NCBI RefSeq assembly: GCF_019972155.1
Contig: NZ_BOVL01000022.1
Span: 124,530 to 188,529, forward strand
Source of the DNA: Bradyrhizobium sp. RD5-C2
Lineage (GTDB): Bacteria; Pseudomonadota; Alphaproteobacteria; Rhizobiales; Xanthobacteraceae
Reading direction: 5' to 3'
DNA: 64,000 nt
The translations under genes were made by a program, and so were the position numbers. Within the stretch, counting starts at the first letter, position 1. Every line of letters starts with the position of its first letter. The notes under the pieces were generated by a model that worked only from the letters and a program-made list of their open reading frames with translations, did not search any database and was not told where the DNA came from. Below, piece after piece: positions 1 to 64,000 of the stretch.

Positions 1-77
1 ATTCGGCCAGCGCACTCTGGACGGACGATTACTCGAATCTCCTTGGCCCCATGCTGCGGGCGAAGTTCGGCTCCTGA
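1..77 (+). CDS. C-terminal fragment, possibly spermidine-synthase-like protein
   Basis: One plus-strand frame (codons beginning at base 3) is open from the left edge to a TGA at 75-77. The 24 visible residues include WTDDYSNLL near the end. That W-T-D-D-[YF]-S pattern resembles, from memory, the tail of spermidine-synthase-like proteins, including the fused membrane/spermidine synthase type. Another frame is also open up to base 90, so the frame choice rests on this motif and on the hairpin that follows at 97-124. The rest of the gene lies outside the window. Identity is tentative. Confidence 0.4.
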   Translation, partial: SASALWTDDYSNLLGPMLRAKFGS

Positions 78-96
78 CGCGCTCATGACAAACAGC

Positions 97-124
97 ATCG
101 GCGCCCCGCGATAGGGGCGCCGAT
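97..124. terminator. GC-rich hairpin, likely bidirectional terminator
   Basis: A perfect 11-bp stem, ATCGGCGCCCC / GGGGCGCCGAT, with a 6-nt loop lies between the end of the upstream gene and the convergent phosphodiesterase gene. No clear T-run follows, so termination is inferred from position and stem strength. Confidence 0.55.
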
Positions 125-218
125 ATGTGGGCCAGGCCGCTCGGCTTGCCCGGTCACGGTGTACCGGTGCAAGCCGTTTGGTGCGTTGCGCCGCTGGAGC
201 CAGTGCTCCTTTGCGGCT

Positions 219-1877
219 TCACTTGATCTTCAAGGCCTCGACGCCTTCCTCACGCACAGCCTGGAGGCTGCGCGGATTGAGGTCGAGCGCATGAAGGATC
301 GTCGGCGCGATCTGGGTGGTGAAAGCCGTCTCCTCGACGACCCTCGCATGCTTGATGTGCGGCGACGAGAGCAGCAGCAGCACGTTGCGATCGTCCTTGG
401 AGAAGCCGCCATGCTCGGCGAGCTTGCTGCCGCCGGTGCAGATGACGCCGTGATCGGTGATGGCGATGAAGTCCGGCACCCGGCTGTTGTGGAACGGATC
501 TTCATAGAGCCTGGTCAGTTCGTCGCGGTCGAGCAGCTTCTGGATATGCAGATCGGCGGCGTGGGCGAGGATGTAGGCCTTGGCATCTGCGTAGTAGGGA
601 TGGCCGGTCGCCGGATTGGTCGCCTGCTGCAGCTCCGGCGACAACCAGACCAGCGCCTCGTCATCGCAGATCTCGAAGCCGTTGGTGCCGAAACCGGGCG
701 CCTTGCTGTACAGCGCGTCGGAGATCGCCACGCGGTCCTTGACGTCGATCGGTGACTGGCCGTGCTTGGCGCTGACGATGATCAGCGTCGAATCGTAGAG
801 ATTTTGCGTCTTGAGCTCGTTGACGAACTTGCCGAGCGCGTCGTCCACGAACTGGAATTGCAGCGTGAGCGCATTGCCGGGCGTCGCCTTGCCGTCGGCA
901 TAGCCGCCGACAAGCGATTTGTCGGCATCGGCGTGGCCGGCCTTGGCGAGCTTCTGGCCGACGCTGACCGCCTGGAAGTTCATGCCGAAAATCGCGGGCA
1001 CTGCCTGGCGCTGGGTTCGCGAGCCGTCATAGCCGTCGATCCAGTTCAACACCGCCTTCACTTTCAGCGAGTCGTAGGAGCGGACGCCGGTGAAGCTCGT
1101 GGTGTAGTCGTCGCCGGGCTGGGCGCCGGGATCGATGGTGTCCTGCGAGTTGATCTCCGGCGTGAACAGCTCGTCGAGGCCCTTGCCCGACGGGCCCGCG
1201 AGGTCTTCATAGGCCGGGTGCTTGTCGGACCAGGCCGTGCGCATTCCGGCCTCCTTGATGACTTCGAAGACCGTGTTGGTGCGCACGTAGTCGTGGGGAT
1301 AGACCGGCACGCACTGGCCGTTCACCAGCTTGCGCTGCATGTGATCCGGATCGAGCTGGGTGTAGACTTGGCCCAGCGTGCCGCCGGCGGTGTAATCGGC
1401 GACCAGCCCGCTGGAGTAATTGTAGGTCTTGTCGAGCGCTTCGAAGTTGGTGAGCTCGGTTCCCGCCGGGCCCACGCAGCCGGGGTCGCCAAGGCCCTGG
1501 CTGGTATAGAAGGCCTTGGCCGGATATTCGGTGCGGTCATAGCTGTCGTCGTAGAACAGGCCGCCGCCCTTCGGCGTGGCGCCCGTCACCTGCGCGAGCA
1601 TGCCGGGAAAGCTGTCGGATGGCGCAGTGGTCAAAGCGTTCGGATAGACGACGCCCTTTCCGGTGAGCTGGGCGAAGTTGCCGCCGGGGCGGCTTTCGAC
1701 CCAACGCTTCAGATCGACGGCGTGCATGCCATCGACGCTGATCAGCAGGACGTGCTTGTAGCCGTGTCGCTGCGAATGGTCGTTGTCGTCATCCGCTTGC
1801 GCAACGGCGACGCCGCAGGCCAGCATGGCCGCCGCGATCGCGGCGGTTGACAGGAAATAGTCACGAAAGCCACTCAT
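219..1877 (-). CDS. Secreted type I phosphodiesterase / alkaline phosphatase superfamily protein
   Basis: 552 aa with an N-terminal signal peptide (hydrophobic run at about residues 10-27 ending AVAQA). The mature protein starts with the metal-site strand LLISVDGMHAVDL, followed by a nucleophile region around TAPSDSFPG, as in nucleotide pyrophosphatase/phosphodiesterase and alkaline phosphatase relatives. Later metal-ligand-like motifs are SDKHPAYED, SAKHGQSP and AEHGGF. The expected role is periplasmic hydrolysis of phosphate mono- or diesters with two metal ions; the substrate cannot be read from sequence. It stands alone, convergent with the gene fragment at the left edge and separated by about 280 bases from the next minus-strand operon. 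Confidence 0.85.
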   Translation of the reverse strand: MSGFRDYFLSTAAIAAAMLACGVAVAQADDDNDHSQRHGYKHVLLISVDGMHAVDLKRWVESRPGGNFAQLTGKGVVYPNALTTAPSDSFPGMLAQVTGATPKGGGLFYDDSYDRTEYPAKAFYTSQGLGDPGCVGPAGTELTNFEALDKTYNYSSGLVADYTAGGTLGQVYTQLDPDHMQRKLVNGQCVPVYPHDYVRTNTVFEVIKEAGMRTAWSDKHPAYEDLAGPSGKGLDELFTPEINSQDTIDPGAQPGDDYTTSFTGVRSYDSLKVKAVLNWIDGYDGSRTQRQAVPAIFGMNFQAVSVGQKLAKAGHADADKSLVGGYADGKATPGNALTLQFQFVDDALGKFVNELKTQNLYDSTLIIVSAKHGQSPIDVKDRVAISDALYSKAPGFGTNGFEICDDEALVWLSPELQQATNPATGHPYYADAKAYILAHAADLHIQKLLDRDELTRLYEDPFHNSRVPDFIAITDHGVICTGGSKLAEHGGFSKDDRNVLLLLSSPHIKHARVVEETAFTTQIAPTILHALDLNPRSLQAVREEGVEALKIK

Positions 1878-2161
1878 GAGTTCGCCCCTCTGATTTTCGG
1901 TAGGTTTGGAATCGCCCGCGCTGGCCGCGACAACTTGTCGCGGTCAATTGACGGTGAGATGACGCTTTCTTGCGAGTTCGATGACCGTGGTCGGGGCTGA
2001 CCGGCATCCGATGATCGCTGGATTTGCCCAAGGTGGGGTTGCGCGCCGGCGGGGCCAGGCCGCGCGACGGCTAGCTCGTGCCGTTCACGTCACAGGTGCG
2101 GCGGCCCCTGGTACTTTGCATGGGGTTGTTTTCGATATTTTCGCTAGGAGGCGGCCGCGAG

Positions 2162-3013
2162 TCATTCAGATCGAGCGACGTCGCGCAGGTGCCGTTCGAT
2201 CACGGCGTCGACCTCGTCCGGGTGATCGACCTGCGGTAGATGTCCGGCGTCGGCAATGATCGCCAGCCGGCACCCAAGCATCGCCGCGAGTTCCGTCATC
2301 GGCTGCACCAAGAGCTGGTCGTTTGCGCCGACGATCATCGTCAGCGGCACCTGCATTTTCTTCACGCCGTCGAGATAGGCGAGGGACTGGATCGCACGGG
2401 CGCTGCCGATGAAGCCTTCAGGGGCGGTCTCGTTGATGCAATCGAGCAGCGTGGTCGCGATCGACGGATGCGCCGCGAGATAGGCGCGTCCGAACCAGCG
2501 CTCGGCAGTCGGCGCCGCCAGCGGCGCGATACCTTGCGCCTGCACCAGCGCGATGCGGTCGTCCCACGCGGCGGCGAAGGGTGGCGGCGCATCGGCCCGC
2601 GCGGCGATCACGCACAGGCTGAGCAGGCGGTCCGGATGGCGCACGCCGAGACCGAAGGCGGTCATGCCGCCCTGGGAGACGCCGATCACGTGCACTTGCC
2701 TGATACCGAAATGATCGAGTACCGCGATCGCATCCGCGACCAGATCATCCATGGCATAGGGGCCGCGCGACGCCTCGGATTCTCCGTGACCCCTGCTGTC
2801 GAGCGCGAGCACGCGATGGCCGCGGGCAGCGAGTGCGAGCGCTTCGCGATGCCAGATCGCACTGCTGGTCAGGATCGAATGGCACAGCAGCACCGGCGCG
2901 CCACGCTCGGGGCCGCCGACGCGGACGCTGAGTCGTCCGGCCTTGCCCGGTACGTCGTGGCGGGCGAAGCCCGGCCACGCCGCAATCTCGATCGGAGCCG
3001 GTTCAATCGACAA
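2162..3013 (-). CDS. Alpha/beta hydrolase, 3-oxoadipate enol-lactonase-like
   Basis: 283 aa alpha/beta-hydrolase fold protein. The nucleophile elbow is GVSQGG, the acid is probably the Asp in GANDQLL, and the base is the His in DAGHLPQVDHP. An oxyanion-side LLCHSILTSS segment lies near the N-terminus. Overall spacing resembles PcaD-type enol-lactonases, and the gene overlaps a PcaC-like gene by 11 bases, which supports a ring-cleavage or lactone-handling role. The start codon is TTG, with GGAG seven bases upstream and inside the preceding gene, so translation is probably coupled. The exact substrate is unknown; no pcaB, pcaG or pcaH is visible nearby. Confidence 0.85.
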   Translation of the reverse strand: MSIEPAPIEIAAWPGFARHDVPGKAGRLSVRVGGPERGAPVLLCHSILTSSAIWHREALALAARGHRVLALDSRGHGESEASRGPYAMDDLVADAIAVLDHFGIRQVHVIGVSQGGMTAFGLGVRHPDRLLSLCVIAARADAPPPFAAAWDDRIALVQAQGIAPLAAPTAERWFGRAYLAAHPSIATTLLDCINETAPEGFIGSARAIQSLAYLDGVKKMQVPLTMIVGANDQLLVQPMTELAAMLGCRLAIIADAGHLPQVDHPDEVDAVIERHLRDVARSE

Positions 3014-3401
3014 GGCCCATCTCCGCGAACACGTCCTTGGCGATACGGAAGCTGTCGAGCCCTGCGGGCATGCCGCAATAGACCGCGATCTGCAGGAACA
3101 CCTCGCGCAGCTCGGCCTTGCTCAGTCCGTTGTTGAGTGCGCCGCGGATATGCACCTTGAGCTCGTGCGGCCGGTTCAGCGCCGCGATCATGCCGAGATT
3201 GAGCAGGCTGCGGCTGCGCTTGTCGAGGTCTGGGCGATTCCAGATCTCGTCCCAGCAATATTCGGTCGCGAGCTTCTGGATCGGCCAGTTGAAATCGTCG
3301 GCCGCCTTCAGCGATCGCTCGACATAGGCGTCGCCGAGCACGGTGCGGCGGGTCTTGAGGCCGCGTTCGAACTTCTCGCCGCGGGGGGTTGCGTCGGTCA
3401 T
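3003..3401 (-). CDS. Carboxymuconolactone decarboxylase family protein (PcaC-like)
   Basis: 132 aa, the length usual for gamma-carboxymuconolactone decarboxylase. The conserved core is present: HIRGALNNGLSKAELREVFL followed by AVYCGMPAGLDSF. In protocatechuate degradation PcaC decarboxylates 4-carboxymuconolactone to the enol-lactone that PcaD hydrolyses. Here it sits between an FAD monooxygenase gene (23-base gap upstream) and a PcaD-like hydrolase (overlapping downstream). This looks like a short aromatic or heteroaromatic breakdown operon rather than a complete pca set. The family also contains unrelated peroxidase-like members, so the reaction is inferred from motif and neighbours. Confidence 0.85.
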   Translation of the reverse strand: MTDATPRGEKFERGLKTRRTVLGDAYVERSLKAADDFNWPIQKLATEYCWDEIWNRPDLDKRSRSLLNLGMIAALNRPHELKVHIRGALNNGLSKAELREVFLQIAVYCGMPAGLDSFRIAKDVFAEMGLVD

Positions 3402-3424
3402 GGTCTTCTCCGGTTGAATTGAGG

Positions 3425-4567
3425 TCAGGCCAGCGCCGGCTCGGCGAGCGGCGTGGTCCAGGCGTCGTAGCCGTAGACCCAGTCGGGATCGGTCGGGTTC
3501 TTGAGCCAGGTGTTGGTGCGCGAGCTCGCCTGCACGCGCGAGGTTCTCGGCTTGCGCGTTGCCTCAAAGCGGCGGAAGGCCTCCGAGACGCCGTCGCGAT
3601 CGACGCCCCTGAGGCAGCGCGACAGCACCGCGGCATCCTCGATCGCCATCGCCGCGCCCTGCGCCATGTATGGCGTCATCGGATGGCAGGCATCGCCGAG
3701 CAGCGTGATGTTGCCCTCGCTCCAGCGCGGCAGCGGGTCGCGGTCGACCAGCGCCCATTTGTGCACCGACGGGCAGGATTCGAGCACATGGCGGACTTGG
3801 GGATGGAAGCCTTCGAACGCCTTGCGCAATTCGACGACGTCGCCGGTGGCCGACCAGGATTCCACGGTAAATCCAGGCTCCGGCTGGCTGGTCACGAAGT
3901 AGACCTCGCTGCGGTCCGGCTTGACATAATAGATGACGATGTGGCGATCCGGTCCCCACCATTTGGTGCAGTCGTCGATCGGATAGCCGTTGAGCAGCGA
4001 CGCCGGGAATACCGTGCGATAGGCGATGCGGCCGGTGAAGTTCGGCTCGTCGCGGCCGAACAGCCGCTCCTTGACGAAGGAATGCACGCCGTCGGCCGCC
4101 ACCACCGCGTCGACCGTCGTGCTGTGACCGTTGGCAAATGTCAGCGCCACCGAGCGGTCGGCGCGCTGCTCGATCGCGGTTAGCTTGTGATCGAGGCGAA
4201 CGAGGTTGTCGGGTACGGCGCTGGCGAGCGCCGCATGCAGGTCGCCGCGATGCCCGAGCAGATAAGGCGCACCATAGCGCTCCTCGGCGGCGGGACCGAA
4301 CACCATGTCGAAGCGCACCTCGCCGGTGTCGTATTCCTTGTTGTTCCAGGAGCGCGGATAGAACGCTTCACGGCGCAGCATCGGCTCGAGGTCCCAGGCC
4401 CGCATCACCTTCATGGCGTTGCAGCCGATCTGGATGCCGGCACCTAACCGCGTGAAGCGCTGGGCCTGTTCGTACACCGTCACGTCAACCCCTGCGCGGC
4501 TCAGCGCCGCGGCGGAGGCAAGTCCCCCCATGCCGGCGCCGATCACCGCCACCGAAAGTCTGCTCAT
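3425..4567 (-). CDS. FAD-dependent aromatic monooxygenase, 6-hydroxynicotinate 3-monooxygenase (NicC)-like
   Basis: 380 aa class A flavin monooxygenase. It has an N-terminal Rossmann motif VIGAGMGGLASAAAL, the central DG motif VVAADGVHS and the FAD-ribityl motif LLGDACHPMTPYMAQGA. Several long segments, including TRLGAGIQIGCNAMKV, KWWGPDRHIVIYY, AFEGFHPQVRHVL and DPDWVYGYD, match my memory of Pseudomonas NicC, which decarboxylatively hydroxylates 6-hydroxynicotinate to 2,5-dihydroxypyridine. Salicylate hydroxylases are the other close family. It is the first gene of a minus-strand operon with PcaC- and PcaD-like genes and is divergent from dctA. Without nicX, nicD, nicE or nicF nearby, the substrate stays an inference. 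Confidence 0.8.
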   Translation of the reverse strand: MSRLSVAVIGAGMGGLASAAALSRAGVDVTVYEQAQRFTRLGAGIQIGCNAMKVMRAWDLEPMLRREAFYPRSWNNKEYDTGEVRFDMVFGPAAEERYGAPYLLGHRGDLHAALASAVPDNLVRLDHKLTAIEQRADRSVALTFANGHSTTVDAVVAADGVHSFVKERLFGRDEPNFTGRIAYRTVFPASLLNGYPIDDCTKWWGPDRHIVIYYVKPDRSEVYFVTSQPEPGFTVESWSATGDVVELRKAFEGFHPQVRHVLESCPSVHKWALVDRDPLPRWSEGNITLLGDACHPMTPYMAQGAAMAIEDAAVLSRCLRGVDRDGVSEAFRRFEATRKPRTSRVQASSRTNTWLKNPTDPDWVYGYDAWTTPLAEPALA

Positions 4568-4856
4568 TGTGGTTCCTCACAGCTTGCGCCGGCTGACCAC
4601 CGGCTTCCCTGCCGTTGTCGGTCAAAGCGGGCTGCGCCCGCAAACGAGTAATGCTGACGGAGCGTGAGTTGGGCTCACGTGGCGCGCCGTCAACCGCGTC
4701 CCGCCGTCGCCTGCCTGTGAGCTGAGGTCACGCTGCCTGAGCTTAACTCGTTTGCGCTTCGGGCAATCGCCCGCCAACGTCCCCGCTGCCGCATTGGCGC
4801 CTGCCGATGATCTCTCCCGCGCGGCCAACATCAAAGACTCCCGAGGATCGACGCCC
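4568..4856. promoter_or_regulatory. Divergent regulatory region with nested inverted repeats
   Basis: This 289-base gap separates the divergent monooxygenase operon and dctA. GCAAACGAGT at 4640-4649 is mirrored exactly by ACTCGTTTGC at 4746-4755. Between them lie CGTGAG-N5-CTCACG (4663-4679) and a GTGA-N7-TCAC dyad (4717-4731). These look like binding sites for one or more regulators controlling both directions. The LysR gene downstream of dctA is one candidate. No promoter hexamers are convincing by eye. Confidence 0.45.
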
Positions 4857-6173
4857 ATGTCCACGATCACCAACGACGGTGCCGCCCGTCTCGACGCTGT
4901 CGCGACGCCGTGGCATGCGCGTCTCTATGTCCAGGTGCTGATCGGCATCGCGCTCGGCGTCCTGGTCGGCTATCTCTGGCCGGATGTCGGTGCGGCGCTG
5001 AAGCCGCTCGGCGACGCGCTGATCAAGATGATCAAGATGGCGATCGCCCCGATCGTCTTCCTCACGGTGGTGCACGGCATTGCGAGCCTTGGCGACATGC
5101 GCAAGGCTGGACGGATCGGCGTCAAAACCCTTGTTTATTTCGAGATCGCCACGACGGCGGCGCTGATCATCGGCCTTGTCGTCATCAACCTGGCGCGTCC
5201 CGGCGTCGGCATGCACGTCTCGGCGGCTTCGCTGGATTCCCGGCTCATCGCCTCCTACGTGACGCAGTCGCACGAGCAGACCGTGGTCGGCTTCCTGATG
5301 AACGTCATTCCGTCGACGGTCGGAGGCGCGTTCACCAGCGGCGATACGCTCCAGGTGCTGTTCTTCGCGGTGCTGTTCGGCATCGCCCTGCAACGCTATG
5401 GCGAACGCGGCAAGCCTGTGCTGCAGGCGATCGAGAGACTGTCGAACATCCTCTTCATCCTGATCGGCATGATCATGCGGATCGCGCCGATCGGCGCGTT
5501 CGGCGCCATGGCCTTCACCATCGGCAAGTACGGCGTCGGCTCGATCGTCGCGCTGTCGCACTTCATGCTGGTGTTCTATCTCACCTGCCTGCTGTTCGTG
5601 ATCGTCGGGCTCGGTATCGTGTCGCGGCTTGCGGGCTTCAGCATCTTCAAGCTGATCCGCTATCTCCGCGAAGAGCTGCTGCTGGTGCTCGGATTGTCGG
5701 GCTCGGAATCGGTGATGCCGCGCTTCATCGACAAGATGAAGGCCGCCGGCTGTGCGGAATCGACCGTCGGCCTCGTGATCCCGACCGGCTATACGTTCAA
5801 TCTCGACGGCACCTGCATCTATCTCACCATGGCCAGCGTGTTCCTTGCGCAGGCCACCGACACGCCGATGTCGCTCGCCCAGCAGATCGGTCTCGTGGTG
5901 GTCTGCCTCTTGACGTCGAAGGGCGCAGCTGCCGTGCCGGGCAGCGGCTTCATCGTGCTCGCCGCAACGCTAGGGTCGATCGGCCACGTTCCGGTGGCAA
6001 GCATTGCGCTGCTGCTCGGCATCGACCGCTTCATGTCGGAAGCGCGTGCGCTGACCAACTTTATCGGTACGGCGGTGGCCACTGTGGTTGTGGCGCACTG
6101 GGAAGGTGACCTCGACCGTACGCAGTTCGTCCGCGCCCTCGACAATCCGGACACCTCCGCGCTATCCTCCTGA
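4857..6173 (+). CDS. dctA: C4-dicarboxylate transport protein DctA
   Basis: 438 aa from the ATG at 4857, which has CGAGG about ten bases upstream; an upstream in-frame start at 4752 would add an unlikely 35 residues. It is a sodium- or proton-coupled dicarboxylate/amino-acid symporter of the DAACS family in the inner membrane, importing succinate, fumarate or malate. The signature C-terminal half is present: a serine-rich re-entrant loop ([12 protein letters not shown], replacing the more usual SSSSE), then [17 protein letters not shown] and [13 protein letters not shown]. Eight or so hydrophobic helices are visible. It is divergent from an aromatic-degradation operon and followed by a LysR gene 24 bases away, which fits regulated import of ring-cleavage products or related acids. 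Confidence 0.9.
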
Positions 6174-6197
6174 GTTCTCCGGAGATGCGACACGATC

Positions 6198-7127
6198 ATG
6201 AGAAAGTTGCCACCGCTCAACGCGGTGCGGACATTCGAGGCGGCCGCGCGGCATGTCAGCTTCACCAAGGCCGCTGAAGAGCTGCTCGTCACCCACGGCG
6301 CCGTCAGCCGCCAGGTCGCGCTTCTCGAGGACTGGTTCGGCGTCAAGTTGTTTCGCCGCGCCCCTTCGCAACTGACGCTGACCGCAGCCGGGCAGATCTA
6401 TTATCGCGAGGTCACGGCGATCCTCGATCGGCTTGCGCTGGCCTCGATGGACATGAAGGCGTACGGCTCGCCATCGGTGCTACGGGTCAGCGCACCGCCG
6501 ACATTCGCGATGCGCTGGCTGATCCGCCGCATCGCGTCGTTCCAGCGCATGCGCGCCGATGTCGAGCTGCGGCTGCTCACCTCGATCGGACCGCTCAACG
6601 TCAACGACCGTTCGTTCGACGTCGCGATCCGCGGCAATGTCGGCGAACCGGTCGGCTGGATGTCGCAGCATTTCATGACCGAGCTGATCGCGCCGGTCTG
6701 CCATGTCGACCTGCTGACCCGCGGGCGGCTCGCCACCCCCGATGACTTGCGGCATCACACCCTGATCACCTATCTGACCGAGCCCTACGATTGGTCGCGC
6801 TGGCTCGCCCAGGCCGGCGGCGAGATGAGTGCGGATCAGGAGACACTGCGGTTCGAGCAGATGTTCTTCGCGCTGCAGGCGACCATCGATCGCATCGGCA
6901 TCGGGCTGTTTCCGCTGTTCCTCGTGATCGACGAGCTGATAGCGGGCCAGCTCTGTCTTCCGTTCGGCGACCTCGGCCTGCGCAAGCGCGAGTACCGTTC
7001 GTTCTATCTCGCCGACAATGAAAGCGCCGGCGCCATCGCCGACTTCACCGCATGGCTTGCCGACGCCGGTCGCGAGACCGAGCAATTCATGCTGGACTGG
7101 GCGACGTCGAAGGGCTGGAGCTTCTAG
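6198..7127 (+). CDS. LysR-type transcriptional regulator (GcvA-like)
   Basis: 309 aa, the usual LysR length. The N-terminal winged HTH is clear: LPPLNAVRTFEAAARHVSFTKAA, then ELLVTHGAVSRQVALLED and FRRAPSQLTLTAAG. The P-L-x-A-L/V-R-x-F-E-A-A start is typical of the GcvA subgroup. The C-terminal two-lobed effector domain follows. It lies 24 bases after dctA and 35 bases before a Bug-type receptor gene, so it may control dicarboxylate or tricarboxylate uptake. Regulation of the divergent monooxygenase operon is also possible through the inverted repeats at 4640-4755. The effector is unknown. Confidence 0.88.
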   Translation: MRKLPPLNAVRTFEAAARHVSFTKAAEELLVTHGAVSRQVALLEDWFGVKLFRRAPSQLTLTAAGQIYYREVTAILDRLALASMDMKAYGSPSVLRVSAPPTFAMRWLIRRIASFQRMRADVELRLLTSIGPLNVNDRSFDVAIRGNVGEPVGWMSQHFMTELIAPVCHVDLLTRGRLATPDDLRHHTLITYLTEPYDWSRWLAQAGGEMSADQETLRFEQMFFALQATIDRIGIGLFPLFLVIDELIAGQLCLPFGDLGLRKREYRSFYLADNESAGAIADFTAWLADAGRETEQFMLDWATSKGWSF

Positions 7128-7162
7128 GCGAGCGGCTCTATGACAGACGAGGGGGAACGCAC

Positions 7163-8149
7163 ATGCCCAACATCTCTCGCAGGCCATTCCTCCAACTCGC
7201 GCTCGGCGCGGCGACGTTGCCGCTTGCTTCCCGCGGCGCGCGCGCCGAAACCATGGCGCGCCCGATCACGATGATCGTGCCGTTCGCGGCGGGCGGACCG
7301 ACCGACGTGCTGGCGCGGATCCTCGCCGAATACATGCGCAATACCCTCGGCCATCCCGTCATCATCGAGAATGTCACGGGCGCTTCCGGCACGGTCGCCG
7401 GCCTGCGCGCCTCGCGCGCGGCGCCTGACGGATCCACGATCACGATCGGGCATTGGGGCACGCATTGCCTCAACGGCGCGATCTATCAGCTGCAATATGA
7501 CGTGCGCGAATTCGCGCCGATTGCGCTGATCGCGAGCGGACCGCAGCTCATCATCGGTCGGCCTGATCTGCCGGCAAAGAATCTGAAGGAGCTGATTGCC
7601 TGGCTCAAGGCCAATGGCGACAAGGCCACCGCCGGCACCGCGGGCCCGGGTTCGGGAGCGCATGTCGCCGGCGTGTTCTTCCAGCAGCTCACAAACACCA
7701 ACTTTTCCTTCGTGCCGTATCGCGGCGCCGGTCCCGCGCTGAACGATCTGATGGCCGGGCATATCGACATCATGTTCGATCAGGCGTCGAACTCGCTGCC
7801 GCAGGTGAAGAGCGGGACTGTGAAGGCTTTTGCGGTGACCGCATCATCGCGGCTGGCATCGGCAGCGGAGATTCCGACGGTCGACGAGGCCGGATTGCCG
7901 GGTCTCCATATTGCGTACTGGCATGGCATCTGGGCGCCGAAGGGTACGCCGGCCGATATCGTGTCTGTTCTGTCGAAGGCGGTGATGTCGGCGCTCGCCG
8001 AGCCCGTCGTTCGGCAACGCTTCGCCGAGCTCGGGCAGGAGATCCCGTTACCGGACAAGCAGACCCCCACCGCGCTGCGCGACCATCAGGCCGCCGAGGT
8101 CGAGAAATGGTGGCCGATCGTCAAGTCGGCCAACATCAAGGCGGAATAG
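7163..8149 (+). CDS. Tripartite tricarboxylate transporter (Bug family) substrate-binding protein
   Basis: 328 aa from ATG 7163, with GAGGGGG just upstream; an in-frame longer form would overlap the LysR gene. The signal sequence has a twin-arginine flavour (ISRRPFLQLALG) and ends around RGARAE. The Bug-family core follows: ITMIVPFAAGGPTDVLAR, then VIIENVTGASGTVAGLRASRAAPDG, and later FVPYRGAGPALNDLMAGHIDIMFD. It would bind a carboxylated ligand in the periplasm for a TctA/TctB permease. No tctA or tctB gene lies in the window, so it is an orphan receptor here. Such orphans are frequent in soil proteobacteria. Its neighbours suggest co-regulation with dctA. Confidence 0.9.
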   Translation: MPNISRRPFLQLALGAATLPLASRGARAETMARPITMIVPFAAGGPTDVLARILAEYMRNTLGHPVIIENVTGASGTVAGLRASRAAPDGSTITIGHWGTHCLNGAIYQLQYDVREFAPIALIASGPQLIIGRPDLPAKNLKELIAWLKANGDKATAGTAGPGSGAHVAGVFFQQLTNTNFSFVPYRGAGPALNDLMAGHIDIMFDQASNSLPQVKSGTVKAFAVTASSRLASAAEIPTVDEAGLPGLHIAYWHGIWAPKGTPADIVSVLSKAVMSALAEPVVRQRFAELGQEIPLPDKQTPTALRDHQAAEVEKWWPIVKSANIKAE

Positions 8150-8206
8150 GCATAACCATATGACTTGAAACGCATTTTTATCAATCCCCGACTGGGGCTC
8201 GACGCC

Positions 8207-8254
8207 TTGAAAAGCCGGATCATGCTCTTATATGTTCGGCCGTACATATAAGAG
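8207..8254 (+). promoter_or_regulatory. TetR promoter with 30-bp operator palindrome
   Basis: TTGAAA (8207-8212) and TATATG (8229-8234) are separated by 16 bases and look like a -35/-10 pair. CTCTTATATGT (8225-8235) is mirrored exactly by ACATATAAGAG (8244-8254). The central CGGCCG is itself palindromic, so only one base pair of the 30-bp dyad is mismatched. It covers the putative -10 box and ends just before the tetR start, which is typical of autorepression. Confidence 0.7.
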
Positions 8255-8259
8255 TGACG

Positions 8260-8973
8260 ATGACTGATCCGAGTAATTTGGTGGCGAAATTGGCTGCGAG
8301 GCCCAAGGGACGCCGCAACAAGGACATGCCGGACGGCCGGCAGGCGCTGCTGATCGCCGCGACCGAGGCCTTCGCGGTCCAGGGGTTCGACGGCGCCGAC
8401 CTGCGCAGCGTCGCGGCGGCGGCGGGCGTCGCGCCGAATCTCGTGCGCGTGCATTTCGGCAACAAGGCCGCGCTGTGGGAGGCCTGTCTCGACTGCATCG
8501 CAGCGCTCGCAACACCGGCGATGGCTGAGGTGCAGGCGATCGCAGCCGACGCGAGCCGTTCACTCGGCGACCGGCTGCGTGCGCTCATCATCCGGGTCGC
8601 GACCTTCTATGCCGCCTATCCGGATGTCAGGAACTTCGTGGTTCGTCGCGGCGCCGAGAGCCCGGAGCGCGCCACACTGGTAACCGAGAAGCTGTTGCGC
8701 CCGGCATATGAGTCGGCGCGCGATCTTTTCCAGGCCGGCATCGATGCCGGCATCATCCGCAGCAGCCATCCAGCGCTGTTCTTCGCGCTGCTCAACGCCG
8801 CGCTCAACCAGCCGCCGTCCTTTCCGATGCTGCTCGGTCAGATCGCGCCCGAGATCGATCCCGCAACCGCGTGGACCGAGCTGCTCGACACGACGATCGC
8901 AACGCTTCTGCATCTGCCGCCGTCGCAAGCCGGCGCCGAACCCGCCGGCAACGGCCGCGAGCCGCTGTCGTGA
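8260..8973 (+). CDS. TetR/AcrR family transcriptional regulator
   Basis: 237 aa from ATG 8260; a GTG at 8254 is also possible but overlaps the operator. The N-terminal HTH reads RQALLIAATEAFAVQGFDGADLRSVAAAAGVAPNLVRVHFGNKAALWEAC, the classic TetR layout with the recognition helix around PNLVRVHFGNK. The C-terminal ligand domain ends with a low-complexity tail. The large operator palindrome directly upstream implies autoregulation. No obvious target gene is adjacent apart from the small cysteine-rich gene 47 bases downstream and the Bug receptor gene upstream. The ligand is unknown. Confidence 0.9.
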   Translation: MTDPSNLVAKLAARPKGRRNKDMPDGRQALLIAATEAFAVQGFDGADLRSVAAAAGVAPNLVRVHFGNKAALWEACLDCIAALATPAMAEVQAIAADASRSLGDRLRALIIRVATFYAAYPDVRNFVVRRGAESPERATLVTEKLLRPAYESARDLFQAGIDAGIIRSSHPALFFALLNAALNQPPSFPMLLGQIAPEIDPATAWTELLDTTIATLLHLPPSQAGAEPAGNGREPLS

Positions 8974-9020
8974 CATCCAGTCTCGACCAACATTTCAACC
9001 TGCCAGTGAGAGAGTGATCC

Positions 9021-9272
9021 ATGAAACTTCGTCTTGCCCTCGTGCTTCTCGCCGCGACGATTGCGCCCGCGTTGGCCCAGTCCGGACCGAACGAATCGAT
9101 GCAGCGTCAGGCCTGCATGGGTGACGCGGTCCGCCTGTGCGGTGCCTACATTCCGGACCGTGGCCGGATCAGGGACTGCATGGCCGCACAGGTCGAGCAG
9201 CTCAGCCCGTCATGCCGCGCGGTGTTCGATGCATCGGTGCAGGCCGAGCGATCGCCGTCGTCGCGGCGTTGA
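9021..9272 (+). CDS. Small exported cysteine-rich repeat protein
   Basis: 83 aa with a signal peptide (KLRLALVLLAATIAPALAQ) and about 64 mature residues. Four cysteines occur in the pattern C-x7-C-x12-C-x10-C (QACMGDAVRLC, then IRDCMAAQVEQLSPSCRAVF). The D-C-M-x(n)-L-S-x-x-C-R-A-V-F part resembles the short cysteine-rich repeat seen in many small Bradyrhizobium periplasmic proteins. Two disulfides are likely. GAGAGAG upstream supports the start. It is not obviously coupled to minC downstream. Function unknown. Confidence 0.75.
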   Translation: MKLRLALVLLAATIAPALAQSGPNESMQRQACMGDAVRLCGAYIPDRGRIRDCMAAQVEQLSPSCRAVFDASVQAERSPSSRR

Positions 9273-9441
9273 TCCGGGCCGCCGGTCCCAGAATCATGCG
9301 TTCAGGCAACAGGTCGCAGCCAACAGCGGTTGCCCGAGGAGCAGCCCTCTCAAATCCGTGAAAACACCTCCTTCCGTTAACCTTTGATTAACCATGCGGT
9401 CCGATTGTTAACCATTCGACAAGACAACCGAGTCAGAGGCG

Positions 9442-10158
9442 ATGGACGCAACTCCACAGGTGGCACGTCAGCAGGTCCGCATGCGCGGCCGTTCCTACGT
9501 TGCGTTCGTTTTCTCGCCGGTCGTGCCGGTCGTGTCCTGGCTCGCCGAGATCGACGGAACGCTGGGGAAATCGCCGGGCTTCTTCACCGGCAAGCCTGTG
9601 GTGCTGGACCTCTCGGCGGTCGACCTCAGCCAGGCCGCGATCGCGCATCTGGTCGGCAGCCTCGCTGAACGCAACATCCGTATCCTCGGCATCGAGGGTG
9701 TCGACGAATCCAAGCTCGGCGCCAACCTGCCGCCGCTGCTGACCGGCGGCCGCGCCTGCGCGATCACCCATGTCGAGCCGAAGACACCGCCGGCGCAGGA
9801 AAAGAACAAAGACAAGGACAAGACCAAGCTGCCGTCGCTGCTGCTGGAGAGTCCGGTGCGTTCCGGCCAGTCGATCGTGTTTGCCGAGGGCGATGTCACC
9901 GTGCTCGGTTCGGTCGGCTCCGGCGCCGAGATCGTCGCGGGCGGTTCGATCCATGTCTACGGCACGCTGCGCGGCCGCGCGATGGCCGGCATCAACGGCA
10001 ATTCGGCGGCCCGGATCTTCTGCCAGAAGATCGAGGCCGAGCTGCTCGCCATCGACGGCTACTACCAGACCGCAGATGAAATCGACGACGGCTTGCGCAA
10101 CCGGCCCGCCCAGGCGTGGCTCGAGGGCGAAATGCTGCGCATCACAGCTTTGAACTGA
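9442..10158 (+). CDS. minC: Septum site-determining protein MinC
   Basis: 238 aa. The N-terminal domain (about 1-105) begins VRMRGRSYVAFVF. A charged linker (EKNKDKDKTK, about residues 115-130) leads to the C-terminal beta-helix domain with SGQSIVFAEGDVTVLGSVGSGAEIVAGGSIHVYGTLRGRAMAG and ARIFCQKIEAELLAIDG, all hallmarks of MinC. MinC inhibits FtsZ polymerisation away from midcell when recruited to the membrane by MinD. It is the first gene of a tight operon, with minD 21 bases downstream. MinCDE is present in Bradyrhizobium but missing from many other alphaproteobacteria. Confidence 0.96.
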   Translation: MDATPQVARQQVRMRGRSYVAFVFSPVVPVVSWLAEIDGTLGKSPGFFTGKPVVLDLSAVDLSQAAIAHLVGSLAERNIRILGIEGVDESKLGANLPPLLTGGRACAITHVEPKTPPAQEKNKDKDKTKLPSLLLESPVRSGQSIVFAEGDVTVLGSVGSGAEIVAGGSIHVYGTLRGRAMAGINGNSAARIFCQKIEAELLAIDGYYQTADEIDDGLRNRPAQAWLEGEMLRITALN

Positions 10159-10179
10159 TCGACCACAAGGAGAGAGAGA

Positions 10180-10995
10180 ATGGCCAAGGTATTGGTCGTG
10201 ACGTCTGGGAAGGGCGGGGTCGGCAAGACGACCTCAACCGCCGCGCTTGGCGCGGCGCTCGCGCAAATGGGCCAGAACGTCGTCGTCATCGATTTCGACG
10301 TCGGCCTGCGGAACCTCGATTTGGTGATGGGCGCGGAACGTCGGGTCGTGTTCGACCTCATCAACGTGGTGCAGGGCGTCGCCAAGCTGCCGCAAGCTCT
10401 GATCCGCGACAAGCGGATGGAAAATCTCTGGCTGCTGCCGGCGTCGCAGACCCGCGACAAGGACGCGCTGACCGAAGAGGGGGTCAAGCGCGTGATCGCA
10501 GACCTCAAGACCAAGTTCGACTGGATCCTGTGCGACAGCCCGGCCGGCATCGAACGCGGCGCGACGCTCGCGATGCGCTATGCCGACGAGGCCATCATCG
10601 TCACCAATCCGGAAGTGTCGTCGGTGCGCGATTCCGACCGCATCATCGGCATGCTGGATTCCAAGACGGCCCGCGCCGAGCGCGGCGAGCGGGTCGAGAA
10701 GCATCTTTTGGTCACCCGTTATGATGCCGCCCGCGCCGCGCGCGGCGAGATGCTGTCGATCAACGATATCCTGGAAATCCTTGCCACACCGCTGCTCGGC
10801 ATCGTCCCGGAGAGCCAGGACGTGCTGCGCGCATCCAATGTCGGTTGCCCGGTCACGCTGAACGCTGCGAGCAGTGCGCCGGCGCGGGCCTATACCGACG
10901 CGGTGCGGCGCCTGATGGGCGAGGCGGTGGAGATGACCGTGCCGGTCGAGCGCAAGGGGCTGATGGACCGGCTGCTGCGACGGAGGGCGGCATGA
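10180..10995 (+). CDS. minD: Septum site-determining ATPase MinD
   Basis: 271 aa ParA/MinD-family ATPase. The deviant Walker A, SGKGGVGKTT, is at residues 9-18. IDFDVGLRNLDLVMG (about 38-52), CDSPAGIERGA (Walker B region) and the C-terminal amphipathic membrane-targeting helix around KGLMDRLLRRR are all visible. MinD binds the membrane in its ATP form, recruits MinC and is released by MinE, giving pole-to-pole oscillation. AAGGAGAG precedes the start. The stop TGA at 10993-10995 overlaps the minE ATG by four bases, so translation is coupled. Confidence 0.97.
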   Translation: MAKVLVVTSGKGGVGKTTSTAALGAALAQMGQNVVVIDFDVGLRNLDLVMGAERRVVFDLINVVQGVAKLPQALIRDKRMENLWLLPASQTRDKDALTEEGVKRVIADLKTKFDWILCDSPAGIERGATLAMRYADEAIIVTNPEVSSVRDSDRIIGMLDSKTARAERGERVEKHLLVTRYDAARAARGEMLSINDILEILATPLLGIVPESQDVLRASNVGCPVTLNAASSAPARAYTDAVRRLMGEAVEMTVPVERKGLMDRLLRRRAA

Positions 10996-11273
10996 TGAAC
11001 GTAATGCGGCTGTTCGGCGGCCGCTCTGCATCGGCGCCCGTCGCGCGGGAGCGGTTGCAGATCCTGCTTTCGCATGAGCGTGGCCGGACCGGCACGCCGG
11101 ACCTTCTGGAGATGCTCCGCTCGGAAATCCTGGGCGTGGTCTCCAAGCATATCGACGTCGATCCCGACAAGGTCGTGGTCAAGATGGACCGAGGCAAGTT
11201 CGTCTCGATGCTTGAAGTCGACATCGAGGTTCCCAACGGCGTGCAACGATCAAAGATGGTGGCGGCCACATGA
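10992..11273 (+). CDS. minE: Cell division topological specificity factor MinE
   Basis: 93 aa from ATG 10992, which overlaps the minD stop (ATGA). The N-terminal MinD-binding and membrane part is MRLFGG...APVARERLQILLSHERG, followed by the dimerisation domain LLEMLRSEILGVVSKHIDVDPDKVVVKMDRG and a beta strand ending LEVDIEVP. This is slightly longer than E. coli MinE (88 aa) but within family range. MinE stimulates MinD ATPase and sets the oscillation. Its own stop overlaps the next gene's ATG by four bases. Confidence 0.96.
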   Translation: MMNVMRLFGGRSASAPVARERLQILLSHERGRTGTPDLLEMLRSEILGVVSKHIDVDPDKVVVKMDRGKFVSMLEVDIEVPNGVQRSKMVAAT

Positions 11274-11566
11274 CAGCAGACAGCGACAGTCACATCGCCT
11301 GGCAACGCGCGCAGCTGAAGAAGCTGCGCGCGGCGTTGAAGGCGATCGAGGTCGATCAGCTCGGCAAGGCCAATTGCGGCCGTGCGACGCAGATGACGAT
11401 CGACGAATTGCAGCGCAAGATCGGCGAGTCCGGCCGCTGCATCGCCGAGTACGAGCGCCGCACGCGCCGTCCGCTGGCAACGGACCGGGGCAGCCTCGCC
11501 AGCGTCAGCTGGACGCACTGGAACGCCAACATGCCGATGGCCAAGTCGCAGCGCCATCGCGCGTGA
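11270..11566 (+). CDS. Hypothetical protein translationally coupled to minE
   Basis: 98 aa, no family recognised. The ATG at 11270 overlaps the minE TGA (ATGA), so it is read as the fourth cistron of the min operon. The first 70 residues are mostly helical and charged (WQRAQLKKLRAALKAIE, then MTIDELQRKIGESGRCIAEYERR), and could form a short coiled coil. The C-terminus is basic and low-complexity. There are two cysteines and no signal peptide or membrane segment. The coupling suggests a cytoplasmic role related to MinE or division, but this is only positional evidence. Confidence 0.75.
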   Translation: MTADSDSHIAWQRAQLKKLRAALKAIEVDQLGKANCGRATQMTIDELQRKIGESGRCIAEYERRTRRPLATDRGSLASVSWTHWNANMPMAKSQRHRA

Positions 11567-11583
11567 CGAAGACACCAAGTCCG

Positions 11584-11698
11584 GTCATTGCGAGGAGCTC
11601 GCGACAAAATTGCAGAGCAATTTTTCGCTGAAGCGACGAAGCAATCCATGCTTCAACGTGTGCGGCACGATGGATTGCTTCGCTTCGCTCGCAATGAC
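11584..11698. repeat. Dispersed palindromic intergenic repeat (GTCATTGCGAG family)
   Basis: Begins GTCATTGCGAG and ends CTCGCAATGAC, with inner mirrored parts AAGCAATCCAT / ATGGATTGCTT. It fills the gap between the convergent min operon and sirtuin gene. The motif is familiar from many Bradyrhizobiaceae intergenic regions and may also end transcription. Confidence 0.75.
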
Positions 11699-11715
11699 GG
11701 GGAGAGTGCGGCGCG

Positions 11716-12519
11716 CTACAGCAAAAACGCCAGCGCGGTCTCGCAACTATCCTCGACCTTGAGCGTGAGCAGCTCGTCGGCGCGGGTGCGGCCGAGATTG
11801 ACGGCGGCGATCGGCAAGCCGCGCTGCTCCGCCATCCGGACGAAGCGAAAGCCGGAATAGACCATCAGCGAGGAGCCGACGATCAGAAGAGCGTCCGCTT
11901 GCTCGAGATGCGCCTGCGCCGCCGCGACGGTATCGCGCGGTACGTTCTCGCCGAAGAACACCACGTCGGGTTTCAGCACGCCGCCGCAGGCCTCGCAGGC
12001 CGGCACCACGAATGACGAAAAATCCTGCTCGAGATCGGCATCGCCGTCGGGGGCGTCAGTGGCATCGAGCGTGAGCCAGGCCGGATTCAGCCGCGCCAGT
12101 TCGCCTTGAAACTGCTCGCGCGGCATCGTCGCGCCGCAGCCGAGGCAGCGCACCACATCGAGCCGGCCGTGCAGGTCGATCACGCGCTGGCTGCCCGCGG
12201 CCTGGTGCAGGCGGTCGACGTTCTGGGTCAGCAGCAGCTCGCAGCGGCCTTGTTGTTCGAGCTTCGCCAGTGCGCGATGCGCACCGTTCGGCGCCGCGCG
12301 GCCGAACCGCCGCCAGCCGACCATGCTGCGCGCCCAGTAGCGCTGGCGCGTCGCCGCCTCACCCAGGAATGCCTGGATCGTCACCGGCGGCGTCCGCTTC
12401 CAGTTGCCGTCACTGTCGCGATAATCGGGAATGCCGGAATTGGTGCTGCAGCCGGCCCCGGTCAGGACAAACAGGCGCTGGTGGCCGGCGACGAAATCCT
12501 CGAGGGCGGGGTGCTGCAT
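11716..12519 (-). CDS. NAD-dependent protein deacylase, Sir2 family
   Basis: 267 aa from ATG 12519 (a TTG at 12543 would add eight residues). All sirtuin landmarks are present: the NAD loop GAGCSTNSGIPDYR, the catalytic region TQNVDRLHQAAGS with IDLHGR, a zinc site made of CLGCG and CEACGG, then KPDVVFFGENVP and GSSLMVYSG near the nicotinamide/ribose site. It removes acyl groups from protein lysines using NAD+. The sequence has NSGIPDYRD-DG like class II bacterial and SIRT4-like members, so deacetylase specificity is not certain. It is convergent with the min operon, with a repeat between. Confidence 0.93.
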   Translation of the reverse strand: MQHPALEDFVAGHQRLFVLTGAGCSTNSGIPDYRDSDGNWKRTPPVTIQAFLGEAATRQRYWARSMVGWRRFGRAAPNGAHRALAKLEQQGRCELLLTQNVDRLHQAAGSQRVIDLHGRLDVVRCLGCGATMPREQFQGELARLNPAWLTLDATDAPDGDADLEQDFSSFVVPACEACGGVLKPDVVFFGENVPRDTVAAAQAHLEQADALLIVGSSLMVYSGFRFVRMAEQRGLPIAAVNLGRTRADELLTLKVEDSCETALAFLL

Positions 12520-12586
12520 GGCAGCACATCTAGTGCTGAGCAAGCGCGTGCGCCAGACCCACTGCGCCGCTGGCCGAATGCCGGCC

Positions 12587-13750
12587 TCAACGCGCAGGCA
12601 TGACGAACACCTGGCCGGGATAGATCAAATTGGGATTGCGGATCTGCCGCGAATTGGCCCGATAGATCACCGCGTAGCGCTGCCCGGCGCCCAATGCGCG
12701 CTGGCTGATCCGCCACAGGCTGTCGCCGCGGGCGACGGTGGTCGTCGCGATCTTCGCCACGATCACGGCGGAGGGTGAGCTCAACGTAGCGGTGGTTGCC
12801 GCCGCGAGCTGCGGCGTGGTCCCATCCGTACGAGCGGACGCCGCCGCAGGTACCGGGATCGATGCGGTCGTCGTCGTATCCGGAACGTTGAACGGCACCT
12901 CGGCCCGTGCACGGACCTTGCCGGAGCCGAGGTCGACGTCGTCAAGCCGGATCCGATAGTCGCCGGTCGTCACGCCCTTGTTGATCGTGACCGAAAGGTG
13001 CCCCGCCGCGTCGGCAGTCGCGGATGTGATCAAGCTGTCGTTGAGATAGAGCCTGACGGTCGCGCCGGGAGTTGCCTGAGCGCTGACATGGAGCTTTCCG
13101 CCGGGTTCGGCCTGGACGGCCTCGACAGCCACCTTGCCGGCCGCCGGTGAGGTGGGCGCAGGTTGCGACAGTACCCGGATCGGCTTGTCCGGCGCCATCA
13201 GCGCCACCATCGGCCGCTCGCTGGCCGCAGCATCGAGCGCCACGGCCACGCTCTGCTTGGAGGTCACCTGCTTGCCATCATGCGTGATGCGCAGGGTGAG
13301 ATCGTAGTTTCCCGGCGGAAGCGGGCGCGGCACCATCACGAACTGGCCGGACTTGTCCGCTACAGCGCGATCGTGCACCTCGCCATTGCGCAGCAATTCC
13401 ACCGTCGCGCCAGGGAGCGCTCGGCCGGCGACAACAGTCGCGCCGGTCGGCTCGATGTTGACGACGTCGAACTCCGGCACTGCGTTGCCGTCCGGTGTCG
13501 GCGACGGTCCTGCCAACGCGTTGGCCAGCGCCGCGGTCTCGGTCTGCGCCCTTGCCAGCGCAGTCTTGTCCTGTTTTGCCGCGTCCTGGTCTTGCGCGGG
13601 AGCCGCTGGCGCTGTCGCCATCAACCGCGTGCTCACGCCCAGGATCTGCTGGGTCTGGTGAATGCCGAAGATGAACGCAGCCGTGCCGCCGGCCGCAAGT
13701 GCCAGCAACGGTATGGCCAGTCGCATCGCCGTGACGTTCATGACTGTCAT
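12587..13750 (-). CDS. Membrane-anchored LysM domain protein
   Basis: 387 aa. An N-terminal hydrophobic segment (LAIPLLALAAGGTAAFIFG, about residues 11-29) acts as an uncleaved anchor or signal. A Gln/Ala/Lys-rich linker and one or two Ig-like beta modules follow; VVNIEPTGATVVAGRALPGA at about 95-115 is typical. A further stalk leads to a C-terminal LysM domain (TTVARGDSLWRISQRALGAG...YRANSRQIRNPNLIYPGQVFVMP). LysM binds peptidoglycan glycan strands, so the protein probably sits in the inner membrane and reaches the cell wall. Similar proteins are widespread in Bradyrhizobium; no enzymatic domain is visible. Confidence 0.88.
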   Translation of the reverse strand: MTVMNVTAMRLAIPLLALAAGGTAAFIFGIHQTQQILGVSTRLMATAPAAPAQDQDAAKQDKTALARAQTETAALANALAGPSPTPDGNAVPEFDVVNIEPTGATVVAGRALPGATVELLRNGEVHDRAVADKSGQFVMVPRPLPPGNYDLTLRITHDGKQVTSKQSVAVALDAAASERPMVALMAPDKPIRVLSQPAPTSPAAGKVAVEAVQAEPGGKLHVSAQATPGATVRLYLNDSLITSATADAAGHLSVTINKGVTTGDYRIRLDDVDLGSGKVRARAEVPFNVPDTTTTASIPVPAAASARTDGTTPQLAAATTATLSSPSAVIVAKIATTTVARGDSLWRISQRALGAGQRYAVIYRANSRQIRNPNLIYPGQVFVMPAR

Positions 13751-13982
13751 CCCCGGATGAATCTACCCGCGCAGCCGCGCGGGCGACCCTGCAGCCCTGT
13801 GGGGAGGTTCAGGAGAGACTGCGCCGATTTGCGCGGCCCATCAAGTCGAATGAAAGGACTACTCCTCTCGGGCGGCTCGCCCGAGCTGCAACGGCCGGGT
13901 TGATTTCCCGCTTGCACTCCGGGATGCTCGCTCACGGTCCGCGGCAGGTGGCATGCGCCGATTTTCGGCGGCGCTGCGTTGC

Positions 13983-14189
13983 CTACTGCGAATACGACAG
14001 CTGCTCTTCCGTCACCACGCGCTCGATATTGCCTGCCTTGCTCCTGATCCGGTACCGAAGCCGCCCGTCTGCTTCGATCGGCATGCGTTGAACGATGGTG
14101 TAGACCGCCGGCTCATCGGCCTCAGCTCGACCTTGCGGGCCCTGGGCCCGGTGGCGAACGTCCTCATTCAGCTTGTAGGCATATGACAT
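13983..14189 (-). CDS. Small conserved hypothetical protein
   Basis: 68 aa from ATG 14189, chosen because GAGGT lies six bases upstream; a longer form from 14219 has no comparable site. The sequence starts MSYAYKLNEDVRHR and ends with a basic/beta pattern DGRLRYRIRSKAGNIERVVTEEQL. From memory, short proteins with a YRI[KR]S-x(6)-ERVV-x-E-[DE]-Q-L tail are common in Bradyrhizobium and related genera, where they have no assigned role. There is no signal peptide and no cysteine. Confidence 0.65.
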   Translation of the reverse strand: MSYAYKLNEDVRHRAQGPQGRAEADEPAVYTIVQRMPIEADGRLRYRIRSKAGNIERVVTEEQLSYSQ

Positions 14190-14483
14190 CTGTCCACCTC
14201 TGCAGTTGGGGGCTCTCACGCAGGACTGTGCTGTGACGCAATGGAGCTTTGGCTTCCCGTATGGACGCGACTTGCTGGTTCGACAGCCGCGTCAGGCCTC
14301 TCCGGAGTCCGCAGGAGCACATTGGGCACATTGACCGAATCCGGTGCAAATAGCCACCGAAACCTCGCCTTCGACGAAGGATGCGTGAGAGCGTCGGAAC
14401 GGTTCCCGGTCGTTTTGCGGCCTCAATTGCCATTTGATCGCCGCAGGCAGATGCTGCCAGCCAATGATACAAGGGAGAGCAAC

Positions 14484-14726
14484 ATGAGCAAGGCAGGTCT
14501 CGACCACCGGCATCCCAACAAGGACGGTGAGATCAGCGGCAAGCACGGAAACACGCTGCTGCGTACCTTGCGCAAGGTTTACGGGCCGGGTTTCGCGGCG
14601 GGCTATCCCGAAACCGAGAAGCTGAGCGATGTCCTGGCTGCGCTGAACGAGACCTCGCTGAGCCAGCTCCGTCGCGATCATCAGACCGGCCATCTGGCGC
14701 ACAAGATCGACAAGGCTTCGAAGTAG
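14484..14726 (+). CDS. Small conserved hypothetical protein
   Basis: 80 aa from ATG 14484, preceded by AGGGAGAG with good spacing. An in-frame start at 14241 would lack a site and add poorly composed sequence. The protein is charged and soluble: a Gly/His/Asn-rich start (HRHPNKDGEISGKHGNTLLRTLRK) is followed by helices (LSDVLAALNETSLSQLRRDHQTGHLAHKI). From memory it resembles short uncharacterised rhizobial proteins. It is divergent from the small gene at 13983-14189, with a 294-base gap between them that shows no other clear content. Function unknown. Confidence 0.65.
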   Translation: MSKAGLDHRHPNKDGEISGKHGNTLLRTLRKVYGPGFAAGYPETEKLSDVLAALNETSLSQLRRDHQTGHLAHKIDKASK

Positions 14727-14744
14727 GTTGCCGAGCGGAGCCAA

Positions 14745-14841
14745 GCATGGTCCGGAAAAGTGCGAAGCGGTTTTCCGAAAAGATCATGCTAGAACCAGAA
14801 TCTGAAGCGCGATGACGATTCAACCCAATCCCATCGCGCTT
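14745..14841. repeat. Rhizobiales palindromic repeat (GCATGGTCCGGAAAAG type)
   Basis: An imperfect palindrome at 14745-14789 (GCATGGTCCGGA to AAGATCATGC) is followed by a second hairpin, AAGCGCGATG at 14805-14814 and CATCGCGCTT at 14832-14841. Related copies appear at 30251-30345 and 33170-33214. This type is dispersed in rhizobial genomes. Confidence 0.7.
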
Positions 14842-14848
14842 TAGCTTC

Positions 14849-15313
14849 TCAGAACTCCAGCGCCGCATTGTCCACCACCTCCTTCATCACGAAGAAGGTG
14901 CGGGTCTGCCGCACGCCCGGCAGCGCGATCAGCTGGTCACCATGGATGCGGTTGAAATCCTCCATGTCGCCGGCGCGGATCTTCAGGAAGTAATCGAAGT
15001 CGCCGGCGACGAGGTGGCAGTCGAGCACGCATTTGAGTTTCGCCACCGCCTGCTCGAAGCTCGCAAAGCTCTCCGGCGTCGAGCGGTCGAGCACGACGCC
15101 GACCATCACCAGCGTGCCCATGCCGACCTTGCGCGGCGCCACCATGGCGCGGACGCCGCTGAGAAAGCCCTCGTCGAACAGCGCCTGGGTCCGGCGATGG
15201 CAGGTCGCGGGGCTGACGCCGACCTGATCGGCCAGCTCGGCGTTGCTCAGCCGGCCGTTCTTTTGCAGCAATCTCAACATCTTGAGGTCGATGCGATCGA
15301 GTCGGGCGGACAT
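14849..15313 (-). CDS. acdR: Lrp/AsnC family regulator, AcdR (ACC deaminase regulator)
   Basis: 154 aa from ATG 15313; a GTG at 15328 is in frame but less well placed. It has an N-terminal HTH (LDRIDLKMLRLLQKNGRLSNAELADQVGVSPATCHRRTQALFDEGFL) and a C-terminal RAM-type effector domain (VLDCHLVAGDFDYFLKIRAGDMEDF). Lrp-type AcdR proteins are typically divergent from acdS and control it. That is exactly the arrangement here, with a 161-base shared control region. The name rests on this context plus Lrp family membership. Confidence 0.85.
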   Translation of the reverse strand: MSARLDRIDLKMLRLLQKNGRLSNAELADQVGVSPATCHRRTQALFDEGFLSGVRAMVAPRKVGMGTLVMVGVVLDRSTPESFASFEQAVAKLKCVLDCHLVAGDFDYFLKIRAGDMEDFNRIHGDQLIALPGVRQTRTFFVMKEVVDNAALEF

Positions 15314-15474
15314 GGAAGAATCTCTCACTATTGGTCATATTGGTGAAAGAAACTACATCATCACGACGAAATTCAGCAATCTTCAGTAATCACGGGGGCC
15401 GAGTTAGAGAGCACCTTTCGCCGTCGGAGTGATAGTTCTGGCCGCCGTTCCAGATCACCAAAGAGGATGCCAGC
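15314..15474. promoter_or_regulatory. acdR-acdS divergent control region
   Basis: This AT-richer stretch contains a tandem 9-bp repeat, TATTGGTCA (15329-15337) and TATTGGTGA (15338-15346), directly upstream of the acdR start. TTCAGCAATCTTCAGTAATC follows at about 15371-15390. Both are plausible Lrp-type contact sites. GAGGAT precedes the acdS ATG. Confidence 0.4.
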
Positions 15475-16488
15475 ATGCTGGAGAAGTTCGCGCGCTACCC
15501 GCTCACCTTCGGGCCGACCGCCATCGAGAAGCTCGATCGGCTGTCAAAGCATCTCGGCGGCAAGGTCGAGCTCTATGCCAAGCGCGAGGATTGCAATTCG
15601 GGCTTAGCCTTCGGCGGCAACAAGCTGCGTAAGCTCGAATACATCATCCCCGACGCGATCGCCTCCAACGCCGACACGCTGGTGTCGATCGGCGGCGTGC
15701 AGTCGAACCACACCCGCATGGTCGCGGCGGTCGCGGCCAAAATCGGCATGAAGTGCCGGCTGGTGCAGGAAAGCTGGGTGCCGCATGAGGACGCAGTCTA
15801 CGACCGCGTCGGCAACATCCTGCTCTCGCGCGTGATGGGCGCGGATGTGCGCCTGGTCGACGACGGCTTCGACATCGGTATCCGCAAGAGCTGGGAGCAG
15901 GCGATCGAGGAAGTGAAGGCGGCGGGCGGCAAGCCCTACGCGATTCCGGCCGGCGCTTCCGTGCACAAATATGGCGGGCTCGGCTATGTCGGCTTCGCCG
16001 AAGAGGTGCGTGCGCAGGAGCGCCAGCTCGGCGTCAAGTTCGACTACATCGTCGTCTGCACGGTGACCGGCTCGACCCATGCCGGCATGCTGGTCGGCTT
16101 CGCCGCCGACGGGCGCGCGCGCAACGTGATCGGCATCGACGGTTCGTTCACACCTGCGCAGACCAAGGCGCAGGTGCTGTCGATTGCGCAGAACACCGCA
16201 AAGTTGGTCGAACTCGGCCGCGACATCGTCGAGGATGATGTCGTGCTGATCGAGGACTACGCGTATCCCGCCTATGGCGTGCCGTCGGAAGAAACCAAGG
16301 CGGCGATCCGCCTAAGCGCTCGGCTGGAAGGCATGATCACCGACCCCGTCTACGAGGGGAAGTCGATGCAGGGCATGATCGATCTGGTGCAGAAGGGTTT
16401 CTTCCCGGCCGGATCGAAGGTGCTCTACGCCCATCTCGGCGGCGCGCCGGCGCTCAACGGCTACGCCTACGCGTTCAGGAACGGCTGA
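15475..16488 (+). CDS. acdS: 1-aminocyclopropane-1-carboxylate deaminase
   Basis: 337 aa PLP enzyme of the tryptophan-synthase-beta fold. It opens ACC, the plant ethylene precursor, to 2-oxobutyrate and ammonia. The PLP lysine is Lys50 in [10 protein letters not shown]. The residues that separate true ACC deaminase from D-cysteine desulfhydrase are both of the deaminase type: Glu294 in DPVYEGKSM and Leu321 in [11 protein letters not shown] (E295 and L322 in Pseudomonas numbering). [18 protein letters not shown] and [11 protein letters not shown] are also intact. The divergent Lrp-type acdR supports the assignment. This trait is typical of plant-associated bacteria. Confidence 0.97.
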
Positions 16489-16502
16489 GGCGATCCCGTT
16501 TC

Positions 16503-16537
16503 GTAGCCCGGATTTCGCTTCGCTGCATCCGGGCTAC
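16503..16537. terminator. Palindromic repeat, likely acdS terminator
   Basis: An 11-bp perfect stem, GTAGCCCGGAT / ATCCGGGCTAC, with a 13-nt loop starts 15 bases after the acdS stop. This GTAGCCCGGAT element is also a common dispersed repeat in this bacterial group. Confidence 0.65.
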
Positions 16538-16611
16538 GCCACTACCATGTCAGGTCGGCGTCAGCTTCTCCCGATATCCTGCCCAAGCCGGGCGAGTCGG
16601 GAGACCTTCGC

Positions 16612-16863
16612 GTGAGGATGATGAATGCGGCCGGCCGAGCCATTGCCGCGCTCGGCGTCGGCATCGTTGCGGTGGGGCATTGGTTTTGGGCTTACCAGAG
16701 CCATGGTCATACGCCGCGCGCTCGCCTGCTGGCGATGAACAGCGAGATCGAGCTCTATGCCGGCATCTTCCTGATCGGCGTCGGCGTGCATGCCTTCGCA
16801 TCCCGCTATTGGTTCAGCGATCCAAATCCGCCGACGCAGTCTTCGGTTCGGGAGCCGCAATAG
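16612..16863 (+). CDS. Small membrane protein of unknown function
   Basis: 83 aa. The GTG at 16612 has GGGAG eight bases upstream; ATGs at 16618 and 16621 are alternatives. Two hydrophobic segments are visible (AAGRAIAALGVGIVAVGHWFWAY at about 6-28 and IELYAGIFLIGVGVHAFAS at about 46-64), separated by a short basic loop, so a two-pass inner-membrane protein is likely. The C-terminus is polar and proline-rich. No family is recognised and no operon partner is evident. Confidence 0.6.
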   Translation: MRMMNAAGRAIAALGVGIVAVGHWFWAYQSHGHTPRARLLAMNSEIELYAGIFLIGVGVHAFASRYWFSDPNPPTQSSVREPQ

Positions 16864-17066
16864 CGTCCGCCCGGCTCGGCGAGGAATGTGTCCGGGTTGA
16901 CATCTTAGGAACAAAATAGGAACATGCCTTCTGTAACCAGAGGGTGTGGCGATCGCCTCATCCGCGGCGGTATTGCGTGGCCGCTCGACCAAAGGCCAAG
17001 CCGCACACCACTTGCGGATGAATTTCTTCGCCTCCTATAAGGGGTTGTGGCTGGGGAGTGCATGTC

Positions 17067-18329
17067 ATGAGAGTTGCGATCTGGGCGGCCGTGGTGGCCG
17101 CGTGGCTATTTGCGTCCGCAACTCCATCGAGCGCCCGCGGTCCCTACGGCTCGATCACGGTCGGCAATTGGAAGGGCGGCGCCTTCACCGACGACAAGAG
17201 CGGCGCGTTCACGCATTGCTCGGCGGGGAGTACCTACCAGAGCGGCATCTTCTTCATGGTGGCGGTTGCCGCGAATGGCAGCTGGCGGCTGGGCTTGGCT
17301 CATGACAGCTGGCGCTTGAAGCCTGGCGAAGCCTTTCCGCTAGCGCTGACCTTCGACGGCCAGCCCGCGTTCAATGTCTACGGCATGCCGCTCGGCGAGA
17401 AGCTCGTGAATGTCGAGATGCCGGTGAATTCGGCGCTGATTAATCAGTTCCGCAAGGCGCGGCAGATGACGGCTTTCGCGCAGGGACAATTGTTTCAGTT
17501 CAACCTCAATCAGACCGCGCAATTGCTGCCGGCGCTGCTCAACTGCGTGGTCTCGGTGAAGAAGAATGGCGTCGCCAGTGCCGGCGAATTCGCGGTCGCG
17601 ACCAAGCCCGCGGCCGCGCCGCCGCAGGCTGCGCCGAACCCGCCGCCACAGAAGCAGGCGAAGTCCGGGACCGGGACCGGCTTCGTGGTCAGCAGCAGCG
17701 GCCATGTCATCACCAACCATCATGTCGTCGACGGTTGCAGCGAGATTACCGGAAACCTCAGCGGCGAGGCGCCGGCCAAACTGCGGCTGGTGTCCAGCGA
17801 TGAAACCAACGATCTCGCGTTGCTGCAGGCGCCGTCCCCGTTCAAGGATGTCGCCAAGATCAGGCAGAATGCCATTCTGGTCGGCGATGGCGTGGTGGCG
17901 ATCGGTTATCCCTATCACGGACTGCTGACGTCCGATTTCACCGTGACGACGGGCATCGTCTCTTCGCTGAGCGGTATCCTTAACGACACCCGCTTCCTGC
18001 AGATCAGCGCCGCGGTGCAGCCGGGCAACAGTGGCGGACCGCTGTTCGATCTCGGCGGTGGTGTGGTCGGCGTCGTCGCCGCGAAGCTCGACGCCGTCAG
18101 GGTCGCGCGGGCAACAGGAACCATCCCGGAGAACATCAACTTCGCGATCAAGACCGGGGCGTTGCGTGACTTCCTCGACAACAGCGCGGTGCAGTACCAA
18201 AGTGCCGAATGGCATGATGCGACAAAGCGGGAGACGTCCGAGATCGCAAAGGCCGCGCGCGGCTTTACGCTCCTGGTCACGTGCAAGGTGAACGAACAAG
18301 CTGCCGGCGCGAAGAAGCCGGGGAATTGA
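17067..18329 (+). CDS. Secreted trypsin-like (HtrA-type) serine protease without PDZ domain
   Basis: 420 aa from ATG 17067, with GGGGAG upstream. A signal peptide (VAIWAAVVAAWLFASATPSSA) precedes an N-terminal domain of about 150 residues that I do not recognise (begins GSITVGNWKGGAFTDD). A Pro/Ala/Gln linker follows, then the protease domain. The catalytic triad reads His219 (TNHHVVDG), Asp249 (ETNDLALL) and Ser322 (QPGNSGGPL). No PDZ domain follows; about 85 C-terminal residues remain. It should act in the periplasm or outside. The N-terminal domain may sense or bind a target. It stands alone between short intergenic regions. Confidence 0.88.
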   Translation: MRVAIWAAVVAAWLFASATPSSARGPYGSITVGNWKGGAFTDDKSGAFTHCSAGSTYQSGIFFMVAVAANGSWRLGLAHDSWRLKPGEAFPLALTFDGQPAFNVYGMPLGEKLVNVEMPVNSALINQFRKARQMTAFAQGQLFQFNLNQTAQLLPALLNCVVSVKKNGVASAGEFAVATKPAAAPPQAAPNPPPQKQAKSGTGTGFVVSSSGHVITNHHVVDGCSEITGNLSGEAPAKLRLVSSDETNDLALLQAPSPFKDVAKIRQNAILVGDGVVAIGYPYHGLLTSDFTVTTGIVSSLSGILNDTRFLQISAAVQPGNSGGPLFDLGGGVVGVVAAKLDAVRVARATGTIPENINFAIKTGALRDFLDNSAVQYQSAEWHDATKRETSEIAKAARGFTLLVTCKVNEQAAGAKKPGN

Positions 18330-18344
18330 TGTCAGCGCGGCGGT

Positions 18345-19274
18345 CTATCGTGTCACTCGCCGAGCCGCCGCAGCGTATGCACCGTGATCTCGGCCGGGCA
18401 ATTGAGCCGCACCGGCGCCAGTGTAGCCGGCAAGCGTCTGGAAGCGCCAGGCGCCCCGGCCCATCCTGCGCGGCAGCCGCGCCTCCAGCTTGATCGCGAT
18501 ACCGCCGGGCAGGCAGAGCTGACCGCCATGGGTATGGCCGCTCAGCATCAGGTCGAAGCCGGCCGCGGCCGCCTCGCGATAGGATTCCGGCGTATGCGCG
18601 AGCAGGATCGAGAACGCATCGCGCGGGATCGCCGCGGCAGCCTTTGCAATGTCGTCGGTGCGATAGAAATGCGCATCGTCGATGCCGGCGAGATGGATGG
18701 TCGCGCCGTTGCGCGTGATCGGCTCCTGCTCGTTGAACAGCATCCTGATGCCCATCGCCTCCAGCGCCGGCGTCATGCGGATGCTGTCGTGATTGCCGAG
18801 GATGCCGTAGAGCGGCAGCTTGATGCGCGCGCAGAGATCCCTCATCAGCGCGAGGCTGGTTTCGAACGCGCCAAACGTCTTGCCGCGATAATCGCCGGTG
18901 AGGACGCAGATATCGCAGGCGATAGTGCGGACGATGTCGGTCAGATGCCGCATCGCGCCTTGGCTGATGTCGGCATGGAGATCGCTGAGATGAAGGATGA
19001 TGAAGCCGTCGAAGGCCGCCGGCAGGCGCGTCGACGTCACCAGATTGTGCCGCACCTCGACCCGGTCGGCGTTGCGCCGCGCGCGGCCATGGAGGCCGGC
19101 CAGCTTGAGCGCGGTCTCGATGACCCACGGCGCCAGCTTCCAGTTCTCGACGTTGAATAGCAGTGTGCCCTGGCCGAACAGCTGCTTCTCGTGCGCGGCC
19201 TCGATTCCAAGCCGGCGCACAACGTGATCCGCGCCGATCCGCTCGACCAATCCCTGCAATGCCGTGTCGGCCAT
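18345..19274 (-). CDS. Metallophosphoesterase, C-terminus altered by a frameshift
   Basis: 309 aa calcineurin-like phosphoesterase. The metal-site motifs are complete: LHLSDLHAD, LTGDYRG, GNHD, LLAHTPE and SGHTHGGQ. A normal relative ends GYTS-(about 8 aa)-VRxNCPxEITxHTLRR. Here the frame reads TLAGYTG and then an atypical AGAAQLPGRDHG tail to TAG. The neighbouring frame, from about 18416 to a TGA at 18353-18355, encodes APVRLNCPAEITVHTLRRLGE, the expected ending. A small deletion with a net frameshift has therefore replaced the last 20 or so residues. Catalytic motifs are unaffected, so activity may persist. No membrane anchor is obvious at the N-terminus. Confidence 0.85.
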   Translation of the reverse strand: MADTALQGLVERIGADHVVRRLGIEAAHEKQLFGQGTLLFNVENWKLAPWVIETALKLAGLHGRARRNADRVEVRHNLVTSTRLPAAFDGFIILHLSDLHADISQGAMRHLTDIVRTIACDICVLTGDYRGKTFGAFETSLALMRDLCARIKLPLYGILGNHDSIRMTPALEAMGIRMLFNEQEPITRNGATIHLAGIDDAHFYRTDDIAKAAAAIPRDAFSILLAHTPESYREAAAAGFDLMLSGHTHGGQLCLPGGIAIKLEARLPRRMGRGAWRFQTLAGYTGAGAAQLPGRDHGAYAAAARRVTR

Positions 19275-19356
19275 CGTCCCCCGTGCGGCCCGCGATGCGA
19301 AGCGCGGGCCGGCACGACACTATCACGCGCAATCCCGGCCGGGATACCGCTGAGGT

Positions 19357-21105
<1,749 letters not shown>

Positions 21106-21272
21106 GGCCCGTCTCTTCCCTATCTCTTGTCGTTAAGTCTTGGTCACGCCTCGTTGGACGCGACGACCGAAAGATTAGGGCGAGGGCGGCGCGGCCCGCA
21201 AGCGCATGCGCTGCCACGCCGGGTATGGCTCCTATGCCGCGGCGCCGAGGGCTGCGGTATCCGGGCGCTGCG

Positions 21273-21965
21273 TCAGGCGAGACTCGTCGCGGCCTCGTCG
21301 ATGAAGGCGGTCACCTCGACAGGCTTCGAGGCCAGCGAGGCGTGGCCGGCAGCGAGCGTGATGATCTTGCGGGGCTTCATCCGTTCCGACATCCGCTTCT
21401 GATTGTCGGGGTTGATCATCCGGTCTTCGCTCGAAATCTGGTACCAGGCCGGTTTCTTGCGCCAGGCCGGCGCGGTGATGTTGTTTCCGAAGGTGCTGGC
21501 AAGCGGCGCCTTCTGGGTGACCGCCATCACCAGCGCTTCATCGGCAGGCAGGTCCTGGCAGAAGCTCTCGTGGAATTTGTCGGGCTTGATCCAGAGATAG
21601 CCGTCGCTGTCGGGCGCAAGATTGGCGATCGCAGCCGGCGGAAGCGCTTGGCTGATGCCCCCGGGGCTCTCGCCGGCGTCGGGCGCGAAGGCGGCGATAT
21701 AGACGAGACCCGCGACATTGGGCAGGTCGCCGGCCTCGGTGATGACGGCGCCGCCATAGGAATGGCCGACCAGCAGCACCGGACCGCTCTGCTGCTTGAC
21801 CATCTTGCGCAGGCGATCGGCGTCGTCGGCGAGTGAGGTCAGTGGCATCTCGACCGCTTGCAGGCCAGTGTGCCCCTTGCGCGTGAGCGCAACGATCACC
21901 TTGCTCCAGTGCGCCGCACCTCCCCAGAATCCGTGAACCAGAACGATCGTCGGCTTGCTGCTCAT
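21273..21965 (-). CDS. Alpha/beta hydrolase, plant-type esterase (salicylate esterase/HNL-like)
   Basis: 230 aa compact alpha/beta hydrolase. The first strand and oxyanion segment is IVLVHGFWGGAAHW, the nucleophile is Ser in VGHSYGGAVI, and the His is in LAAGHASLASKP. The late ISSEDRMINPDNQ region carries the likely Asp. Proteins of this pattern group with plant methyl-esterase and hydroxynitrile-lyase families and are abundant in Bradyrhizobium, usually with unknown substrate. No signal peptide. It lies upstream of the Baeyer-Villiger monooxygenase gene on the same strand. Confidence 0.88.
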   Translation of the reverse strand: MSSKPTIVLVHGFWGGAAHWSKVIVALTRKGHTGLQAVEMPLTSLADDADRLRKMVKQQSGPVLLVGHSYGGAVITEAGDLPNVAGLVYIAAFAPDAGESPGGISQALPPAAIANLAPDSDGYLWIKPDKFHESFCQDLPADEALVMAVTQKAPLASTFGNNITAPAWRKKPAWYQISSEDRMINPDNQKRMSERMKPRKIITLAAGHASLASKPVEVTAFIDEAATSLA

Positions 21966-22109
21966 GCTCGGCTCCTCTGGTGGATGAATTAAGGAAACGC
22001 GGTCAGGATGAGCGGGTGCCTGGCTGCCGTCAACGAGACAAAGCGCGGGGGCACCGCGCCGGTGTCACGTTGTCGTCACCGAGGCGAGGCAGTCGCCGAT
22101 GCCGATTGT

Positions 22110-23978
22110 TCAGTCGTCGTTGGCCTTCACGATCCGGATCAGCTCGTCGCCGTAATGCTCGAGCTTCTTGTCGCCGATCCCGGCGATGTTGCGCAGCTCG
22201 TCCAGCGTATCCGGACGCATCGCGGCGATGCCGTCGATGGTCGAATCGTGCAGCACCACATAGGCCGGCACGCCGCGCTGCCGTGCGACCTCCGAGCGCC
22301 AGGCGCGTAGCGCCGCATGCAGCGCTGGGCTGGCGATCCCGCCGGGGCTGTCGGCGGCGGGCGCGAGCTCGCCGCGGCGCGACTTGCCGCGGACCGCGCG
22401 GTTACGCGCGCCTTCCGGTTGCTCGCGCAGCATCACCGCGGTCTCGCCCTTCAGCACGCCGCGGGCGCTGTCGGTCAGCTTCAGCGCGCCGAAGGCGTCG
22501 CTGTCGGCGCGCAGATGGCCCATCGCCACCAGCTGGCGCAGCACCGCGCGCCACTGCTTCTCATTGAGCTCGCGGCCGATGCCGAACACCGACAAGTGGT
22601 CGTGGTTGAACTGCTTGACGCGTTCGGTCAGCCGACCGACCAGCACGTCGATCAGGTGCATCGCGCCAAACCGCTGCCCGGTGCGATAGGCGCAAGAGAG
22701 CAGCTTCTGCGCCAGCACCTTGCCGTCGCGGACCCGCGGCGGCGTCAGGCAGTTGTCGCAATTGCCGCAGCTTTCATCGGTGCGGGTCTCGCCGAAATAG
22801 CCGAGCAGGCGCTGCCGCCGGCAATGCACGGTCTCGGCGAGCGCAACCAGCGCATCGAGCTTGCCGATCGAGACACGCTTGAAGGCGTCGGAGCCGGTCG
22901 ATTCGTCGATCATGCGGCGCTGCTGCACGATGTCGGAGAGACCGTAAGCCATCCAGGCGGCCGACGGCTTGCCGTCGCGCCCGGCGCGTCCGGTCTCCTG
23001 GTAGTAGGCCTCGATGCTCTTCGGCAAATCGAGATGCGCGACGAAGCGCACATCGGGTTTGTCGATGCCCATGCCGAACGCGATGGTGGCGACGATCACG
23101 ATGCCGTCCTCATTGAGGAAGCGGTCCTGATTCCGGGCGCGCACGCTGGCGTCGAGCCCGGCGTGATAGGGCAGCGCGGGAATGCCGGCCTCGCTGAGCG
23201 ACGCCGCGACGTCCTCGACCTTGGCGCGCGACAGGCAATAGACCACGCCGGCGTCGCCGGCATGGCGCTCCTTGATGAAGTTCTTCAGCTGCGCGGTGGC
23301 GTTCTGCTTGTCGACGATCTCGTAGCGGATGTTGGGGCGGTCGAAGCTTGCAACGAACTCCGGCGCGTCGGTGAGTGACAGCCGCTCGGCGATCTCCTTT
23401 CGCGTCAACGCGTCCGCGGTCGCCGTCAGCGCGATGCGCGGCACTTTCGGGAAGCGCTCGGTGAGCGCAGACAGGCCGATATATTCCGGGCGGAAGTCAT
23501 GGCCCCATTGCGAGACGCAATGCGCCTCGTCGATCGCAAACAGTGCGATCTGCGCCTGGTTGAGTAGATTGAGGCAGCGCGGCGTCAACAGCCGTTCCGG
23601 CGCGACATAAAGCAAATCGAGATCGCCGGCGAGCAGCCGCCGTTCGACTTCGGAGGCTTCCTGATAGGACAGCGTCGAATTCAAAACCGCAGCGTTGACG
23701 CCGGCCTCGGTGAGACCCGCGACCTGGTCGCGCATCAGCGCGATCAAGGGCGACACCACGATGCCGCAGCCATCGCGCAGCAGCGACGGCAGCTGGTAGC
23801 ACAGCGACTTGCCGCCGCCGGTCGGCATCAGCACCAGGCAATTGCCACCATCGGTGACGTGGCGGACGATCTTTTCCTGCGCGCCGCGGAAGCCCGACAG
23901 GCCGAACACGGAACTGAGCACGGATCGCGCGTCGCGGGGCGGAGCGGATGCATGATCGAGGGCGGGCTGGGCGGTCAT
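22110..23978 (-). CDS. recQ: ATP-dependent DNA helicase RecQ
   Basis: 622 aa, usual bacterial RecQ size. Helicase motifs: LVLMPTGGGKSLCYQLP (I), DEAHCVSQWGHDFRPEY (II), ALTATAD (III) and the motif VI region YYQETGRAGRDGKPS. The RecQ-Ct zinc site CGNCDNCLTPP and winged-helix follow, and an HRDC domain closes the protein (GVPAYVVLHDSTIDGIAAMRPDTLDELRNIAGIGDKKLEHYG). It unwinds DNA 3' to 5' in recombination and replication-fork repair. It is divergent from the cytochrome c gene. Confidence 0.97.
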   Translation of the reverse strand: MTAQPALDHASAPPRDARSVLSSVFGLSGFRGAQEKIVRHVTDGGNCLVLMPTGGGKSLCYQLPSLLRDGCGIVVSPLIALMRDQVAGLTEAGVNAAVLNSTLSYQEASEVERRLLAGDLDLLYVAPERLLTPRCLNLLNQAQIALFAIDEAHCVSQWGHDFRPEYIGLSALTERFPKVPRIALTATADALTRKEIAERLSLTDAPEFVASFDRPNIRYEIVDKQNATAQLKNFIKERHAGDAGVVYCLSRAKVEDVAASLSEAGIPALPYHAGLDASVRARNQDRFLNEDGIVIVATIAFGMGIDKPDVRFVAHLDLPKSIEAYYQETGRAGRDGKPSAAWMAYGLSDIVQQRRMIDESTGSDAFKRVSIGKLDALVALAETVHCRRQRLLGYFGETRTDESCGNCDNCLTPPRVRDGKVLAQKLLSCAYRTGQRFGAMHLIDVLVGRLTERVKQFNHDHLSVFGIGRELNEKQWRAVLRQLVAMGHLRADSDAFGALKLTDSARGVLKGETAVMLREQPEGARNRAVRGKSRRGELAPAADSPGGIASPALHAALRAWRSEVARQRGVPAYVVLHDSTIDGIAAMRPDTLDELRNIAGIGDKKLEHYGDELIRIVKANDD

Positions 23979-24111
23979 GATCCCTTGCTTGATCCCTTGG
24001 GATTCCCCCGGATTTCCTTGGGGTCAACAGGCGGTGATCGAGGTCTTCTGGCCGAACGATACCGGAACGAAACGTGTTAATACACGTCCCAACAACAAAC
24101 TCAATTCACGC

Positions 24112-25455
24112 ATGGCCGGTCAGCTGCGGATCATCACAGGCATTGCCGCGATCGTGCTGGTCGCCGGCGCAGCCGTGGGCGCTGCGATCGCCTGGCGGCC
24201 GCAGATCGGGGCCATTGCGCCGCCCCGGCCGGACACTTTCGATCCCGACATCGTCAAGCGCGGCCGTGATCTCGCGGCGATCGGCAATTGCAACACCTGT
24301 CATACCGTGCAGGGGGGTGGGAACTATGCCGGCGGGCTTCCGGTTCCGACGCCGTTCGGCACCATCTTCTCGTCGAACATCACGCCGGACGGCGAGACCG
24401 GCATTGGTGGCTGGCCGGAGCAGGCGTTCGTCCGCGCGATGCGCTCGGGCGTCGCCCGCGACGGCCGGCATCTCTACCCGACCTTTCCCTATGACCATTT
24501 CACCAATGTCTCCGATGCGGACGACCGGGCGCTCTACGCGTTCCTGATGACGCGACAGCCGGTGCATGCGTCGCCGCCGGCGAATCAGCTGGCGTTTCCG
24601 TTGAACCATCGGCCGCTGATTGCCGGGTGGAAGTTGTTGTATCTGCGCAGCGGCGACGTTCTTTCCGATCCGGCGAAGGGCGCCGAGTGGAACCGCGGTG
24701 CCTATCTGGTCGAGGGGCTCGCGCATTGCGGCGCCTGCCACACGCCGCGCAACGCGCTCGGCGCCGAGCGGGTGAATGCGCAGTTCTCCGGCGGCGACGT
24801 CGACAATTGGCACGCCTATGCGCTGAACGACGCCTCGCACGCCTCGGTGCGGTGGACGGCTGACGCCTTGTACGCCTATCTGCGCCACGGCTGGCACAGC
24901 GATCACGGCACTGCACGCGGGCCGATGGCTGAAGTGGTCGGCAATCTGGCTGATGTCGCCGACAGCGACGTGCGCGCCATCGCCGTATACATGGCCGATA
25001 TCTCGGGTGCGCCGGTGCCGGATCGCAAGCAGCCCGCTGATGCCGTGGCGCAATCGGCATCAATGGACGCAGCGCAAGCCAACGCCGCGGGCGCGGCGAT
25101 CTATGCTGCGGCCTGTGCGGCCTGCCATGAAGGCAATCGGGCGCTGCCCTATGGCGGCGTCAATCTTGCGCTCAGCACGGCGATCGCAGGCCCCGATCCG
25201 CGCAACCTCGTCAACATCGTGCTGGCGGGCATCGGTGCCGTCGCGGGCGAGCGCAGCCCGATCATGCCGGGCTTCGCGGCCAGCATCGACGACGCGCAGA
25301 TGGTTGCGCTCGCGAACTATCTGCGTGTCCGCTTCGGCAAGCAGCCGGCGTGGAACGATCTCGACAAGGCCGTGCGCGAGGCGCGCGCGGTGCAGGCCAC
25401 GTCGCTTGCGGCGCGCGACGCGCCTGCGGACTCCAGACAGCGAGGCACGCCATGA
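24112..25455 (+). CDS. Membrane-anchored tri-haem cytochrome c (electron acceptor subunit of a molybdenum hydroxylase)
   Basis: 447 aa from ATG 24112; the in-frame extension back to 23977 overlaps the recQ start and looks non-coding. One N-terminal hydrophobic helix (about 7-28) anchors it. Three haem c sites are present: C60-x2-C-H64 (CNTCH), C206-x2-C-H210 (CGACH) and C335-x2-C-H339 (CAACH). The layout resembles the three-haem subunit of alcohol, gluconate and aldehyde dehydrogenases. It is followed with a 4-nt overlap by a [2Fe-2S] subunit gene and then a Mo-subunit gene. It therefore probably passes electrons from the hydroxylase to the respiratory chain in place of an FAD subunit. Confidence 0.9.
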   Translation: MAGQLRIITGIAAIVLVAGAAVGAAIAWRPQIGAIAPPRPDTFDPDIVKRGRDLAAIGNCNTCHTVQGGGNYAGGLPVPTPFGTIFSSNITPDGETGIGGWPEQAFVRAMRSGVARDGRHLYPTFPYDHFTNVSDADDRALYAFLMTRQPVHASPPANQLAFPLNHRPLIAGWKLLYLRSGDVLSDPAKGAEWNRGAYLVEGLAHCGACHTPRNALGAERVNAQFSGGDVDNWHAYALNDASHASVRWTADALYAYLRHGWHSDHGTARGPMAEVVGNLADVADSDVRAIAVYMADISGAPVPDRKQPADAVAQSASMDAAQANAAGAAIYAAACAACHEGNRALPYGGVNLALSTAIAGPDPRNLVNIVLAGIGAVAGERSPIMPGFAASIDDAQMVALANYLRVRFGKQPAWNDLDKAVREARAVQATSLAARDAPADSRQRGTP

Positions 25456-25943
25456 CGACATTGAAGGTCAATGGCCGGGATCATCAGGTCGATGCCGATC
25501 CGGATACGCCGCTGCTCTACGTGCTGCGCAACGATCTCGCACTCAATGCCGCCAAGTTCGGCTGCGGGCTCGGGCAATGCGGCGCCTGCACCGTGATCGT
25601 CGACGGCAAGGCAGTGCTGTCCTGCGTCACGCCGCTGCTGCTCGTCGAAGGCAAGCAAGTGACGACGCTCGAAGGGCTCGGCACGGTGACGGCACCGGCG
25701 CCGATCCAGCGCGCCTTCATCGAGGAGCAGGCGGCGCAGTGCGGCTACTGCATCGCCGGGATGATGATGCGCGCGCAGGCGCTCCTGATGCGCAACCCGA
25801 AACCATCAGATGCACAGATCCGCGCCGAGCTGGAGCCGAATCTCTGCCGCTGCGGCACCCACATGCGCATTCTCCGCGCGGTGCATCGCGCCGCGAGGCT
25901 GATGGATACGGCCGATGCCGCAAGCGACAGGAGCGTGCGATGA
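25452..25943 (+). CDS. [2Fe-2S] subunit of xanthine-oxidase-family hydroxylase (NicA/IorA-like)
   Basis: 163 aa from ATG 25452, overlapping the cytochrome stop (ATGA). The plant-ferredoxin-type cluster uses C38, C43, C46 and C58 (FGCGLGQCGACTV...LSC), and the second cluster uses C97, C100, C132 and C134 (QCGYC and LCRCGTH). It relays electrons from the molybdenum site to the cytochrome. The sequence TPLLYVLRNDLALN and GMMMRAQALL, together with overall length, resemble my memory of Pseudomonas NicA (nicotinate dehydrogenase) and of isoquinoline oxidoreductase IorA. Substrate is unproven. Confidence 0.93.
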   Translation: MTTLKVNGRDHQVDADPDTPLLYVLRNDLALNAAKFGCGLGQCGACTVIVDGKAVLSCVTPLLLVEGKQVTTLEGLGTVTAPAPIQRAFIEEQAAQCGYCIAGMMMRAQALLMRNPKPSDAQIRAELEPNLCRCGTHMRILRAVHRAARLMDTADAASDRSVR

Positions 25944-28162
25944 CCGCGCCGGTGGTGCTCGATCGCCGCAGCGTGCTGGCCGGCAGCGGCGCGCTGATCG
26001 TCAGCTTCTCGTTCCGCCATGCAGTTGCGCAGGAGCAGAAGGCTCAAGGCCCGAAGCTGCCGGGCAGTCTCGCGACCTCGCCCAATCTAGATTCCTGGAT
26101 CCGGATCGATGCCGATGGCCGGATCACGGTCTTCACGGGCAAGGCCGAGCTCGGCCAGGGCTTCCGGACCGCATTCCAGCAGATCGCGGCCGAGCAGCTC
26201 GATATTCCCTTCGAGGCGCTGAAGGTGATCACGGTCGATACAAACCTCACGGCGAACGAAGGCTACACCTCCGGTAGCCATTCGATGCAGGACAGCGGCA
26301 CCGCGATCCTGCACGCCGCGGCGCAGGCGCGTGCGCTGCTGGTCGCGGAGGCAGCGCGGCGGTTCGACCTGCCGCCCGATAGCTTGCGGACCGAGAATGC
26401 GACGGTGGTCGCCCCCGACGGCCGGCGTCTGGGTTATGGCGAACTCGTCGCCTCGGACATGCTGCATGTCGAGGCGCAGCCGGCGTCGCGCCTGAGGGAT
26501 CCGGCGAGTTTCAAGGTGATGGGCCAGCCGGTGCCGCGCGTCGATATTCCAGCCAAGGTTACCGGCGGCGCCGCCTATGTGCAGGACATGCGGCTTCCCG
26601 GCATGGTTCATGCGCGCGTGGTGCGTCCGCCGAGCTACGGCGCGCAGCTGATCGAATGCGACACGGCCGCGATCGAGAAAATGCCCGGCGTGGTCGGAAT
26701 CGTGCGCGACGGCAATTTCCTCGCCGTGGTGGCGGAGAGGGAATTTGCCGCGGTCAAGGCCATGCACGCGCTGTCAGCCGCGGCGAAATGGCGGGAGAGT
26801 GCGAAGCTGCCGAACCAGCGGGATCTGGCAAATGTGCTGACCGCGCTGCCGTCGCAGGACTTTGCAATTTTCGAGCGCTCCGATCCCGCGGTGAGCGGCA
26901 CGCGATCGCTCGAAGCAACCTATACGCGGCCCTATCAGTCGCATGGCTCGATCGGGCCATCCTGCGCGGTCGCGCAGCTCGTCGATGGCGCGATGACGGT
27001 GTGGACGCATACGCAAGGCGTCTATCCCGACCGGCAGGCCATCGCCGAGATGCTCGGCATGCCGCAGTCGAACGTCCGCCTGATCCATGTCGAAGGCTCC
27101 GGATGCTACGGCCATAACGGCGCCGACGATGCCGCGGCCGACGCTGCGCTGATTGCCCGCGCGCTGCCCGGCCGCCCGGTCCGGGTGCAGTGGATGCGCG
27201 AGCAGGAGCACGGCTGGGAGCCGTATGGCCCGGCGATGGTGACCAGGCTGAGCGCCTCGCTCACGACCGACGGCAAGATCGCCGACTGGAATTTTGCGGT
27301 GTGGAGCAACACGCATTCGATGCGACCGGGCGGCGCGGGCTCGCTGCTTGCGGCCCAGCACATCGCGCGCTCGTTCGCGGTGCCTGCGCCAAAACCGCTG
27401 CCGCTGCCGGAGGGCGGTGGCGATCGCAACGCGATCCCGATCTACAATTTCCCGAACGCGCATGTGATGCATCACTTCATTCCCGCGATGCCGCTGCGGA
27501 TATCGGCGATGCGCGCGCTCGGCGCCTATCACAACGTGTTTTCGATCGAGAGCTTTATGGACGAGCTGGCTGATCTCGCCGGCGCCGATCCGGTCGTGTT
27601 TCGCCTCAAGCATCTCGACGATGCGCGCGGCCGCGCGGTGGTCGAGAAGGCCGCCCAGGAATTCGGCTGGAGGCCCGGCGAGCGGGCGCCGCAAAATCGC
27701 GGCTATGGCTTTGCATTCGCGCGCTACAAGAACCTCGCCGCCTATTGCGCCATTGCGTCCGAGGTGGAGGTCGATCGCGAGACCGGCCGGGCTCGCCTGG
27801 TGCGCGCGGTCGCTGCTGTCGATGCCGGCCAGGTCGTCAATCCGGACGGCATCGCCAATCAGGTCGAGGGCGCGATCGTGCAGTCGGCGAGCTGGACGCT
27901 CTATGAGAGCGTCACCTTCGATGAAGCAAGGATCACCAGCATCGACTGGCAGACCTACCCGATCCTGCGCTTCAATGCCGTGCCCGACAGCATCGCCGTC
28001 CACATCATCAACCGCCCCGGCCAGCCGTTCCTCGGCAGCGGCGAGACCGGGCAGGGCCCGGCCGCTGCGTCGCTCGTCAATGCCATTGCGCGCGCGACCG
28101 GCAAGCGGTTGCGCGACCTGCCGCTCAGCCGCAAGCGGATCAAGGACGCGATCGACGCGTAA
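25940..28162 (+). CDS. Molybdopterin-binding large subunit of xanthine-oxidase-family hydroxylase (IorB/NicB-like)
   Basis: 740 aa from ATG 25940, which overlaps the preceding stop by four bases; the long upstream extension of this frame shadows the cytochrome gene. An Arg-Arg leader (LDRRSVLAGSGALIVSFSF) suggests Tat export. Mo-cofactor segments include GKAELGQGFRTAFQQI, GYTSGSHSMQDSG, RALGAYHNVFSIESFMDELA and a C-terminal GSGETGQGP holding the likely catalytic Glu702. It hydroxylates an N-heteroaromatic ring or aldehyde with water-derived oxygen. With the cytochrome and Fe-S genes it forms a complete periplasm-facing enzyme without FAD subunit. In Pseudomonas NicB the Mo and cytochrome parts are fused; here they are separate. 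Confidence 0.92.
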   Translation: MTAPVVLDRRSVLAGSGALIVSFSFRHAVAQEQKAQGPKLPGSLATSPNLDSWIRIDADGRITVFTGKAELGQGFRTAFQQIAAEQLDIPFEALKVITVDTNLTANEGYTSGSHSMQDSGTAILHAAAQARALLVAEAARRFDLPPDSLRTENATVVAPDGRRLGYGELVASDMLHVEAQPASRLRDPASFKVMGQPVPRVDIPAKVTGGAAYVQDMRLPGMVHARVVRPPSYGAQLIECDTAAIEKMPGVVGIVRDGNFLAVVAEREFAAVKAMHALSAAAKWRESAKLPNQRDLANVLTALPSQDFAIFERSDPAVSGTRSLEATYTRPYQSHGSIGPSCAVAQLVDGAMTVWTHTQGVYPDRQAIAEMLGMPQSNVRLIHVEGSGCYGHNGADDAAADAALIARALPGRPVRVQWMREQEHGWEPYGPAMVTRLSASLTTDGKIADWNFAVWSNTHSMRPGGAGSLLAAQHIARSFAVPAPKPLPLPEGGGDRNAIPIYNFPNAHVMHHFIPAMPLRISAMRALGAYHNVFSIESFMDELADLAGADPVVFRLKHLDDARGRAVVEKAAQEFGWRPGERAPQNRGYGFAFARYKNLAAYCAIASEVEVDRETGRARLVRAVAAVDAGQVVNPDGIANQVEGAIVQSASWTLYESVTFDEARITSIDWQTYPILRFNAVPDSIAVHIINRPGQPFLGSGETGQGPAAASLVNAIARATGKRLRDLPLSRKRIKDAIDA

Positions 28163-28168
28163 AATCTG

Positions 28169-29389
28169 TCAGGCCGACGGAGCGGGCGGCGCCGGTGGTG
28201 GCGTCATTGGCTCGACCTTGTAGGTTTTTGGCAGGTTGATCGGCTTGTAGGTCGAGTCTTTATCCATGCGCTCAATCACCGAGCTATGGATGGTCGCGCC
28301 TTCCGGAATTGGCCGCGGCTCGCCGCGCGGCAGGTAGAAGCCGAGGAAGGACTTCCGTTCCGGCCATTCCTTCCATTTGTCGCTCTTCGGAATCCATTCC
28401 AGGATTTCCCAGGCGGCGGTCAGCGAATTGTGCAGCGGAGCCGTCGCGCTCGGCGGCACGTAGTCGTGCTTGTGCGGCGGCAGCGGCATGCCCCATGCGA
28501 GATGATCGATCAGCGCCTGATCCATGTGCAGCCCGGCGGCCCTGGCCTGCTCGAGCATCCAGATCAGCGGAAATTTTGACGGCCCGCTCTGATCCTCGGG
28601 ATAGCCGCCGCCGACGTCGGAGTGCACGCCAGCGAACCAGACCTGGCGAATGTCCTGCTCCACCTCCGTCGCCGGATCGAACGGGTCGGAGCGGAACTTC
28701 TGCGGCTCGATCCAGCGGTTGAGGCGGAACATGCGCCTGCGTTCGTCGATCGAGATCGCCTGGCGGAAGCGTTTGACGCTGGAATTGGTGCGGGTGAACA
28801 GCAGCGTCTGGAGATCGAACAGGAAGTTGTCCTGCCGCGGCACGATGATCGAGGCTACGGTATCCCAGACTCCGACGAACTCGATGTCGATGTTGCGCCC
28901 GCCGGCGATCTGGCTGAAGTGCCAGACTTCCTTCAGCGGGGTAGGGTCAAACGTCCCGTCGGACTTCTGGGCGTCGGAGCTGGCCTTCTTGTAGGTGCCG
29001 AAGGCGTAGCCGGCGAGGTCGAGCTGGTCGACCGGCAACAGGCCCATGACATGGACGAAGGCCGCCAGCGTACGCACCGTATAGGCGCCGCGGCTGAAAC
29101 CGAACATCCAGACCCGGTCGCCGGGCTCCCAGAGCCGGCATAGAAACCGGTAGGCACCGAGCGTGTCCTCGTCGAGACCGGCGCCGAAGGCCAGCCCGAA
29201 CAGGCCGCGTACCTCCTGCTTAAAGCGGCCCCAGCTGTTCTGCAGGCCGATCGTGCCGAGACCCGGATGATAGTAGATGCGCTGCCGGTCGTCCTTGTCG
29301 GCGACGCGAAACAGCTTCAGCACGTTGGAAATGTTGGCGCCGATCTCGTTGCCGGTGCCGTCGCAACAAATCACAATATCCTTCGGCAT
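28169..29389 (-). CDS. DUF2235 (T6SS Tle1-like phospholipase) domain protein
   Basis: 406 aa from ATG 29389 (PKDIVICCDGTGNE), discarding a 25-residue upstream extension. The DUF2235 core shows IVICCDGTGNEIGANISNVLKLF near the start, the lipase-like elbow WMFGFSRGAYTVRTLAAFVHVMGLL, EFVGVWDTVAS and WFAGVHSDVGGGYPE with candidate acid and base residues. The C-terminus is Pro/Ala-rich. Members include type VI phospholipase effectors, but most stand alone, as here, with no vgrG, hcp or immunity gene in the window. A housekeeping hydrolase is equally likely. It converges on the molybdenum hydroxylase operon with a 6-base gap. Confidence 0.88.
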   Translation of the reverse strand: MPKDIVICCDGTGNEIGANISNVLKLFRVADKDDRQRIYYHPGLGTIGLQNSWGRFKQEVRGLFGLAFGAGLDEDTLGAYRFLCRLWEPGDRVWMFGFSRGAYTVRTLAAFVHVMGLLPVDQLDLAGYAFGTYKKASSDAQKSDGTFDPTPLKEVWHFSQIAGGRNIDIEFVGVWDTVASIIVPRQDNFLFDLQTLLFTRTNSSVKRFRQAISIDERRRMFRLNRWIEPQKFRSDPFDPATEVEQDIRQVWFAGVHSDVGGGYPEDQSGPSKFPLIWMLEQARAAGLHMDQALIDHLAWGMPLPPHKHDYVPPSATAPLHNSLTAAWEILEWIPKSDKWKEWPERKSFLGFYLPRGEPRPIPEGATIHSSVIERMDKDSTYKPINLPKTYKVEPMTPPPAPPAPSA

Positions 29390-29723
29390 CCGTTGCCCCC
29401 GCGGTCGCCGTGAAAATTCGTGATCTCTATGTACGGCAGAACACGGGGAAGATTCAATCTTCAATTGAAGACGGTTCTATGTACGCGGCATGAATGCCGA
29501 CTGTCGCTCTGGCGCCTGTGGCCGGCATCGGGCCCGTGTGCTCGCACTCCACGGCGATCGGCAGAATTCAATTGCAACACTTTGGAAAAGGTGGAAATCT
29601 CGCCGCCAGTCATTGCGATATTGCGTCGATATTTTTCTGGCCTTCAGGGATTTCGCCGGTGCGCGCGATCATCTTGCCTGCCGCCTTTCGCAGCTTCCTC
29701 AGCCTCGACCGGAACGGATCGGC
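29390..29723. other. Non-coding gap with short repeats
   Basis: This 334-base divergent region holds a perfect 14-bp palindrome, TCTTCAATTGAAGA (29458-29471), and two copies of TCTATGTACG exactly 50 bases apart (29426 and 29476). Open frames crossing it have atypical composition and no ribosome site, so I see no gene. It probably carries promoters for the flanking divergent genes. Confidence 0.4.
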
Positions 29724-30251
29724 ATGAGCCACCAAGCTCTCGTGACGGTCATTCTCGCGGGATTGGTGGTGAGTGCGTTCGGACTGTTCTGGTGGGTCGG
29801 CAGCTATTCCGATCGCGTTTTCGTGGGCAGATTCCGGACCCGCTTTCCGGAGAAGACGCTGAGCTACACCGGCGATCAGCTCGGCGAGCTGGTGCAATCC
29901 GATCTGCGGATGAAGTATGTCTTCCCGATCCTGTTTCCGCTCGATCTCGTCGTCATGCTGGCGCTGGCGGGCGCGATGGGCGCGGCGTCATCATTCTGGC
30001 TGAACCAGATCTATCCGATTGCAGCGTGGCTCGGCCTGGTCGTGCCGGCGGTGTATCTGCTGAGCGACCTGATCGAGGATTGCTTGCTGGCGTGGCTGTT
30101 GCTGCACGGCGACCCGCATGCGGCGGCACGTTCCGTCTCGATGCTGAAGGCGATCACGACGATCAAGCTCGTCAGCATCTTTGCCTCGATCGCGCTGACG
30201 CTGGTCGCGCTCGTCGCATGGCTGTTTCACAGCGACTCGCTTCGCCTCTAG
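29724..30251 (+). CDS. Integral membrane protein of unknown function
   Basis: 175 aa from ATG 29724; in-frame upstream starts extend into sequence that does not look coding. Four hydrophobic segments are visible, at about 5-25 (LVTVILAGLVVSAFGLFWWV), 65-90, 95-115 and 145-168 (LVSIFASIALTLVALVAWLF). A soluble loop FRTRFPEKTLSYTGDQL lies after the first helix. This suggests a small polytopic inner-membrane protein with no recognised family. It stands alone between the DUF2235 gene and a dispersed repeat. Confidence 0.65.
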   Translation: MSHQALVTVILAGLVVSAFGLFWWVGSYSDRVFVGRFRTRFPEKTLSYTGDQLGELVQSDLRMKYVFPILFPLDLVVMLALAGAMGAASSFWLNQIYPIAAWLGLVVPAVYLLSDLIEDCLLAWLLLHGDPHAAARSVSMLKAITTIKLVSIFASIALTLVALVAWLFHSDSLRL

Positions 30252-30345
30252 AGCATCGGTTCTGATTGAATCAGAAGCTCTAGATTTTTGTTTGACGCGT
30301 TTTCTTCACGCGAACCGGTGTCCACTTCGCTCGAAAACACTGGCG
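30251..30345. repeat. Rhizobiales palindromic repeat
   Basis: Composite element: TTCTGATT-G-AATCAGAA (30260-30276) is nested in GAGC...GCTC, followed by GACGCGTTTTC...GAAAACAC with mirrored halves. It belongs to the same family as 14745-14841 and lies between convergent genes, so it may also end transcription. Confidence 0.65.
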
Positions 30346-30347
30346 AT

Positions 30348-31724
30348 CTATTGATACGTCGCCACGATGTCGGAGACGGCGCGCTCGAGCTGCCGGGCGG
30401 TCGCGCATTGGCGCACGACGGTGCAGAAGGTCGCGTAGCGCGGCATCTCGGAATCGCCAAAACCCCAGACCATGCGGCCTTCGGGGTTGAGCCATACCAG
30501 CCGCTTCGAGCGCTCGCCGATGCGGCGCAAGATGTCGGCGCGCGGATCGAGATTGTTGCTGCGGGCGTCGCCGAGCACGATCACCGTGGTCTGCGGCGTG
30601 ATCGCGCTCATCCAATTGTCCTCGAAATCGGCGAAGGAATTGCCGTAGTCGGACGAGCCGAAGCCGACCTTGGACATGATCTCCTTCATCGCTTCTTCCG
30701 GCGAATTGGATTCCAGGATGTCGCTGACCTCGATCAGGTGGCCCGAGAAGGCGAACGAACGGACGTCGTCGACGACCTCGTGCAGGCTGTGGATCAGGAG
30801 CAAGAAGAAGTCCGAGACGCGGGCGACCGAGCCGGAGACGTCGCACAGCGCGATGATCTTCGGTCGGTCGCGATGCTTGCGCTTCCACGCGGTGAGGAAC
30901 GGCACGCCGCCCCAGGCCGCATTCCGCCGCAGCGTGCGGCGGACGTCGAGATGGCCGCGGCGCTGACGCTTGCGCGGCTTGGAATAGCGCTCGCGCAGCC
31001 GGCGTGCGATCTGTCGGATCAGCGCACGCATCTGCTCGACCTGGCGCGGCTCGATCCGCGCTAGCGGCGCGTTGCGCAGGATCTCGTTGCGCAGGTTTTC
31101 GGTCTCTTCGCGCCCGTAGAGCAGCAGGGCTTGCGAGACCGTGTCGCGAACCGTGCCGCGCAGGCCGTTGAGCGCCTCCTGCAGCCGCTCGGCAAGCGCC
31201 GGATTGCGCGTGGTCTGTTCGTCGATGTCGTCGCGCAGGCGCTGGATGCCCATCGCATCGAGGATGCGGGTCTGGAAGATGCCGCGCTGGGTGAAGTAGC
31301 GGATGTCGGGCAGCGAGGCGGCGCCGGAGGCGTTGGCGATCGCCGTCGATATCGCGGCGCGATCCTGCGACAGCAGCATCTGCGCCAGCGGCCCGACATT
31401 CTCATTGGCAGCGCCGCCCGCCGTATCGCCGTGCTCATCGGCCGACGGGTTGGCGGCGGATTCGTTGTTGTCGTCGGTCTTGTCCTGCTCGGCGCTCTCC
31501 TGCTGCGGCTCGGGCTGGCTGAAGAACAGGTCAAAGCATTCGCCGAGCGAGCGCTTCTCGTCCTGGGTCTTGGCAAGCGTCAGCAGGAACGTGTCGCGCA
31601 GGATGTCGCGGTCGGCAAAGCCGACCTGGGCGACCGCCCGCATCGCATCGATGCTTTCAGCGGGCGAGACCCGGACCCCGGCTCCCCGCGCCGCACGAAA
31701 GAAGCGATGCAGGTTCTCGCGCAT
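30348..31724 (-). CDS. VWA domain protein, CoxE-like
   Basis: 458 aa. The N-terminal region (FFRAARGAGVRVSPAESIDAM) is typical of CoxE-type proteins. An acidic linker (about 75-110) and a basic segment (RRLRERYSKPRKRQRRGH) precede a C-terminal von Willebrand A domain. Its MIDAS motif is DVSGS in IIALCDVSGSVARVS, with later GDARSNN. CoxE partners the AAA+ ATPase CoxD in maturing the CO dehydrogenase metal site. Similar MoxR/VWA pairs act as chaperones for other metal enzymes. The ATPase gene is immediately upstream on the same strand (6-base gap). No coxMSL genes are here; the molybdenum hydroxylase 2 kb away is a possible client only by proximity. Confidence 0.9.
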   Translation of the reverse strand: MRENLHRFFRAARGAGVRVSPAESIDAMRAVAQVGFADRDILRDTFLLTLAKTQDEKRSLGECFDLFFSQPEPQQESAEQDKTDDNNESAANPSADEHGDTAGGAANENVGPLAQMLLSQDRAAISTAIANASGAASLPDIRYFTQRGIFQTRILDAMGIQRLRDDIDEQTTRNPALAERLQEALNGLRGTVRDTVSQALLLYGREETENLRNEILRNAPLARIEPRQVEQMRALIRQIARRLRERYSKPRKRQRRGHLDVRRTLRRNAAWGGVPFLTAWKRKHRDRPKIIALCDVSGSVARVSDFFLLLIHSLHEVVDDVRSFAFSGHLIEVSDILESNSPEEAMKEIMSKVGFGSSDYGNSFADFEDNWMSAITPQTTVIVLGDARSNNLDPRADILRRIGERSKRLVWLNPEGRMVWGFGDSEMPRYATFCTVVRQCATARQLERAVSDIVATYQ

Positions 31725-31730
31725 GTTGAT

Positions 31731-32678
31731 CTAGCTGAATACGCCCTGGCGCGACGCCTTGGCGATGAAGCTTGAGATCTGCGGCGTCGCGGCCTCGATG
31801 TCGGCCTCGTATTTCAGGAGCACGTTGAGCGTGTCCTTGACGATCTCGGTGTCGAGCTCGCTCGCCTGTAGCAGCACCAGCACGCGCGCCCAGTCGATCG
31901 CCTCGCTGACCGAGGGCAGCTTCTTCAGGTCCAGCGAGCGGATCTCGTGGATGAAGCCGACCATCTGCTTGCGCAGCGTCTGCGAGATGCCGGGCACCCG
32001 GCTCTCGACAATGCGCTCTTCCAACCTCTGCTCGGGGAAGCCGATATGCAGATGCAGGCAGCGCCGCTTCAAGGCATCGCCGAGATCGCGTTCGCTGTTC
32101 GAGGTCAGGATCACGGTCGGCGGCGCCACCGCGGAGACGGTGCCGAGCTCGGGGATCGTGACCTGGAAGTCCGAGAGGATTTCCAGCAGCAGCGATTCGA
32201 ATTCGGCATTCGACTTGTCGATCTCGTCGATCAAGAGCACGCAACCGGCCGGCTGCTCCAGCGCCTGCAACAGCGGCCGCGGCTCGACGAATTCCTTGGA
32301 GAAGAACACGTCGCCGAAAGTGTGGAGCTGGTCGAGCGCGGCAGCCAGCGTCTGCGCGCCGCCGAGCACCTCGCCGAGCTTGTCCTTCAGGATCTGGGTG
32401 TAGAGCAGCTGCTTGGCGTATTTCCACTCGTACAGCGCCTTGGCCTCGTCGAGGCCCTCATAGCACTGCAGGCGGATCATCTTCAGGCCGCGCCAGGCGG
32501 CGATCGCCTTCGCAAGCTCGGTCTTGCCGACGCCGGCAGGGCCTTCGACCAGGATCGGCTTCTCGATCTGCTGCGACAGATAAACCGCGGTCGCGATCTG
32601 CCGGCTCGCAATATAGCCTTGCGCGGCGAGGCCGCTTTCCACGGCCTCGATCGAGGCGGTGGGCCTAGTGTCAGCCAC
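31731..32678 (-). CDS. MoxR-type AAA+ ATPase, CoxD-like
   Basis: 315 aa from a GTG at 32678, which has GGAG about eight bases upstream; an ATG at 32741 would add 21 residues. The Walker A motif is VEGPAGVGKTEL, Walker B is CVLLIDEIDKS, and sensor 1 is ILTSNSERDL. The C-terminal lid ends FIAKASRQGVFS. MoxR ATPases remodel or load metal cofactors into partner enzymes together with a VWA protein, here encoded directly downstream. Expected to be cytoplasmic. Start choice is uncertain, function class is firm. Confidence 0.9.
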   Translation of the reverse strand: MADTRPTASIEAVESGLAAQGYIASRQIATAVYLSQQIEKPILVEGPAGVGKTELAKAIAAWRGLKMIRLQCYEGLDEAKALYEWKYAKQLLYTQILKDKLGEVLGGAQTLAAALDQLHTFGDVFFSKEFVEPRPLLQALEQPAGCVLLIDEIDKSNAEFESLLLEILSDFQVTIPELGTVSAVAPPTVILTSNSERDLGDALKRRCLHLHIGFPEQRLEERIVESRVPGISQTLRKQMVGFIHEIRSLDLKKLPSVSEAIDWARVLVLLQASELDTEIVKDTLNVLLKYEADIEAATPQISSFIAKASRQGVFS

Positions 32679-32828
32679 GAGGATCAGCTCCGAATTTGCC
32701 TTGAACTCGGACCTGTTCTGCTCCCGTTGCGGGCAAAGCACAAGGCTCGTTTGGCCCGCAAAGGCATGGAGTTAGCGCATGGTTCCGGGGTATTTCCGCC
32801 GAGCGCAATACCCCGGCGGCAGTAACCT

Positions 32829-33152
32829 CTAGCCCGCGCAGCTCTTCACGAAATCCTTGCGCTGCGGGCCTGTGATCTTCTGGTCGATTGCCTGCTTCAG
32901 GCAGTCGAGATGCGCCTGCGCCATACAGAGCTGCATCTGATCGTGCCGATCCTGACCCTTCAACGCCTTCGCCGCGCTCTGGCAGGCCGCGCGCTTCGCA
33001 CCAGGCACGGGCACTGCCGCCGACGTGCTCTCTTGCGCCGGAGCCGCCGCCGGCGCTGCTGCCGGTGCGGGCGTTGAGGTTGATTGCGCGAACGCTGCGA
33101 CCGAGACCAGCAGCGAACCAGCCGAGACCAGGGCGACGACGGGACGTTTCAT
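32829..33152 (-). CDS. Small exported protein, PsiF-repeat-like
   Basis: 107 aa from ATG 33152. A signal peptide (KRPVVALVSAGSLLVSVAAFAQ) is followed by an Ala/Pro/Gln low-complexity stretch (about 23-50). The C-terminal part has four cysteines (CQSAAKALKGQDRHDQMQLC, later C and a final KSC). AAKALKGQDRHDQM and ITGPQRKDFVKSC resemble the K-x-L-x-G-x-x-R-x-x-F-[ML]-x-x-C repeat of phosphate-starvation PsiF proteins, which is weak evidence for the family. It is probably periplasmic; the role is unknown. Confidence 0.65.
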   Translation of the reverse strand: MKRPVVALVSAGSLLVSVAAFAQSTSTPAPAAAPAAAPAQESTSAAVPVPGAKRAACQSAAKALKGQDRHDQMQLCMAQAHLDCLKQAIDQKITGPQRKDFVKSCAG

Positions 33153-33169
33153 GCGATGTACCTCCGCGG

Positions 33170-33214
33170 GCATGATCCGGAGAAGCGAGGTCGGCTTTTC
33201 CGGAACGCCATGCT
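33170..33214. repeat. Degenerate Rhizobiales palindromic repeat
   Basis: GCATGATCCGGAGAAGCG, then GGCTTTTCCGGA and GCCATGCTC form an imperfect palindrome related to 14745-14789. It sits directly upstream of the PsiF-like gene. Confidence 0.5.
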
Positions 33215-33319
33215 CAGACCAGGAATAGGTGCGATTTCACGGTCGCGCCGTGACCCAAGGGGAGGCTGAGAATTAGAGATTGCCGCCTGAATGCGGAGTG
33301 AATATGCCGCGAGGCCGCT

Positions 33320-33952
33320 TCACCTCAGCGTGAGGCCGGTCGCCGCTTCGAGCTCGGAGATCGCCTGCGCGGCGTTCGCGACCTTGATCGTGGTCATGCC
33401 CATCTCGCGTGCCGGCTTCAGGTTGACGCCGAGATCGTCGAGATAGACGCAGTTCTGCGGGTTCACCTGCAGCGTCTCCACCATCATCTGGTAGATGCGC
33501 GGATCGGGCTTGCGCAGGCCGATCTTCGCGGATTCGATGACGTGGTCGAACAGCGCCATCACTTCCGCGACATAGAGCGTGCGTCCGCTATGGCTGCCGA
33601 TTGCGTTCGACGGCAGGTTGTTGGTGATGCAGCCGGTCTTGAATTTCGCCTTGATGCGCTTCAGTGCCTCGACCATTTCGGGGCGGAGGTCGCCGGAGAG
33701 CAGCGGCAGCACGTCCTTGCCGCGCACCTCGGCGCCGAGCGCCTTCGATTCAGTGGCAAACAACTCGTCGAACGCGTCGATGCCGATCTCGGCGCGCTCG
33801 AACTTGGCCCAGGCGTTCTCGAGATGGTTGGCGGCGTTGGTGCGGCGGATGATGTCGACGGGCAGGCCGCGCTCGGTCTCGTAGCGCGCGAAGGCCTCGA
33901 ACGGCGAGGTGGTCAAGACGCCGCCGAAATCCCAGATCACTGCCTCGATCAT
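33320..33952 (-). CDS. HAD-IA family hydrolase
   Basis: 210 aa from ATG 33952 (a TTG one codon earlier also exists). HAD motif I is IWDFGGVLT, where the second Asp of the usual DxD is replaced by Gly, as in the epoxide-hydrolase N-terminal and ACAD10 HAD group. Motif II is CITNN, motif III is the Lys in KIGLRKPDPRIYQM, and motif IV is VYLDDLGVNLKPA. The protein is a likely phosphatase of small molecules, but the missing second Asp weakens the case for normal phosphatase activity. It is a single gene, not clearly in an operon. Confidence 0.88.
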   Translation of the reverse strand: MIEAVIWDFGGVLTTSPFEAFARYETERGLPVDIIRRTNAANHLENAWAKFERAEIGIDAFDELFATESKALGAEVRGKDVLPLLSGDLRPEMVEALKRIKAKFKTGCITNNLPSNAIGSHSGRTLYVAEVMALFDHVIESAKIGLRKPDPRIYQMMVETLQVNPQNCVYLDDLGVNLKPAREMGMTTIKVANAAQAISELEAATGLTLR

Positions 33953-34105
33953 CAAAGTCCTGCCCGTTGCAAAGCGGCGGCTTCGCCTCGGGTCGTCCGG
34001 CCGTTTTGGCCGAAGACAGGGAAACGCGCGTTCAGCCTTCTTTATTGGAATTGCCGCCGATCAGGCAAGCCGCCAGTTTGCGGCACTCCGCCATACGGAA
34101 CGGGC

Positions 34106-34804
34106 TCACCAGACCATCGGAACCAGGCGGTAACGCACGCGGCCGAGATATTCGGCGTAGCCGTCGAGTTCGGCGGCGAGCATCCGCTCCTCCATCATCG
34201 ACCTCAAGCCGAGCAGCGCCGCCATGACAGGCACGATGCCAAGGCCATACCAGGATCCGAGCAGCAGCGGGGTGCCGACATAGGTCAACAGGCCGCTGGC
34301 ATAGATCGGGTGGCGCACATAGGCGTACGGCCCCGTCGTCACCGCAGCATGCCCGCGCTCGCGCTGGATCTTCACGACCGGGGCGGCGTAGCTGTTTTCG
34401 CGGTAGGTCCGGTAGACGATGTAGAACGAGGCGGCGATCATCACCGCGCCGGTGCACTGCAGCCAGAACGGGACGAAAGATGTCTGGTAGCGCACCGCGT
34501 CGAGCGCCATCAGCGGCAGCCATGTCAGCCACAACAGCGGCATGATCGTCGTGATGACGCGATCCCACCCGGCCTGGCCGCGCGCGGTGCGGCGCTCCGC
34601 CAGCAATCCCGGATCGTGCCTTGCGAGCCATGCCTCCGTGATCAGCCCGCCGATCGTGATCTCGAGCAGGAACATCCAGCCGCCGGCCCATCGCATGGTG
34701 CCGGCCGCAAGAAACAGGAGTGTCCCGAGACCGACGAATGTGCAGGCGGCGCGGCGCAGATTGATGCCAGGGGGATTTCCGTTGGGATTGCCGTTCTGGT
34801 CCAT
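34106..34804 (-). CDS. Isoprenylcysteine carboxyl methyltransferase (ICMT)-like membrane protein
   Basis: 232 aa with about five hydrophobic helices. The C-terminal ICMT/PEMT signature reads GPYAYVRHPIYASGLLTYVGTPLLLGSW, then SMMEERMLAAELDGYAEYLGRVRYRLVP, matching the SAM-binding end of membrane methyltransferases. The substrate in bacteria is usually unknown. It follows the small genes of the PatA/PatG-like locus on the same strand, 99 bases downstream, but an imperfect hairpin at 34823-34858 lies between them. Membership in that locus is therefore uncertain. GGAG upstream of the ATG supports the start. Confidence 0.85.
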   Translation of the reverse strand: MDQNGNPNGNPPGINLRRAACTFVGLGTLLFLAAGTMRWAGGWMFLLEITIGGLITEAWLARHDPGLLAERRTARGQAGWDRVITTIMPLLWLTWLPLMALDAVRYQTSFVPFWLQCTGAVMIAASFYIVYRTYRENSYAAPVVKIQRERGHAAVTTGPYAYVRHPIYASGLLTYVGTPLLLGSWYGLGIVPVMAALLGLRSMMEERMLAAELDGYAEYLGRVRYRLVPMVW

Positions 34805-34822
34805 GTCTTTCTCCGACGAGCG

Positions 34823-34858
34823 GCAACGGCCGCGCCGCCGGATCGGGCGGGCCGTTGC
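34823..34858 (-). terminator. Hairpin downstream of the small-peptide genes
   Basis: GCAACGGCC (34823-34831) pairs with GGCCGTTGC (34850-34858) around an 18-nt GC-rich loop. It may end the transcript of the protease/peptide operon before the methyltransferase gene. No T-run is seen. Confidence 0.4.
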
Positions 34859-34903
34859 ATGTCCGGGTAGCGGATCGAAGCGCCGCTCAGTGCGCAGGTC
34901 GGG

Positions 34904-35248
34904 TTACGGTCTGCGGGTCCAGTTTCGTGCCTGTCCGGAATAGACCTTGCTCGGCAACGCGCGGGCTGCGGGATCGAGCAGGATCTTCATCGCGGTATTG
35001 AGCCGCGCCTCCGAATGCGGTGAGCCATCATGGCGCATCTGCTGCGGAGCACCGGGGCCCTGCGGCGGCGCCATGTAGGCCGACGTTGTCGGCGGGGCGG
35101 GCGTGGTGGCGATCTTCGGACGGGCAACAACAGCTGCCTCCAACGGACGCCGCGCGTCGGCAATGCTTGACGCTGCGGATGCTGCTTCCGCCGGCGGCGG
35201 AGAGGAGGCTGTGCTGTCGGATCCGGATTTGCGGGGCGGTCTTGCCAT
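34904..35248 (-). CDS. Pro/Ala/Ser-rich small protein in the PatA/PatG-like locus
   Basis: 114 aa, ATG at 35248 with GGAG about nine bases upstream. The first 75 residues are low-complexity (Ala, Ser, Pro; for example TTPAPPTTSAYMAPPQGPGAP). The last 40 look ordered, with a helix HSEARLNTAMKILLDPAARAL and a basic tail ending NWTRRP. There is no signal peptide, membrane segment or cysteine. It is the third small gene after the subtilase gene, 36 bases after the 59-aa gene. It could be a substrate of the protease, a carrier or leader protein, or an accessory factor. No family recognised. Confidence 0.6.
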   Translation of the reverse strand: MARPPRKSGSDSTASSPPPAEAASAASSIADARRPLEAAVVARPKIATTPAPPTTSAYMAPPQGPGAPQQMRHDGSPHSEARLNTAMKILLDPAARALPSKVYSGQARNWTRRP

Positions 35249-35284
35249 GGCATCGGCTCCATTGGTTCGGTGATGACGACGACG

Positions 35285-35464
35285 TCAGGACTTGTCTTCG
35301 TCGGATGTGGTGCGTTTGGCGATGATCGGGTTGCGGTCGCTGATCGCGGCGAGCAGCGAGGCGTGGGTCACGACTGACGATACGACGATCTTTCCGGAGG
35401 GCTCGATCCGGCGACCGTTCTGCTGCTGTTGCTGCGGGCTCCTGGCGGTGGATTTCTGCATCAT
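35285..35464 (-). CDS. 59-aa peptide, candidate substrate in the PatA/PatG-like locus
   Basis: Minus-strand frame with ATGATG start (35464), preceded by GAGGAGG at ideal spacing, ending TGA at 35285-35287. It has a five-glutamine run (residues 11-15), a central segment PSGKIVVSSVVTHASLLAAIS and an acidic end, RTTSDEDKS. There are no cysteines. It lies 56 bases after the 63-aa gene, with a GC hairpin between, and 36 bases before the 114-aa gene. Nothing in it matches a family I know. The strong ribosome site and same-strand packing are the reasons to call it real. Confidence 0.6.
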   Translation of the reverse strand: MMQKSTARSPQQQQQNGRRIEPSGKIVVSSVVTHASLLAAISDRNPIIAKRTTSDEDKS

Positions 35465-35486
35465 GTCGGCCTCCTCGAGGATGGGT

Positions 35487-35509
35487 GGGGCCCGACAGCG
35501 CCGGGCCCC
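35487..35509 (-). other. GC-rich intercistronic hairpin
   Basis: GGGGCCCG (35487-35494) and CGGGCCCC (35502-35509) form an 8-bp all-GC stem with a 7-nt loop. It lies between the 63-aa and 59-aa genes and before the latter's Shine-Dalgarno site. It is a candidate mRNA stabiliser or partial terminator. Confidence 0.5.
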
Positions 35510-35520
35510 GAGTTTGGCGA

Positions 35521-35712
35521 TCAGATGCCGAAGGCACCGAGGACGCCCGGCAGCGCCTGCACGGCCGTACCGAGGATGTCCTGCCAGCCCTGCGGGTTGA
35601 CCGAACCGTTGGTCGCCACTTCGGCAATCCGCTTCGGACCGCGCTCGATGCCCTCACACTGGATCGGGCTACGCACGCTGCCGAAGGTCTCAAAGTCGTT
35701 CCTTGCGTACAT
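35521..35712 (-). CDS. 63-aa peptide, candidate precursor of the PatA/PatG-like protease
   Basis: ATG at 35712 with AGGAG six bases upstream, the best ribosome site in this locus. Residues 1-42 are polar and charged (leader-like), with a single Cys19. Residues 43-63 form a hydrophobic, helix-prone end starting at Trp43 and finishing ALPGVLGAFGI. This two-part build, with a charged leader and a short hydrophobic C-terminal core, is what RiPP precursors look like. The gene follows the 819-aa PatA/PatG-like protease gene. No classical cyanobactin recognition motif (such as GLEAS or AYDG) is visible, so it would be a new precursor type or a differently used peptide. A small hydrophobic membrane peptide is the alternative. 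Confidence 0.6.
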   Translation of the reverse strand: MYARNDFETFGSVRSPIQCEGIERGPKRIAEVATNGSVNPQGWQDILGTAVQALPGVLGAFGI

Positions 35713-35793
35713 GTTCAGCTCCTTCTTTCGGTTTGAATTGACGGCAACTACGGGAGGTGGGCACCGACCGGGGCAGCCGTCGCTGGACGTCGC

Positions 35794-35825
35794 CCAGGGG
35801 ATCGCTCATCGCGTCGATCCCCTGG
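35794..35825 (-). other. Strong hairpin between protease and peptide genes
   Basis: CCAGGGGATCG (35794-35804) and CGATCCCCTGG (35815-35825) give a perfect 11-bp stem with a 10-nt loop. No T-run follows on the minus strand, so a role as RNA processing or stability element upstream of the 63-aa gene is more likely than full termination. A 14-codon GTG frame with GGAGGAG upstream (35850 to 35806) runs into it. Confidence 0.55.
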
Positions 35826-35886
35826 ACCACGTGACGCTAATTCGCGCCACGTTCTGATCTCCTCCGGACGCAGAGGAGCAATCGCG

Positions 35887-38346
35887 TCAATAGACCTGCC
35901 ACTGCCGCAGCGGTCCGACCGCCACCGGCACCACGTCGCTCACGTCGATCGTGTACTGATAGACTTCGCGCGCCTGGGTCAGGACCTGCGTCGGGTTGAA
36001 GAAGCGGTAGGTCACATCGTGGCAGATCGATTCCGGACGGCAGATCAGACTCTGGTCGACCTCGACGGTGTCGAGCCGCAAGCCCTTCTTGGCGACGTCG
36101 GTGAAGATCTTCCGCGTATTGTAGGCATTCATCGCCGAGTAGTTCAGCGCGCGATCCTGCGGTGAAAGGCCGACGTTGCGGAATTCATTGTAGATCCGCT
36201 CGAGGAAACCCTCGGCGCCGTCCGGCCAGGTGGTGGGGTCGGGCCCGAACAGCGTGTAGAGGTCCCACTGGTAGAAGCCGCGCCAATCGGTCACCAGCGT
36301 CGGAACGACCGTGCCGTTGAGCAGCTTGGTCGTGTTGGTGCTGTCGACCCAGCCGGCCATCGAGACCCGCGCGACGCCGCCGCGCGGCGGGAATGCGGGG
36401 GGTGTGATCGGTCGTGCGTCAGCGCCGGCGGCGGCCGCCGTCGCCAGCACCACGGTGCGTGTCGTCGCGGGATCGTCATGCGAGACTTCCTGATGCCAGA
36501 GCGCCAGGATCAGCGCGGCGAAGAACCCGAGACCGAACACATCGAGCGGCTTGATCGCATAGATCGGGATCGAATCGATCGTCATCGTCCAGGTGATGGC
36601 GTCGGCGTCGGGGAAGTTGTTGCCGGCGCCGGCTGGCGTCGCGGTCTCGCCTTCGGCCTGGTTCAACAGATAGCGCGCCATGATCGCCGGATTGTACGGC
36701 GCCGAGGTATCGCCGGAGTGGTCACGCTCCGGTCCGAACGCCGGATCGCCGCGTCCGATCAGGCTGTCGCGCCAGTTGGCGATCGCCTGCACGAAGTAGT
36801 CGAGGCGGGCTTCCTTGCCGAAATCGTAGAACAGCCGGCCGATCGGGAAGGCGAGTTGACCGGTGGACTCGGCCGTCGCGCCCTGCGGACGCATGCCGCC
36901 GCCACAGCCGCAGTTCTTCTCGCTGGCTCGAACCGCGGGCGCCTCGTACATCGGCAGCGCCTGGGGCATTGCGACGGGAAGCGCATTGCTCGGCATCAGC
37001 GCGTGCAGTTGCTGCGGCTGCAGCCAGGTTTGCGGCATCATGCCGGCTGTCGGCATCGCCATCTGCGGCATCATCATCGGCGGCATCACCATCTGCGGTG
37101 CCGGGGCCGGTATCCAGACCATGTCGCCGCCCGCATGGGGCGCGTGATACGGATAAGGCGCGGGCGCTGCGATCGGTGCGGCGACGACGCCGTGATCAAC
37201 GGGGGCGGCCATGGCCGCAGGTGCCGTCGGCGCGGCGGGTTGCGCCTCGCTTGGCATGATCCCCGCGCTGTTTCGCAGGACCGAGCCGTCCGGCCCGAAT
37301 ATGCGCGGAGCCGATGGTGCAGACATTGCTGATAGATCTCCCATGGAACCCTCTCTGGTTGCAGTTGGCTGAGCGGCGGATGACGGTTGGACGAAAGGGC
37401 GCGCGGACACTCCCCAGAAGCGGGGAGGCGCGGCCGTGGCACCCGACGGCATGACGGCGTCCGCCTGCTCGCCAAGCAGGGCGGCGACAGCCGCGGGAAT
37501 ATCGAGCCGTCCGGCGAGGCAGCGCGAGGCGCTGCCGTCGTTGCGGCAGGGCACCGCGCTCTCGAGCAGCGCGGCACGGACGGCTTGCGGATCGGCCTTG
37601 CGTCCGTTCTGGCGCAGGCATGAGAGCAGCAGCGCGACGACGCCGGTGACGATCGGCGCAGCGTAACTCGTTCCGGAACGCAGGCTGACGTTGCGGACCG
37701 GCGAGGCGCCGGCAATGTTCTCGCCCGGCGCCAGGATGCCGTTCTCGAGATAGGCGTCGCCGAAATTGCTGAACGGCAGCGGGTTGCCGGCCAGATCGCA
37801 CGCGCCGACCGCAAGCACCGAAGCGAGGCTGCCCGGCACCTGGACGCAGCGGCAGCCATCATTGCCGGCGGCGGCGACGATCAGCTTTCCGGCGCGTTCG
37901 CACGCGCGCACCGCGTCGACCAGAATGCGATCGGCCTGTCCCGTCGCGGATTGCTGGCCGCTGCTGATGTTGATGATGTCGGCGCCCACGGCCAGCGCCT
38001 GGTTGATCGCGAGCGCCAATGTGCTTTGCGAGGACGGTTCGATCTGCCCGGCGGCATTCTCGCGATAGATCGAGAACACGGTCGCGCTGCAGTTCGGCGC
38101 GACGCCGAGCACCGGGCTGCCGGGTGTCCCCATCAGCACGCTCGTGACGTGCGTGCCATGCTCGGACTGGATCATCGATGAAGACGGGGCGACGAACTCG
38201 CCGCCCATCGCGACGCGGGCCTGCCTGAGCGAGGGATGATTGAGATCGACGGGGCCGTCGATGATCGCGATCTTCACCGCGGGGTCGCCACCCGACGTTC
38301 TCTGCCACAAGGCAGTCAGACCAGCGATGTCGGCAACTGGATTCAT
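35887..38346 (-). CDS. PatA/PatG-like (cyanobactin maturation-type) subtilase
   Basis: 819 aa from ATG 38346, with GAGG nine bases upstream; an extra 20 residues from 38406 look non-coding. The N-terminal PatA/PatG pattern is clear: IAGLTALWQRTSGGDP then IAIIDGPVDLNHP. The S8 triad is Asp30, His66 (EHGTH) and Ser227 (SGTSYAAP), with oxyanion Asn162. A low-complexity linker (about 300-475) contains a Met/Pro/Gln-rich part and a CGCGGG motif at 479-484. The C-terminal third resembles PatG (QLAFPIGRLFYDFGKEARLD; YRFFNPTQVLTQAREVYQYT; DVSDVVPVAVGPLRQW). In cyanobactins PatA removes the leader and PatG cleaves the follower and macrocyclises. Here no YcaO, dehydrogenase or prenyltransferase is adjacent; three short genes follow and a LuxR gene precedes. 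No signal peptide. Confidence 0.88.
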   Translation of the reverse strand: MNPVADIAGLTALWQRTSGGDPAVKIAIIDGPVDLNHPSLRQARVAMGGEFVAPSSSMIQSEHGTHVTSVLMGTPGSPVLGVAPNCSATVFSIYRENAAGQIEPSSQSTLALAINQALAVGADIINISSGQQSATGQADRILVDAVRACERAGKLIVAAAGNDGCRCVQVPGSLASVLAVGACDLAGNPLPFSNFGDAYLENGILAPGENIAGASPVRNVSLRSGTSYAAPIVTGVVALLLSCLRQNGRKADPQAVRAALLESAVPCRNDGSASRCLAGRLDIPAAVAALLGEQADAVMPSGATAAPPRFWGVSARPFVQPSSAAQPTATREGSMGDLSAMSAPSAPRIFGPDGSVLRNSAGIMPSEAQPAAPTAPAAMAAPVDHGVVAAPIAAPAPYPYHAPHAGGDMVWIPAPAPQMVMPPMMMPQMAMPTAGMMPQTWLQPQQLHALMPSNALPVAMPQALPMYEAPAVRASEKNCGCGGGMRPQGATAESTGQLAFPIGRLFYDFGKEARLDYFVQAIANWRDSLIGRGDPAFGPERDHSGDTSAPYNPAIMARYLLNQAEGETATPAGAGNNFPDADAITWTMTIDSIPIYAIKPLDVFGLGFFAALILALWHQEVSHDDPATTRTVVLATAAAAGADARPITPPAFPPRGGVARVSMAGWVDSTNTTKLLNGTVVPTLVTDWRGFYQWDLYTLFGPDPTTWPDGAEGFLERIYNEFRNVGLSPQDRALNYSAMNAYNTRKIFTDVAKKGLRLDTVEVDQSLICRPESICHDVTYRFFNPTQVLTQAREVYQYTIDVSDVVPVAVGPLRQWQVY

Positions 38347-38497
38347 GAAATCGATCCTCGACGGTCTGCTGCGAAATTCGTGCAGCCGATCCGTCTTCCA
38401 CGGCAATCTGCAACCGCGCAGCGAGCGAAAAGAGCGGCATGTCGCTGCGTTGGTGCTGTTGTGGCAGGTGTGCCGCGAAAGGCCTATTCACCGCGGT

Positions 38498-38597
38498 GGA
38501 TCAGAAAGGATCGAGACGATGATGCGGATCGACCGATCCATGAGATCGATCCTGCGCCTCGAAAGATCGATCAAAGGGTTTAGTCGGGATCGATCTC
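38498..38597. promoter_or_regulatory. GATC palindrome array upstream of the PatA/PatG-like gene
   Basis: Ten GATC sites fall within 100 bases. Three are GATCGATC palindromes (38544-38551, 38565-38572, 38588-38595), with centres 21 and 23 bases apart, about two helical turns. GGATCG-AC-CGATCC (38526-38539) adds a fourth dyad. The regular spacing on one DNA face suggests cooperative binding, possibly by the LuxR-type protein encoded next door. Confidence 0.5.
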
Positions 38598-38698
38598 ACC
38601 GCGTGACGCGCCCGCATGCGCGCAAAGCCGCGCCGCACCTGCGCACCAATGCGTGCACGCACTGCGGTCGGTCGAATACGGAATTCAGGTCGCGGGTG

Positions 38699-39373
38699 TC
38701 AGTCGAGCTCGCGGCGACGATCGAGAGCCGGCGCGGAGGATGCGAGCCACGGCGCTTCGCGGACCCGCCGCATCGCCTGTGCCCGGCGCGGCAGGCCGAG
38801 CTTTTGCAGCACGTGATGGACGTGATGCTTGACGGTGGCAAGACTGAGATTGAGATCGCGCGCGATCTCCTTGTTCGACATGCCTTGCCCGATGAGCTTG
38901 AGAACCTCGCCTTCGCGGCGCGTCAGGCCCTGGTCCGTCTCGATCGTATCCGTCTGACGCTCCATGCAAAACAGCGCGCGCAGCAAGCCGCCGGAAATCT
39001 CGGCGCTGCAGGCAAGCCGCCCCGACGCCACGTCCGACAGCGCGCGGCAGAGCTCGTCGAAGCTCGCATTCCGGGAGATGTAGCCGCTAAACCCGGCCCG
39101 GCCGCAGCGAACTACGTCGCGCCGGTCCTCGTTGAGGCCGAGCGCCACCAGCGCGATCTCCGCATGCTCGCTCGCAATCACGCGCACCTCGTCGAGATCG
39201 ATGCCCTGTGTGACGTCGATCAGAATGACACTCACACTGTTGGTCTCGAGGGTCGCGCGCAGGCCGGCAAGATCGGCGACCGCCGCCTCGACGGCAAACT
39301 CGGCGTGGTTCTGGAAACTCGAGGTAAGCCCCTCGCTGAACAGCCTGATCGGCGTGACGACCGCGATCCTCAT
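38699..39373 (-). CDS. LuxR-type response regulator, atypical receiver
   Basis: 224 aa. The C-terminal LuxR HTH is complete (LTRREGEVLKLIGQGMSNKEIARDLNLSLATVKHHVHHVLQKLGL). The N-terminal receiver-like domain keeps a possible phospho-acceptor, Asp53 (VILIDVTQG), and the fold, but the acidic pair that normally follows beta-1 (usually DD) is replaced by Thr-Pro (VVTPIRLFSEGL). It may thus be phosphorylation-independent or respond to a ligand. No histidine kinase gene is in the window. It lies on the same strand as, and 352 bases upstream of, the PatA/PatG-like gene, with an array of palindromes between. It probably controls that locus. Confidence 0.87.
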   Translation of the reverse strand: MRIAVVTPIRLFSEGLTSSFQNHAEFAVEAAVADLAGLRATLETNSVSVILIDVTQGIDLDEVRVIASEHAEIALVALGLNEDRRDVVRCGRAGFSGYISRNASFDELCRALSDVASGRLACSAEISGGLLRALFCMERQTDTIETDQGLTRREGEVLKLIGQGMSNKEIARDLNLSLATVKHHVHHVLQKLGLPRRAQAMRRVREAPWLASSAPALDRRRELD

Positions 39374-39812
39374 GATTATCCTCGAAACTCAACGAAATGG
39401 CGGATGAAAAGCCGTCTATAAGTCAACGGCACCGGCATCCAGAAAGTCATGAAGGTAAGTATGCGGTATGCTGCCAGAGGTTGTATTTATTATCAGGTCG
39501 AAATTACGGCCCCGATACGCGCGGGATCAAGAGATACAGTTCACATTCGAACGTCGCGCTGGCAGCACAACGCAGGATACGATGTATCGGATATCGCGGC
39601 AAGGCGGCGACACGCAGCGCGTGCGCACCATGGGGCTGCGGGAAATCTCGCGGTGACTTCAACGCCGTAGTGATCGACGTCTAGATATTTAGATAATTGA
39701 CGCATGCGGGCCCGGGTGCTCTGTACAAGATTGCGTGTTCTTCGGCCGAGTGTGAGCGACGCAATGCCGCGCCTCGGATGTGCTCAATCCAGATGCCAAT
39801 CGACAGGATTCC
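39374..39812. other. AT-richer gap, no confident gene
   Basis: This 439-base region between the divergent regulator and S1 protease genes is visibly less GC-rich (for example TCTAGATATTTAGATAATT near 39682). Three overlapping plus-strand frames are open (39397-39684, 39449-39670, 39468-39656), but none has a good ribosome site or a recognisable family. It may hold promoters or a decayed gene. Confidence 0.35.
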
Positions 39813-40574
39813 ATGACGAGCGTGATTCGAGCGACAGCCTTTCTGACCCTGTTGATGGCAACGCCAGCCTTCGCGATCGTCGGTGGTGGCGCGCCGTCGA
39901 CCGATGGCGTCGCGCGCGCCGTCGTCACCATCGTTGGCTCGCGCGGCAATTTCTGCACCGGCGCGCTGATCGCGCCGAAGGTGGTGCTGACCGCGGCGCA
40001 TTGCGTGCAGCCCGGTGCCGACTACAAGATCGTCGATTATGGGCCGGACCGGCAGCCGAAGCTGCAGGACGTCAAGACGGTTGCGATCCATCCCGGCTTT
40101 CGGATGCAGGCGATGACCAATCATGTCGCGACCGCCGATGTCGCGGTGCTGCAACTCGCGCTACCGGTTGCAGGCAAGGCGCCGGCCGTGCTCGGCATAC
40201 CCGACATTCCGGTCCAGGTCGGCGGCCGCTTCACCATCGCCGGCGTCGGCGTCACGGTGCGCGGCGACGGCAAGAGCGGCGGCAGCATCCGTGTCATCAG
40301 CCTGATTGCGAACGGCAAGCCCGGTACGCTGCAGATCCGTCTGGTCGATCCGGTCGGGCAGGGCGTGCGCGAGGGGCTCGGCGCCTGCACCGGCGATTCC
40401 GGTGCGCCCGTGTTCGAGGACAAGCAAGGCGGGCCCGTCATCGTCGGCGTGGTAAGTTGGTCCACCGGCCCGAACGGCACCGCCGGTTGCGGCGGCATCA
40501 CCGGGGTGACGCCGCTCATGCTTTATCGCGACTGGGTGATGCAGACCGCGCGGCAGTGGGGCGCGAGCTTTTGA
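39813..40574 (+). CDS. Secreted trypsin-like (S1) serine protease
   Basis: 253 aa from ATG 39813. A signal peptide (TSVIRATAFLTLLMATPAFA) is followed directly by IVGGG at 22-26, the usual N-terminus of mature S1 proteases. The triad is His63 (LTAAHCV), Asp109 (TADVAVLQL) and Ser196 (CTGDSGAPV). The disulfide pairing pattern C48-C64 is conserved. There is almost no propeptide, so activation may come with signal cleavage. The target is unknown. It is divergent from the LuxR-type gene and could be co-regulated with the PatA/PatG-like locus, but this is only positional. Confidence 0.9.
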   Translation: MTSVIRATAFLTLLMATPAFAIVGGGAPSTDGVARAVVTIVGSRGNFCTGALIAPKVVLTAAHCVQPGADYKIVDYGPDRQPKLQDVKTVAIHPGFRMQAMTNHVATADVAVLQLALPVAGKAPAVLGIPDIPVQVGGRFTIAGVGVTVRGDGKSGGSIRVISLIANGKPGTLQIRLVDPVGQGVREGLGACTGDSGAPVFEDKQGGPVIVGVVSWSTGPNGTAGCGGITGVTPLMLYRDWVMQTARQWGASF

Positions 40575-40582
40575 CAACGGTT

Positions 40583-40665
40583 GTCATTGCCGGGCTTGAC
40601 CCGGCAATCCATCTGGAAATGACTTGCTTCTGAAGATGGATGCGCGGGTCAAGCCCGCGCATGAC
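40583..40665. repeat. Dispersed palindromic repeat (GTCATTGCCGGGCTTGACCC family)
   Basis: Two hairpins, ATTGCCGGG-CTTGA-CCCGGCAAT and TGCGCGGG-TCAAG-CCCGCGCA, are bounded by GTCAT and ATGAC. The element lies between the convergent S1 protease and acyl-CoA synthetase genes and probably also terminates transcription. Confidence 0.75.
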
Positions 40666-40673
40666 GATCGAAC

Positions 40674-42896
40674 CTAATGCCCCGCAGCCTTGTTCGCGGC
40701 GGCGTTGTTCAGCACGATCAGGCCGTCGACGGCGACGCCGAGCTTGCTGTTGATCAGGAACGGATTGACGTCGATCGAGGCGATGCGGCCGTTGGCGTCG
40801 GCCATCAGGTTGGAGAGCCCGACCAGCGCCTTCACCGCCGATGGCTCGTGCAGCGCCGGCTTGCCGCGGTAACCCTTCAGCTTGACCCCGGCCTTGGTCT
40901 TGGCGATCAGCTCTTTCGCCTCGGCGGCGTCGAGCGGCGCGCCGGCAAGGGCGACGTCCTTCAGCAGCTCGATATCGACGCCGCCGGTGCCGAACAGCAC
41001 CACGGGGCCCATCTCGGCATCGAGCGAGGCGCCCACCACGAGCTCGAGGTCGGCCTTGACCTGTTGCGCAATCAGGATGCCCTCGAGCTTTGGCTTGCCC
41101 TTCAGCTTCTTTACCCGCGCGGTGATGTCGTTGAACGCCTTCTTCACCTCGGCCGCATTGCCGAGGTTCAGCACCACGCCGCCGATGTCCGACTTGTGCA
41201 GGATGTCGGGGCTGACAACTTTGGCGACCACCGGGAAGCCGATTGCCTTGGCGATCTTCACCGCCTCCGCCGCGGTCTGCGCGACGTCTTCCTTGGAGAT
41301 CGGGATGCCATAGGCCTTGAGCAGCTGCTTCGAGGCGACTTCGTCGAGCGCGGCGGCGCCGTTGGCGGCCTTCAGCGTCTTCTCCAGCACGGCGCGCGCG
41401 GACGCCTTCGAGCTCGATGCGATGTCGGGCACTTCCTTGCGCAGACCAGCATATTCGATCAGCGACTTGATCGCGCCGACCGCGCGGTCGAGGCCCTGCA
41501 TGACGGCGATATCGGGCAGCGACTTGCGTAGTCCCTTGGTGAATTCGGTGAAGCCGATCGACATCGCGCTGATATAGATCACCGGCTTGTTGGCCTGGCC
41601 CGCCATCTCGTTGACGATCTTCAGATTGCGCTCACGCAGCTCATGCGGCGCCTTCGGCAGCTCGGCGTCGATGATGACGACGTCGGTGTCGGGATCGTCG
41701 ATCATGATCTTGATCGATTTCATGTAGACGGAGGGATCGACCACCGCGGCGAAGCCGGCATCGAGCGGGTTGCCGACGATGCTGCCGGGCCCGAGCATCT
41801 TTGCCAGCTGCTCCGATGCGCTCGGGCTCAGCGGCGCGAAATTCAGGCCGGCCGAATAGAACGCGTCGATCAGAAGTCCGCGCTTGCCGCCCGACAGCGA
41901 CACCGCCGCGAGGCGGTTGCCCTTCGGTGGATCGGCATGGACGAAACACTCGGTGGTTTCGATCAATTCATCCAGCCCGCGCACGCGGATCACGCCTTCG
42001 CGGGTCGAGATCGCATCGAACGTCTCGATCGAGCCGGCTAGCGCGCCGGTGTGCGCCATCGCGGCAGCGCGGCCGCCTTCGGAAGCGCCGAGCTTGAGCG
42101 CGATCACCGGCTTGCCCGCAGCGCGCGCGGCCTTGCAGGCTTCGCGGAACACCTTTGTGTTCCTGACGCCTTCAAGATAGACCACGATGACGCGGATGCT
42201 CGGATCGGCGGCGAAATAGCTCATCAGGTCCGGGGTCTCGAGCCCGGATTCATTGCCAGTGGTGACCATGTAGCCGACACCGACGCCGCGATCCTCCAGC
42301 GCCTGGCGGATCGCCATCACGATCGCGCCGGATTGGCCGGCGATCGCCACCGCGCCGGGCTCCATGGTGACGATGCGGTCGTCAATGTTAGTGAACAGGT
42401 TCTCGCCGGCGCTGAGATTGCCGAGGCAATTCGGACCGGTGACGGCAAGTCCGGTCTCCTTGATCGCCTGCTTCAGCTCGACCGCGAGCCGCTGGCTCTC
42501 CTCGTCCTGCAGCTCGCTGAAGCCGGATGTGACGATGGTCGCCGAGCGGGCGCCGGCAGCGGCCGCGTCGCGGATCACCTGCACGGCAAAGCGGGCCGGT
42601 ACCAGCACCAACACATGGTCCGGCTTTTCCGGAAGGCTGGCGAAATCCTTGTAGCAGGTGACGCCCCAGATGGTTTCGCGCTTAGTGTTGATCGGAAACA
42701 GGCCGCCGGCATATTGGTATTTGACGAGATTGTTCCAGATCCGTTCGGCATAGTTGCCGGGCTTGTCGGTGGCGCCGACCAGCACGATGTTGCGCGGGTG
42801 CAGCATCGCATGGATGCTCTTAACGATGTCGCTGGCGTCAGCGGGCGGTGCCCATTTGCGGGACGGATGTGACGCGGTGCCTGCGAGAGCTTCCAT
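40674..42896 (-). CDS. NDP-forming acyl-CoA synthetase (acetate-CoA ligase family)
   Basis: 740 aa from ATG 42896; the longer frame to 43052 has an unlikely 52-residue extension. Domains in order: CoA-binding Rossmann (NIVLVGATDKPGNYAERIWNNLV, about 35-130), succinyl-CoA-synthetase-like ligase part with the likely phospho-His in AMAHTGALAGS, and a C-terminal ATP-grasp domain (SKQLLKAYGIPISKEDVAQTAAEAVKIAKAIGFPVVAKVVSPDILHKSDIGGV). It makes acyl-CoA from a carboxylic acid, or the reverse, with ATP/ADP and phosphate. Bradyrhizobium has several paralogues for aromatic or short-chain acids; the substrate here is not evident. Confidence 0.92.
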   Translation of the reverse strand: MEALAGTASHPSRKWAPPADASDIVKSIHAMLHPRNIVLVGATDKPGNYAERIWNNLVKYQYAGGLFPINTKRETIWGVTCYKDFASLPEKPDHVLVLVPARFAVQVIRDAAAAGARSATIVTSGFSELQDEESQRLAVELKQAIKETGLAVTGPNCLGNLSAGENLFTNIDDRIVTMEPGAVAIAGQSGAIVMAIRQALEDRGVGVGYMVTTGNESGLETPDLMSYFAADPSIRVIVVYLEGVRNTKVFREACKAARAAGKPVIALKLGASEGGRAAAMAHTGALAGSIETFDAISTREGVIRVRGLDELIETTECFVHADPPKGNRLAAVSLSGGKRGLLIDAFYSAGLNFAPLSPSASEQLAKMLGPGSIVGNPLDAGFAAVVDPSVYMKSIKIMIDDPDTDVVIIDAELPKAPHELRERNLKIVNEMAGQANKPVIYISAMSIGFTEFTKGLRKSLPDIAVMQGLDRAVGAIKSLIEYAGLRKEVPDIASSSKASARAVLEKTLKAANGAAALDEVASKQLLKAYGIPISKEDVAQTAAEAVKIAKAIGFPVVAKVVSPDILHKSDIGGVVLNLGNAAEVKKAFNDITARVKKLKGKPKLEGILIAQQVKADLELVVGASLDAEMGPVVLFGTGGVDIELLKDVALAGAPLDAAEAKELIAKTKAGVKLKGYRGKPALHEPSAVKALVGLSNLMADANGRIASIDVNPFLINSKLGVAVDGLIVLNNAAANKAAGH

Positions 42897-43064
42897 GGAG
42901 CCTGCCCTTATCCTTGTTCTACTTGTTTCCTCTGGCCCACGGCAGATCACCGCAGAACGCGACTTTTCATTGTTTTTATGGCCGATGGAAAGGGGTAGCA
43001 ACTCACGCTGACGCAAGTCAGGCCATCGCTTGCAATATCCCGGCAGGCGCAAAATCGATGCGGA

Positions 43065-43655
43065 TCAGGAACCTGAGTCGGATAGGCTCGAATCCGATTG
43101 GATCATGGTCGCGTGCAACAGATAACGCTCGGGGCCGGATGTCAGCGCGTCAAACGGCCAGCATGTCGACAGCACCAGCTCATACCGGTTGGTGAGCGGA
43201 TCGATGCCCGATTGATCGAAGCGGACGACCGCGCTGCGATCGGCCCGGTAGCGAAAAATCTTGCCGTCGCTTCTCGTGACGTCGATCTCGTCACCGATTG
43301 TGACGTCCTTGAGAAAGCGGAAATGGGTGTCGCGATGCGCGGAATAGACCGCGATGCCCGGCTCGCCGGCATCGACGGTCTCTTCGACATGGCCGGGACC
43401 GAACGCCAGCGCCTGGCCGCTGCTGCCGGCCAGCGCGATCGCGGAAGCGTGCAAACGCTTCACCTCGATCCGTGCGACGGGCCAGGTATCAGCCCAGCGC
43501 CACGGCTTCACGGGATGTCCGGTCGCGATGCTCTGTGCGAAAGCGCGCTCCAGCAGCACCTGCGCGAGCAGTGCCTTGGCGTGGATATAGGCGCCCTGGC
43601 CGAACAGGATCAGGCCGATGAGGGCGAAAGCGAGCGGGAGGATAAAGCGGCGCAT
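43065..43655 (-). CDS. Class GN (proteobacterial) sortase
   Basis: 196 aa from ATG 43655. One N-terminal hydrophobic helix (about 4-24) anchors it in the inner membrane. The catalytic set is His107 (VYSAHRDTHF), Cys165 (VLSTCWPF) and Arg177 (GPERYLL). Sortases cut an LPxT-like signal and transfer the protein. The marine-proteobacterial type is found with a single VIT/VWA substrate, and the gene for exactly such a protein with an LPKTA signal lies directly upstream on the same strand (190 bases, with a palindromic repeat between). The acceptor in a Gram-negative envelope is unknown. Confidence 0.92.
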   Translation of the reverse strand: MRRFILPLAFALIGLILFGQGAYIHAKALLAQVLLERAFAQSIATGHPVKPWRWADTWPVARIEVKRLHASAIALAGSSGQALAFGPGHVEETVDAGEPGIAVYSAHRDTHFRFLKDVTIGDEIDVTRSDGKIFRYRADRSAVVRFDQSGIDPLTNRYELVLSTCWPFDALTSGPERYLLHATMIQSDSSLSDSGS

Positions 43656-43668
43656 TGTTGAGCCTTCC

Positions 43669-43740
43669 GTCATTCCGGGGCGCGTAGCGAACCCGGAATC
43701 TCGAGATTCCGGGTTCGATGCTGCGCATCGCCCCGGAATA
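43669..43740. repeat. Palindromic repeat between sortase and its substrate gene
   Basis: Begins GTCATTCCGGGGCG and ends CGCCCCGGAAT. The middle (43689-43716) is a perfect 28-bp palindrome with half-site GAACCCGGAATCTC. Same GTCATTCCGGGG family as at 51573, 54878 and 58340. Confidence 0.75.
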
Positions 43741-43845
43741 CACTCGAAGAAAAAGTGGCGCGCGCGGCCCCCGGGGGGACGGGTGAGAAGGCCGCGCGCG
43801 CTCTTGAAAGAGAAGGTCGGGGGCACCTCCTCCTTTCATCCGACG

Positions 43846-46119
43846 TCAGTGGGACAACGTCTGACGTCGGTTGAACACCAGAAGCAGAAGGCTGACCGTG
43901 AGCAGGATCACACCTGCGATCATCTTCAGCTCGGCGTCGGTCGCGGTCTTCGGCAGCTGGATCGTGCCGGGACCTTGCGTCGCGACCGGTGACCGCTTCA
44001 GCGCGGCGAACTGCACCTTGCCGTCGCCGGCGTCGGCGCGACGCTCGGTCGGTGCAGCCGGCAGGCGCGGACGCTCGCCGAACACCTTTGCGAAATCCCA
44101 GCCGGCGGGCAGGTTGAGCGGCAGTTCGGAGAGCCTGAGCGGCTCGCCTTCGGGACGGCTCGGCGTCTTGTCGACCGCAACCAGGCTGGTCAGTCGCGTC
44201 ACAAGCTGATGCTCCAGCGCCAGCGCAAGAATGGTCTTGTCGGCATCCTCCGGGTTCGCCTGCCGCGTGGTGCGTGCAACCTCGGCATCCGCGATCTTGC
44301 GGCGCGCCCACAGTTTCGACAGGCCTTTGCCTTCGGCGGCATTCGCGAGCGGCAGCGTCACGCTCCACGGACGATCGCCGATGCGGCCCTTGATCTCGAC
44401 CGAGCCGGCGAGCTTGTCGAGCTTCGCGGCCAGCACGAGCGACTCGTCGCGATAGACGTCGGGCAGTGCCGACGGCGTCAGGTCGGCTGTCGCCTCGGAG
44501 AATTTCGCGGCGAGGTTGGTCACTGCGGGATTCTCCAGCTTGGCGAACAGGTCGCGCATCCGCTCATCGACCTGCTCGACCGATCCGATATGGGTGAAGG
44601 TGCCGCGGCCGAGCTCGGCAGCGCGCGTCATCAGATAGGTGTTCGGTGCCGAGCCGATGCCGACCATGAAAATTCGTGAGCGACCGCGCAGCGCGCTGAT
44701 GGTCTCGAACAATTGCTGCTCGTTGCCGATGGCGCCGTCGGTCAGGAACACGACCTGTCGGACATGATCGGCGTCGTCGTGGTTGGTGTCGGAGAGCGCC
44801 GCGCGCATCGCCGGCACCATCTCGGTGCCGCCGCGGGCCTGGATCGCACTGACGAACGATGTCGCGTTGCCGATATTGGCGCTGTTTGCCGCGACCGGCG
44901 ACGGGAACAGGGTGTCCATGGTGTCGTCGAAGCGGATCACGTTGAAGCGATCGGTCGGTTGCAGGCGGCCGAGCGCGTAAAGAAGGCTGGCCTTGGCCTG
45001 AATGATCGAGGTGCCGCCCATCGAGCCGGAATTGTCGATCACGAAGATCACTTCGCGCGGCAGGGCCTTCTGCTGCGCCTGCTCGACCGATGGCGGGGTG
45101 ACGAAGGCCAGCAGATAGTCGGAATTGCCGACATGCTCGCGGAACAGCCCGACCGACGGCGCCTTCTCGGCGGCTGGCTTCCAGCTCAGTTCGAAATCGC
45201 GATCGGCGGGCACCGGGCCTTCGGCGAGCTTGACGACGCGCGTGGTGCTGTCGGGGCTCTCGATCTTGACCTGGTGGAAATGGCTCTTCACCTCGCCGAG
45301 CGGGAAGCCGGCGTTGAGGTGCACCGTGATGTTGGTCGGATTGATCGGGGCGTTCGTCGCGGGATCGAGCACTTCCGAGGCGATCCGATCGCGGTCCGGC
45401 ACCGGATCGGTCGTGGTCGCGCCCCAGCCACTGCCATCGGCGCGGAGGTCGACGCTCTGCACCACCGGACGCGGATTGTAGCGCGGGCCGACCACCATCG
45501 GCACCCGCAGCGAGAATTCGTTGCCGTTCTGCTGCACCAGTTCCTGATATTCGATCTGCACCAGCACGGTTTCGCCGGGGCCGATATTGGCGACCGAGTT
45601 GGTGAAGATGTTCGGCCGTTCCTGCTCGGTGAGCGCGGCCTTCTGGCCATTCTGCTTGGCCTGCTCGTAGATCGCGCGGGCCTGCTGCCGCTCCTTGATG
45701 TCGCCGACCACGATGCGGTCGCCGACCACCATCTTCAGCGTGTCGACCGCGCCGCCCGCCGGCAGCGGATAAACATAGGTCGCTTCCACCCAGTCCTTGG
45801 TCGGGTTGCGGAAGATCTGCGTGACGCGGGCGCGGACGGTCGGGCCCGACACGGTGAGGTCGACATCGATGCCGAGCCTCAGCGCATCCCTATAGCCGTC
45901 GTCGGTCTTGAACAGCAGCGAGCCGGAGCGGGCCTCGCTCGGCCGCAGCACCGCCTGTTGCGGCAACTCGGCAGACCACACCGGATCAAAACTCACGAAC
46001 AGCGCCGCGAAGCCGATCGCCAGCGCGGCCACACCTTCTACCAGGAAGAACAGCACAATGCGCATCCGGCGCGACAGGCGGATCTGCGGGCTGCTCTCAC
46101 ATGCATCGTAAATCGTCAT
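43846..46119 (-). CDS. Sortase target protein with VIT and VWA domains
   Basis: 757 aa from ATG 46119 (GGAG eight bases upstream; a GTG at 46128 is also in frame). An N-terminal membrane segment (about 20-43) precedes a VIT domain (VSGPTVRARVTQIFRNPTKDWVEATYVYPLPAGGAVD...IKERQQARAIYEQAKQ), as in inter-alpha-trypsin inhibitor heavy chains. The VWA domain has MIDAS VIFVIDNSGSMGG. The C-terminus is a textbook sorting signal: LPKTA at about 722, a hydrophobic helix MIAGVILLTVSLLLLVF and a basic tail NRRQTLSH. This matches the proteobacterial sortase target family. It probably binds a partner at the cell envelope. Function unknown. Confidence 0.92.
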   Translation of the reverse strand: MTIYDACESSPQIRLSRRMRIVLFFLVEGVAALAIGFAALFVSFDPVWSAELPQQAVLRPSEARSGSLLFKTDDGYRDALRLGIDVDLTVSGPTVRARVTQIFRNPTKDWVEATYVYPLPAGGAVDTLKMVVGDRIVVGDIKERQQARAIYEQAKQNGQKAALTEQERPNIFTNSVANIGPGETVLVQIEYQELVQQNGNEFSLRVPMVVGPRYNPRPVVQSVDLRADGSGWGATTTDPVPDRDRIASEVLDPATNAPINPTNITVHLNAGFPLGEVKSHFHQVKIESPDSTTRVVKLAEGPVPADRDFELSWKPAAEKAPSVGLFREHVGNSDYLLAFVTPPSVEQAQQKALPREVIFVIDNSGSMGGTSIIQAKASLLYALGRLQPTDRFNVIRFDDTMDTLFPSPVAANSANIGNATSFVSAIQARGGTEMVPAMRAALSDTNHDDADHVRQVVFLTDGAIGNEQQLFETISALRGRSRIFMVGIGSAPNTYLMTRAAELGRGTFTHIGSVEQVDERMRDLFAKLENPAVTNLAAKFSEATADLTPSALPDVYRDESLVLAAKLDKLAGSVEIKGRIGDRPWSVTLPLANAAEGKGLSKLWARRKIADAEVARTTRQANPEDADKTILALALEHQLVTRLTSLVAVDKTPSRPEGEPLRLSELPLNLPAGWDFAKVFGERPRLPAAPTERRADAGDGKVQFAALKRSPVATQGPGTIQLPKTATDAELKMIAGVILLTVSLLLLVFNRRQTLSH

Positions 46120-46319
46120 TTTCGTCACTCCGAGCGAGGCTTTCGCTGCTTCCCAATCATGGAGAGCGGCGGTTTTGGCGCGAGCAGAATGATCGGCAAT
46201 GATTGGCCGCCGCCCGGCGCGGCCCGCCGCCGGCCGAGGCGGCTTTGTGCGGTTTTGTGATGGATTGTCCGGTCTGCTAGACTGCGCGCAGATTGATGGG
46301 GAATCAGCGCAGGACCACG

Positions 46320-47084
46320 ATGCCGACGCCGGACAAGCAGCTTTCCGCCGAGCAGAGCCGGCAGGTCGCAGAGACCATCCGCGAGGAAATCGCGCGCCGC
46401 CGCATCTCGCGGCAGACCCTGGCCGAGCAGGCGAAGCTCAGCCTGTCGACATTGGAGAAGGTGCTCGGTGGCCGCCGCCCGTTCACGCTGGCGACCACCG
46501 TGCGGCTGGAGCAGGCGCTCGGTGTGTCCTTGCGCAAGCTGCCGGCGGCAATCACGGTGGCTGCGCCTGCCAATGGCGGGATCGCGCCCGACAGCCTCGG
46601 ATCCTATTCGCGCCGTTCGGTGGCGCGGATCGAAGGGACTTACATCACCGTGCGCCCGTCGTTCGGCGAGCAGGGCGCGGTCTATGCCTATCGGACGGAG
46701 ATCGCCTGGGACGATGCGGCGTCATCGCTCGGCTTCCGCGAGGCCGAGCGGCAGGATACCGATTACACCCAGTATGGCGAGGTGGCGGTGCCCAACGAAT
46801 CGGGCTTCGTCTATCTCGTGACCAACCGGCATGGCCAGCATCGCGTGATCACGGTCTCGCGCCCGCGCAATTCCGGTGAGATGTACGGCATCATCACGAC
46901 GCTGCTCGCCGGCCGCGGCTCGCTGCTGACGCCGGTCGCCGCGCCGATCGCATTCCTGCCCGTCAAGAACGTGCCGAAGCCGAGCCTCGGCCGGGTGTCG
47001 GCCGACGATGCGAATTACGCCCTCTACCGCGAGCATCTGCGCCGCACGATCGACGAGCCGTTTGCGATCTTTTTGCCGGGGTAG
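46320..47084 (+). CDS. Helix-turn-helix (XRE-like) protein with C-terminal sensor-like domain
   Basis: 254 aa from ATG 46320; slightly longer starts at 46293 or 46296 are possible. The first 75 residues hold an HTH (IREEIARRRISRQTLAEQAKLSLSTLEKVLGGRRPFTLATTVRLEQALGVSL) of the XRE/Cro type. The remainder, about 160 residues, is beta-rich (GTYITVRPSFGEQGAVYAYRTEIAWDD) and resembles the uncharacterised effector-like region found in such alphaproteobacterial regulators. It is divergent from the sortase substrate gene (200 bases), so control of the sortase pair is plausible. Confidence 0.78.
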   Translation: MPTPDKQLSAEQSRQVAETIREEIARRRISRQTLAEQAKLSLSTLEKVLGGRRPFTLATTVRLEQALGVSLRKLPAAITVAAPANGGIAPDSLGSYSRRSVARIEGTYITVRPSFGEQGAVYAYRTEIAWDDAASSLGFREAERQDTDYTQYGEVAVPNESGFVYLVTNRHGQHRVITVSRPRNSGEMYGIITTLLAGRGSLLTPVAAPIAFLPVKNVPKPSLGRVSADDANYALYREHLRRTIDEPFAIFLPG

Positions 47085-47098
47085 TCACCTGCCAATCC

Positions 47099-47204
47099 CG
47101 TCATCCTGAGGTGCGAGCTCTTGCGAGCCTCGAAGGATGCACGGCCACCGACCGGGCTGTCGACCCTTCGAGACGCGCGCAAGAGCGCGCTCCTCAGGGT
47201 GACG
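47099..47204. repeat. Dispersed palindromic repeat (CGTCATCCTGAGG family)
   Basis: Begins CGTCATCCTGAGG and ends CCTCAGGGTGACG, with inner mirrored GCGAGCTCTTGCG and CGCAAGAGCGCGC-like parts. It lies between convergent genes. Confidence 0.7.
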
Positions 47205-47311
47205 GTGATAGAGTGGTCGCCGGCGGCCTTACCTGCGAAGAACCGCAAAACAACGAAGCCGCCCGGATGGGCGGCTTCGCGACACAGTTTGCTCGTCGTC
47301 CCGGCGTAGCG

Positions 47312-48532
47312 CTAGCCGCCGGTCTCGGCGCTGATGATGTCGCCGAACAGCTCCCACTGTCCGTTCTTGAACTGCATCATCTTGAGCTGCTCTACCGGCG
47401 CGAAGTCGGTCGCGCTGGTGTTGATCCGGATGCCGGGGATCAGCGTGTCGGGCGTGAAGTCCTTCAGGCTGGCGGCCTGCTTCATCACGTTCTCACGCGT
47501 CAGATTGTCGCCGGCCTGCTTTAGCACCTGCACCATGGTCTGCGCCGCGGCGTAGCCATAGACCAGATTGGCGTCGGACAGATTCGCGCCCGGCATGTAC
47601 TTCTCGGCGAAGGCCATGAACTTCTTCATGCCCTCGTCATTCTTCCACTGCGGATCGGACGCGTCCTTCAGGTAGCCGGCCGACAGCACGCCTTCGGATG
47701 CTTCGAGGCCGGCGGGCTTCATGACCGCGCCGATCGAGATCGAGACGTCGGTCATCACGTGCATCGGCTTCCAGCCGAGCTCGGCGATCTTCTTGATCGC
47801 CTGCGCGGCGAATTTCGGCGTCGAGATGTTGACGAACACGTCGGCGCCGGTGTCCTTCAGCTTGACGATGTGGGAATCGATCGACGGCTCGGTGGTCTCG
47901 TAGCTTTCCTCGGCGACGATCTTGACGCTCGACTTGTCGAGCACCTCCTTCAAGCCGACCAGGTAGTCCTTGCCGAAATCGTCATTGGCATAGAAGATCA
48001 CGACCTTGGCATCCGGCTTGGTCTTGAGGATGTACTTGCCGAAGATCCGCGCCTCGACGCGATAGCTCGGCTGGAAGCCCATGGTCCACGGGAAATCCTT
48101 CGGATCGTTCCACTTGCTGGCGCCGGTGGCGAGGAAGAGCTGCGGCACCTTCTTGGCGTTGTGATACTTCTGCACCGCGGTCTGGGTCGGCGTGCCCAGC
48201 GCGTTGAACACCAGGAAAACCTCGTCGCTCTCGATCAGCTTGCGGATCTGCTCCACGGTCTTCGGCGGCGAGTAGCCGTCGTCGTAGGAGATCCAGTTGA
48301 TCTTGCGGCCGTTGATGCCGCCCTGATCGTTGATCATCTTGAAATAGGCTTCTTCGGTCTTGCCGATGACGCCATAGGCGGAGGCGGGACCGCTATAGGC
48401 CTCGACATTGCCGATCTTGATCTCGGTGTCGGAGGCGCCGGTGTCATACTTCTTTTGTGCAAAGGCGGCCTGGGTGGAAAGCAGGCAGAGCGCGGCGGCG
48501 GCGGCCAGCAGCGACAATTTTGTGGTTTTCAT
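47312..48532 (-). CDS. ABC transporter substrate-binding protein (LivK/branched-chain amino-acid type)
   Basis: 406 aa from ATG 48532. A signal peptide (KTTKLSLLAAAAALCLLSTQAAFAQ) is followed by the type I periplasmic-binding fold: TEIKIGNVEAYSGPASAYGVIGKTEEAYFKMINDQGGINGRKINWISYDDGYSPPKTVEQIRKLIE. Such receptors in Bradyrhizobium often bind aromatic or aliphatic carboxylates rather than amino acids. No livHMGF genes are nearby. It is followed (upstream on the minus strand) by an acyl-CoA synthetase gene. That suggests the pair handles uptake and activation of the same acid. A paralogue is encoded at 56035-57258. Confidence 0.9.
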   Translation of the reverse strand: MKTTKLSLLAAAAALCLLSTQAAFAQKKYDTGASDTEIKIGNVEAYSGPASAYGVIGKTEEAYFKMINDQGGINGRKINWISYDDGYSPPKTVEQIRKLIESDEVFLVFNALGTPTQTAVQKYHNAKKVPQLFLATGASKWNDPKDFPWTMGFQPSYRVEARIFGKYILKTKPDAKVVIFYANDDFGKDYLVGLKEVLDKSSVKIVAEESYETTEPSIDSHIVKLKDTGADVFVNISTPKFAAQAIKKIAELGWKPMHVMTDVSISIGAVMKPAGLEASEGVLSAGYLKDASDPQWKNDEGMKKFMAFAEKYMPGANLSDANLVYGYAAAQTMVQVLKQAGDNLTRENVMKQAASLKDFTPDTLIPGIRINTSATDFAPVEQLKMMQFKNGQWELFGDIISAETGG

Positions 48533-48659
48533 AAAGGCAATTTCCTCGATTGATTCTGGTTGGGGACTTACGCAACGAACCCGCAGCCGGTCCCGGCAGA
48601 CGGTTGCGGGGTAATTCTTGTCACTGCGAGATCGGGAACGCGTGAGGCGCGTTTTCGGA

Positions 48660-50201
48660 TCACGCCGCGGTATCGGTCGGCTTCGGCTGGCTGAATTGCT
48701 GCCGGAGCGTCGGCTTATGAATTTTGCCTGTCGCATTCCGCGGCAGGGCATCGATGAATTCGATCAGGCGCGGGCACTTGAACCGCGCCAGATTGGCCTG
48801 GCAATGCGCGTGAATCTCCGCCGGCGTCAGCGTATGGCCCGGCTTTACGGCGATGATCGCCATTCCGACTTCGCCCCATTGCTGGTCGGGAATGCCGATC
48901 ACAGCGGCCTCGGCAACGGCCGCCAATTGATGCAGCACGCTCTCAACCTCGGCCGGATAGACGTTCTCGCCGCCGGAGATGTACATGTCCTTCCAGCGGT
49001 CGACGATATAGTAAAAGCCTTCTTCGTCGATCCGCGTGGCGTCGCCGGTGTGCAGCCAGCCGTCGGTGAAGGAGGAGGCATTGGCGTCCGGCCGGTTCCA
49101 GTAGCCCGGCGTGATGTTCGGGCCCTTGACCCAGAGCTCGCCGAGCTCGCCGACCGCGGCATCGCTGCCGTCGGGCCGCACGATGCGAACCTCGGTGTGC
49201 AGCACCGGCTTGCCGGACGAGCCGGCCTTGCGCGCGGCATCCTCGCGGTCGAGCACCATCACTGCCGGTGACGTCTCGGTCATGCCGTAACCCTGCTGCA
49301 GCGCCACGCCGCGCGCCTCCCAGGTCTTGAGCAGCGGCACCGGCATCGGTGCGCCGCCGACCCCGCCGATCATCAGGCGGCTGAAATCCACCGACGCGAA
49401 GGCCGGATGCTGCGCCATGAACTGATAGATCGCGGGCACGCCGAAGAACACGTTGATGCCTTGCGCCGGGTCGCCGATCAGCTTCAGCGCCTCGCCGGGA
49501 TCGAACGCGCGCATGATCAGCACCGTGCCGCCCGCATGCAGCACCGGGTTGGTGTAGCAATTCAGTCCGCCGGTGTGGAACAGCGGCAGCACCGTCAGCA
49601 GCACGGAGGCCGGCGAGATGTAGGCGGGGCCGCCGAGATTGACGCAATTCCAGAACGTCATCCCATGCGTGATGATCGCACCCTTGGGCTGGCCCGTGGT
49701 GCCCGAGGTATACATGATGGTCGAGATGTCATCGAGCGTGACCTCCTCGAACCGTTCGAGCGGCTTGGCCGCCGCGATGCCGGCCTCATAGGCGCCGCCG
49801 GGGCCGAGCCGCACGGTGGAAGCGACGTCGCACAGCTTGGCGACCGCAAGCGCGGTCTCGGCGAGGTCGTCGTCATGGATCATCACTTTTGGCGAAGCGT
49901 CGCCGGTGATGTAGCGCAGCTCGGGAACGGTGAGGCGGGTGTTGAGCGGCAGGAAGACCGCGCCGATCCGGAAGCAGGCGAACTGCACTTCCAGCGTATC
50001 CGTGGTGTTCAGCGCAAGCACCGCGACCCGGTCGCCGTTCGCAACCTTGAGGGCGTCGCGCAGATAGCTCGCGAGCCGCGACACGCGGGCATCGAGCTCC
50101 GCATAGCCAAAGCGGCGACCGCTTGCGAGATCGACAAGCGCCATCTTGTCCGGCGTGCGCCGGCGATGATGCGCGATCCAGTCGTAATAACGAACCGGCA
50201 A
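48660..50201 (-). CDS. AMP-forming acyl-CoA synthetase (FadD-like)
   Basis: 513 aa using a TTG start at 50201, which has GGAGGG close upstream; ATG-initiated readings are longer by 74 poorly composed residues. ANL-family motifs: TIMYTSGTTGQPKGAI (P-loop), YGMTETSP, WLHTGDATRIDEEGF, RWKDMYISGGENVYPAEVE and the catalytic Lys in PRNATGKIHK. It activates a fatty, branched or aromatic acid to its CoA thioester through an acyl-AMP. It is divergent from an acyl-CoA dehydrogenase gene (215 bases) and lies in a CoA-thioester catabolic cluster. Confidence 0.92.
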   Translation of the reverse strand: MPVRYYDWIAHHRRRTPDKMALVDLASGRRFGYAELDARVSRLASYLRDALKVANGDRVAVLALNTTDTLEVQFACFRIGAVFLPLNTRLTVPELRYITGDASPKVMIHDDDLAETALAVAKLCDVASTVRLGPGGAYEAGIAAAKPLERFEEVTLDDISTIMYTSGTTGQPKGAIITHGMTFWNCVNLGGPAYISPASVLLTVLPLFHTGGLNCYTNPVLHAGGTVLIMRAFDPGEALKLIGDPAQGINVFFGVPAIYQFMAQHPAFASVDFSRLMIGGVGGAPMPVPLLKTWEARGVALQQGYGMTETSPAVMVLDREDAARKAGSSGKPVLHTEVRIVRPDGSDAAVGELGELWVKGPNITPGYWNRPDANASSFTDGWLHTGDATRIDEEGFYYIVDRWKDMYISGGENVYPAEVESVLHQLAAVAEAAVIGIPDQQWGEVGMAIIAVKPGHTLTPAEIHAHCQANLARFKCPRLIEFIDALPRNATGKIHKPTLRQQFSQPKPTDTAA

Positions 50202-50416
50202 ATTTCCCTCCTCTGGAACGGCAGTCTTGCGCCGCCTGTTCCTGGCTCGATTGATGCCATGAATTGCCAGTGGAGGGGGCGTATTAGGATACTGTCTTGC
50301 GTTTAGTGGCTGGCAAATCGCCGGCCCGGACGCCGGGGCCGGAGGCAGCCACTCGACGCAAGTGAACAGGGAAAAATCCGGACATCGTCGGGCGTGGGAA
50401 TCAACGGAGCACGCGG

Positions 50417-51553
50417 ATGGCAAACCCGTTCTACACCGGCGAGCACGAGGCCTTTCGCGAGGTGATGCGGCGCTTTGTGGCCAGGGAAATCGAGCCTTAT
50501 GCCCATCAATGGGACGAGGAGGGCGAGTTTCCGCGCGCGCTCTATGCCAAGGCGTCCGAAATCGGGCTGCTCGGCCTCGGTTTCCCGGAAGAATATGGCG
50601 GGATCGCCGCCGACCACTTCATGAAGATCGTGGCCTCGCAGGAGCTGGCGCGCGCCGGCGCCGGCGGCGTCTCCGCGAGCCTGATGAGCCACACCATAGG
50701 CTCGCCGCCGATCGCCCGCGCCGCGCGGCCCGAGGTCAAGGCGCGGGTGCTGCCGGAGGTGCTGGCGGGCAGGAAGATTTCCGCGCTGGCGATCACCGAG
50801 CCGAGCGGCGGTTCCGATGTCGCGAACCTGCGCACCAAGGCGCGCCGGGACGGCGACCATTACGTCGTCAGCGGCGAAAAGACCTTCATCACGTCAGGCA
50901 TGCGCGCCGACTATCTGACGGTCGCAGTGCGCACCGGCGGCGAGGGGCCGGGTGGCGTCAGCCTGCTCTTGATCGAGGGCAATACGCCCGGCCTGTCCCG
51001 CACCAAGCTGAAGAAGATGGGCTGGTGGGCGTCGGATACCGCGACGCTTCATTTCGACGAATGCCGCGTTCCGGTCGAGAATTTGATCGGCGAGGAAGGC
51101 CAGGGCTTCAAGCAGATCATGTACAACTTCAACAGCGAGCGCATGGGCATGGCGGCAAGCTGCACCGCCTATGCGCGCGTCTGCCTCGACGAGGCAGTGG
51201 CCTATGCCAAGGAGCGCAAGACCTTCGGCAAGCCGATCGCCCAGCACCAGGTGATCAGGCACAAGATCGTCGACATGGCGCAGAAGGTTGCGGTCTCGCA
51301 GGCGATGCTGGAGATGCTGGCGTGGCGGCTCGGCCAGGGCGAAAGCCCGGTCGCCGAGATCTGCATGATGAAGAACCAGGCCACGCAGACCATGGCGCAC
51401 TGCGCCTCCGAGGCGGTGCAGATCTTCGGTGGCGCCGGCTTCATGCGCGGCATCAAGGTCGAGCGCATCTACCGCGAGGTCAAGGTCAACGCGATCGGCG
51501 GCGGAACCGAGGAGATCATGAAGGATCTCGCGTCAAGGCAGATGGGACTTTAG
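50417..51553 (+). CDS. Acyl-CoA dehydrogenase
   Basis: 378 aa FAD enzyme. The ACAD signatures ALAITEPSGGSDVANLRTKA and HYVVSGEKTFITSGMRADYL bind FAD and CoA. The C-terminal segment AVQIFGGAGFMRGIKVERIYREVKVNAIGGGTEEI is the second signature, and a Glu near IGGGTEE is the likely base region of this subgroup. It introduces a 2,3-double bond in an acyl-CoA and passes electrons to ETF. It is the first plus-strand gene of the catabolic cluster, followed by two more ACAD genes, which suggests several successive or substrate-specific steps. Confidence 0.93.
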   Translation: MANPFYTGEHEAFREVMRRFVAREIEPYAHQWDEEGEFPRALYAKASEIGLLGLGFPEEYGGIAADHFMKIVASQELARAGAGGVSASLMSHTIGSPPIARAARPEVKARVLPEVLAGRKISALAITEPSGGSDVANLRTKARRDGDHYVVSGEKTFITSGMRADYLTVAVRTGGEGPGGVSLLLIEGNTPGLSRTKLKKMGWWASDTATLHFDECRVPVENLIGEEGQGFKQIMYNFNSERMGMAASCTAYARVCLDEAVAYAKERKTFGKPIAQHQVIRHKIVDMAQKVAVSQAMLEMLAWRLGQGESPVAEICMMKNQATQTMAHCASEAVQIFGGAGFMRGIKVERIYREVKVNAIGGGTEEIMKDLASRQMGL

Positions 51554-51572
51554 CGATGCCGTTAACCTTCGA

Positions 51573-51671
51573 CCGTCATTCCGGGGCGACGCGAAGCGGC
51601 GAGCCCGGAATCCATAACCACGATAATGCGTATGGATTCCGGGCTCGCGCTTTGCGCGCCCCGGAATGACG
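51573..51671. repeat. Dispersed palindromic repeat (GTCATTCCGGGG family)
   Basis: CGTCATTCCGGGGCG to CGCCCCGGAATGACG, with inner arms GAGCCCGGAATCCATA / TATGGATTCCGGGCTC. It separates two acyl-CoA dehydrogenase genes on the same strand. Confidence 0.75.
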
Positions 51672-51686
51672 AAGGATAGGTAGAAC

Positions 51687-52844
<1,158 letters not shown>

Positions 52845-52904
52845 TGCGAGACCGTCCGGCGGATCGCGTGCGCCGCCGGTACGAGCGCAGGGACGGAGGT
52901 CAAC

Positions 52905-54116
<1,212 letters not shown>

Positions 54117-54215
54117 ACCGGAAACCCGCGCGGTGAATGCACCGCGCACGACATTGTTGCAGTCACCTCGCCGGCGCTTCATGGTGGCGGCGATCAAGAA
54201 CATGGGAAACGCCTG

Positions 54216-54872
54216 ATGATCACGCTCTATCACTGCGATGCCGCGCGCTCGTTCCGTCCGTTGTGGATGCTGGAGGAGCTCGGGCTGCCCTATGAGTTGA
54301 AGATGCTGCCGTTCCCGCCGCGCGTGTTCGCCAAGGAATATCTCGGCATCAATCCGCTCGGCACCATCCCGTTCATGGTCGATGGCGAGACGAAGATGAC
54401 GGAGTCCTCCGGCATCTGCCATTACCTCGGCACCAAATACGGCCCGACGCCGCTGATCGTAGGTGTCGACGAGCCGGCCTATGGCGCGTTTCTGAACTGG
54501 ATGTATTTCTCCGACGCGACGCTGACCTTTCCGCAGACGCTGGTGCTTCGCTACAGCCAGCTCGAGCCGGAGGAACGACGCAACCCGCAGGTCTCGGGCG
54601 ATTATGCAAAATGGTTCCTGGGCCGCCTGCGTGCGGTGGAAGCGGCCGCCGCGAATTCTGAATTCCTCTGCGCGGAACGCTTCACGGCTGCCGACATTGC
54701 CAACGGTTATGCGCTCCGGCTCGCCAGCAATATCGGCCTCGCCAAGGATTTCGGGCCGAATGTCGCGGCCTATTGGGCGCGGCTGCAGCAGCGCGAAGGT
54801 TACAGGCGCGCGGTGGCGTCGGAGCAAAAAGCCGGGCAGGAACAGAACGTTGCGCCGCGCGCGCGGCCGTAA
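54216..54872 (+). CDS. Glutathione S-transferase family protein
   Basis: 218 aa. The N-terminal thioredoxin-like half (ITLYHCDAARSFRPLWMLEELGLPYE) holds the likely catalytic Ser of the SxR start, and LGINPLGTIPFMVDGETKMTESSGICHYL includes the cis-Pro and glutathione-binding ES. The C-terminal half is the all-helical GST domain. It probably conjugates or isomerises an electrophilic intermediate of the surrounding pathway. The gene lies 99 bases after the third ACAD gene on the same strand; the tail ends in a basic, low-complexity stretch. Confidence 0.9.
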   Translation: MITLYHCDAARSFRPLWMLEELGLPYELKMLPFPPRVFAKEYLGINPLGTIPFMVDGETKMTESSGICHYLGTKYGPTPLIVGVDEPAYGAFLNWMYFSDATLTFPQTLVLRYSQLEPEERRNPQVSGDYAKWFLGRLRAVEAAAANSEFLCAERFTAADIANGYALRLASNIGLAKDFGPNVAAYWARLQQREGYRRAVASEQKAGQEQNVAPRARP

Positions 54873-54877
54873 CTTTC

Positions 54878-54991
54878 CTGTCGTTCCGGGGCAATGCGCT
54901 CTCATGCGTAATTGCGCGCTGCGGAACCCTGAGATTCCCCGATGCGCAATTGCGCATTGGGGTGCGATGCGTCGCATCGCCCCGGAATGAC
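54878..54991. repeat. Dispersed palindromic repeat (GTC[AG]TTCCGGGG family)
   Basis: GTCGTTCCGGGG to CCCCGGAATGAC. It holds an inner 16-bp perfect palindrome, ATGCGCAATTGCGCAT (54942-54957). The element follows the GST gene. Confidence 0.75.
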
Positions 54992-55068
54992 GACGTATCG
55001 CTTTTGCGAATTTGCGCTATGGTAGCTCCGCCGCAGCGGCCCAAAGAGCCGCGCGAGGAGGAACCGCC

Positions 55069-55890
55069 ATGGACGCGATCGTGGACGCGAAGTGCCAGAA
55101 CTCCGGCCAGCCGTCCGGCCACCGGATGCTGATCACGCCGGAACGGGTGTTCTATGCCGGGCTGCTCGGCCGCCCGCGCGAGCGCTGCCCCGGCGCGTTC
55201 CATGTCTATGTCGCGATCCGCGATGGCCTGCATCTGTCGACCAGCGAAGGCCGCGAGTCGCATGGCGAGCTCGCGGTGACGATGCCGAACCTGCGCCACA
55301 CCATCACCAGCGAATATCGATCCGCGATCTGTGTTGCGATCGAGCCGGAAAGCGTGCCTGACGGCACACTCGAAGCCGTCGCGCGCCGCCTGCAAGGACC
55401 GGACTCTCATTTGTTCGCGAACCGGATTCGCAACGCCTATGCGACGCTTGCCGAGATGCAGCATCGCGACGCGATCGCGAATGCCGAGTTCGACACCATG
55501 TGCTTCGGCGACGCGCTGCCGCAGCGTGTGCTCGATCCGCGCGTGGTGCGCGCGATCAGCCGCATCGGGCAGTTCTCCGGCGAGCCGGTGACCGCGGCAG
55601 GCTGCGCCACCGAAGCCGGGCTGTCGCCGTCGCGCTTCCTGCATCTGTTCAAGGAAGAGACCGGAATTTCGTTCCGCTCGTTCCGCGCCTGGAAGCGCGC
55701 GCGGCATCTGCTGCATTTCGCCAACCAGGACATCAACCTCGCGCATCTCGCGCAGGACATCGGCTATCCCGACTCGACCCATTTCAGCCACTCGATCCGC
55801 CGCTTCTATGGCCTGAAGCCGCGCGCGATCTTCTCCGGCTCGCGGGATCTTGCGATCTACCGCACCGGGCAGGAGCGCGCGCTGACGTAA
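55069..55890 (+). CDS. AraC family transcriptional regulator
   Basis: 273 aa from ATG 55069, preceded by GAGGAGG. The C-terminal 100 residues contain the two AraC HTH motifs: EPVTAAGCATEAGLSPSRFLHLFKEETGISFRSFRAWKRARHLL and INLAHLAQDIGYPDSTHFSHSIRRFYGLKPRAI. The N-terminal domain is unassigned. It sits in the middle of the CoA-thioester catabolic cluster and is its most likely regulator; the effector may be the acid or its CoA ester. Flanking palindromic repeats separate it from both neighbours. Confidence 0.92.
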   Translation: MDAIVDAKCQNSGQPSGHRMLITPERVFYAGLLGRPRERCPGAFHVYVAIRDGLHLSTSEGRESHGELAVTMPNLRHTITSEYRSAICVAIEPESVPDGTLEAVARRLQGPDSHLFANRIRNAYATLAEMQHRDAIANAEFDTMCFGDALPQRVLDPRVVRAISRIGQFSGEPVTAAGCATEAGLSPSRFLHLFKEETGISFRSFRAWKRARHLLHFANQDINLAHLAQDIGYPDSTHFSHSIRRFYGLKPRAIFSGSRDLAIYRTGQERALT

Positions 55891-55892
55891 CC

Positions 55893-56034
55893 ATCCATCG
55901 TCCCGGCCTAGTGCGCAATTGCGCACGGTAGCCGGGACCCATACCGCGTGATCTATCTGCGACGCGCGCTGGCAGAGATATCGTGAAGCAATGAACGGCT
56001 GTGGTTATGGTTCCCGGCCTTCGCCGGGACGACG
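55893..56034. repeat. Palindromic repeat and bidirectional terminator
   Basis: Contains the 16-bp palindrome GTGCGCAATTGCGCAC (55911-55926), mirrored CCCGGCC / GGCCGGG-type arms, and CCCGGC-CTTC-GCCGGG (56013-56028) at its right end. It lies between the convergent AraC and substrate-binding protein genes. Confidence 0.65.
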
Positions 56035-57258
56035 CTAGAGATTAGCGCCCTGGATCACCTCGCCGAACCGCAGCCAGCCGGGCCCTTCGATCCGTTGCAG
56101 CTGAAGCTGCTGCAGCGGGTGATGATTGGTCGGGCTGGTGTTGACCTTGATGCCGGGTAGCAGCGTCGGGACCTCGGCATCTTTCAAATTGTTCGCCTGA
56201 GCCATGATGTTGTCGCGGGTGAAATTGCCCTTGCACTGCTCGAGTACGATCTTGAGCACCTGCGCCACCGTGTAGGCATAGAGACTGTAGCCCTCCTTCG
56301 GATTGCCGTCGGGGAAGTACTTCGCCATGAAGGCGAGAAAATCCTTCACGCCGGGGTCGTTGGTCCAGGCCGGATCGGCGACGTCCTTCACATAGGCCGA
56401 CGAGATCGTGCCCTGCGACTTGTCGAGACCGACCGGCGCGATGGTCGAGGAGATTGAGGCCGCGCCGCTCGCGATGAAATGCATCGGCTTCCAGCCGAGC
56501 TCGTAGATCTTGCGGATCGACTGGGCGCAGAATTTTGCGGTGGTGCCCGAGATCAGCACGTCGGGATTGGCACCGCGCAAAGTGACGATCTGGGAATCGA
56601 TCGTCGGATCTGTGACCTCGTGCGAGGCCACCACGGCCGAGGTCGCGAACCGCTCGCCGAGCACATCCTTGGTGCCGGCGACGAAATCCTTGCCGAGGTC
56701 GTCATTCTGGTAGAGCACCGCGAACTTCGCGTCCTTGTTCTGGCTCAGCGCATATTTGACGAACACCTGCGCCTCGGTCCGCGCGCTCGGCGCGAAGCCC
56801 ATGGTCCAGGGATAGCTCTTGTAGTCGCCCCATTTGTCGCCGTTCACCGACAGGAACAGATGCGGCACCTTGGCGGCGTTGATGTATTTGACGACCGACG
56901 AATTCGGGGCGGTGCCGAGCATGTTGAACAGGAAGGCGACATTGTCGCTCTCGATCAGGCGGCGCACCTGCTCCACGGTTTTCGCCGGATTGAACGCATC
57001 GTCGTAATAGATGTACTTGATCTGCCGGCCGGCGATGCCGCCCTGCTCGTTCAGCATCTTGAAATAGGCTTCCTGGCAGCGCGCCTGCACGCCCAGCGCC
57101 GACACCGGGCCGCTCAGCGAGGTGGTGCTGCCGATCTTGATCTCGGTCGCGGTGACGCCGGGCGTATCTTCGGCAAGCGAAGGCCTGAGGCCCGCGGCCG
57201 CGGCAAGTCCCGCGCCTGCGGCGCCCGTGAGCCATCTGCGCCGGTTGATCGAGACCAT
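56035..57258 (-). CDS. ABC transporter substrate-binding protein (LivK type), Tat-like leader
   Basis: 407 aa from ATG 57258. The leader VSINRRRWLTGAAGAGLAAAAGLRPSLA has a twin-arginine motif. The mature domain TEIKIGSTTSLSGPVSALGVQARCQEAYFKMLNEQGGIAGRQIKYIYYDDAFNPAKTVEQVRRLIE is the type I binding fold and is clearly paralogous to the receptor at 47312-48532. It is divergent from the BKACE gene and converges on the AraC gene. Permease and ATPase genes are missing. It probably captures the substrate of this catabolic island. Confidence 0.9.
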   Translation of the reverse strand: MVSINRRRWLTGAAGAGLAAAAGLRPSLAEDTPGVTATEIKIGSTTSLSGPVSALGVQARCQEAYFKMLNEQGGIAGRQIKYIYYDDAFNPAKTVEQVRRLIESDNVAFLFNMLGTAPNSSVVKYINAAKVPHLFLSVNGDKWGDYKSYPWTMGFAPSARTEAQVFVKYALSQNKDAKFAVLYQNDDLGKDFVAGTKDVLGERFATSAVVASHEVTDPTIDSQIVTLRGANPDVLISGTTAKFCAQSIRKIYELGWKPMHFIASGAASISSTIAPVGLDKSQGTISSAYVKDVADPAWTNDPGVKDFLAFMAKYFPDGNPKEGYSLYAYTVAQVLKIVLEQCKGNFTRDNIMAQANNLKDAEVPTLLPGIKVNTSPTNHHPLQQLQLQRIEGPGWLRFGEVIQGANL

Positions 57259-57472
57259 GACGTTCTCCCCGTGATGCCGGCTTGTTGCGCCGCTTCTGCT
57301 TACAGCAGAGCCTATGCGCCGCGTGGGCGTCGCGTCTTGTGTTAACCGGCTGACGGCGGATTCCGTCGTGAGCGCATCCACTTAGCCAGTCAACGCAAGA
57401 TGGCGCACAGACAAATTTCTCATCATGGCAAAATCAACCGCGCAGGTGCGCCGCAACCCGGACGAGAGACTC

Positions 57473-58339
57473 ATGAGCGACAAGGCCGTCATCACCTGCG
57501 CGCTGAACGGCGTGCTTACCGACCCGAAGCAGCACAATGTTCCGGTGACGCCGGAAGAGATGGCGCGCGAAGCCAAGGCCGCGTTCAACGCCGGCGCCAG
57601 CATCATGCACATCCATCTGCGCCAGCAGGAGCCGAACAAGGGCCACCTGCCGTCATGGGAGGTCGGCGTCAGCAAGGAGATCCAGCAGGCTATCCGCGAG
57701 GCCTGCCCCGGCGTGATCATCAACCACACCACCGGCACCTCCGGTCCGCACTACCAGGGCGCGCTCGACTGCGTGCGCGAGACAAAACCCGAGATCGCGG
57801 CCTGCAATGCAGGCTCGCTGAATTATCTGAAGGTCAAGGCCGACAACACCTGGGCCTGGCCGCCGATGATGTTCGATAACGCGGTCGAGAAGGTGCAGGA
57901 TTATCTCGACGTGATGAAGGTCGCCGGCACCATTCCCGAATTCGAGTGCTTCGACGTCGGCATCGTGCGCTGCGTCGGGATGTACCGGCAGACCGGAATG
58001 TATTCCGGCCCGCTCGAATACAATTTCGTCATGGGTGTCGCCTCGGGCATGCCGGCCGATCCGGAGCTGTTGCCGATCCTGCTCAAGCTGAAGGCGCCGG
58101 ATGCGCATTGGCAGGTCACCGCGATCGGCCGCGCCGAGATCTGGCCGCTGCACCAGCGCGCCGCCGATCTCGGCGGCCATCTGCGCAGCGGGTTGGAAGA
58201 CACGTTCTATCTCGGCGACGGCACCAAGGTGACGTCGAACGGGCAGCTCGTCGAAGGGCTCGCCGCCTGCGCGCGGCGCGCCGGCCGCGAGATCGCGAGC
58301 CCCGCGGAAGCGCGGCAGATCTTTGGGGTCAGGCACTGA
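57473..58339 (+). CDS. BKACE family enzyme (beta-keto acid cleavage, DUF849)
   Basis: 288 aa from ATG 57473; a start at 57425 adds 16 residues. The zinc-binding and catalytic segment is ASIMHIHLR (His-x-His), followed by VIINHTTGTSG and a late VTAIGRAEIWPLHQRAADLGGHLRSGLEDT. BKACE enzymes use acetyl-CoA to cleave beta-keto acids such as 3-keto-5-aminohexanoate, giving acetoacetate and an acyl-CoA. In this cluster it may finish a chain-shortening step. It is followed by the acyl-CoA ligase/carboxylase genes with a palindromic repeat between. Confidence 0.9.
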   Translation: MSDKAVITCALNGVLTDPKQHNVPVTPEEMAREAKAAFNAGASIMHIHLRQQEPNKGHLPSWEVGVSKEIQQAIREACPGVIINHTTGTSGPHYQGALDCVRETKPEIAACNAGSLNYLKVKADNTWAWPPMMFDNAVEKVQDYLDVMKVAGTIPEFECFDVGIVRCVGMYRQTGMYSGPLEYNFVMGVASGMPADPELLPILLKLKAPDAHWQVTAIGRAEIWPLHQRAADLGGHLRSGLEDTFYLGDGTKVTSNGQLVEGLAACARRAGREIASPAEARQIFGVRH

Positions 58340-58436
58340 CGTCATTCCGGGGCGCGCGCAGCGCGAGCCCGGAATCCATAACCACGATCGTGAGTATGGA
58401 TTCCGGGCTCAGCCCTGCGGGCTGCCCCGGAATGAC
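58340..58436. repeat. Dispersed palindromic repeat (GTCATTCCGGGG family)
   Basis: CGTCATTCCGGGGCG to CCCCGGAATGAC, with inner GAGCCCGGAATCCATA / TATGGATTCCGGGCTC, very similar to 51573-51671. It starts one base after the BKACE stop. Confidence 0.75.
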
Positions 58437-58454
58437 AGCGGGGAGTAACGAGCT

Positions 58455-60053
58455 ATGCACAATCTCGCAGCAACCGGCGGCGTCACCGGGCCGGGCCGCA
58501 TCGGGCGGGTCGCGATCGGCGACCTCCTCAAGCGCGCCGCGCGGCGGTTTCCGGATCGCGTCGCGCTGACCGATGGCACTAGGCAAGTCACCTTCACCGA
58601 GCTCGAGCGCGACGCCAATCGCTTCGCCAATCATCTGGTGCAGCGCGGGTTGAAGCCGGGCGAGAAGATCTCGACGATCTGCAACAACTCGGTCGAGTTC
58701 GTCAAAGCGCTGTTCGGCATCCACCGCGCCGGCCTGGTCTGGGTACCGATCAACACCATGCTCGGCCCGGCGGACATGGACTACATCCTCGGCCACGCCG
58801 AGGTCCGTTTTGCCGTCATCGACGACAATCTCCATGCCCAGGCCGACCGGCGCGCCGCGCTGGAAGCGCGCGGCATGGAGATGATCGCGATCGACCTGAC
58901 CGGCAATGCCGGCAAGACCGGATTGCCGGAGTTCAACGGCCTGCTGGAAGGACAATCCGACGTCGAGCCCGACATCGAGATCAACGACCGCGATCTCGCG
59001 ATGATCATCTATACGTCGGGTACCACGTCGCGGCCGAAGGGCGCGATGCATTGCCATCTCGCCGTGGTCATGGCCGTGATGAGCAACTGCATCGAGATGC
59101 AGCTCTCGCGCGATGACGGCATCACCGGGCAGTTTCCGCTGTTTCACTGTGCCGGCCACGTGCTGCTGCTCAGCTATCTCTCGGTCGGCGGCCGCATGGC
59201 GCTGATGCGCGGCTTCGATCCGGTCGTCTGCATGGAGGCGATCGTACGCGACCGGTTGACGGTGTTCGTCGGCCTGTCGCTGATGTACCAGGCAATCCTC
59301 GATCATCCGCGCCGCCGCGAATACGATCTCACGGGCCTGCGCTGCTGCATCTACACCATGGCGCCGATGGGCAAGCCGCTGCTCGAACGCGCGATGGCGG
59401 ATATGTGTCCGAACTTCGTGCTGACCAGCGGCCAGACCGAGATGTACCCGGCGACGACGATGTCGCGGCCGGAGGTGCAGCTCGAGCGCTTCGGCAATTA
59501 CTGGGGCGAATCGCTGATCGTCAACGAGACCGCGATCATGGACGATAACGGCAACCTGCTGCCGCGCGGCGAGATCGGCGAGCTGGTGCATCGCGGGCCC
59601 AACGTGATGATGGGCTATTACAAGGACCCCAAGTCGACCGAGGAGGCGCGCAAGTTCGGCTGGCACCATACCGGCGATCTCGCCTTGATCGACGGCAATG
59701 GCGAGGTGTTGTTCCTCGATCGCAAGAAGGACATGATCAAGTCGGGCGGCGAGAACGTCGCTTCCGTCAAGATCGAGGAGGCGCTGCTGGCGCACCCTGC
59801 CGTGCAGAATGCCGCCGTGGTCGGCCTGCCGCATCCGCAATGGGGCGAGGCGGTGTCAGCTTTCGTCAAGCTGAAGCCCGGCGCGGTGGCCGACGAGGCC
59901 GGCATCGAGGCGCATTGCAGAAAGCATCTCGGCGGCTTCCAGGTGCCGAAGCTGGTGCGTATCCTCGAGGAGATGCCGATGACCGCGACCGGAAAGCTGC
60001 GCAAGGTCGAGCTGCGGCAGCAGTACAGCGAGTATTTTGTGGAGCGCGCCTAG
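58455..60053 (+). CDS. AMP-forming acyl-CoA synthetase
   Basis: 532 aa ANL-family ligase. Motifs: MIIYTSGTTSRPKGAM (P-loop), LTSGQTEMYP, WHHTGDLALIDGNGEVLFLDRKKDMIKSGGENVASVKIEEAL and catalytic Lys in MTATGKLRKVELRQQY. It is distinct from the ligase at 48660-50201. Its stop TAG (60051-60053) overlaps the GTG start of the carboxyltransferase by one base, and that gene overlaps the biotin carboxylase gene by four. The three form a tight operon that activates an acid and then carboxylates its CoA ester. Confidence 0.93.
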   Translation: MHNLAATGGVTGPGRIGRVAIGDLLKRAARRFPDRVALTDGTRQVTFTELERDANRFANHLVQRGLKPGEKISTICNNSVEFVKALFGIHRAGLVWVPINTMLGPADMDYILGHAEVRFAVIDDNLHAQADRRAALEARGMEMIAIDLTGNAGKTGLPEFNGLLEGQSDVEPDIEINDRDLAMIIYTSGTTSRPKGAMHCHLAVVMAVMSNCIEMQLSRDDGITGQFPLFHCAGHVLLLSYLSVGGRMALMRGFDPVVCMEAIVRDRLTVFVGLSLMYQAILDHPRRREYDLTGLRCCIYTMAPMGKPLLERAMADMCPNFVLTSGQTEMYPATTMSRPEVQLERFGNYWGESLIVNETAIMDDNGNLLPRGEIGELVHRGPNVMMGYYKDPKSTEEARKFGWHHTGDLALIDGNGEVLFLDRKKDMIKSGGENVASVKIEEALLAHPAVQNAAVVGLPHPQWGEAVSAFVKLKPGAVADEAGIEAHCRKHLGGFQVPKLVRILEEMPMTATGKLRKVELRQQYSEYFVERA

Positions 60054-61669
60054 TGGCCATCATCGAGAGCACGATTTCCACCGGCAGCGCCGCGTTCCAG
60101 GGTAATCGCGACGGCATGCTGGCGCTGATCGCCCGGATGCGGGGGCTGGAGGAGCGCACGCGCGCGGCATCGGCCGCGGCCAAGGACCGCTTCCACAAGC
60201 GCGGCCAACTGCTGCCGCGCGAGCGCGTCGCGCTGGTGCTCGATCCCGGCTCGCCGTTCCTCGAGCTGTCCACGCTCGCCGGCTACATGTTCGATGTGCC
60301 GGACGCGGACAAGAGCGTGCCCGGCGGCGGGCTGGTCGCCGGCATTGGCTTCGTCTCCGGCATTCGCTGCATGGTCAGCGCCAATGATGCCGGCATCGAC
60401 GCCGGTGCGCTGCAACCTTACGGCCTCGACAAGACGCTGCGGGTGCAGGAGCTCGCGCTGGAGAACAAGCTGCCTTATGTGCAGCTGGTCGAAAGCGCCG
60501 GCGCCAACCTGCTGCGCTACCGCGTCGAGGATTTCGTCCGCGGCGGCAACATCTTCCGCAATCTGGCGCGGCTGTCGGCGGCAGGGCTTCCCGTCGTCAC
60601 CGTGACGCACGGCTCGTCAACCGCGGGCGGTGCCTACCAGACCGGGCTCTCCGACTACATCGTGATGGTGCGTGGCCGTACCCGCGCCTTCCTTGCCGGG
60701 CCGCCCTTGCTCAAGGCCGCCACCGGTGAGATCGCGACCGAGGAGGAGCTCGGCGGCGCCGAGATGCACACCCAGATCTCCGGCCTTGGCGATTATCTCG
60801 CCGAGGATGACCGCGATGCGCTGCGCATCGCGCGCGACATCATGGCCAAGCTGCCATGGGATCGGCCGACGCCGGAATCCGCTGCGGTGAAGCCGCCGCG
60901 CTATGACGCTGAGGAACTGCTCGGCATCATGCCGATGGATCACAAACGACCGGTCGACATGCGCCAGGCGATCGCGCGCTTCATCGACGATTCCGACTTC
61001 ACCGAGTTCGGCGCCAATTACGGCCCGGCGACGGTCTGCGGCCATGCCCGTATCGAAGGGCAGGCTATCGGCATCATCACCAACAACGGGCCGCTCGATG
61101 TGCCCGGCGCCAACAAGGCGACCCATTTCATCCAGGCTTGCTGCCAGTCGCGCACGCCGATCCTCTACATGAACAACACCACCGGCTACATGGTCGGCCG
61201 CGCTTATGAAGAGGCCGGCATGATCAAGCACGGATCGAAGATGATCCAGGCCGTGACCTCGGCGACGGTGCCGCAGATCACGCTGTATTGCGGCGCCTCG
61301 TTCGGCGCCGGCAATTACGGCATGTGCGGCCGCGGCTTCCATCCGCGCTTCTGCTTCTCCTGGCCGAACGCCAAGACCGCGGTGATGGGCGGCGAGCAGG
61401 CTGCCGAAACTATGGCGATCGTCACCGAGGCGGCGGCCGCGCGGCGCGGCAAGCCGATCGAGAAGGAGAAGCTCGACGCGATGAAGGCGCAGATCACCGG
61501 TGTGTTCGACGGCCAGATGGACGTGTTCTCGACCAGCGCCCGGGTGCTCGACGACGGCGTGATCGATCCGCGCGATACGCGGACGGTGCTGTCAGAGGTG
61601 CTGGCGATCTGCCGCGAGGCCGAGGCACGCAACCCGCAGCGCATGCAGTTCTCGGTGGCACGGCCATGA
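60053..61669 (+). CDS. Acyl-CoA carboxylase, carboxyltransferase (beta) subunit
   Basis: 538 aa from GTG 60053, which overlaps the preceding stop (TAGTG); length equals that of AtuC/MccB-type subunits. Both crotonase-fold halves are present, with conserved HGSSTAGGAYQTGLSDYIVMVRGRTRAFLAGPPLLKAATGE, GGAEMHTQISGLGDYLAEDD and NNTTGYMVGRAYEEAGMIKHGSKMIQAV. It transfers CO2 from biotin to the gamma or alpha carbon of an unsaturated or saturated acyl-CoA. The set resembles methylcrotonyl- and geranyl-CoA carboxylases; which one cannot be decided by eye. Confidence 0.92.
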   Translation: MAIIESTISTGSAAFQGNRDGMLALIARMRGLEERTRAASAAAKDRFHKRGQLLPRERVALVLDPGSPFLELSTLAGYMFDVPDADKSVPGGGLVAGIGFVSGIRCMVSANDAGIDAGALQPYGLDKTLRVQELALENKLPYVQLVESAGANLLRYRVEDFVRGGNIFRNLARLSAAGLPVVTVTHGSSTAGGAYQTGLSDYIVMVRGRTRAFLAGPPLLKAATGEIATEEELGGAEMHTQISGLGDYLAEDDRDALRIARDIMAKLPWDRPTPESAAVKPPRYDAEELLGIMPMDHKRPVDMRQAIARFIDDSDFTEFGANYGPATVCGHARIEGQAIGIITNNGPLDVPGANKATHFIQACCQSRTPILYMNNTTGYMVGRAYEEAGMIKHGSKMIQAVTSATVPQITLYCGASFGAGNYGMCGRGFHPRFCFSWPNAKTAVMGGEQAAETMAIVTEAAAARRGKPIEKEKLDAMKAQITGVFDGQMDVFSTSARVLDDGVIDPRDTRTVLSEVLAICREAEARNPQRMQFSVARP

Positions 61670-63645
61670 GCGGTACCATCGTGAAGCGGACATCGTTCTT
61701 CAAGATCCTGATCGCCAACCGCGGCGAGATCGCGCTGCGCATCATGCATACGGCGCGGCGGCTCGGCTATGGCGTGGTCGCGGTCTACTCCGATGCCGAC
61801 CGCGACGCGCTGCATGTGCGCGAGGCCGATCAGGCGGTGCGGATCGGCGAGGCGCTGCCCGCGCAATCCTATCTGAAGATCGACGCGATCATCGCGGCCG
61901 CCAAGGCGAGCGGCGCCGGCGCGGTGCATCCCGGCTACGGCTTCCTCGCCGAGAACGAGGACTTTGCACAGGCCTGCCGTGACGCGGGGCTGGTGTTCAT
62001 CGGTCCGTCGCCGGAGGCGATCCTGGCGATGGGCAACAAGGCCGGCGCCAAGGAGATCATGCTAAAGGCCGGGGTGCCCTGCGTACCCGGCTATCAAGGC
62101 GCCGACCAGAGCGACGGTGCGATGCTGACGGAAGCCAAGGCAATTGGTTTTCCGGTCATGATCAAGGCGGTCGCCGGCGGAGGCGGCCGCGGCATGCGGC
62201 TGGTGGCGGATGCCGCGGCATTTCCGGATGCGCTGCGCAGTGCGCGGTCAGAGGCGCAGGGTGCGTTCGGCGATCCCACCGTCATCCTCGAGCGCGCCAT
62301 CGTCGATCCCCGCCACATCGAGATCCAGGTGTTCGGCGATCGCTATGGCAACGCGGTCCATCTCGGCGAACGCGATTGCTCGGTCCAGCGGCGGCACCAG
62401 AAGCTGATTGAGGAAGCCCCGTCGCCGGCGGTGACGCCGGAGCTGCGTGCACGGATGGGTGCGGTCGCAGTCCAGGCGGTCAAGGCGATCGGCTATGAGG
62501 GCGCGGGCACGCTGGAGTTCCTGCTCGATCGCGCCGGCAATTTCTATTTCATGGAGATGAACACGCGGCTGCAGGTCGAGCATCCCGTCACCGAGGCGAT
62601 CACCGGGCTCGATCTGGTCGAATTGCAGATTCGTATTGCGAGAGGAGAACCGCTCGGCTTGAGGCAGGAGGACATCACCTTCTCAGGTCACGCCATCGAG
62701 GTGCGGCTCTGCTCGGAGGATGCCGGGCATGACTTCAGGCCGCAATCCGGCACGATGGCGCGATGGCAGATGCCTGATGGCATCCGCGTCGAGCACGCGC
62801 TGCGATCCGGCTCGGAGATTCCGCCATTCTATGACTCGATGATCGCCAAGGTGATCAGCCACGGCGCGACCCGCGACGAGGCGCGCGGCAGACTGATCTG
62901 CACGCTGGAGCAGGTCACGGCCTTCGGCGTCACCACCAATCAGGGTTTCCTGATCGACTGCCTGCGTCATCCGGTCTTTGCCGAGGGCGAGGCGACCACG
63001 GCTTTCATCGGCAACAACCGCGATGTGCTGCTGGCGCCGCGGCCCGATCGCGGCAGCGACCTCGCGCTCGCGGCGCTGCTGCTCTATGTCACCAATCCGC
63101 ACGCGCCGCCATGGCAGCGCGGTCGCTCGCTGTCGGCGACATTCCCGCTCGGACTGCGGATCGATCTCGGTCACGGCGTGCAGGAGATCGAGATATTTCG
63201 CGAGCGCGACGGCAGCTACCTCGCGACCCGCAATGGCGACCGCTTCAGCTTCGCGATCGATGAGCTGGACCAAGATAGCATCCGCTTCCACCATGATGGC
63301 CTGATGGAGCAGGCCAGGTTCCTGCGCGACGGCGATCGGCTCTATATCCTGCATCGCGGCGTCACACTGTCGGCGCGCGATTTCACCCTCGCGCCGCCGG
63401 AGAGTGCTACGGCTGCCGGTGGTGACGGCAAAGTTCGTGCCGCCATGAACGGCCGGGTCGTCGCGGTGCTGGTGAAGGCGGGCGACAAGGTCGCGGCCGG
63501 CCAGCCGGTGATGACGCTGGAGGCGATGAAGATGGAGCACGTGCATACCGCGGGCGTCGCGGGCACGGTGTCGTCGATCGACGTCGCCGAGGGAGAGCAG
63601 GTGACGACGGGGAAGATCGTGGTGGAGATCGAGGCGGCGGCATAA
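61666..63645 (+). CDS. Acyl-CoA carboxylase, biotin carboxylase/BCCP (alpha) subunit
   Basis: 659 aa from ATG 61666, overlapping the carboxyltransferase stop (ATGA). Biotin carboxylase motifs: KILIANRGEIALRI, the ATP-grasp glycine loop KAVAGGGGRGMRLV, ERDCSVQRRHQKLIEEAPS, FLLDRAGNFYFMEMNTRLQVEHPVTE. The C-terminal biotinyl domain has the modified Lys in LEAMKMEHVH. Length and layout match AtuF/MccA (about 660 aa). It carboxylates its own biotin with bicarbonate and ATP. A hairpin terminator follows. Confidence 0.95.
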   Translation: MSGTIVKRTSFFKILIANRGEIALRIMHTARRLGYGVVAVYSDADRDALHVREADQAVRIGEALPAQSYLKIDAIIAAAKASGAGAVHPGYGFLAENEDFAQACRDAGLVFIGPSPEAILAMGNKAGAKEIMLKAGVPCVPGYQGADQSDGAMLTEAKAIGFPVMIKAVAGGGGRGMRLVADAAAFPDALRSARSEAQGAFGDPTVILERAIVDPRHIEIQVFGDRYGNAVHLGERDCSVQRRHQKLIEEAPSPAVTPELRARMGAVAVQAVKAIGYEGAGTLEFLLDRAGNFYFMEMNTRLQVEHPVTEAITGLDLVELQIRIARGEPLGLRQEDITFSGHAIEVRLCSEDAGHDFRPQSGTMARWQMPDGIRVEHALRSGSEIPPFYDSMIAKVISHGATRDEARGRLICTLEQVTAFGVTTNQGFLIDCLRHPVFAEGEATTAFIGNNRDVLLAPRPDRGSDLALAALLLYVTNPHAPPWQRGRSLSATFPLGLRIDLGHGVQEIEIFRERDGSYLATRNGDRFSFAIDELDQDSIRFHHDGLMEQARFLRDGDRLYILHRGVTLSARDFTLAPPESATAAGGDGKVRAAMNGRVVAVLVKAGDKVAAGQPVMTLEAMKMEHVHTAGVAGTVSSIDVAEGEQVTTGKIVVEIEAAA

Positions 63646-63650
63646 CGGCC

Positions 63651-63676
63651 GTCGTCCCGGCCTTCGCCGGGACGAC
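63651..63676. terminator. Hairpin between convergent genes
   Basis: GTCGTCCCGGC-CTTC-GCCGGGACGAC, a perfect 11-bp stem with 4-nt loop, begins five bases after the biotin carboxylase stop and precedes the end of the ABC ATPase gene. It probably serves both transcripts. Confidence 0.75.
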
Positions 63677-63682
63677 GCTGAG

Positions 63683-64000
63683 CTATTGACTCCTTCCCGT
63701 GCCGTCATTCAGCCAGCACGCAACCTGATGCGCCGTGCCAGCCGCCTGCAGCGCCGGGCGCTCGGTCCTGCAGCGATCCATCGCGTAGCGGCAGCGGGTG
63801 TGGAAGGCGCAGCCCGAGGGTGGGTTGATCGGGCTCGGCACATCGCCGTCGATCAGCGGCGTGAGCCGCCTGGCCTTGGGGTTGGCGATCGGCACCGAGG
63901 CGAGCAGCGCCTGCGTATAAGGGTGGCGCGGATTGGCGAACAGCTCGTGCTTGTCGGCAATCTCGACAATACGACCGAGATACATCACCGCCACGCGATG
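63683..64000 (-). CDS. Oligopeptide-type ABC transporter ATP-binding protein, C-terminal part
   Basis: The frame is open to the right edge of the window, so the 5' part is missing. About 105 C-terminal residues are visible: HRVAVMYLGRIVEIADKHELFANPRHPYTQALLASVPIANP, then the oligo/dipeptide ATPase C-terminal region with GDVPSPINPPSGCAFHTRCRYAMDRC. This is the characteristic OppF/DppF-type tail, whose late cysteines can bind an iron-sulfur cluster in some members. The Walker motifs lie outside the window. Peptide, nickel or sugar ligands are all possible. Confidence 0.88.
   Translation of the reverse strand, partial: HRVAVMYLGRIVEIADKHELFANPRHPYTQALLASVPIANPKARRLTPLIDGDVPSPINPPSGCAFHTRCRYAMDRCRTERPALQAAGTAHQVACWLNDGTGRSQ

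Follow-up and report, generated by a model that had tools for sequence, protein, structure and literature searches.

The N-terminal cyanobactin protease PatA (solved structures 4h6w, 4h6v, and 3zxx; family model TIGR03895) and the precursor PatE (TIGR03678 and TIGR04446; PDB 4v1u and 2kya), whose cores are patellamide-size, are the closest described counterparts of the locus characterized here. Frog-skin temporins, a more distant point of comparison, are unmodified amphipathic peptides that are short, hydrophobic, and helical. Cyanobactin macrocyclases serve in the engineering of cyclic peptides, according to one account (PMC10885120), and a gene for a cyanobactin peptidase is noted for Roseomonas oryzae in another (PMC8776678). 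PatA and PatG share a conserved C-terminal domain that had no known role (PMC4259220). Among the matches listed, no description of a PatA system without YcaO was found in the open-licence literature.

In the current study, we analyzed a stretch of 64,000 nt from Bradyrhizobium sp. RD5-C2 (the window, to which all positions refer). Its protease resembles PatA in having an S8 domain without the PatG insertion and C-terminal PatG_D and PatG_C domains. Unlike PatA, it stands alone without a partner PatG, occurs in an alphaproteobacterium, and carries a linker of about 200 residues, rich in Pro, Ala, and Met, between its S8 and PatG_D domains. ORF1, one of three short ORFs on the same strand, appears by motif to resemble PatE in an N-terminal PxQxxxVxR-type element and, ahead of the core, a G/S-V-x-P/A-x type of recognition site, but it lacks the LAELSEE heterocyclase signal and the AYDG follower, its core is longer, and no NCBIfam cyanobactin precursor model matched it at E-values up to 10. 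Two cyanobactin-type clusters of the same genus (L063 in genome G094 and L064 in G062) likewise combine a PatA-type protease with motif-bearing short ORFs. They differ in having two further proteins, a SagD/YcaO that includes a TOMM leader-binding domain and another protease of PatG type (fused to SagB in L063), and their precursors carry LAELSEE or LSELSEE, unlike ORF1. As in temporins, the ORF1 core is short, hydrophobic, and by prediction helical; here, it would be freed by a cyanobactin-type protease. From sequence comparison, we consider it likely that this is a minimal cyanobactin-like locus, in which one PatA-type protease frees a linear helical peptide of about 22 residues without YcaO, PatF, or PatG.

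The protease and its neighbors

Table 1. Features of the locus and its surroundings, with positions in the window.
Feature	Position	Strand	Basis
PatA-like S8 protease, 819 aa	35887..38346	-	TIGR03895, Pfam, and solved-structure matches; residue columns
ORF1, 63 aa, candidate precursor peptide	35521..35712	-	Genome co-occurrence; leader/core contrast; relatives beside other PatG_C proteases
ORF1 leader, codons 1-41	35590..35712	-	Low diversity
Leader motif 1, P16-R24 (PIQCEGIER)	35641..35667	-	PatE counterpart is PQQGQPVIR
Leader motif 2, S37-Q41 (SVNPQ)	35590..35604	-	Similar to the sequence that PatA recognizes; predicted to be cut after Q41
Predicted core peptide GWQDILGTAVQALPGVLGAFGI, 22 aa	35524..35589	-	High diversity; hydrophobic moment
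ORF2, 59 aa, conserved, accessory candidate	35285..35464	-	In 31/31 loci
ORF3, 114 aa, accessory candidate	34904..35248	-	Co-occurs with protease; homologue in L099
NarL/LuxR-type response regulator, upstream of protease	38699..39373	-	Co-occurrence
ICMT/PEMT-type membrane methyltransferase, possible module member	34106..34804	-	Close orthologue co-occurs
Trypsin-like protease, divergent neighbor	39780..40574	+	Pfam; synteny in 14/14 loci

A first-pass annotation of the window had described an 819-aa PatA/PatG-type S8 protein with a PatG-like C-terminal domain, and profile searches bore out both parts. The protease scored 460.5 bits against the PatA/PatG model TIGR03895 (cut-off, 421.05) and 111.2 bits against Pfam S8 (at about residues 5-295). 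Its C-terminal region is related to PatG by profile, with matches to PatG_D (29.2 bits; cut-off, 27; residues 500-634), PatG_C (108.4 bits; residues 711-816), and the solved PatG DUF 4uvq (94.9 bits; residues 669-817). The length is counted from an ATG, the mechanical ORF beginning 20 codons earlier. By these comparisons the protease is PatA-like, since among solved structures it best matches the N-terminal cyanobactin protease 4h6w (244 bits, vs. 162 bits for PatG 4h6x) and since it lacks the insertion found between the catalytic Asp and His of the two PatG-type relatives compared, the distance from D30 to the H66 column being 36 vs. 74 in L063 and L064. We take that insertion to be the macrocyclase lid. 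Of the active-site residues first assigned, D30 and S227 stood and H66 probably did not. Both H63 and H66 are invariant in 15 Bradyrhizobium protease sequences; three distant relatives that retain the first His have Y, G, or Q in the H66 column, a fourth distant protein (L094_2) being unaligned there. The first His of HGTH is presumably the catalytic one, by subtilisin, and the triad is probably D30, H63, and S227, with H63 a likelier His than H66. AlphaFold2 on the 15 orthologues (A1) returned a mean pLDDT of 28.6; the model was therefore set aside.

Protease orthologue, ORF1, and ORF3 occur in an identical set of 14 of 146 same-genus genomes. Comparison of neighborhoods across Bradyrhizobium, which the first-pass annotation had proposed, revealed homologues of ORF1, ORF2, and ORF3 beside the protease in all 31 loci examined, some strains being entered twice (in L057, L086, L059, L060, and L087 it is uncertain where ORF3 starts). 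In one of the 14 genomes (G118) the protease matched in two pieces, and the regulator likewise only in pieces. A scan of genome contigs recovered 17 closely related loci, plus a single match of the generic S8 kind. PF18065 was sparse, with the own genome included, in 6 of 198 genomes of the family, 2 of 385 of the class, and 2 of 398 of the phylum; in the family of G583 it occurred in 1 of 17 genomes. No phage record covered 80% of the protease, and the best 5 of 36 records matched the S8 part only.

A Pfam scan of seven neighborhood proteins found no YcaO, in keeping with the first reading of the window, and no PatF-type prenyltransferase. The genome's sole YcaO match, a SagD/YcaO with a TOMM leader-binding domain, sits on another contig (C8), unlinked to the protease locus. 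Neither an exporter nor an immunity gene was identified (the scan covered the same seven proteins), which counts against the preferred reading. Across the whole genome the protease matched itself alone (E ≤ 0.001), and there was no second copy of ORF1 (best other match, E = 0.198). Promoter and terminator scans yielded no signal above chance.

ORF2 is syntenic in 14/14 loci, has no Pfam or NCBIfam match, and has only a weak similarity in L099 (E = 0.54). ORF3 has a Pro/Ala-rich N-terminus, a conserved YSGQxRxW C-terminus, and a homologue in L099 (E = 4.8e-9 in a profile search). From sequence, both look like accessory proteins. The NarL/LuxR-type response regulator is likely the module's regulator: its matches at E ≤ 1e-40 fall in exactly those 14 of 146 genomes that have the protease orthologue, and similar regulators lie near the proteases of L062, L063, and L096. 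A close methyltransferase orthologue (at least 72%) is confined to these 14 genomes. A module-specific methyltransferase family was rejected, because 119 of 146 genomes have a member, the 105 outside the 14 matching at no more than 54%.

Leader and core of ORF1

Although all three short ORFs had been put forward as peptides of the locus, only ORF1 carries both motif and core; a motif scan found the leader motif in neither ORF2 nor ORF3, and the idea of three precursors was rejected. Judged by its sequence, ORF1 is what the RiPP definition describes, a ribosomal precursor with leader and core. Over 22 distinct regions, nucleotide diversity per 30 nt was 0.003-0.044 in codons 1-40 and 0.20-0.26 in codons 41-60, the contrast being one of the core with its own leader. 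The break falls between SVNPQ and GW, at a sequence reminiscent of G(L/V)E(A/P)S, where PatA cuts. Among 13 sequences, pN was 0.010 in the leader and 0.095 in the core. The core is more amphipathic than its shuffles (hydrophobic moment, z about 2.0), contains no Cys or Ser and one Thr, and has a charge of -1; being non-cationic, it counts against the preferred reading. ORF1 ends with the core in all 31 loci, and no AYDG-like follower comes after it. A dN/dS of 0.16 gave no support for positive selection on the core, which likewise speaks against that reading. Nor is the core's diversity unique, since values of 0.19-0.33 were also observed inside ORF3, past its end, and in the gene of the methyltransferase.

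Leader motifs beside other proteases

Among 22 loci with PatG_C proteases, drawn from Alphaproteobacteria, Streptomyces, and cyanobacteria, 19 have motif-bearing short ORFs next to the protease; the three without them (L072, L094, and L116, the last cut by the start of a plasmid record) were kept in the count. The count omits 13 of the 14 orthologues (L048 serving as representative), the 17 Bradyrhizobium loci of the contig scan, L068 (PatG_C in a 438-aa frame, with too weak a protease match), L117 (same plasmid as L116), L118 (partial PatG_C), and H5 (identical to H4 in species and record length). There were 45 motif ORFs on the same strand as the protease and no more than 2 kb away, vs. a Markov expectation of 0.29; elsewhere in these loci (184 kb, or opposite strand) there were three, and 12 generic S8 loci had none in 46 kb. 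Nine loci were scanned for the first time once the motif had been defined, and seven of them contained it. Motif 2 was present in strict form in 25 of the 45 ORFs (5.4±2.2 in shuffled tails) and in lax form in 44 (19.4±3.0). Cut by a fixed rule, these 44 gave 43 distinct cores, 24 with Cys and 19 Cys-free. All 19 Cys-free cores had a hydrophobic moment above the shuffle mean (mean z 1.60, combined 6.97), vs. a mean z of 0.04 for 300 control protein segments.

A profile of 13 ORF1 proteins, run against 2718 ORFs of 15 distant loci, placed four protease-adjacent precursors on top (E = 3.7e-13, 4e-8, 7.7e-4, and 0.3). Conversely, when L099 was left out, a profile built on the leaders of 27 distant precursors missed ORF1 (E = 0.36, fifth among 727 window ORFs), and with L099's two peptides included, ORF1 ranked first (5.9e-5). 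By these profiles, the tie of ORF1 to the distant precursors passes through the intermediate locus L099.

Predicted route, alternatives, and wider reading

Linkage, domain identity, leader/core contrast, motifs, and amphipathicity are the computed part of the preferred reading, and they depict ORF1 as a putative precursor with a 41-residue leader bearing PIQCEGIER and SVNPQ, a 22-residue hydrophobic amphipathic core, and no follower. What we infer beyond this concerns cleavage, its exact site, the role of the DUF, and function. The PatA-like S8 domain would cut after SVNPQ and release linear GWQDILGTAVQALPGVLGAFGI, the PatG_D/PatG_C domain probably helping to hold the precursor. Against such a leader-holding role speaks an NMR result (PMC4259220) in which the PatG DUF showed no binding to PatE'. 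No YcaO, prenyltransferase, or macrocyclase step would be expected, C-terminal methylation by the ICMT-like neighbor is possible, the LuxR-type regulator probably governs expression, and ORF2 and ORF3 would be accessory. Once mature, the peptide probably acts on membranes and serves against competing bacteria.

The first-pass annotation had left open whether the locus cuts or cyclizes its own peptide with minimal chemistry, a proposal that our analysis supports as the best reading. Cutting is favored, because the protease lacks the Asp-His insertion and ORF1 lacks a C-terminal follower. These two features, together with the better fit to PatA structures, make it unlikely that the protease is a transamidase that cuts ORF1 and joins its ends into a head-to-tail cyclic peptide, even though one account groups PatA and PatG together among transamidating subtilases (PMC9549277). 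ORF1 might instead be a partner of the protease (an inhibitor, chaperone, or detached propeptide) rather than a product precursor, as its better conservation in L059 and L060 would suggest (87-89%, vs. 71% for the protease). Such a role is improbable, however, given that its tail changes about 10 times faster than the leader at the protein level in the elkanii group and that at other loci a single protease is accompanied by as many as six such ORFs, whose tails are unrelated and either Cys-rich or helical.

It is doubtful, too, that the ICMT-like methyltransferase or the unlinked TOMM cyclodehydratase of contig C8 modifies the freed peptide any further. The shared distribution of the methyltransferase orthologue and the TOMM leader-binding domain of the SagD/YcaO would fit, but the core, with its Cys- and Ser-free composition and single Thr, offers little to heterocyclize, and a search of 15 distant loci did not find the methyltransferase. 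Finally, the missing YcaO and second PatA/PatG protease, and the two-piece protease of G118, might be read as decay of a horizontally acquired cyanobactin cluster; with dN/dS at 0.11-0.25 for ORF1-3 and the same genes kept in 14/14 genomes, we regard this as very improbable.

If the cut-and-release reading is extended, PatA-type proteases with the PatG DUF may, quite tentatively, form a broad family of one-enzyme peptide systems with unmodified cores in Pseudomonadota, Actinomycetota, and Cyanobacteriota. Their precursors would share the cyanobactin leader (PxQxxPVxR, then GVxPS) and have amphipathic or Cys-rich cores, and classical cyanobactins would be one branch that gained YcaO and PatG. 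Reading motif 1 would be the task of the DUF, because these two elements are the common ground of YcaO-bearing and YcaO-less systems. With protease, DUF, and precursor alone and the other enzymes gone, the locus would make the DUF question directly testable. Sequence searches recovered similar protease-plus-peptide pairs in other bacteria, where the modifying enzymes typical of cyanobactin clusters are absent. The locus also points to apparently overlooked small peptides of soil bacteria, plant symbionts among them, which YcaO-keyed searches would miss.

The protease and its conserved neighbours

The first-pass annotation had described the 819-aa protein as a PatA/PatG-type protease with a PatG-like C-terminal domain, and profile searches bore out both parts: TIGR03895 was matched at 460.5 bits (cut-off 421.05), PatG_D and PatG_C were found beside the S8 domain, and the C-terminus matches the solved PatG DUF (4uvq). 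As for the catalytic residues named there, D30 and S227 held, whereas H66 is less certain. Since three distant relatives in the alignment have lost H66 yet retain the first histidine, which we take to be the catalytic one by subtilisin, H63 is the likelier candidate. The closest solved structures are those of PatA (4h6w, 244 bits; 4h6v and 3zxx, 225), whereas PatG macrocyclases score 162 and below, and D30 lies 36 residues from the H66 column vs. 74 in the PatG-type comparison set of two same-genus relatives, L063 (SagB-fused) and L064. Because of these matches and this spacing, the protease is, as judged from sequence, PatA-like and made for cutting, not cyclising.

Features and their coordinates
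Feature	Coordinates	Strand	Basis or setting
PatA/PatG family protease	35887-38346	-	TIGR03895, Pfam domains, solved-structure match
First 60 nt of ORF1 and 30 nt just 5′	35653-35742	-	near-invariant
Cyanobactin-type cluster	L063:3957-13259		G094, same genus
Cyanobactin-type cluster	L064:5333-14049		G062, same genus
PatB	L094:10577-10792		Gloeothece verrucosa
TOMM cyclodehydratase	G000:C8:62777-63757 (L073:343-2595)		window's own genome, unlinked

The three short ORFs reported next to the protease are present (ORF1, 63 aa; ORF2, 59 aa; ORF3, 114 aa). At E ≤ 0.001, 92 of 146 same-genus genomes match the protease in some way, usually over its S8 part, and 14 have an orthologue (74% or more). The same 14 each hold ORF1, ORF3 and a LuxR-type regulator (E ≤ 1e-40); ORF2 is syntenic in 14/14 loci, and an ICMT-like methyltransferase has close orthologues in these 14 and its wider family in 119/146. 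Among the carriers with species names are B. pachyrhizi, B. tropiciagri, B. viridifuturi, B. embrapense, B. mercantei and B. algeriense. For L059 and L060, the most divergent pair among the 14, identity to the window locus is 71% for protease and regulator, 70–73% for the methyltransferase, 87–89% for ORF1, 56–61% for ORF2, 57–64% for ORF3, 77% for a trypsin-like gene and 91% for a HAD gene outside the module. In another of the 14 (L061, in G118), the protease is matched by two pieces that overlap but lie in different frames, and the regulator is matched only in part.

ORF1 and its counterparts elsewhere

ORF1 reads like a precursor peptide: in 31 loci, with some strains counted twice, residues 1–43 are near-constant and the final 20 vary, the boundary falling between SVNPQ and GW. 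Leaving aside L059, L060 and L087 gives 22 distinct Bradyrhizobium regions, here termed the elkanii group, in which diversity per 30 nt is 0.003–0.044 over codons 1–40, 0.20–0.26 over codons 41–60 and 0.003–0.121 in the flanks (300 nt 5′ of ORF1; codon 61 through the end of ORF2). Core diversity is thus high relative to its own leader but not unique, since parts of ORF3, the gap that follows ORF3 and the methyltransferase gene also reach 0.19–0.33. Among 13 sequences of this group, pN and pS are 0.010 and 0.033 for the leader, 0.095 and 0.231 for the core, 0.022 and 0.145 for ORF2, and 0.052 and 0.188 for ORF3; therefore, the leader is unusually frozen, silent sites included. The core is the quickest-changing protein segment among ORF1–3, and positive selection on it was not supported (dN/dS 0.16). 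The start of ORF1 and the 30 nt before it are near-invariant (diversity 0.003–0.012), which, with the frozen silent sites, hints at RNA-level constraint or gene conversion.

Short ORFs (≤160 aa) with P.Q..[PGAV][VILQ].R and a ribosome-site-like sequence occur no more than 2 kb from the protease, on its strand, in 19/22 PatG_C protease loci, giving 45 ORFs vs. 0.29 expected under an order-2 Markov model; the rest of these loci (184 kb, or the opposite strand) has three more. The motif was defined after inspection of 13 loci, and 7 of 9 loci first scanned afterwards were positive (misses, L094 and L116). None was found in 46 kb at 12 S8 loci matching the S8 part only, and ORF1 is the sole match within the 64-kb window. 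PatE (Protein Data Bank) carries the same motif as PQQGQPVIR, and an L063 peptide matches PatE at E = 6.5e-7. A second precursor motif resembles the cyanobactin PatA site, given as G(L/V)E(A/P)S in PMC10885120; its strict form occurs in 25/45 ORFs vs. 5.4 ± 2.2 in shuffled tails, and its lax form in 44/45 vs. 19.4 ± 3.0.

When a profile of 13 ORF1 proteins was run against 2718 ORFs from 15 distant loci, the top four were protease-adjacent precursors (E = 3.7e-13, 4e-8, 7.7e-4 and 0.3). The reverse profile, built from 27 distant precursors without the intermediate locus L099, missed ORF1 (E = 0.36, rank 5 of 727 window ORFs); with the L099 peptides added, ORF1 came first (5.9e-5; runner-up 0.064). 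L099 (G583, another alphaproteobacterial family) carries two ORF1-like peptides, an ORF3 homologue (4.8e-9) and a gene weakly similar to ORF2 (0.54), and its protease is sister to the window's (support 1.000, 17-protein tree).

Core peptides and predicted mechanism

Cores delimited by a fixed rule numbered 43 distinct sequences, 24 with Cys and 19 Cys-free. All 19 Cys-free cores exceed the mean hydrophobic moment of their own shuffles (z 0.87–2.48, mean 1.60, combined 6.97), although they are not independent, because several share a locus; per-locus means for the eight loci concerned are 1.15 to 2.43. The ORF1 core reaches 2.02, and random 22-residue protease segments average 0.04. With a charge of -1, the ORF1 core falls outside the classic cationic peptides.

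On the simplest reading, a single protease would make a single cut and release one linear helical peptide. Motif 1 (PIQCEGIER in ORF1) and the DUF are both common to the window locus and YcaO-bearing cyanobactin clusters, which suggests the DUF as putative reader of motif 1. Counting against this, the PatG DUF showed no PatE′ binding by NMR, according to PMC4259220. The components are already known individually; in the open-licence papers searched, we found no description of a PatA-type protease used alone with unmodified-looking cores, the arrangement seen here in Bradyrhizobium, other Alphaproteobacteria, Streptomyces and cyanobacteria.

Related clusters

The L063 and L064 clusters each hold SagD/YcaO with a TOMM leader-binding domain and two PatA/PatG proteases, one of those in L063 being SagB-fused. 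Their precursors contain LAELSEE/LSELSEE, and the L064 one has the C-terminus CAYSGSAE, which is similar to the AYDG signal. The window's own genome has an unlinked cyclodehydratase (SagD + TIGR03882). The N-terminus of Gloeothece verrucosa PatB, MRLPKLAPPVKR, is a variant form of the leader motif of the precursors, and two distant precursors match positions 1–12 of the PatB model weakly; the DUF may also read PatB. On Streptomyces plasmids (L097, L113, L114 and L115), each of four S8-PatG_C proteases adjoins an annotated BTAD-type regulator and has four to six short leader-motif ORFs, and some of the cores are temporin-like, e.g., FLPLLGALGSLLF.
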